Below are positions 1 to 22,193 of a stretch of DNA of 22,193 nucleotides, one piece after another; the stretch's first letter is position 1, and every line of letters begins with the position of its first letter. The position numbers and the translations under genes were made by a program. Below the pieces are notes generated by a model. That model was not told the DNA's origin and made no database searches. It saw only the letters and a list, made by a program, of their open reading frames with translations. The DNA lies in IMG/VR virus record IMGVR_UViG_3300009154_002726, positions 1 through 22,193 of that record; one strand, given 5' to 3'. The DNA is from a virus.

Positions 1-775
1 GCATTTCTTCTTCTTTTGATGGATACATAATATAATCATAAATTGTAGCCATATAATCATCAAGAATTGCTAATTTATTTTGAATCCAAGGTTCTAATAT
101 ATCGTCTGCAACTTCTGGATCAGCCATTGCTTCAAGAAGTTGTTCTGCTTTATCTGCGATTGCTGACAATTGACTTTCACTCATTTCAAGAGCTTCCATA
201 TCATGGTCGTCCATTGTTTCTACTTCATTTAAAGTTGGATCTTCTTTAGTAAATTGATTTTGATCAAATTCTGTTTCTCCATCCCAGTTGTAATCTTGAT
301 TAGTATAATCATCTGCTTGAGCTTTTTTAAGTGCTTCTTCTGTTGGACGATTTGGAGATCCTGGTTTTGCTGGGCGATAATTTTTACCCATTCTTTTTTT
401 CTTTTGTTGAATGTTGTACCAAAGTCCTTTATTTTTTCCTTGAACTTCTGCCTCTAAAGTAATCTCTTCTTCACTTGCGGTAATTTTACTTACTGGTTTT
501 GCGCTCCACATTTTACAACTCCAGTAATTTGCTTTCCATTTTGGTCCTGGATTGCTGCAACCATGTCTTGCTCTATATGCTTTGCGTCTTTCTGGATTAT
601 CTCTTTTAATAGACATATTTGGATCACCAAAAGTAACTTTTACAATATTACCTTTATCATTCTTAACGTAAACTCCAAATTTCTTTTTACTACCAGAAGG
701 AAGTCTGAATGGTTTATTTAAAGGTGCTTTGCCTTTTTTAGCTGCAGTAATATTATTTGATAAGTCAATTTCCAT
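1..775 (-). CDS. Virion-associated phage protein of unknown function (C-terminus cut by window edge)
   Basis: An open frame runs from ATG at 775 through the left edge of the window without a stop, so about 258 codons are seen and the C-terminus is missing. The N-terminal third is basic and holds a conserved-looking block (KFGVYVKND, then VTFGDPNMSIKRDNPERRKA, YRARHGC and a Trp/Cys-rich KANYWSCKMW). I recall this type of block from proteins of large tailed phages, but I cannot name its function. The rest is strongly acidic (many Glu, Asp and Gln) with predicted helix, as in scaffold or head-associated proteins. It lies directly downstream of adhesin-like genes on the same strand, which supports a virion role. 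The start has no Shine-Dalgarno. It is preceded by an AT-rich leader containing GTGTAAT, also seen before the genes at 2697 and 4128. The coding call is firm; the function is inference. Confidence 0.85.
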   Translation of the reverse strand, partial: MEIDLSNNITAAKKGKAPLNKPFRLPSGSKKKFGVYVKNDKGNIVKVTFGDPNMSIKRDNPERRKAYRARHGCSNPGPKWKANYWSCKMWSAKPVSKITASEEEITLEAEVQGKNKGLWYNIQQKKKRMGKNYRPAKPGSPNRPTEEALKKAQADDYTNQDYNWDGETEFDQNQFTKEDPTLNEVETMDDHDMEALEMSESQLSAIADKAEQLLEAMADPEVADDILEPWIQNKLAILDDYMATIYDYIMYPSKEEEM

Positions 776-807
776 ATTATTAATACATTACACTATTTTA
801 ACTTTAA

Positions 808-1578
808 TTATCTAACCCAATACCAAATAATTCCAGGTTGTTCCATGCATCCTTCTTCACCACACCCTTCTGACATCCATGGAGTTGGAAACCAACCTAT
901 TGCAGTTATTAATGTTCCCCACCAATAATTACCACCAGTATCGCTAGTTGTTATAAATCCTGAATTATTACTGTACCACGGCATTCTTTCTGAAATTCCA
1001 CCGTTGGTATAATAGGTCCATGTTCCAAATTTTGTATTTATAGTAATATTTGTTTGACTATTATTTGTATTTATAAAACTATAATTTCCATTTGCTGTCC
1101 AAATTGCTCCATAAGATCTTCTAGAATATGCATCTATCATATATTGAAATCCACTAGAAGATTTTTTAATATAATCTGCATAAGCTATTATACTGTAGGT
1201 ATCAGAACCATCTGCTCCTTCACCTTGTCGTGGTCTATTATCTGGAGATGCTGGCGGATTAGATTGATTTCTTAAAATTGCATTTTCATAAGTCCATCCA
1301 GAGCAATAATTATTTAACATTATTAATGTCCAACCACCACCATCAGTTGTCATATCTGCATAAATTTGGAATGGAGTTCCACTATTAATATTATTATTTT
1401 TAATCCAATAAATACCATCTGTACTATTTGCAAAATCTCTTTTAATTTGATAGGCGCTACTTCCAGCAGTTTGTGGGCTTAAGCCATTGCCGCCTAAAGT
1501 ATTATTTAATTTTCTAGGAACATATAAATTTATTCCTCTTCTAAAATTTCCCAATCTGTTTGTTTTATTGACTATCAT
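808..1578 (-). CDS. Fibrinogen-like domain adhesin, probable tail fibre or receptor-binding protein
   Basis: A 256-residue protein. Residues 1-22 (MIVNKTNRLGNFRRGINLYV) nearly match the start of the next gene upstream, which suggests a shared attachment module. Residues about 41-90 carry the hallmark of fibrinogen C-terminal-like (FReD) domains: SAYQIK, GIYWI, then PFQIYADM followed by TTDGGGWTL. The remainder is rich in Trp, Tyr, Asn, Gly and Ser, with few charges and a Cys pair near the C-terminus, typical of a carbohydrate-binding beta domain. FReD domains bind acetylated sugars in animals and occur in some phage and bacterial surface proteins. I infer a host-surface binding role. The start ATG at 1578 is fixed by the N-terminus shared with the neighbour. 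No chaperone gene is seen beside it. Confidence 0.82.
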   Translation of the reverse strand: MIVNKTNRLGNFRRGINLYVPRKLNNTLGGNGLSPQTAGSSAYQIKRDFANSTDGIYWIKNNNINSGTPFQIYADMTTDGGGWTLIMLNNYCSGWTYENAILRNQSNPPASPDNRPRQGEGADGSDTYSIIAYADYIKKSSSGFQYMIDAYSRRSYGAIWTANGNYSFINTNNSQTNITINTKFGTWTYYTNGGISERMPWYSNNSGFITTSDTGGNYWWGTLITAIGWFPTPWMSEGCGEEGCMEQPGIIWYWVR

Positions 1579-1605
1579 ATAATTAAACGGCGGTGATGGT
1601 GTTCA

Positions 1606-2034
1606 TTACGGAGTTGTACTGATGACAATTGTTCCACCAGTAACCCAAGATTCGTTTGTCCATCCATATAATGGAAGAGCAGAAGATGGCGCTGTTATTC
1701 TGGCCGCTGTTCTACTAGTATAACCACCATTTTCGTCTCCAGTTTCATAAAAACCTTGAACTTCAATGAACCACGTGGCATAGGAATCCCATAAAATTGA
1801 TCCATTACCATATTGGCTAAGCCAACCATTTACAGCTACTTCCCAATAATATGGATTTTGAATTGAAGGATAAGACCATTGTCCATCTACTGATGGAAAT
1901 GTGAGACCGCTTAAATATAGGAGAGGTGTGCCAAGAGCAATTGTTGTTGGCGCAGCTGATATTCTTCTTCTAGGAACATATAAATTTATTCCCTTTTTAA
2001 AGTTTCCCAATTGTTTTGTTTTTTTGACTATCAT
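1606..2034 (-). CDS. Adhesin-like virion protein sharing its N-terminal module with the FReD protein
   Basis: A 142-residue protein. Residues 1-22 (MIVKKTKQLGNFKKGINLYV) are paralogous to the start of the downstream fibrinogen-like protein, after which the sequences diverge completely. The rest is Ser, Thr, Trp, Tyr and Gly rich with alternating hydrophobic residues, which suggests a small all-beta domain. The pattern of a common N-terminal anchor with different C-terminal heads is typical of phage decoration proteins or tail fibres docked on the same virion site. I do not recognise the C-terminal domain. The gap to the FReD gene is only 27 bp, so the two are almost certainly co-transcribed. 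Coding is firm; the adhesin role is inferred. Confidence 0.8.
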   Translation of the reverse strand: MIVKKTKQLGNFKKGINLYVPRRRISAAPTTIALGTPLLYLSGLTFPSVDGQWSYPSIQNPYYWEVAVNGWLSQYGNGSILWDSYATWFIEVQGFYETGDENGGYTSRTAARITAPSSALPLYGWTNESWVTGGTIVISTTP

Positions 2035-2049
2035 ATAGTCAAACCCATC

Positions 2050-2697
2050 TTAAACTAATGGAGTTTTATTTATATTTGTTCTTTCCCAACTAATATATCT
2101 TACGTTAGCTAGTCCACTAACGCTAACGTTTCCAACATAACCTTCATCATTTAAGCTTCCACCATCTCCAGCGTTTGTTGAAGTATTTCCAGCAAGAACA
2201 AAATTAAAGCTACTTGCATTTGCATTTAAACCATATTTAACATAAAGTACGCCTGTAGCTAAGTTTTGTACAAAAAATTCTCTACGATATGAATTGGCTG
2301 GTAATACTAAACCATTGCTTCCACTAACTGTAAAATTACTGATGCCAGTGCTTTGCTCTGGAAAAGTTGTAACTGCGTCAAATTGCTGACTTAAATCAGC
2401 TTGAAATACGATTGTTCCTTGGACCCCTGCTGGATATGGATCGCCAGTTATAAATAATTTATTATCAATTGAGTTTGACTCGCTTAGAATACCACTAGTA
2501 TTGTTTATGATAATATTTGTGTCTTCTAGGATACCACTTAAATAAGTATTTGGGCCTGTTCCGCCAACTCCAGTTAATATATCTTCTATACTGTCAAGTT
2601 TTGTCCAGTCTAGACCCTTAAATCCAGTAAATCCTGGCTCTTCTGTGTAAACCTCAACGACGTTTTGATTAAAATTGGGATTATATATATTTGGCAT
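2050..2697 (-). CDS. Beta-rich virion structural protein
   Basis: A 215-residue protein when started at the ATG at 2697 (MPNIYNPNF). The frame can be opened 12 bp earlier at a TTG, but ATG is the better start. The C-terminal half (about 120-215) resembles small beta-sandwich structural proteins of tailed phages: NSYRREFFVQNL, then GVLYVKYGLNAN, SSFNFVLAGNT, and a closing VSGLANVRYISWE. Proteins with this motif are usually annotated as virion or neck/tail-associated. It is the first of the row of virion-type genes reading leftward. It is separated from purA by a 64-bp AT-rich gap holding an imperfect hairpin (2729-2753) and a TATATATT octamer (2733-2726). Exact position in the particle cannot be told. 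Confidence 0.78.
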   Translation of the reverse strand: MPNIYNPNFNQNVVEVYTEEPGFTGFKGLDWTKLDSIEDILTGVGGTGPNTYLSGILEDTNIIINNTSGILSESNSIDNKLFITGDPYPAGVQGTIVFQADLSQQFDAVTTFPEQSTGISNFTVSGSNGLVLPANSYRREFFVQNLATGVLYVKYGLNANASSFNFVLAGNTSTNAGDGGSLNDEGYVGNVSVSGLANVRYISWERTNINKTPLV

Positions 2698-2725
2698 AAT
2701 TATAATCAATTACACAAAAAATAAC

Positions 2726-2733
2726 AATATATA
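2726..2733 (-). promoter_or_regulatory. Candidate late-promoter octamer TATATATT upstream of the beta-rich virion gene
   Basis: On the minus strand TATATATT lies 28 nt before the ATG at 2697. The same octamer lies 18 nt before purA and 17 nt before the gene at 4128. It resembles T4-type late promoters, which have only an extended -10 element. In DNA this AT-rich chance matches are likely, so the call is weak. Confidence 0.3.
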
Positions 2734-2761
2734 TTATAAATTATACAATATATGAATGGTT

Positions 2762-3757
2762 TTAAATATAACTTCTATCTCCAGAAAAAATAACTTCACA
2801 ATACTCTTTTAATTCATTAAAAATGAAATTCTTCATATCATTAAGATTATTAAACTTTATAAAATTTGGTCCGTCTTTTTGATTATCTAGTATAACTTTA
2901 AAAGTATTAAGTTGTTCAATAATATCACATTTGTTTATAATAAGTTTATTTGTGCCTGATGTTTTAATCGCTTTCTTTAAATGATTTAATCTTAACCAAT
3001 TCGCTAACCTTTTCCTTCCTGTTGTTGAGCCAAATTCTTTTCCTAGTTCAATTAGTTTTACTAAATCTTGATTATCCCATAGGGATTCTGGAAATAATGG
3101 ATCTACTCCACTTTTTGTATCGTAAATTTTTGCAATACCTATAATATCTCTAATTTTCTTAGGAGAAAATCCTAATGAACATGCTGAATATGGAAGAGTC
3201 TCGCTACTTGTGACATATGGATAATCTCCATAATTTATATCTAACCAAAAACTTTGCGCTCCTTCACATAGGATATTGCCATAAAGTTCTCCGTCCCAAA
3301 GATATTTTTTATCAATATAATCTCCTGCTAATTTTCCTATTCGTAACATTTTATCTGAATAAGCTGGAGCAATTCCTTGGCCAGTTGTGCCAAGTTTGGG
3401 CTTTAAGAACTTGAGATCATATTGAATATGTCTTTCTGTGATGATATGAGCTTTTGGGCTCACTTTAATTAAGGATGTATCAAATCCTTCTTTTTGAAGA
3501 TATTCTATTTCGTCAAAAAATTTATCAATATTGATAACGCAATTTGGACCAATGATGCTAAGTTTATTCTGAAAAACTCCACAAGGGATAATATGAGTTT
3601 TATATTTTTTATTATTAAGATAAACTGTATGGCCTGCATTGGGACCACCATTCCAACGGCAAACAATATCATAGTTTTTACTAATAGCATTACTTATTTT
3701 GCCTTTTCCTTCGTCTCCCCAAGCTAATCCAAAAATAATATCAACATAATTTACCAT
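2762..3757 (-). CDS. purA: Adenylosuccinate synthetase, short (archaeal/phage-like) form
   Basis: 331 residues from the ATG at 3757 (one codon inside a possible TTG start). The enzyme joins IMP and aspartate with GTP to give adenylosuccinate, the first committed step to AMP. Family marks are WGDEGKGK (residues 13-20, with catalytic Asp15), NAGHT (His43), GTTGQGIAPAY, the EGAQ...GDYPYVTSS block, the GSTTGRKR loop and NKCD, the guanine-recognition site. At 331 residues it is about 100 shorter than bacterial PurA (about 430) and closer to archaeal and phage forms. The IMP-loop region reads SGVDPLFPESLW, unlike GAGPFPTE of E. coli. PurZ, the phage enzyme for 2-aminoadenine, lacks the catalytic Asp. 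It is kept here and no other Z-genome genes are visible, so ordinary PurA activity is favoured. It probably works with the IMPDH/GMP-reductase-like enzyme at 11581. Confidence 0.88.
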   Translation of the reverse strand: MVNYVDIIFGLAWGDEGKGKISNAISKNYDIVCRWNGGPNAGHTVYLNNKKYKTHIIPCGVFQNKLSIIGPNCVINIDKFFDEIEYLQKEGFDTSLIKVSPKAHIITERHIQYDLKFLKPKLGTTGQGIAPAYSDKMLRIGKLAGDYIDKKYLWDGELYGNILCEGAQSFWLDINYGDYPYVTSSETLPYSACSLGFSPKKIRDIIGIAKIYDTKSGVDPLFPESLWDNQDLVKLIELGKEFGSTTGRKRLANWLRLNHLKKAIKTSGTNKLIINKCDIIEQLNTFKVILDNQKDGPNFIKFNNLNDMKNFIFNELKEYCEVIFSGDRSYI

Positions 3758-3761
3758 CAAT

Positions 3762-3783
3762 TATATATTACTATTAATATATA
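3762..3783. repeat. AT-rich perfect hairpin just before purA
   Basis: TATATATT, a 6-nt ACTATT loop, then AATATATA form an 8-bp perfect stem. It lies 4 nt upstream of the purA ATG, between purA and the 3796-4128 gene. It could be an mRNA processing or weak termination element, or simply a by-product of the TATATATT late-promoter-like octamer that it contains. No T-tract follows. Confidence 0.4.
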
Positions 3784-3795
3784 GTTATGTAAAGA

Positions 3796-4128
3796 TTATT
3801 TTTTATTTATTAAATGCTGCTGAATGACATCAAAATTACGATCCAATTTTTGTTCTATTCTGTCAAAATAATCATCAAAAGACTCTTTAGTAACATAAGT
3901 TGTGCTTATTTTTAAAGCTAAATCAGCTATTTCTTGTTGATGCTTTCTTCCTTCTAATTCCATTTCTTTCCTTAAAGTTATAAAATCACTAAAAGTTTTA
4001 TCATTAATTTCCTTCATTAGATTTTCTTGCTTATCAAAAAGAGAGAATACTCTAGTAAATAACCATCCACCTAAAAAAGATAATGCTCCTAAAATAAGAT
4101 TAAATAGTAATGTAATATCTAAATTCAC
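3796..4128 (-). CDS. Small membrane protein with cytoplasmic coiled coil, function unknown
   Basis: 110 residues. The in-frame start is GTG at 4128; the overlapping ATG at 4130 is out of frame and hits a stop at once. Residues about 8-28 (FNLILGALSFLGGWLFTRVF) form one transmembrane helix. The remaining 80 residues are highly charged, predicted helical and coiled-coil-like (KEMELEGRKHQQEIADLALK, then FDDYFDRIEQKLDRNFDVIQQ). The layout resembles small phage membrane proteins found near lysis genes, but no lysis partner is visible here, so I do not assign holin or spanin function. It lies between nrdB (30 bp upstream) and purA (36 bp downstream) on one strand. A TATATATT octamer at 4153-4146 may start its transcript. 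Confidence 0.72.
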   Translation of the reverse strand: MNLDITLLFNLILGALSFLGGWLFTRVFSLFDKQENLMKEINDKTFSDFITLRKEMELEGRKHQQEIADLALKISTTYVTKESFDDYFDRIEQKLDRNFDVIQQHLINKK

Positions 4129-4145
4129 ATAGATAATTACACATT

Positions 4146-4153
4146 AATATATA
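4146..4153 (-). promoter_or_regulatory. Candidate late-promoter octamer TATATATT upstream of the 4128 gene
   Basis: Minus-strand TATATATT, 17 nt before the GTG start at 4128 and followed by AATGTGTAATT. It is the same octamer as before purA (3783-3776) and the virion gene at 2697. Weak evidence because the DNA is very AT-rich. Confidence 0.3.
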
Positions 4154-4157
4154 ACTA

Positions 4158-5222
4158 TTACAGTTTTAAATCATCAAAATCATCATCAGAGATGTCCGTT
4201 TTCCTTGCTCCCACTTTATAGCTAGAAATCTCTGTTTCTTGAGGTGCGACTTGGACTTTACTACTATCTAAATAGCTATCTAACCATCCAGATATAGGGT
4301 TATCTTTTTGATTAAATATCTTCTTATAACCAAGGCTTCTAAGTCTTGAATCGCACAACCATTTAGAATACCCATCTAAAACATCAGCATTTAAACCAAG
4401 TAAGCTACCTTTACTGAATAAATACTTAGACCATTCGCTTTCATTTTTTGCGGCTTGTTCATAGAAAGCGTAAATCTTATCTTCACTTTTCTTAACTATA
4501 CTAGTAAAGCCTTCTTTATCTTCATCTCTTAATATTTTAAGCAGATTTTGACTAACTGCAAAATGCAGGGCTTCATCTCGTTGAATGAATTTAATAATCT
4601 TAGAATTGCCTTCCATCTTTCCTCTGTATCCAAAGTAAAAAGAACAAGCAAATGAAACATAAAATACAAGCCCTTCCATTACATTGATAGAAAGAATAGC
4701 GTCAAAAATCTTTTGTTTAGGATCTTTCTTTTCATCATCACCAAGAATTTTATCAAAGTTATTTCTAATTAACTCCGCACGACTAGTAATCTCTTTATCT
4801 TCCATGATGCTATCAAAGAATTTAGTAGGATCTGGATATACATTATTTAATAGATAAGAATAAGAATAACTATGAATACCTTCAAATTGTGCCCAAGTAT
4901 TCATGCAAATCTCAAGCTCTGGATTACTTACATAATCTTTAAGAGAATGAATACTACGAGATAGCATGCTATCTCCAAGAGTTTGAAATCTTAAATTACT
5001 ATCAAACACAAATCTTTCTGTATCTGTTAAATTTTTGTAATCACTACGATCTTTCCCTAAAGCGATTTCATGTGGCCACCAAAAATTTTCATTTTGTTTC
5101 TTGAATAATTCAAAAAATATAGGATATTTAAAACGATCATATCTTTGAAGATTAAGATCTTCACCAAGAAATAATGGTTGTTTAGTAGTATCTATATTTT
5201 TAAAATTTAAAACTGTTTTCAT
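4158..5222 (-). CDS. nrdB: Class Ia ribonucleoside-diphosphate reductase, beta (radical) subunit
   Basis: 354 residues, full length. It makes the diiron-tyrosyl radical used by NrdA to reduce NDPs to dNDPs. All expected ligands can be read: Asp84 (QTLGDS), Glu114 and His117 with radical Tyr121 (FEGIHSYSY), Glu183 (VMEGLVFY), and Glu217 and His220 (RDEALH). These lie at almost the same positions as in E. coli NrdB, and the FYVSFACSF helix is also shared. The acidic tail (SDDDFDDLKL) is the peptide that docks onto the large subunit. The ATG at 5222 begins 3 bp after the nrdA stop, so translation is probably coupled. Function is secure. The NrdA/NrdB pair supplies dNTPs for phage replication and is of the E. 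coli/T4 type rather than the NrdEF or anaerobic type. Confidence 0.96.
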   Translation of the reverse strand: MKTVLNFKNIDTTKQPLFLGEDLNLQRYDRFKYPIFFELFKKQNENFWWPHEIALGKDRSDYKNLTDTERFVFDSNLRFQTLGDSMLSRSIHSLKDYVSNPELEICMNTWAQFEGIHSYSYSYLLNNVYPDPTKFFDSIMEDKEITSRAELIRNNFDKILGDDEKKDPKQKIFDAILSINVMEGLVFYVSFACSFYFGYRGKMEGNSKIIKFIQRDEALHFAVSQNLLKILRDEDKEGFTSIVKKSEDKIYAFYEQAAKNESEWSKYLFSKGSLLGLNADVLDGYSKWLCDSRLRSLGYKKIFNQKDNPISGWLDSYLDSSKVQVAPQETEISSYKVGARKTDISDDDFDDLKL

Positions 5223-5225
5223 AGA

Positions 5226-7487
5226 TTATAGTTTACATGCTCCACTGGAACAATCTCTATCTTCTTTTTGATTAAGTGATTGTTCTTTATCTCCATCGTC
5301 CGTATTATTATAATACAAACTTATTAATCCAAGGCTATATGCATATATTAATTCTTTCATAACTTTTGCGTCTGGTAATATATGATTTTCATAATGACTA
5401 TAATTATAGTATACATTACTTGATATAGCCATGTCAATATATTTTTGAATTACTGCATTAATTTTAAGTAGCCCAATATTATCTTTAAGATCATAAGCTA
5501 ATTCATAATTATCCTCGTATTTTCCAATTCCTGGAACCATAACTGGAAGTTTACCCATTTTACTAGTCTTATAAGTTATAAGACTACGAATAGGTTCAAC
5601 TCCATTTGTAGAGCATTGAATCACTGAGCTACTTTCGCAAGGCATACAGGAAGATAGCGTTGAATGTCTTAATCCAAACTCTTTAATATCTTTTCTTAAT
5701 TTTTCCCAATCAAGAGAAAATTTTCTTTTAACTAGTTCATCTACTTTATCTTTATATGTATCAATAGGTAATATGCCTTTAGAATATTTAGTTTTATCAA
5801 ATTTTTCACATTTACCTTTTTCTTTAGCTAATTCAATACTACTTTTTAATAAATAATATTGAAAATGTTCCATCCATTCGTCTATAACTGATAAAGATTT
5901 ATCTGAACTATATTTTAATTCATTTTTAGCAAGAAAAGCTGCAAGATTGGTAATTCCAACTCCAAGACTTCTGCGTTTTTTAGCAAAATTTTCAGCAGCA
6001 ATATTAAAATAATCTTGAAGTTCAATGATCTCATCAAGAAATCTTACGATAAGATCGCAAGTCTTTTCAAGATCTTGCCAGTTTTTTATTTCTAGCATAT
6101 TTACTGCCGAAAGAATACACATTCCAATTTCACCATTTTTATCATTATAATCATTTAATGGTATTGTTGGATGAATAACTTCTGTACAAAGATTACTCAT
6201 TGTTACTTTATCAGCCCAAGCTCCATGTTCGTTAGCGTGATCTACGTTCAAGATATAAATTCTACCAGTTTCAACTCTTTCTTTAACTATAAGTGAAAAT
6301 AATTTACGAGCAGATATTTTCTTTTTAAGTTTTAGTTTCTTTGATTCACATTCTTTGTATACTTTATCAAAGTCTTTTGTTCCCCATGCTTCATAAAGCT
6401 CTGGAACTTCAGAATTATTAAATAAAGTAATATCTTCATCTTTTAGTACTCTATCATAAAACAACTTGCTCATGCCAACTGTATAATCAAGCTTGCGAAC
6501 TCGATTGTCATCTGTACCCGCGTTATTTTTTAATACAACAACATCTTCAATTTCGTAATGCCACCATTGAGTATTACAAGTTGCACTTCCACCTCGTAGT
6601 CCATTTTGTTGCCACGCCTTCACGCTACTTTCATAGATTTTTAAAAATGGAATTAAACCAGTATGAACAACTTCTCCATTTTTAATTGGAGAACCAATAG
6701 CTCTAATTTTAGAAACATCAATACCAATTCCGCATCTATTTGCAGTAGCCATACTAACAGCAGTTGCACTAGCTGTAATACTTTCTCTTGTATCGTCTAC
6801 CCCAATCAAACAACAACTAGCATAATTTCTGCTACTAGTTCTAACTCCTGCCATTACTGGCGTTGGAAGATTGATCTTATGTTTACTAATAGAATCATAA
6901 AATTTTCTAATATAAGAAAGTCTAGTCTCTGTAGGATATTTAGCGAAAGCGTATGCCGCAATTAATATATAAGCAAATTGGGGAGTTTCATGAATTTCTC
7001 CAGTTGTTCTATTCTTTATTAAGTATTTATCGCAAAGTTGTTTAATACCAGCATAAGTGAAAATAAAATCTCTATCGTGATCAATAAATTCTCCGATTTT
7101 ATTTATCTCATCTTCTGAATAGTGATCCAAAATAACTGCATCGTAAACTTTGTTTTTAATATTTTGATTTAAAAATTCTGATAATCTAGGAGCATGTTTG
7201 CCTTTCCAAACATCTTTTCTGAGCTGATAATTTAATAATCTTGCTGCGACATATTGATAATTTGGCTTGTCGATTGAAATTAAATTCGCTGCGCTTTCAA
7301 TTAAAAGATTATGAATTTCTTTAGTTGTTATTCCATCATGAATATTAATTTTAGCATTAATCTCTACGTCTGTTAAGCTAACTCCACTATAACCATCTAT
7401 AGCCCAATTTATTACTTTGTTTATTTTTTCTATATTAAACTTTTCTGTAACACCATTTCTTTTTTTTACATTTGTATTTTTATTCAT
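5226..7487 (-). CDS. nrdA: Class Ia ribonucleoside-diphosphate reductase, alpha (catalytic) subunit
   Basis: 753 residues, full length. Residues about 4-92 form an ATP-cone, so overall activity should be regulated by ATP/dATP. Catalytic residues are present: Cys225 (ASCCLI), the radical site Asn432-Cys434-Glu436 (SNLCTEV), Cys457 (MCILSAVN) and the radical-transfer tyrosine pair in SLYYNNTDDG. The C-terminal shuttle dithiol reads CSSGACKL, very like CESGACKI of E. coli. It is followed directly by nrdB. No intron or inserted endonuclease splits the gene, although phage nrd genes are common intron targets. The 74-bp gap upstream to the next gene holds only AT-rich sequence with no good consensus promoter. 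Function is secure. Confidence 0.97.
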   Translation of the reverse strand: MNKNTNVKKRNGVTEKFNIEKINKVINWAIDGYSGVSLTDVEINAKINIHDGITTKEIHNLLIESAANLISIDKPNYQYVAARLLNYQLRKDVWKGKHAPRLSEFLNQNIKNKVYDAVILDHYSEDEINKIGEFIDHDRDFIFTYAGIKQLCDKYLIKNRTTGEIHETPQFAYILIAAYAFAKYPTETRLSYIRKFYDSISKHKINLPTPVMAGVRTSSRNYASCCLIGVDDTRESITASATAVSMATANRCGIGIDVSKIRAIGSPIKNGEVVHTGLIPFLKIYESSVKAWQQNGLRGGSATCNTQWWHYEIEDVVVLKNNAGTDDNRVRKLDYTVGMSKLFYDRVLKDEDITLFNNSEVPELYEAWGTKDFDKVYKECESKKLKLKKKISARKLFSLIVKERVETGRIYILNVDHANEHGAWADKVTMSNLCTEVIHPTIPLNDYNDKNGEIGMCILSAVNMLEIKNWQDLEKTCDLIVRFLDEIIELQDYFNIAAENFAKKRRSLGVGITNLAAFLAKNELKYSSDKSLSVIDEWMEHFQYYLLKSSIELAKEKGKCEKFDKTKYSKGILPIDTYKDKVDELVKRKFSLDWEKLRKDIKEFGLRHSTLSSCMPCESSSVIQCSTNGVEPIRSLITYKTSKMGKLPVMVPGIGKYEDNYELAYDLKDNIGLLKINAVIQKYIDMAISSNVYYNYSHYENHILPDAKVMKELIYAYSLGLISLYYNNTDDGDKEQSLNQKEDRDCSSGACKL

Positions 7488-7561
7488 AGTAACTAGTTGA
7501 AAAACTATATTACATTGATTTTAAATATAAAGAAAGAAAATTTTAAAAACTTACTAACAAT

Positions 7562-7912
7562 TTAGTCTGAATGACTTTTTGGGTGTACTTTACCTTTTCT
7601 TTTTTTAGACCAATCCGAATAATACTTTTTCTTTACTGGGTCTTCCCCGTAAATTTTTTTTCTTTTTTCTGATAACTCGGCGCTTCTGTCCCACATGTCT
7701 CCAACTGTACCTTTTTTATTTGCAGTAAACTCCGAGAACTTTTTTGCATCGCAATTGACGTCTAATGATCCTTGAGTATTTAATTCTGGAGCAGTAAAAA
7801 CTCTATTCCATTTTAAATTATTCTTATCAATAAATTCATGAGTATCATTTACAGATTGTATAACTTCTATAATTTCTTGAGTTTTTGGATTTTGATATAA
7901 ATATATTGGCAT
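7562..7912 (-). CDS. FmdB-like small protein lacking the zinc-ribbon cysteines
   Basis: 116 residues. The first 45 residues (MPIYLYQNPKTQEIIEVIQS, later WNRVFTAPEL) follow the fold pattern of the FmdB/zinc-ribbon family common in phages, which starts MPxYxY. The usual CxxC pairs are missing and only one Cys (NCDAKK) remains, so zinc binding is unlikely. The C-terminal 50 residues are Lys-rich and probably disordered (KKYYSDWSKKRKGKVHPKSH), suggesting a nucleic-acid or acidic-partner contact. The start codon overlaps the glycosyltransferase stop (TAATG), so the two are translationally coupled. Function is unknown. Confidence 0.75.
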   Translation of the reverse strand: MPIYLYQNPKTQEIIEVIQSVNDTHEFIDKNNLKWNRVFTAPELNTQGSLDVNCDAKKFSEFTANKKGTVGDMWDRSAELSEKRKKIYGEDPVKKKYYSDWSKKRKGKVHPKSHSD

Positions 7913-9000
7913 TATTTTAATAATGAAAGTATTTTATCAGTAAATTTATCTATTGTAAAATCTTTTTGAAGTTGTAATCCAGCTTGATTGACTTTATTTG
8001 ATTCAACTCTAGCAATAGCTTTTTCACATGCATCTAAAAAGTCTTTTGGGTCAAAATCATGTATATTACCTTGATTAAATGGTTGTCCTTTGTGAAAGAA
8101 CATGCCATCGTAACTTTCTATTTTACCATTTGGTTCTACTAAAACGCTATTATCTTTGTTTGCCCAATCTTTGTAAGATGAAGCATTTAAAATAATAGAA
8201 TGTTTTCCCATAGCAACAGAATGAAACTCTGGCAATCCCCAACCTTCTCCACCACTCATTCCTATAATAATATTAGCACTATTAAGATAGTCATTGTATG
8301 CGTTATTTTTTTGCATAAAATTTAAAAATGAAATATTGAAATAAGATTTTCCTTCTAGCCAATTATTTAGAATTGCAGATTGAGCTTTTTGGTCCATGAA
8401 TGGATTGAAAATAGAGCATTGTAGGGAATACTTTGGATTATTGCCAAATCTTGATGCCCATAGCTTTAGAACTTTTTCATGATGTTTTCTTTTTTCTAAT
8501 TTGCCTACTAAATTAAAAACAATTCTAGTATCTGAAAAGTACTGTTTATCTTTTGTTTCAAAGTTGTATTTATCAAAAAATAATGGAACAAATTGTACGT
8601 TTGAGCAGCCTTCTTTCTTAAAAAGATCTACTGCTTGAGTAGAGCTAAATAAAACTAATGAATTATTTTTTACTATATTAACTTCTTCTTTAGTTGGAGA
8701 ATCTAATTCATAAAATGAAAATAATACTTGCTCTTTCGATAGGCTTTCTAAGCTGCCATTAATATGCCATAATTTAAAGATTTTATTATTTCTATTATGT
8801 ATACTCAAACTTTTTCCAATCGTGGAATTTATCCATTGAAAAAATTTTTCATCTGCGTTTGATTGCGATGAAAGGTCTATATTTTGACCTATAGGAAAAA
8901 TGGTCGGTTCCAACTTCCTTTCGTATAGATTCCTTAGAAAAGAAGTTGAAACTTGTCCAAAACTTACGCTATTAATTGGTAAGTTTAAAGCTAAACTCAT
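7912..9000 (-). CDS. Family GT4-like glycosyltransferase (GT-B fold)
   Basis: 362 residues. The C-terminal half shows the GT-B nucleotide-sugar domain: RIVFNLVGKLEKRKHHEKVL (start of the second Rossmann domain, with the donor-phosphate-binding Arg/Lys) and later GMSGGEGWGLPEFHSVAMGK. The latter is an E-x7-E-like motif that binds the donor ribose. The N-terminal half is more diverged, as is usual for the acceptor domain. It is a cytoplasmic soluble protein with no membrane helix. The acceptor is unknown: modified phage DNA bases, virion proteins or host surface sugars are all possible. The ATG overlaps the stop of the upstream 105-residue gene (ATGA). The fold call is good, the substrate open. 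Confidence 0.82.
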   Translation of the reverse strand: MSLALNLPINSVSFGQVSTSFLRNLYERKLEPTIFPIGQNIDLSSQSNADEKFFQWINSTIGKSLSIHNRNNKIFKLWHINGSLESLSKEQVLFSFYELDSPTKEEVNIVKNNSLVLFSSTQAVDLFKKEGCSNVQFVPLFFDKYNFETKDKQYFSDTRIVFNLVGKLEKRKHHEKVLKLWASRFGNNPKYSLQCSIFNPFMDQKAQSAILNNWLEGKSYFNISFLNFMQKNNAYNDYLNSANIIIGMSGGEGWGLPEFHSVAMGKHSIILNASSYKDWANKDNSVLVEPNGKIESYDGMFFHKGQPFNQGNIHDFDPKDFLDACEKAIARVESNKVNQAGLQLQKDFTIDKFTDKILSLLK

Positions 9001-9314
9001 AGAATATCGTCTTCGTCTTCTTGTAGAATTTGCTTAACTTTTTGTGGTGCAACTGCTTTTACTTGTGCAGTTTTTACTGGAACCGCAGAAGTTTGTTTGT
9101 TTTGTCCATCTAATGGCTTCGATACATATAGTCTATAATCTGGAGCTTTCTCATTAGTTTTCTTGCTGTTAGCAAAAACTACTACATCGATTCTTTGACC
9201 ATCATGGTCATTGATATATCCAGATAGGAACGACATTCCTGTTTTGCTCTTCTTCTTCCAAAGTGCGCCTAGCTCATTTTGGTTCTTGTTTGTATTTTGA
9301 TTTGTATTATTCAT
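8997..9314 (-). CDS. DUF736-like small protein, function unknown
   Basis: 105 residues. The N-terminus is Asn/Gln rich, then NELGALWKKKSKTGMSFLSG and EKAPDYRLYVSKP. This resembles the DUF736-type beta-barrel small proteins of phages and plasmids, whose biochemical role is not established. The C-terminal 35 residues are low complexity and end in an acidic tail (QEDEDDIL), reminiscent of the acidic tails of ssDNA-binding proteins. A single-strand-binding role is possible but not shown. It is the first gene after a textbook promoter (9321-9349) placed exactly 6 nt before its ATG, so it probably begins a transcript through the glycosyltransferase and FmdB-like genes. Confidence 0.72.
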   Translation of the reverse strand: MNNTNQNTNKNQNELGALWKKKSKTGMSFLSGYINDHDGQRIDVVVFANSKKTNEKAPDYRLYVSKPLDGQNKQTSAVPVKTAQVKAVAPQKVKQILQEDEDDIL

Positions 9315-9320
9315 TTTTAT

Positions 9321-9349
9321 ATTTTATATCTTTTATTAAAATTTGTCAA
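9321..9349 (-). promoter_or_regulatory. Sigma-70-type promoter with -10 box 6 nt from ATG
   Basis: Minus strand: TTGACA (9349-9344), a 17-bp spacer, TAAAAT (9326-9321), then ATAAAA and ATG at 9314. The expected start point falls at or next to the start codon, so the mRNA should be leaderless. It overlaps the 3' end of the sigma-factor gene. Confidence 0.8.
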
Positions 9350-9941
9350 ATAAATTATTACTTTTTAATTTAAATTTTAAAATTTTTAATGTCTTATTAT
9401 GTAAATTAATAGCAGTTTGGGTACTTATTTTTAATGATTTAGCTATTTTACTCCAAGGCATCTTTTTATTTTTTTCAGAATATCTTAATTTGAATATTTT
9501 AACTACTCTTTTATCTGATATATAGTTCAATATATTATAAATATATTCATTTAAATCTTCGTTATGTTTGTCTTGATAATAGTTAATATTATTATTTTCA
9601 TCAATAAGTTTATTAAGCGTCATATCCTCTAGTTTTACATAAGGCTTATTCTCGTTAATGCAATTTAAACATTGATATCTAACTTGATTATATAACCAAG
9701 TGGAAAATTTTGATTTTCTATCTGGATCAAATGATAATGCTGATTTATATATGATATAATCCTTCTGACTAGTCAAATCTTCCATATAAACTCCAGATGA
9801 ATTTAATGGTATAGAGTATTTTTTATATAAAGAATGACACAATGGACTATGTCTTTCTATTAAGACTTTTAATGAATCCTCATCATTTTTCTCTTTTATA
9901 TTTTTTATAAGATCGTTATCTGTTTCGGGGTATATTTGCAT
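9336..9941 (-). CDS. Sigma-70 family factor, probable phage middle/late transcription sigma
   Basis: 201 residues. Region 2 is visible at about 60-105 (MEDLTSQKDYIIYKSALSF, DPDRKSKFSTWLYNQVRYQC), with the core-binding and -10 recognition signature FSTWLYNQVRYQ. Region 4, a helix-turn-helix, is at about 160-195 (WSKIAKSLKISTQTAINLH). Regions 1.1 and 3 are absent, as in phage and ECF-type small sigmas and T4 gp55. It should redirect host RNA polymerase to phage promoters. Candidates are the TATATATT octamers before virion-type genes, because the perfect sigma-70 promoters in this window would serve the host factor. It lies 9 bp after the dNMP kinase gene with a weak AGAAAG as possible ribosome-binding site. 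Confidence 0.87.
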   Translation of the reverse strand: MQIYPETDNDLIKNIKEKNDEDSLKVLIERHSPLCHSLYKKYSIPLNSSGVYMEDLTSQKDYIIYKSALSFDPDRKSKFSTWLYNQVRYQCLNCINENKPYVKLEDMTLNKLIDENNNINYYQDKHNEDLNEYIYNILNYISDKRVVKIFKLRYSEKNKKMPWSKIAKSLKISTQTAINLHNKTLKILKFKLKSNNLFDKF

Positions 9942-9950
9942 ATTATCTTT

Positions 9951-10541
9951 CTATTTTTTATTTAATAAGAATTTTTCATAAACATTTTTAAGTTGTTTTT
10001 GCATTAATTCATATAAAAAATTTACATCTTGACATGTTTCCCAGCATATATTTATATCTGATACAGCTTTTAATTTATTATCGTTAGCTTTTTCTTCTAT
10101 ATTAGCTGGAGGTATAACTGTTCCATCGTCTAATTTTCGCGATATATGTATTAAAATACCATTATGAGACTTTAACCAAGAGTATTCATCGTCTCTATAT
10201 TCAATATATCTAACGTCTGTAACAATTGGAATTATATCTTTTGTAATTAGATCTTTAACTTTCGGGTCTAACATAGATGTCCAGTATTTTCCTTCTGTTT
10301 GACTCCTTCTGCATTTACCATATGCTACCATAAGTGGCCTTACTAACTCTTTCTCTTCTGGAGAACATTTTAATAAATCTATTTTGAATTTATCTTTTGT
10401 AAAATCATTTAATTCTAATTTTAGATTATCTGCAAAAGCTAATCGATAAGAACTTATATTTTTTTCTTCTAGATATTTTTTAAGTATAGAAAAAAATGTA
10501 TCCTTACCAGATCTTGCTACTCCTGTTAGACCTATTAACAT
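9951..10541 (-). CDS. Deoxynucleoside monophosphate kinase
   Basis: 196 residues. It phosphorylates dNMPs to dNDPs with ATP, as T4 gp1 does. The Walker A loop lies at residues 7-15 (GVARSGKDT), matching the phage dNMP-kinase signature GxxxSGKDT. Downstream there is a LAFADNLK segment, a central KYWTSMLDP segment and TDVRYIEY, which fits the VRF/VRY base-binding region of the family. It is part of the nucleotide set with dCMP deaminase two genes upstream and NrdAB. Its ATG shares one base with the stop of the upstream lipoprotein-like gene (TAATG), and a strong AGGAGGAG site precedes it. Confidence 0.87.
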   Translation of the reverse strand: MLIGLTGVARSGKDTFFSILKKYLEEKNISSYRLAFADNLKLELNDFTKDKFKIDLLKCSPEEKELVRPLMVAYGKCRRSQTEGKYWTSMLDPKVKDLITKDIIPIVTDVRYIEYRDDEYSWLKSHNGILIHISRKLDDGTVIPPANIEEKANDNKLKAVSDINICWETCQDVNFLYELMQKQLKNVYEKFLLNKK

Positions 10542-11026
10542 TACTCTCCTCCTGACGAATACGTTTCTCCGTCATAAGTTGGTCCATTATATGTTTTAGC
10601 AGTAGATTTGTATTCGTTTGATTGTTTTTGCACTACTGTTTTAATTTTATTAGCATTTGGATCTATAACATCAGCTTCAAATGGTTTATTGAATACGCTT
10701 GCATGAGATTGATTTGTAGATCCGTTTTCGTATTTATATGTTCTATAGATCTTGTCATTAACTATCACATATTCTGGAAATGGTTTTGATATTACGGAAC
10801 TACGAGATGCATTTGTAGAACCTGCGTATTTGTACTTATAAGTTTCATATACTTCGATTCCTCTTGAGGTTTTGACATAATTGTATTCTTGAAAAGGTTT
10901 ATTAAACACACTTCCATGAGATGAATTGGTGCTTCCATTATTATATTTATAAGTTTCATATACAGTTCCATCTTGGGAAAAGCAAGATGATGCTAGTAGT
11001 AGATATAGTAAATTAATCTTTTTCAT
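10541..11026 (-). CDS. Secreted (possibly lipoprotein) triple-repeat protein, function unknown
   Basis: 161 residues when started at the ATG at 11026. The frame is open 15 codons further upstream, but the signal peptide MKKINLLYLLLASSCFSQ marks the real start. LASSC could serve as a lipobox, making it either a lipoprotein or a cleaved exported protein. The mature part holds three repeats of about 24 residues at 22-45, 59-83 and 93-116. Each follows [VI]Y.TYKY, then GSTN.S, then SV[FI].KPF. The tail is Thr/Tyr/Gly rich. I do not recognise the family. Export by a lytic phage suggests action at the host envelope, for example superinfection exclusion, but this is speculation. The gene overlaps the dCMP deaminase end by 14 bp. 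Confidence 0.77.
   Translation of the reverse strand: MKKINLLYLLLASSCFSQDGTVYETYKYNNGSTNSSHGSVFNKPFQEYNYVKTSRGIEVYETYKYKYAGSTNASRSSVISKPFPEYVIVNDKIYRTYKYENGSTNQSHASVFNKPFEADVIDPNANKIKTVVQKQSNEYKSTAKTYNGPTYDGETYSSGGE
10546..10553 (-). promoter_or_regulatory. Strong Shine-Dalgarno for the dNMP kinase
   Basis: Minus-strand AGGAGGAG, inside the last codons of the triple-repeat gene, ends 4 nt before the dNMP kinase ATG at 10541. It shows that operon-internal genes here can use classical Shine-Dalgarno initiation, in contrast to the promoter-proximal genes that have no leader. Confidence 0.8.
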
Positions 11027-11435
11027 ACTTCTGTAATTGTACTCCATAAAACCTAAAAATGTCAAGCGCATTTTTATCTAAATTATAATCTTCTAAATAT
11101 ACTACATGTTTTATTCCGTATGATATTATTGAAGTCGCACAAGAAGAGCATGGTAAAAGCGTACATGCTAATATATATGGTTCATCAGATCTTTTAATAA
11201 GAGATAAAGCATTTATCTCTGCGTGAATCATGTATCTTCTTCTTTCTTCTCTATTCTCCCAAAATTTATCATCAACTGATACTTTAGATGGCAAACCGTT
11301 ATATCCAGCAGACAATACTCTACCCTCTTTATTTAGAATACATGATCCTACTTTTCTATATGGATCTTCTGATCTCAAAGACCAGACTTTTGCCGTAGCA
11401 AGAGCTATATCAACGAATGAAGGTCTTTTTTTCAC
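11013..11435 (-). CDS. dCMP deaminase
   Basis: 140 residues, normal length for the family. It converts dCMP to dUMP, feeding dTMP synthesis. The zinc site is complete: HAEINAL (His71, catalytic Glu73) and PCSSCATSI (Cys96, Cys99). The N-terminal region (DPYRKVGSCIL, SAGYNGLP) is typical of ComEB/T4 CD-type dCMP deaminases. Its start codon lies inside the 3' end of the small membrane peptide gene 11410-11502, so translation may be coupled. In an AT-rich phage it would help shift C toward T in the precursor pool. Function is secure; the allosteric behaviour cannot be read. Confidence 0.93.
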   Translation of the reverse strand: MKKRPSFVDIALATAKVWSLRSEDPYRKVGSCILNKEGRVLSAGYNGLPSKVSVDDKFWENREERRRYMIHAEINALSLIKRSDEPYILACTLLPCSSCATSIISYGIKHVVYLEDYNLDKNALDIFRFYGVQLQKYEKD

Positions 11436-11502
11436 TTTTTAAAAACCAGATTATTGCTAATACGATTCCAAAAGAAACACAAAATAAATTATATAAATCC
11501 AT
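11410..11502 (-). CDS. 30-residue single-pass membrane peptide, leaderless
   Basis: A short open frame from ATG 11502 to TGA at 11410. Residues about 6-21 are hydrophobic (LFCVSFGIVLAIIWFL), followed by a basic tail (KSEKKTFIR), giving a single membrane helix with a positive C-terminal end. The support is the promoter: TTGACT-N17-TATAAT ends exactly 6 nt before this ATG, the same geometry as other well-supported genes here. The last 26 bp overlap the start of the dCMP deaminase gene in another frame, so it may be a true peptide, a translation-coupling leader, or both. Function is unknown. Confidence 0.6.
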   Translation of the reverse strand: MDLYNLFCVSFGIVLAIIWFLKSEKKTFIR

Positions 11503-11508
11503 TTTCAG

Positions 11509-11537
11509 ATTATAAAACGTTTTTATATACAAGTCAA
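11509..11537 (-). promoter_or_regulatory. Sigma-70-type promoter for the leftward dCMP deaminase/dNMP kinase operon
   Basis: Minus strand: TTGACT (11537-11532), a 17-bp spacer, TATAAT (11514-11509), CTGAAA, then ATG at 11502. It diverges from the rightward promoter whose -35 starts only 9 bp away (11546). Confidence 0.8.
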
Positions 11538-11545
11538 GAAACCTC

Positions 11546-11574
11546 TTGATTATAAATTAAATAGATGGTATTAT
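11546..11574 (+). promoter_or_regulatory. Sigma-70-type promoter for the IMPDH/GMP reductase-like gene
   Basis: TTGATT (11546-11551), a 17-bp spacer, TATTAT (11569-11574), six bases, then ATG at 11581. The geometry matches the other leaderless promoters in the window and faces away from the promoter at 11509-11537. Confidence 0.75.
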
Positions 11575-11580
11575 ATTTAA

Positions 11581-12693
11581 ATGCAAAAACAAGAATTCAA
11601 AGAAGCTTTAAGTTACGATGATATTTCATTGCTCCCAAATTTCTCAGATATTACTTCTAGAAAAGAAGTAGATACAACTACTAAAATTTCAAGAAATTGT
11701 AGTATAAAGATTCCTATTATACTTTCTCCAATGGATACGGTATCTTCCGTTAAATCATGTATTAAAATGAATAAGCTTGGTGCAGCTGGAGTTTTACATA
11801 GATTTATGTCTGTTGATGATCAAAGAGCTAAAGCTAAACTCATTAAAGACGCTAGTGATTTCTGTGTTACTGCGATTGGGTTAAAGGATGCAGAAGAAAG
11901 AATTAGAGCTACTAGTACATTTACTAATGTTTATTTCTTGGATACAGCGAATGGTTTAGCTAAAAATGTTGAAGATTTTCTCAGATGGTTTAAGACATCT
12001 GGATTTTCTCAAGATGTTATCGTAGGCAATACTTTAACTAAAGAAAGCGTTTATAGACTTGCTAATTTAAAAGCAGATGGATTCAGACATCTAATTGGCC
12101 CAGGCTCTATGTGTTTAACTCAAGTTAAAACTGGAATCGGATGTCCAAGTTTAACTGGAAATTATTATGCTTGGAAAGCTGTAAGAAATTGGGAACTTTC
12201 TCAAGTTGATTTATTTAAACAAGATAAACCTAACCCATCTCATAGACCTAGTATTCTTGCTGATGGTGGTATTAGATATCCAAAAGATTTAGTTAAAGCT
12301 ATTGTTAGTGGATGTGATGCTGTTATTTGTGGTAGAATTTTTGCTGGCTTATTTGATGTTGTTGATGATGAAAATATCATAGAAGTAGATGGTAAAAGAT
12401 TTGCGAAGTATAGAGGAATGGCTAGTCAAGATGTTGTCGAAGATTACGATCTATACGATGGAACCAAAAAGAACCTTTTTGTGGAAGGAGATAATACTTT
12501 GATTCCAATTATTGAAAATAAATCTATTGAAGATATTGTATATGATTTTACTAATGGTCTAAGAAGCGCGATGAGTTATCTTGGGTTCAGAAATTTACAA
12601 GATATGCGTGGTGGTCTATGGAATAATACTGTGCAAGCTGTGAGAAATAGCCCAAATAGTATGTATGAAGGTTTCGCTCACGGAAAAATTTGA
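11581..12693 (+). CDS. IMP dehydrogenase / GMP reductase family enzyme, GMP reductase favoured
   Basis: 370 residues, a TIM-barrel of the IMPDH/GMPR family without the CBS pair. Family marks are LSYDDISLLP (10-19), PIILSPMDTV, GAAGVLHRF, the catalytic loop GPGSMC with Cys178, the phosphate loop LADGGIR, and GLRSAMSYLGF near the end. After the Cys the loop reads LTQVKTGIGCP, like the GMPR TTR.KTGVGYP. The Arg-Tyr pair that IMPDH uses to activate water is not seen, since the flap reads DYDLYDGTKKNLF. This favours GMP + NADPH -> IMP + NH3. YRGMAS, however, looks more IMPDH-like, so the direction is not certain. Either way the product or substrate is IMP, shared with the PurA at 2762-3757. It starts the rightward block. 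Confidence 0.88.
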   Translation: MQKQEFKEALSYDDISLLPNFSDITSRKEVDTTTKISRNCSIKIPIILSPMDTVSSVKSCIKMNKLGAAGVLHRFMSVDDQRAKAKLIKDASDFCVTAIGLKDAEERIRATSTFTNVYFLDTANGLAKNVEDFLRWFKTSGFSQDVIVGNTLTKESVYRLANLKADGFRHLIGPGSMCLTQVKTGIGCPSLTGNYYAWKAVRNWELSQVDLFKQDKPNPSHRPSILADGGIRYPKDLVKAIVSGCDAVICGRIFAGLFDVVDDENIIEVDGKRFAKYRGMASQDVVEDYDLYDGTKKNLFVEGDNTLIPIIENKSIEDIVYDFTNGLRSAMSYLGFRNLQDMRGGLWNNTVQAVRNSPNSMYEGFAHGKI

Positions 12694-12694
12694 T

Positions 12695-12720
12695 TTATTA
12701 TATATTTATTTATATAATAA
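12695..12720. repeat. Perfect 10-bp AT hairpin between two rightward genes
   Basis: TTATTATATA, loop TTTATT, TATATAATAA. It starts 2 bp after the stop of the GMP reductase-like gene and ends 4 bp before the next ATG. No T-run follows, so it is not a classical terminator; mRNA processing or end protection is possible. Confidence 0.55.
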
Positions 12721-12724
12721 GTAA

Positions 12725-12976
12725 ATGAATAAAGACCAAATAGAGGCTGTAACCTCTTCTAATAATCACTACGCTAGGGGAACAGAATTTAGCCCTATAG
12801 TAAGAATATATCCAAAGATACCAAAAAATTCAATATGTCCCATTACTAATACTAAATTTAAAAAATGTTGTGGTAAAACTGGTCAGGATTTTTGCGAAAA
12901 ATCAAAAGAAAAGCTAAAAGAGTATTTGCTTACGAAACACTTAAATGAAGCAGAAAAACCAAAAGAAAATCAATAA
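12725..12976 (+). CDS. Small protein with SEC-C-like zinc motif
   Basis: 83 residues. The centre reads NSICPITNTKFKKCCGKTG (about 35-53), a shortened form of the SEC-C metal-binding motif (CxC...KYKKCC) found at the end of SecA and in many small proteins. Three Cys line up (CP, then CC) and a fourth follows in DFCEK, so a zinc knuckle is possible. The remainder is charged and probably helical. It probably shares the transcript of the upstream enzyme across a short gap filled by a 10-bp hairpin. The final 32 bp overlap the next small gene in another frame. Function is unknown. Confidence 0.72.
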   Translation: MNKDQIEAVTSSNNHYARGTEFSPIVRIYPKIPKNSICPITNTKFKKCCGKTGQDFCEKSKEKLKEYLLTKHLNEAEKPKENQ

Positions 12977-13139
12977 AAGAAAAAAGACAGAGAAGAATTC
13001 TTACTATTATATAGTATCTAAAGGCACAAAGTATCTTTATGGGGTTTTTCCATTATCTGAAGAAGGCTTAACTAAAGCTAAAACTTATCTCAAAAAAATA
13101 GACGCAACTGGCAAGAATTTTAAAATCTTAAAAAAATAA
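12945..13139 (+). CDS. Small basic protein, function unknown
   Basis: 64 residues. The N-terminal 19 residues are almost all Lys, Asn and Gln (low complexity, possibly RNA or DNA binding). They are followed by a compact domain with regular beta/alpha alternation (YYYIVSKGTKYLYGVFPLSE, then GLTKAKTYLKKI). The start overlaps the SEC-C-like gene by 32 bp. The true start could lie further in, but no later ATG exists in frame, so this one is kept. No relatives are recognised. Confidence 0.55.
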   Translation: MKQKNQKKINKRKKTEKNSYYYIVSKGTKYLYGVFPLSEEGLTKAKTYLKKIDATGKNFKILKK

Positions 13140-13243
13140 AAATTACAATTTAGTTTTCTAAAAGAATTCATAATATTTCTTTACTTATATAAAACCTGTC
13201 ATAAATATTACTATTAATCTAATTTAAATACGATATCCTAATA

Positions 13244-13528
13244 TTATAACTTTTCTTTGATATCCAAAAGGGCTTTACCTCCAGATTCTATATATCTGAA
13301 GTTGAGTATTATCGATCCAACTTTTCTTTTGACTCCAAATTTTACTGCGATCTCAGCAGTAAAAGGGCCATCGCACTTACGGATCAGAGGTAGCTTCGAT
13401 CACTACATTCTGCGATGCCTATAGCTACATTTCCTTCTTTAGCCATATCATGTACAAATGAAGGTTTTAATAGTCGTCAGCCCTTGGGACGTTGCTATCT
13501 CAAGGATCGATAGTTGATTGTTTGACAT
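13244..13528 (-). pseudogene. Possible broken ~94-codon gene, or a structured RNA, on the minus strand
   Basis: Read on the minus strand from ATG 13528, the first frame gives MSNNQLSILEIATSQGLTTIK. Dropping one base in an AAAA run (TTAAAACC) continues as PSFVHDMAKEGNVAIGIAEC to a stop. A second, compensating shift returns to the first frame as IRKCDGPFTAEIAVKFGVKR and on to DIKEKL with TAA at 13246-13244. The spliced reading looks protein-like and the total is a multiple of three, which suggests a gene broken by two indels. Against this, the same DNA forms several perfect stems. The best is TTTTACTGC/GCAGTAAAA, with others such as CATCGCA/TGCGATG, AAGTTG/CAACTT and CTATC/GATAG. It also has a consensus promoter and a non-coding leader. 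I cannot decide between the two, and no known RNA family was recognised. Confidence 0.4.
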
Positions 13529-13564
13529 CAACAAACTGCTCTAATTGGGAACTATGTATCTTGT

Positions 13565-13593
13565 ATACTATTTCAATTTTAAATTTTTGTCAA
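13565..13593 (-). promoter_or_regulatory. Sigma-70-type promoter for the minus-strand broken gene or RNA
   Basis: Minus strand: TTGACA (13593-13588), a 17-bp spacer, TAGTAT (13570-13565). Transcription would begin near 13558. Unlike the leaderless promoters of this window there is no ATG 6 nt downstream; the first one is 36 nt away. This fits a non-coding or formerly coding transcript. Confidence 0.65.
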
Positions 13594-13609
13594 ATTTTTT
13601 AATAAAAAC

Positions 13610-13638
13610 TTGCTTTATTTTATTAAAAGTATTATAAT
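13610..13638 (+). promoter_or_regulatory. Promoter of the tmRNA gene
   Basis: TTGCTT (13610-13615), a 17-bp spacer, TATAAT (13633-13638). The predicted start near 13645 leaves a leader of about 22 nt before the mature tmRNA 5' end at 13667, to be removed by RNase P. Confidence 0.7.
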
Positions 13639-13666
13639 GTGTAAGATTAGTTAGTTCTTTAACATT

Positions 13667-14056
13667 GGGCCCGTACTGGTTTCGATTTTAAGAAAATGAA
13701 TTGAAATGCAAGTGGAGGTTGAATCGAGGACTCCTTAAAAAGTTTCACTTATATTAACTGCCAAAACAGCAAAATATAAAGGTCATATTTCTGCAAGAGT
13801 TTCTCTTGTTGAGATGACCGCTTCTGTAGCCTAAGTTCTACAGCGTGATATCCACGACGCATCTACTGGAATATTGCGTAATTAGATGTTTATTATTTAA
13901 TAGTTTTTCTGTTCTTTAAATAATAATATTCAAGATAGAATACGCTAAGTATGTTTGTTCTTATATCTATACAAAGCTAAAAAATAAAAAGAACTAAACT
14001 TGTAGTATTTTAATTTAGATTTTTAAAAGACAAAGGTTCAACTCCTTTCGGGTCCA
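13667..14056 (+). ncRNA. ssrA: Transfer-messenger RNA (tmRNA), phage-encoded
   Basis: About 390 nt. The 5' end GGGCCCG pairs over 7 bp (one G-U) with CGGGTCC at 14049-14055. The T-arm is AAAGG, loop TTCAACT, CCTTT (14032-14048). The D-like segment is TACTGGTTTCGATTT. The CCA end is not encoded; the discriminator is A. The tag frame most likely resumes at GCC 13760 within TTAACTGCCAAA. It encodes 24 residues starting AKTAKYKG and ending EMTASVA, with TAA at 13832. That stop sits in the loop of a hairpin (CTGTAG/CTACAG), as in other tmRNAs. Inside the tag frame GGTCAT pairs with ATGACC around CAAGAG/CTCTTG. Downstream, long AT stems (TTATTATTTAA/TTAAATAATAA) suit the pseudoknot region. It rescues stalled ribosomes with SmpB, which must come from host or elsewhere. 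Confidence 0.9.
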
Positions 14057-14089
14057 AGTAAATCGAATCACTCAAAGAACATTTATTAT

Positions 14090-14118
14090 TTGACAAGAAT
14101 ATATTTTTGTATTAGAAT
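14090..14118 (+). promoter_or_regulatory. Sigma-70-type promoter with -10 box 6 nt from ATG
   Basis: TTGACA (14090-14095), a 17-bp spacer, TAGAAT (14113-14118), TAAAAA, then ATG at 14125. It is the same geometry as the promoters at 9321, 17530, 20643 and 21799. Confidence 0.8.
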
Positions 14119-14124
14119 TAAAAA

Positions 14125-14838
14125 ATGGCGAGATCAACAATTACAATAAAGTGCTCAGAATGCCAAAAAGATATAGAAAAGATAAAATCTGACTATAATA
14201 GAAAAATAAAGGCTGGACAAAAAGATTTTTTTTGCAACAATATATGCTCTGGAATATTTGCTAATAAAAAAAATCCAGAGCATTTAGCAAAATATAGAGA
14301 TGAAGAAGGCACATTCTTAACTGGATACGCTAATAATAGATTAGATGAATATAGTCCATTCAAGTATTACAAAAACAAAGCAAAACTCAAGAATAAAGAA
14401 AAAGGCCTTGATACAGATTTAACTAACGAATATCTTAAAGACATTTATGAATCTCAAAATGGAGAATGTACTCTTACTGGTCTTAAAATGGATCTGCCAA
14501 GAACAACACAAGACGCAGACATTAAAAAAAGCCCAATTAAAGCTAGTTTGGATAGAATTGATTCCGATTTACCTTACCAAATAGGGAATGTACAATTTGT
14601 ATGCTATAGTGCAAATATGGCAAAAAATGATTTTACTCAAAAAGAATCTTTGGAATTTTTTAAAAATATAAAAAGTAAAAACTTAAAAGAAGCTATAAAT
14701 CTTTTAAGGCAAATTATTGAAAAAAATCTATACGATGATAAAAAAGAAAATCCAGAAAAAGACGGAACATCTTGGAATGTTTATCATTTAACTTTATTAC
14801 TATCTTTATTAGAAAATGAAATCAAATCAAATTTTTAA
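14125..14838 (+). CDS. HNH-type endonuclease with N-terminal zinc finger
   Basis: 237 residues. The N-terminus has a treble-clef-like Cys set (IKCSEC, later FFCNNIC at 36-42). The nuclease part is at about 110-165: NGECTLTGLKMDL, then ASLDRIDSDLPYQIGNVQFV with the following NxAK segment. This matches the HNH subfamily in which the first His is part of an S.DRID block and GNVQ[WF]V follows. Such proteins are common free-standing mobile endonucleases in large phages. It is transcribed from its own leaderless-type promoter just after the tmRNA. The last 23 bp overlap the longest frame of the SET gene. DNA target unknown; tmRNA or tRNA neighbours are frequent homing sites. Confidence 0.8.
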   Translation: MARSTITIKCSECQKDIEKIKSDYNRKIKAGQKDFFCNNICSGIFANKKNPEHLAKYRDEEGTFLTGYANNRLDEYSPFKYYKNKAKLKNKEKGLDTDLTNEYLKDIYESQNGECTLTGLKMDLPRTTQDADIKKSPIKASLDRIDSDLPYQIGNVQFVCYSANMAKNDFTQKESLEFFKNIKSKNLKEAINLLRQIIEKNLYDDKKENPEKDGTSWNVYHLTLLLSLLENEIKSNF

Positions 14839-14872
14839 AATTTTTTATTTTAATCATCCAGAGTTCTCGGAA

Positions 14873-14878
14873 GAGGAG
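14873..14878 (+). promoter_or_regulatory. Shine-Dalgarno that decides the SET gene start
   Basis: GAGGAG at 14873-14878 precedes ATG 14882 by 3 nt and ATG 14888 by 9 nt. Neither spacing rules out the other in-frame ATG. Both are favoured over the upstream ATG at 14816, which lies within the HNH gene without a recognisable site. Confidence 0.5.
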
Positions 14879-14881
14879 TTA

Positions 14882-15289
14882 ATGAATATGGATTATTTTT
14901 CTAATTCAGATTTGTATATTACTAAATCAAAAATAGAAAACGCAGGTAACGGAGTTTTTACTAAAAAAAATATAAAGAAAGACGATATTATTGAAATCTG
15001 TTATATTATTCCTTTCGATTTACCAAGCAAATATCAACCAGATCCAAAATTTGATGAATATTTTTACGACTATAAAAATGAAAAAGGAGAAAACTTTAAA
15101 TGCCTGCCATTAGGTCACTCTATAGTTTACAATAGTGCAGAAAAATTAAAAGACCTTAATATAAAATATCTATACTCAATTGAAAAAAGAAAAATAGTCT
15201 GGATAGCACATAAAGATATTAATCAGAATGAAGAATTATTATTTTTTTATGAAGTAAAAAAGAGCCAGAAATCGAATTCGAACCGATGA
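14882..15289 (+). CDS. SET-domain protein, putative protein-lysine methyltransferase
   Basis: 135 residues from ATG 14882; the frame is open to ATG 14816 (157 residues), but a GAGGAG site points to 14882 or 14888. SET family marks are SKIENAGNGVFTKKNIKKDD (the SAM-binding GxG region), GHSIVYNSAE (the position of the NH..PN motif, here NS rather than NH), and IVWIAHKDINQNEELLFFYE (catalytic Tyr region). Family enzymes transfer methyl groups from SAM to lysines. Small stand-alone SET proteins are known from algal viruses, where one acts on histone. A phage target would have to be a bacterial or virion protein. The changed His may affect activity. The last residues (KKSQKSNSNR) overlap a tRNA-like fragment, so the tail may be acquired. 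Confidence 0.72.
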   Translation: MNMDYFSNSDLYITKSKIENAGNGVFTKKNIKKDDIIEICYIIPFDLPSKYQPDPKFDEYFYDYKNEKGENFKCLPLGHSIVYNSAEKLKDLNIKYLYSIEKRKIVWIAHKDINQNEELLFFYEVKKSQKSNSNR

Positions 15290-15306
15290 CCTATTGAGCA
15301 TTAATC
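15264..15306 (-). pseudogene. tRNA 3'-half remnant
   Basis: The minus strand reads GGTCATCGGTTCGAATTCGA followed by TTTCTGGC. ATCGG, loop TTCGAAT and TCGAT form a 5-bp T-arm with the conserved TTCGAA loop, followed by seven acceptor-like bases. Before it lies a partly paired anticodon-like arm (TGTGA/TCAAT, only three pairs). No D-arm and no 5' acceptor strand exist nearby, so this is at best a decayed or transplanted tRNA half. It overlaps the last codons of the SET gene and lies just before the HNH gene at 15316. Confidence 0.4.
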
Positions 15307-15315
15307 ACATCGAAT

Positions 15316-15717
15316 ATGAACATCAAAAAATCAAGAAGAAAATGCAAAAATTGCAGTAAAGAGTGTAACAAACCAGAAAAATTTTATTGTAATAATATTT
15401 GTCAATCTAAATATCAAAATCAATTTAAAATACAAAAATGGTTAAATGGTGATGAACTTGGATACAAAACAAATGGTCAAACCAAATCTTTTATTAGAAA
15501 TTATTTAATATCAAAAGTAAATAGTTCATGCGAACTTTGTGGGTGGGATAAAAAAAATTTAATAACCAATAAAAGCACCTTAGAAGTACATCATAAAGAT
15601 GGAAATTATAAAAATAATAATATCAATAATCTTCAAGTTTTATGCCCAAATTGCCATTCTTTGACCGAATCTTATAAAAATTTAAATAAAGGCAAAGGAA
15701 GAGAACAGAGAATATAA
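15316..15717 (+). CDS. HNH endonuclease
   Basis: 133 residues. The N-terminal zinc finger has RKCKNCSKEC and FYCNNICQSK. The C-terminal HNH domain has SCELCGW (Cys pair), LEVHHKDGNYKNNNINNLQV (the catalytic HH and the N of HNH) and LCPNCHSLTES (second Cys pair and final His). The tail is basic (NKGKGREQR). It is typical of free-standing phage HNH homing-type nucleases, with an intact active site and zinc ligands. No promoter or Shine-Dalgarno is evident; it probably reads from the upstream HNH/SET transcript. It lies immediately after a tRNA-half remnant, a plausible scar of its insertion. Confidence 0.85.
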   Translation: MNIKKSRRKCKNCSKECNKPEKFYCNNICQSKYQNQFKIQKWLNGDELGYKTNGQTKSFIRNYLISKVNSSCELCGWDKKNLITNKSTLEVHHKDGNYKNNNINNLQVLCPNCHSLTESYKNLNKGKGREQRI

Positions 15718-15725
15718 AATTACAC

Positions 15726-15753
15726 TTGTTTTTTTAAAAAAAAGTACTATAAT
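15726..15753 (+). promoter_or_regulatory. Sigma-70-type promoter before the 15762 gene
   Basis: TTGTTT (15726-15731), a 16-bp spacer, TATAAT (15748-15753), 8 nt, then ATG at 15762. The -35 is weaker than in the other promoters, but the -10 is perfect and the leader would be 0-3 nt. Confidence 0.6.
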
Positions 15754-15761
15754 ATATTAAT

Positions 15762-16238
15762 ATGAGATTTTTATTGTCTTACTTTTTCTATTCGATTGGA
15801 GATATTTTAAGCAGAACTATTATGTTTTGGGGAGATGGATATGGATTCAAAATTTATAATAAAGTAATGTTATGGAGTGTAGATCTTGATAAAAAAGGTT
15901 TAATTTGGAAATATGTCGAATCTAAACCGAAAAACAAAAGGAAAAAGAAAAATGTTAAAAAAATTCTAAACTTTATTGATGGAGTATTTGAAGAAGAAAA
16001 AGAGCAACCAGTATTAGGTACTCTTTATAAAATCAAAGGTGAAGTTTTACCTTTTAGATATATTAGATTTACTAATGAAGTTTATTCAAATAAACCAGTA
16101 TACCACTTCAAGCATCATCAGTTAAAAGAGTATAAATTTAATAATCTTCGCAGAGTTGAAAGAAAAGCTAATAAAGAAGAAGTAAGAATATATAATCTAA
16201 TAAAAGGTCATGTAAATGAAGTCGCTGGAAATATTTAA
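15762..16238 (+). CDS. Hypothetical phage protein
   Basis: 158 residues. The N-terminal 50 residues are aromatic rich with a distinctive pattern (FFYSIGDILSRTIMFWGDGY, then NKVMLWSVDLDKKG), which I recall from small conserved phage proteins without a known function. The segment 1-22 could lie at a membrane, though it holds charged residues. A Lys-rich linker (about 55-68) leads to a second part with RYIRFTNEVYSNKPVYHFKH and a basic C-terminus. It has its own promoter (15726-15753), sits between two HNH genes on the same strand, and may be a native gene around which they inserted. Confidence 0.7.
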   Translation: MRFLLSYFFYSIGDILSRTIMFWGDGYGFKIYNKVMLWSVDLDKKGLIWKYVESKPKNKRKKKNVKKILNFIDGVFEEEKEQPVLGTLYKIKGEVLPFRYIRFTNEVYSNKPVYHFKHHQLKEYKFNNLRRVERKANKEEVRIYNLIKGHVNEVAGNI

Positions 16239-16262
16239 AACTTATTTTAAATAAATTGAAAT

Positions 16263-16763
16263 ATGAGAAATTGCCCAAATTGTAATAATATAGTTCCTAA
16301 TAGAATAATTATAGAAGGAAAAACGTATAACCTTCAAAAACGTAAGTATTGCTTTGAATGTTCTCCTTTCAAAAAACACAACACCAAACAAATACATATT
16401 CATAAAGAACCAAGTCCTAATAGTGCAAAGAATTATCAAAAAATGACAAAAGAACAAAAGAAAGCTTTTAATAAAATTAGTCATTTATATACCAAAAGAA
16501 GAAGATATTTAAGAAAGAAAAAATTAGTGTTAGAGAATGGCGGTAAATGTATCAAATGTAATTACGATAAAAATATAAGCAATCTTTGTTTTCATCATAG
16601 GGATCCAATTAAAAAATCATTTGAAATCAATGGTCATTCAATAGCTTCTAAACCTTGGGATAAAATAAAAGAAGAAGCAAACGAATGTGATTTATTGTGT
16701 TTTCATTGTCATAATGATATTCACTATACCGAAGGTTTAGATTGGAAAAATTGGGAAATGTAA
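16263..16763 (+). CDS. HNH endonuclease with N-terminal zinc finger
   Basis: 166 residues. Two zinc sites are visible: NCPNCN with YCFEC at the N-terminus, and KCIKCNYD with FHCHND in the nuclease domain. The active site is CFHHRDP, where the HH precedes a DP seen in many phage HNH enzymes, followed by WDKIKEEANECDLLCFHCHN. A long basic helix (about 58-88, TKRRRYLRKKK) may bind DNA. It ends 9 bp before the tRNA-Ser gene, the sort of position where phage HNH nucleases are often found. No clear promoter; a weak TAAATT sits 5 nt before the ATG. Confidence 0.85.
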   Translation: MRNCPNCNNIVPNRIIIEGKTYNLQKRKYCFECSPFKKHNTKQIHIHKEPSPNSAKNYQKMTKEQKKAFNKISHLYTKRRRYLRKKKLVLENGGKCIKCNYDKNISNLCFHHRDPIKKSFEINGHSIASKPWDKIKEEANECDLLCFHCHNDIHYTEGLDWKNWEM

Positions 16764-16772
16764 AAAGTTTTT

Positions 16773-16859
16773 GGAACGATGGCTGAGTGGTCTAAAGCAG
16801 AAGTTTACTAAACTTCCGATGGTTAAATCCATCCGTAGGTTCAAATCCTACTCGTTACA
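16773..16859 (+). tRNA. tRNA-Ser(ACU), reads AGU
   Basis: 87 nt, class II. The acceptor GGAACGA pairs with TCGTTAC except for one G-A mismatch at the second pair. The D-arm is GCTGAGTGGTCTAAAGC. The anticodon stem GAAGT/ACTTC encloses the loop TTACTAA, giving anticodon ACT (positions 34-36). The variable arm GATGG/CCATC and T-arm GTAGG-TTCAAAT-CCTAC are perfect. The discriminator is A and CCA is not encoded. The class II shape and the loop match tRNA-Ser(GCU) of bacteria with G34 changed to A. The A discriminator (G is usual for Ser) and the 2-71 mismatch leave some doubt about charging. Confidence 0.87.
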
Positions 16860-16866
16860 AAATATC

Positions 16867-16895
16867 ATATTTGCTAACAAGAAAATGCCAAATAT
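16867..16895 (+). repeat. 29-bp inverted-repeat element, copy 1
   Basis: Begins ATATTTGCTAAC and ends GCCAAATAT, so the 7-bp ends pair (ATATTTG/CAAATAT). It lies 8 bp after the tRNA and directly before the promoter of the 16935 gene. Three further copies of exactly the same length follow at 17228, 17261 and 17292. Confidence 0.75.
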
Positions 16896-16897
16896 AT

Positions 16898-16926
16898 TTG
16901 ACAAAACCATAATAGTCATATATAAT
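16898..16926 (+). promoter_or_regulatory. Perfect consensus sigma-70 promoter
   Basis: TTGACA (16898-16903), exactly 17 bp, TATAAT (16921-16926), 8 nt, then ATG at 16935. Both boxes match the consensus without error. The predicted start is within 2 nt of the start codon. The 29-bp repeat copy 1 ends 3 bp upstream of the -35 and could be an operator. Confidence 0.88.
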
Positions 16927-16934
16927 ATATTAAT

Positions 16935-17228
16935 ATGAATAAAATTAAAACACTAGCATTAATTGCACTATTTTCTGCCTCTTTAGGCTTGTCAGATACT
17001 GGTACTCAAAGCGAATCCACTCCAGTTGCAGATGGCTTTCTATCTGCTGGAGACTTAGTATTTGTTCGCCCAATTTCAACCGCAGCAACAATTGGTGCAT
17101 TTGGAATTTTTGCAGTAGTAGCTCCATTTACCGAAATGGCTGGATGTACAGAAGAAACTTATCAAGGTCTTGTAGAAAAACCTGGAAAGTTTTCTTTTGA
17201 TCGCGATCTTGGTGACTTTAAAAAGTAA
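16935..17228 (+). CDS. Small exported protein, function unknown
   Basis: 97 residues with an N-terminal signal peptide (MNKIKTLALIALFSASLGLS) and possible cleavage after it. The mature part has a Ser/Thr-rich stretch, then a hydrophobic segment (about 52-65, AATIGAFGIFAVVAPF) that could be a membrane helix, and a charged C-terminus with one Cys (MAGCTEE). No family recognised. It is driven by a perfect consensus promoter, so it is likely strongly expressed early by host polymerase. An envelope role such as superinfection exclusion is a guess. The stop codon overlaps the first base of repeat copy 2. Confidence 0.72.
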   Translation: MNKIKTLALIALFSASLGLSDTGTQSESTPVADGFLSAGDLVFVRPISTAATIGAFGIFAVVAPFTEMAGCTEETYQGLVEKPGKFSFDRDLGDFKK

Positions 17229-17256
17229 TATTTGCTAACGAGATTTAGGCAAATAT
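17228..17256 (+). repeat. 29-bp inverted-repeat element, copy 2
   Basis: Begins ATATTTGCTAACGAGA and ends GGCAAATAT, with an 8-bp perfect terminal stem ATATTTGC/GCAAATAT. It shares its first 12 bases with copy 1. It starts at the stop codon of the 16935 gene. Confidence 0.78.
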
Positions 17257-17260
17257 ACTC

Positions 17261-17289
17261 CTATTTGTGAGTAGGATTTAGCCAAATAT
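17261..17289 (+). repeat. 29-bp inverted-repeat element, copy 3
   Basis: Begins CTATTTGTGAGTAGGATTTA and ends GCCAAATAT. The stem is TATTTG/CAAATA. Copy 2 lies 4 bp before it and copy 4 lies 2 bp after it. Confidence 0.75.
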
Positions 17290-17291
17290 CT

Positions 17292-17320
17292 ATATTTGTG
17301 AACACGAAAAAGCCAAATAT
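17292..17320 (+). repeat. 29-bp inverted-repeat element, copy 4
   Basis: Begins ATATTTGTGAACACGAAA and ends GCCAAATAT, with a 7-bp stem. It abuts the ATG at 17321, so its 3' half occupies the place of a ribosome-binding site. Two further partial matches (TCCAAATATG and GGCCAAATAATG) lie inside the first codons of the next gene. Confidence 0.75.
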
Positions 17321-17518
17321 ATGAATGAAAAAAGTCCAAATATGAATCAATCTCGGCCAAATAATGGTGCTGGAAAAGGCGATAAAGCAAGAAATTGTTT
17401 CTCTAATAGGTTTAAGGAAAACTTTGATAGTATAAATTGGTCAGATGAAAGAGATAAGTCGTTGATTAAAAAAGAATTAAAAAACCATAATGGTTCAGCT
17501 ACATACATTTACAAATAA
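17321..17518 (+). CDS. Small phage protein with GAGKGDKAR motif
   Basis: 65 residues. The core GAGKGDKARNCFSNRFKENF followed by DSINWSDE resembles a widespread small phage protein with a GGKGDxxR...F...YDxIxW pattern; its function is not known to me. The C-terminal part is a basic helix. The ATG follows directly on repeat copy 4 with no Shine-Dalgarno and no promoter of its own, so it should be on the transcript from 16898. If the repeat hairpin forms in the mRNA it would press on the start site and could control translation. An in-frame ATG at residue 8 is an alternative start. Confidence 0.7.
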   Translation: MNEKSPNMNQSRPNNGAGKGDKARNCFSNRFKENFDSINWSDERDKSLIKKELKNHNGSATYIYK

Positions 17519-17529
17519 CATATAAAGTA

Positions 17530-17558
17530 TTGACAGATTTGACAAATAGTAATATACT
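17530..17558 (+). promoter_or_regulatory. Sigma-70-type promoter with -10 box 6 nt from ATG
   Basis: TTGACA (17530-17535), a 17-bp spacer, TATACT (17553-17558), TTTACT, then ATG at 17565. A second TTGACA lies inside the spacer (17539-17544). Confidence 0.85.
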
Positions 17559-17564
17559 TTTACT

Positions 17565-18464
17565 ATGAGAAAAGGAGTTTGTTGTATTGTATTAAGTCTA
17601 ACTGAACAAGATAATCCTATCAAGTTCAATACTATGACTTATGCTCGTTTTTCTGCGATGGATAGGAAAGAAGCTCTTTCTACCCTATCCTCTAGAATAT
17701 TAAACAATATGACTACCACTTATCAATACATAAAATATTGTGCCGACCATAATCATACTTATAGAATTTCTTCTGATCTATTTCCTCTTATTACTTATGA
17801 CAAAGCAAATGTATCATTACAAGATTTGCCAGACTATGAGAGAATAGTAAATCAGTTTAATAATATCAAGAATCTAGTTCAATCCAAGAACGCAAGAGTT
17901 TCTTGCCATCCCTCTGAATTTAATGTTCTTGCAAGTGACAATCAAAATGCAATCGACAAAACAATCAAAGAATTAAATCACTATGGTTGGTTTATGACAC
18001 AAATTGGCTGTCCACTAAACTATGATGCACCTATGAATATGCACATACATAATTCCAAGGGCAATCTAAATCATATAGTTAAAAAGTTTATGAGTAACTT
18101 TGAAAAACTATCAAACGATGTTAGGTCTAGATTAGTTATTGAAAATGACGATAAAGACACTTGCTGGTCAGTTAAGAAACTTATGAAACATTTCCATTCT
18201 GTTTCTAACATTCCTATTACTTTTGATTATCTTCATCACAAATGTCATCCAGATAATCTATCAGAGGAACAAGCGTTTCATCTTGCACGAATTACTTGGG
18301 GCAATCATACTCCACTATTTCATTACTCCGAAAGCATTGATGGTCACAAGAATCCACGCAAACACGCAGACTACGCAAAGTCCTTGCCTAATACTTATGG
18401 TTATGATAATATAGATGTGGATTTTGAATTAAAGATGAAAGAACAATCTTTTGCAAACTTATGA
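17565..18464 (+). CDS. uvsE: UV damage endonuclease (UvsE/UVDE family)
   Basis: 299 residues, the usual length for bacterial UvsE. The enzyme nicks DNA 5' of UV photoproducts, starting an excision pathway independent of UvrABC. TIM-barrel signature blocks are in order: TYRISSDLFPL, ARVSCHPSEF (metal His), MNMHIHNSKG, LVIENDDKD (metal Glu), ITFDYLHHKCHP, LFHYSES and HADY, with VDFELKMK near the end. All the metal-ligand blocks I know for the family are present, so it should be active. It starts a three-gene operon: the stop overlaps the next start as ATGA. A phage copy would protect the genome in sunlit water. Confidence 0.92.
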   Translation: MRKGVCCIVLSLTEQDNPIKFNTMTYARFSAMDRKEALSTLSSRILNNMTTTYQYIKYCADHNHTYRISSDLFPLITYDKANVSLQDLPDYERIVNQFNNIKNLVQSKNARVSCHPSEFNVLASDNQNAIDKTIKELNHYGWFMTQIGCPLNYDAPMNMHIHNSKGNLNHIVKKFMSNFEKLSNDVRSRLVIENDDKDTCWSVKKLMKHFHSVSNIPITFDYLHHKCHPDNLSEEQAFHLARITWGNHTPLFHYSESIDGHKNPRKHADYAKSLPNTYGYDNIDVDFELKMKEQSFANL

Positions 18465-18550
18465 CGCACAAGCTATATGAAATGTTTATAGTTATCCTTG
18501 GTGTAATTGCTAATATAGTTCTTATAATTAACGCAATACATCATTGGTAA
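18461..18550 (+). CDS. 29-residue membrane peptide between uvsE and the phosphoesterase
   Basis: A short frame from ATG 18461 (overlapping the uvsE stop as ATGA) to TAA at 18548-18550, which shares one base with the next ATG (TAATG). After MTHKLYE almost all residues are hydrophobic (MFIVILGVIANIVLIINAI), ending HHW, so it is one membrane helix. The tight overlap on both sides is what expressed, coupled genes look like and argues against chance. Function is unknown; it may anchor or assist the phosphoesterase. Confidence 0.68.
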   Translation: MTHKLYEMFIVILGVIANIVLIINAIHHW

Positions 18551-19212
18551 TGAATAAATATTTAATATTATCAGACATTCATCTTGGAGATAAACATTCC
18601 AGAGCAGATTTAGTTTTAAAAGTATTAAAAGAAAACAAAGCAAAAACAATTATAATTGCTGGCGATCTTTTTGACCACCACAATTTACATAGGTTAAATA
18701 AAGCCCATTGGAAGGTATTATCTAAATTACGCAAACTTTCTAAAAAATGCAAGATAATTTATTTAATTGGCAATCATTGTTTTCTTAAAGCAGAGTTTAT
18801 GAGTATTCTTCTTGGCTTTAATTGCAAGGACGAACATATCATAGATTTAAAAGATGAAAAGATATTAGTGGTTCACGGAGATATATTTGATATTTATTTT
18901 ACAAAATACAAATGGATTACTAATTTTATTATTAAGGTATATTACTTCATCAGACACTATACTCCATTTGCAGAGGATTTCTTTAGATTATTTAAACATC
19001 ATACAAACGATTTTGTAGAGAAAAGCTCCAACATTAAACAAAACGCTTTAAAATATATTAATATGAATGGATATGATAAGATAATTTGTGGTCATACTCA
19101 TCTTCCAGAAAATACAGATAAATATGTAAATACTGGAAGTTTCTGTGAAAAAGAATGTGGCTATGTTGTTATAGATAAAAAAGGCAATATAAAATTGACA
19201 AAAATTAAATAA
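18550..19212 (+). CDS. Calcineurin-like metallophosphoesterase, LpxH/UDP-diacylglucosamine hydrolase-like
   Basis: 220 residues from ATG 18550; the frame is open from a TTG 6 bp earlier, but the TAATG junction supports this ATG. The five metallophosphatase blocks are present: SDIHLGD (8-14), GDLFDHH (38-44), GNHCF (74-78), VVHGD (108-111) and GHTHLPE near 180. Spacing and the long helical insert between HGD and GHTH resemble LpxH-type proteins, which cut UDP-2,3-diacylglucosamine in lipid A synthesis, but other substrates are possible. GNHC replaces the commoner GNHD. It is coupled to the membrane peptide upstream, which suggests action at the membrane. Confidence 0.82.
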   Translation: MNKYLILSDIHLGDKHSRADLVLKVLKENKAKTIIIAGDLFDHHNLHRLNKAHWKVLSKLRKLSKKCKIIYLIGNHCFLKAEFMSILLGFNCKDEHIIDLKDEKILVVHGDIFDIYFTKYKWITNFIIKVYYFIRHYTPFAEDFFRLFKHHTNDFVEKSSNIKQNALKYINMNGYDKIICGHTHLPENTDKYVNTGSFCEKECGYVVIDKKGNIKLTKIK

Positions 19213-19222
19213 AGGATAATAT
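19195..19222 (+). promoter_or_regulatory. Likely promoter before the 19230 gene
   Basis: TTGACA (19195-19200), a 16-bp spacer, TAATAT (19217-19222), 7 nt, then ATG at 19230. The -10 is imperfect. It overlaps the end of the phosphoesterase gene. An AAGG at 19213-19216 could also act as a weak ribosome-binding site. Confidence 0.5.
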
Positions 19223-19229
19223 ATAGTAT

Positions 19230-19877
19230 ATGGGTATGTTTAATTATATCAAAGTCGAGCAAGATTTACCTCTTAATGATGAGTTGAAAGCTCTTAATAT
19301 TGATTTCAAGAAAGAAGAATTTCAAACAAAAGAACTAGAAGAAAGTCTTATGTCTACTTATATTATTCGTGATTATAGATTATTTGAATTAAAAATAACT
19401 AGCCATTGGGAAGATAATCCAGATTATGTAAAAGATGGTAGTAGATTTGGTGAATTTTTTAATAAGAATAAATTGGTAGAAGATAGTAGAGAAGAAGTTT
19501 TTAGAGATGATTATACTGGCACATTTACTTTTGGTGCTTACATCTCTGGCAAAACCAAGGAAAGCTATGATTACTTTCCAGACTGGAAATGCGTTGTAGT
19601 CCAAGGTTTATTAACAGAAATATCCTTAATTAAGCCCATAGAAAAAAATTCATCTGGTCAAAGAATAGAGGCACAAGAATCTTTTATGAAAGAAATAGAA
19701 GATCACGAAAGAAAAATGAAATGTCCAGTTTATAGTTTCTACTTTAAATATTATGTTAAGACTATGAATTTTATTGAATGGAAACTTTCTATTGGCATTG
19801 TCAAGATTATTAATTTTTTGAATTGGTTACAATGGAAAGGCATTAGAAAAATCATAAAGGTTTTAACACCAAGATGA
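19230..19877 (+). CDS. Conserved-type hypothetical protein (MGMFNYIK family)
   Basis: 215 residues. The N-terminus MGMFNYIKVEQDLPLNDELK matches a pattern I recall from many phage and bacterial proteins of unknown function, starting MGMFDxxxxxxxLP. The middle is beta-rich and acidic (FTFGAYISGKTKESYDYFP, then WKCVVVQGLL). The last 60 residues are Trp/Ile/Lys rich amphipathic helix (NFIEWKLSIGIVKIINFLNW), which may touch membrane. The next gene starts within its stop (ATGA), so the pair is coupled. No catalytic motif seen. Confidence 0.72.
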   Translation: MGMFNYIKVEQDLPLNDELKALNIDFKKEEFQTKELEESLMSTYIIRDYRLFELKITSHWEDNPDYVKDGSRFGEFFNKNKLVEDSREEVFRDDYTGTFTFGAYISGKTKESYDYFPDWKCVVVQGLLTEISLIKPIEKNSSGQRIEAQESFMKEIEDHERKMKCPVYSFYFKYYVKTMNFIEWKLSIGIVKIINFLNWLQWKGIRKIIKVLTPR

Positions 19878-20458
19878 GAAAAAATTTTAGAGTTGTTCTT
19901 GAACTTTGGCCTAGTGCAGATAAAATGGATGAAGAATTATTTATTAATTTATCTGAACAATCAGTAACCAAAAGAAAAACTAATCATACATATATTCCTC
20001 AAGTAAGTGGTGGATGTAAATATCCTCAAATTAATTATAGTAGAAAAGGAAAAATAATTAGAGTATTATTGCATAATATTTTATTCTATCATAAGCATAG
20101 ATATTTGCCAGAAGAAATAGACCATACAGATTTTAACCCATTAAATAATACAATAGATAATTTAAAGCCATTAACTATGCAAGAAAACAGAAGGAAAAGA
20201 AGGAAAAGAGTAAAAGCAACATCTTCTAAATATATCGGAGTAAATTTAGACAAGAAAGCATTAAAACTTAAAACTGGAAAAATTTGGAGAGCAAGAGTTA
20301 CTATACCAAAAAATTATCCGAAATACAAAAATCAAAAAACTATTGAAAAGCATTTAGGTTTTTTTAAAACTGAAGATGAAGCTGGACAAGCGGTAAATAA
20401 TGCTATAATAGAATTAAATTTACAAAATATTTCAGTAATGAATAAAATATCAAAATAA
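19874..20458 (+). CDS. HNH endonuclease with C-terminal AP2-like DNA-binding domain
   Basis: 194 residues. The HNH part (about 60-110) has VLLHNILFYHK, then EEIDHTDFNPLNNTIDNLKP with the classic D-H, N and N of the HNH_3 group, and TMQENRRKRRKR. The C-terminal part (about 118-180), SKYIGVNLDKK, then IWRARVTIP and HLGFFKTEDEAGQAVNNA, is an AP2/ERF-like domain, which in phage mobile endonucleases grips DNA. It differs from the other three HNH proteins in the window and is a different lineage. It sits in an operon, overlapped by neighbours on both sides (ATGA, TAATG), which suggests domestication or precise insertion between coupled genes. Confidence 0.88.
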   Translation: MRKNFRVVLELWPSADKMDEELFINLSEQSVTKRKTNHTYIPQVSGGCKYPQINYSRKGKIIRVLLHNILFYHKHRYLPEEIDHTDFNPLNNTIDNLKPLTMQENRRKRRKRVKATSSKYIGVNLDKKALKLKTGKIWRARVTIPKNYPKYKNQKTIEKHLGFFKTEDEAGQAVNNAIIELNLQNISVMNKISK

Positions 20459-20646
20459 TGAAAACCCCTATTAAAATTGAAGTAAAAGAAGAAAATGGTT
20501 ATCAATACATTGAGTTACCAAATTCTTTAATGAAAAAAATGGGATGGAAAATCGGTGATACGATTGATTGGCAAGATAACAAAGATGGTAGTTGGAGTTT
20601 ATTGAAAGTCGTAAGTCCTTCTAAATCAAAAAAAAACAAAATTTGA
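20458..20646 (+). CDS. AbrB/MazE-like DNA-binding protein
   Basis: 62 residues. The sequence YIELPNSLMKKMGWKIGDTI is the swapped-hairpin beta-barrel motif of the SpoVT/AbrB and MazE families (consensus: hydrophobic, LP, then LGxxxGD). The C-terminal tail is Lys/Ser rich. Such proteins are transcription regulators or antitoxins. No toxin-like gene is next to it; the upstream neighbour is an HNH-AP2 protein and the downstream one a DNA ligase. It may be a stand-alone repressor or an antitoxin mimic. The ATG overlaps the upstream stop (TAATG). Confidence 0.78.
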   Translation: MKTPIKIEVKEENGYQYIELPNSLMKKMGWKIGDTIDWQDNKDGSWSLLKVVSPSKSKKNKI

Positions 20647-20671
20647 CAAGTTGGCTAGTCCAGTATAAACT
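20643..20671 (+). promoter_or_regulatory. Sigma-70-type promoter with -10 box 6 nt from ATG
   Basis: TTGACA (20643-20648), a 17-bp spacer, TAAACT (20666-20671), GAGACT, then ATG at 20678. An alternative -10, TATAAA, lies at 20664-20669. The -35 overlaps the stop codon of the AbrB-like gene. Confidence 0.75.
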
Positions 20672-20677
20672 GAGACT

Positions 20678-21790
20678 ATGAAGTTACCTACAATTTATAA
20701 AAAGACTAAAACTGGCAAAGTCCAAGAGTGGACTATTGAAGTTAAAGGCAATCAATATCGCACAATTTCTGGTCAAACAGATGGTGAAAAGATTACTAAT
20801 AATTGGAGTGATTGTGATATTAAAAATGCTGGCAGAGCAAATGCTACTACTCCAGAAGAACAAGCAATCAAAGAAGCAGAAGCAAAACGCAAGAAGAAAT
20901 TAGAATCTGGTTACTTTGAGTCTATCAAAGATATTAATAAGGTTCAATACTTTGAGCCAATGCTTGCACAAAAATATGAAGATCACGAAATCAATTATCC
21001 AGTTTATAGCCAACCTAAACTTGATGGTATTCGTTGTATTGTAACAAAAGATGGAATGTTTAGCAGAAACGGCAAGAAGATTATTTCTGCTCCTCACATT
21101 CGCCAGAATCTAGATTTATTCTTTAAAGATTATCCTAATGCTATTCTTGATGGTGAGTTATATTGTGATAAGTTTGCAAATGATTTTAATAAGATTTGCT
21201 CTCTTGTAAAAAGAACTAAACCTACTGATGAGGAACTAGAGGAAAGTGCAGATAGTATTCAGTATTGGGTTTATGATGCACCTAAAATTGGTTTGTTAAA
21301 TGAAAAAGATTTATTCTATGAGAGATATGAATTATTTTCTAATGCTCTTACTAAAAGGAAATATACAAGTATAGTTATTGTAACTACCCTAAAAGTAAGT
21401 AACGAAAAAGAACTTACTGAATCTTATGAAATGTATATGGAGAATGGTTATGAGGGTCAGATGGTTAGACTTAATAGACCTTATGAGAATAAGCGTAGTA
21501 AGTTTCTTCTTAAAAGAAAAGAATTTATGGATGCTGAATTTCAAATTTTAGATGTTGCAGAAGGCGAAGGAAATAGAAAAGGAACTGCTGGATATATGTG
21601 TTTTAAAAATAAAGATGGTAGGATGTTCAAAAGTAATATCAAAGGTGATTTTGAATACCTAGCTAAACTTCTCAAAGATAAAAACAAGATCATTGGCAAG
21701 AAAGCTACTATAAAATTCTTCAATTACACACCAGATGAAGTGCCAAGATTTCCCTATGTGATTGCTATTGATAGAGATAGCTACGAATAA
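20678..21790 (+). CDS. ATP-dependent DNA ligase with N-terminal extension
   Basis: 370 residues. Seals nicks in duplex DNA through an adenylated lysine. Motif I is KLDGIR with Lys114; motif III AILDGELYC with Glu160; motif IIIa YWVYDAP; motif IV YEGQMVRL; motif V LLKRKEFMDAEF. The last 80 residues make an OB-fold domain (GTAGYMCFKNKDGRMFKSN, then KATIKFFNYTPDEVPRFPYV). Before the core there are about 90 extra residues with a WGR-like beta segment (IYKKTKTGKVQEWTIEVKGN) and a Lys/Glu-rich linker. That extension is not needed for basic ligase activity and may help DNA binding. It has its own leaderless-type promoter. Function is secure. Confidence 0.93.
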   Translation: MKLPTIYKKTKTGKVQEWTIEVKGNQYRTISGQTDGEKITNNWSDCDIKNAGRANATTPEEQAIKEAEAKRKKKLESGYFESIKDINKVQYFEPMLAQKYEDHEINYPVYSQPKLDGIRCIVTKDGMFSRNGKKIISAPHIRQNLDLFFKDYPNAILDGELYCDKFANDFNKICSLVKRTKPTDEELEESADSIQYWVYDAPKIGLLNEKDLFYERYELFSNALTKRKYTSIVIVTTLKVSNEKELTESYEMYMENGYEGQMVRLNRPYENKRSKFLLKRKEFMDAEFQILDVAEGEGNRKGTAGYMCFKNKDGRMFKSNIKGDFEYLAKLLKDKNKIIGKKATIKFFNYTPDEVPRFPYVIAIDRDSYE

Positions 21791-21798
21791 AATATTAT

Positions 21799-21827
21799 TT
21801 GACATCATTTTAAATTTAATTTAAATT
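21799..21827 (+). promoter_or_regulatory. Sigma-70-type promoter with -10 box 6 nt from ATG
   Basis: TTGACA (21799-21804), a 17-bp spacer, TAAATT (21822-21827), CAATAT, then ATG at 21834. Confidence 0.75.
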
Positions 21828-21833
21828 CAATAT

Positions 21834-22193
21834 ATGAAATTAATCGAAAAACCAATCAATGTAGTCGAGTCCGATAGTTTTGAATCCGTAAGTTTCGGAA
21901 TCAAGCAATCTGGACTTCCTTATATCTTTAACATCCTTCGCAATCAGTTGTATTCCAACAAACCTCTCGCAGTATTGCGTGAGATTACTTGTAATGCACA
22001 AGACGCTAACATCGAAGCAAAGAGCAAGCGTCCTATTGAGATTAAACTTCCTACAAAGCTAGAGCCTACCTTAACTATCAGAGATTTTGGTAATGGTCTT
22101 TCTGCTGATGATATTAAGAATCTTTATTGCTATTATGGTGAATCTACCAAACGCAATAGTAATTCTGCTATTGGATATTATGGCATTGGCAAA
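21834..22193 (+). CDS. rIIA: rIIA-like GHKL-ATPase protein, N-terminal part (cut by window edge)
   Basis: 120 codons are visible before the window ends, with no stop. The sequence LREITCNAQDAN (helix with the Mg-binding Asn of GHKL ATPases), LTIRDFGNGLSADDIKNLYC (the DxGxG ATP loop) and IGYYGIGK (the G2 box) form an intact Bergerat ATP-binding fold. In large T4-like phages this arrangement is annotated as rIIA-like, a membrane-linked protein affecting lysis inhibition and exclusion. The name follows that resemblance; the C-terminal part needed to confirm it lies outside. It has a promoter of the leaderless type. Confidence 0.82.
   Translation, partial: MKLIEKPINVVESDSFESVSFGIKQSGLPYIFNILRNQLYSNKPLAVLREITCNAQDANIEAKSKRPIEIKLPTKLEPTLTIRDFGNGLSADDIKNLYCYYGESTKRNSNSAIGYYGIGK

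Follow-up and report, generated by a model that had tools for sequence, protein, structure and literature searches.

The window analyzed here is an entire virus record of 22,193 bases. It carries a ribonucleotide reductase gene whose nearest relatives are those of pelagiphages and cyanophages (~50% identity), a UvdE gene, a tmRNA gene, and a gene whose product we take, by our own reading, to be rIIA-like; on the basis of this gene content, we regard the window as a fragment of a T4-like phage. The region of interest follows a tRNA-Ser gene (16772–16860, plus strand; ARAGORN and Rfam) and contains two small genes on the same strand. The first encodes a 97-aa protein (16935–17228) with a signal-peptide-like start, for which a protein family search gave no match, and the second encodes a 65-aa protein of the GAGKGDKARNCFS family (17321–17518), whose N-terminus, MNEKSPNMNQSRPNN, is itself repeat sequence. 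The homologue of the 65-aa protein in the relative G008 lacks this repeat-derived start. The anticodon of the tRNA, ACU, with A at position 34, is unusual for tRNA-Ser of bacteria or phages, and this tRNA adjoins the array in nearly all lineages. The record also holds the phage-encoded tmRNA (13667–14056; tag AKTAKYKGHISARVSLVEMTASVA), a SET domain in a 157-aa protein (14816–15289), and a 77-bp direct repeat (1512–1588 and 1968–2044; 87% identity, 456 bp apart). Near-identical TATAATATATTAATATG segments at 15748, 16921, and 19049 place a −10 box ~8 bp before the ATG of three genes, an arrangement that suggests leaderless mRNAs.

A sequence-only reading of this DNA had described four 29-bp units with the ends ATATTTG...CAAATAT around the two small genes. 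We found all four on the plus strand, with perfect ends in three. Copy 1 (16867–16895; profile score 37.4) lies directly downstream of the tRNA-Ser gene and before the promoter of the 97-aa gene, copy 2 (17228–17256; 34.3) overlaps the stop codon of that gene, copy 3 (17261–17289; 25.8) has a single mismatch since it begins with C instead of A, and copy 4 (17292–17320; 33.3) stands directly before ATG 17321. As had been stated, the tandem group has start-to-start distances of 33 and 31 bp, its last member touches the start codon, and two partial copies reach into the coding sequence. One of these (17316–17342, plus strand; score 16.4) includes the start codon of the 65-aa gene; relatives have an undamaged version of this copy, in which positions 6–8 read GTG or ATG. 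The other (17338–17363, plus strand; two mismatches) lies inside the gene and keeps only the right half. A further copy had been overlooked: a 27-bp element, GATTTACTAATGAAGTTTATTCAAATA, at 16066–16092 on the plus strand (score 20.8; core pattern exact), which is read in frame as RFTNEVYSNK within the upstream gene for a 158-aa protein. In total, the window thus has seven sites, five of them strong and two degraded. A profile derived from 182 distinct copies recovered six of these, all on the plus strand (16066, 16868, 17229, 17262, 17293, and 17316), and a pattern search added the weak site at 17338. At up to two mismatches, the window has 8 matches against 1.76 expected, a count reached in 0 of 100 shuffles, and the reversed control pattern has 0 matches. 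The repeats are therefore real and far from chance.

When we searched for relatives, exact matches to TATTTGNNAACNNGANNNNNNCAAATA were found in 52 stretches of IMG/VR contigs, ~40 of which carry two or more copies in one orientation. The repeat family thus extends over ~40 contigs of uncultured phages, most of which carry T4-like genes. Variant patterns of the 27-bp element bring in further lineages, though single hits from such patterns (e.g., L005, L032–L034, L089, and L144) are probably chance or unrelated. We found no exact match to the pattern in bacterial and archaeal genomes (~85,000 species), no convincing blastn match to the arrays among ~50,000 isolate phages, and no tblastn match to the 65-aa and 158-aa proteins in isolate phages; a literature search turned up no described repeat family of this kind among the papers covered. 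The array represents an undescribed repeat family of T4-like phages that is conserved by position.

The family-wide unit is 27 bp long and reads TATTTG-CK-AAY-(variable)-CCAAATA. In the profile of 182 copies, positions 2–5, 9–10, and 22–27 are nearly invariant, positions 6, 7, 8, and 11 are two-state, and positions 12–20 are nearly free. In all 151 sites from loci with an exact pattern match and from the window, exactly 10 nt separate CAAATA from the ten conserved bases on the left. The two TATTTG half-sites have centers 21 bp apart; their dyad is imperfect because the right half lacks the AAC contact. Neighboring copies, 196 of 196 pairs of which share a strand, are 31 to 39 bp apart with peaks at 33 and 35, and this spacing shows no helical phasing.

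In each of 21 records (23 to 158 kb long), the exact sites form one cluster of 0.2 to 2.5 kb with about 3 to 10 copies, which all share a strand. Matches outside the cluster are scattered, carry one mismatch, and are about as frequent as those of the reversed control. Iterons would be expected as a set of similar sites gathered at one place on each replicon, and these 21 records show such an arrangement. In several distinct lineages, the cluster lies near UvdE, tRNA-Ser(ACU), and a RuvB-like AAA+ or rIIA-like gene. Copies begin 0 to 8 nt past tRNA ends in the window and at L015 4587, L027 3036, L105 107, and L098 2367, and others overlap stop codons or contain the start codon of the 65-aa gene. 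HNH endonuclease genes, a different one in each lineage, sit beside or within the cluster near tRNA-Ser (window 14125–16763, L015, L047, and L098). On the 158-kb contig of G008, the motif cluster is overlapped by a CRISPR-like array (L038 1–1700) of about 8 to 9 units with a 36-nt repeat, GCTTCGCACTGGTAGCAATTTAAGGGACTGCAACAC, and a 65 to 67 bp period. Numerous degenerate 15-nt ends (AAGGRACTACAACAC) come after it, and several of these are joined directly to copies of the 27-bp element; the same contig also encodes, at 109378, a protein of 524 aa that carries a Cas12f1-like TNB domain.

Copies also occur inside genes. The 158-aa gene carries one, its relatives in L007, L018, and L048 carry them in tandem, and the UvdE gene of another lineage has copies as well. 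The UvdE peptide QFVSISSPN is identical in L015 and L087, but only in L087 does its coding sequence form a site, owing to three synonymous differences. Likewise, an alignment of the forms of the 158-aa family with and without the site shows no 27-bp insertion. These comparisons are suggestive of in-gene sites gained by substitution rather than insertion, and such gain would imply selection for the site itself; since the independent gains are few, the argument is suggestive only.

Positions 7–8 are alike within a genome and differ between lineages, with CT in many relatives of the window, CG in G011 and L006, and TG in G008. Against shuffled labels, this within-genome sharing gives p < 1/3000 at each position, a value to be read as a guide and not a probability because the eight lineages behind it are related to one another. 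Within the window both states occur, with three CT and two TG sites. The middle of the unit is slightly or not homogenized within genomes, which disfavors copying between repeats, a process that would homogenize this part as well. The pattern at positions 7–8 appears to be best explained by selection through a lineage-specific protein. The AbrB-like protein (20458–20646) had been put forward as a possible binder. By tblastn against four large array-carrying relatives, we found a homologue in G007 and none in G008, G022, or G011, and we rejected it as a universal binder. Each of the four also has a member of the 65-aa family, encoded far away from the array in two cases, and this family is a possible but unproven partner.

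The sequence-only reading had offered an operator array or an RNA hairpin array controlling translation of the 17321 gene. Protein binding of the operator-like kind is the better supported of the two, and we dropped hairpin control of translation. We give about even odds that the repeats form a binding array, of the iteron or operator type, for a putative dimeric phage DNA-binding protein. This reading is supported by the fixed 10-nt gap next to a nearly free middle, by the one single-strand cluster per genome, by positions 7–8 being shared within genomes but not between lineages, by the neighborhood conserved in several lineages, and by the UvdE peptide coded with or without a site. Against it stand the orientation along transcription, the absence of helical phasing, the imperfect dyad, the mixed positions 7–8 of the window, and the lack of the AbrB-like protein in three of four relatives. 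The fixed geometry, single cluster, uniform orientation, lineage-specific positions 7–8, and absence of RNA covariation are observations; from them we infer the binding of a protein, the reading of DNA rather than RNA, and what the complex does. In the mechanism we propose, a phage-encoded protein, probably a dimer, would bind each site sequence-specifically through the two TATTTG half-sites two helical turns apart, and an extra AAC contact on the left would give the site a direction. With sites 31 to 39 bp apart in one cluster, a single nucleoprotein complex per genome might form, comparable to initiator-bound iterons or a partition-type locus, and the copy beside the 16898 promoter could double as an operator.

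Lambda origin iterons are O-protein sites of ~19 bp, imperfect inverted repeats bound by a dimer by inference (PMC5043065). Like these sites, the units of the phage array are imperfect inverted repeats that each genome gathers into one cluster and that may lie in coding sequence (PMC5043065). It differs in its 27-bp unit with half-site centers 21 bp apart, in extending across as much as 2.5 kb, in and between several genes, and in that we found neither an initiator gene nor a GC-skew turn. The GC skew of four contigs does not turn where the cluster lies, which leaves an origin role without independent support; skew tracks gene direction and is a weak measure here. Iterons are not known to be used by T4-type phages.

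The first rival to the binding array is an RNA element, in which repeated motifs in a transcript would be targets of an RNA-binding protein from the phage or the host and act in processing, in translation control, or as a sponge. Every copy lies on the transcribed strand and neighboring pairs share orientation, copies adjoin stop codons and the ends of tRNAs, and the start codon of the 65-aa gene falls within one of them. The pairing statistics argue otherwise. The stem covariation that had been proposed as a check is absent, as pairing inside TATTT/AAATA and at the inner positions occurs at the rate of independent columns. The compensated extension noted in copy 2 does exist as C7–G21, but across the family positions 7/21 are pairable in only 11% of copies, again the value for independent columns. 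In 36 of the 182 copies, position 6 is A instead of G opposite an unchanged C22, which breaks the closing pair; folding energies average about −2 kcal/mol, and shuffling the interior makes folding no weaker; and loop length is constant. Rfam returned only the tRNA and tmRNA. With no covariation, broken closing pairs, and weak folding, a hairpin array has no support, and hairpin control of 17321 translation is further disfavored because the elements of relatives flank tRNA genes or sit in other genes. A linear RNA motif is possible because orientation follows transcription. Overall, we think an RNA element unlikely.

A second rival, which we likewise judge improbable, is a small mobile or recombining palindromic repeat that would mark points of gene exchange and lack a dedicated binding protein. 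Copies do lie at gene and tRNA borders and in frame within genes, G008 copies are joined to CRISPR-like repeat ends, and L009 compared with L007 resembles a deletion between two copies that leaves a truncated protein ending in repeat sequence. Such repeats do recombine; recombination need not be their purpose. The restriction to a single cluster per genome speaks against this rival, a fixed length with a free middle is unexpected for decaying repeats, and the apparent gain of in-gene sites by substitution argues against a mobile element. An insertion paired with an empty site, as expected of Rickettsia palindromic elements or MITEs, was not found in a comparison confined to the in-gene copies of the 158-aa family and UvdE. 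The recombination sites of tyrosine recombinases (dif, pdif, and integron attC) are dyads of ~28 bp, and the array similarly consists of directly repeated dyads flanking small genes and tRNAs. Its copies, however, share no central sequence, and PF00589 is absent from the 10 records searched for a phage-encoded enzyme, a result that leaves room for a host Xer; we set aside tyrosine-recombinase cassette sites. Rickettsia palindromic elements themselves (reviewed in PMC10969869) also occur between genes and in frame inside genes, but they are ~150 bp long and genome-wide, whereas the array has 27-bp units at one locus. PeSL, the promoter-stem-loop cassettes of T4-type phages (Arbiol 2010 and Comeau 2014, via PMC4503421), are similar in being short intergenic dyads in T4-like phages, with inter-copy recombination and, as at one copy here, an early-type promoter. 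Compared with PeSL, the array has no G+C-rich terminator hairpin, most copies are promoterless, all lie in one cluster, and some are inside genes; its stem is weak and A+T-rich, and the combination of a promoter with a terminator-type stem-loop was not found.

Ordinary transcription operators of one regulon, each copy governing its adjacent promoter, are a much weaker candidate and very unlikely. Beside copy 1, and 3 bp past its 27-bp core, we confirmed the perfect sigma-70-like promoter (16898–16926, plus strand; TTGACA, 17 bp, TATAAT), an arrangement that recurs in relatives. Near-perfect sigma-70 promoters follow a copy by 3 to 15 bp in 27 loci against 0.48 expected. However, the 27 loci come down to just two gene positions, the majority of the 243 distinct copies lack a neighboring promoter of this kind, and L007 retains the 97-aa promoter without a copy. 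An operator function is therefore possible at those two positions, one of which is that of copy 1, but not for the whole array, since all other copies lie away from promoters. Lastly, a peptide-level repeat, xFANExxPNK, with the DNA resemblance a coding by-product, would account for most in-gene copies lying in one frame, but we dismiss it as scarcely credible given that many copies are intergenic, contain in-frame stops, or lie beside tRNAs, that the copy at the L015 UvdE C-terminus is in another frame, and that wobble positions are among the most conserved.

Returning to the binding array, a broader proposal, which we offer tentatively and hold to be clearly less probable, is that the repeats are an ancestral cis-acting locus of a wide T4-like phage group: one oriented array that would serve as an origin-, partition-, or genome-organizing site, read by a co-evolving phage protein. 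T4, the model member of the group, is not known to carry such an array. If true, a conserved single-locus binding array would provide a handle on a putative new phage DNA-binding protein, for which the lineage-specific positions 7–8 make a direct prediction, namely that the binder could be found through co-variation, and it may offer insight into replication start or genome organization in uncultured T4-like phages.
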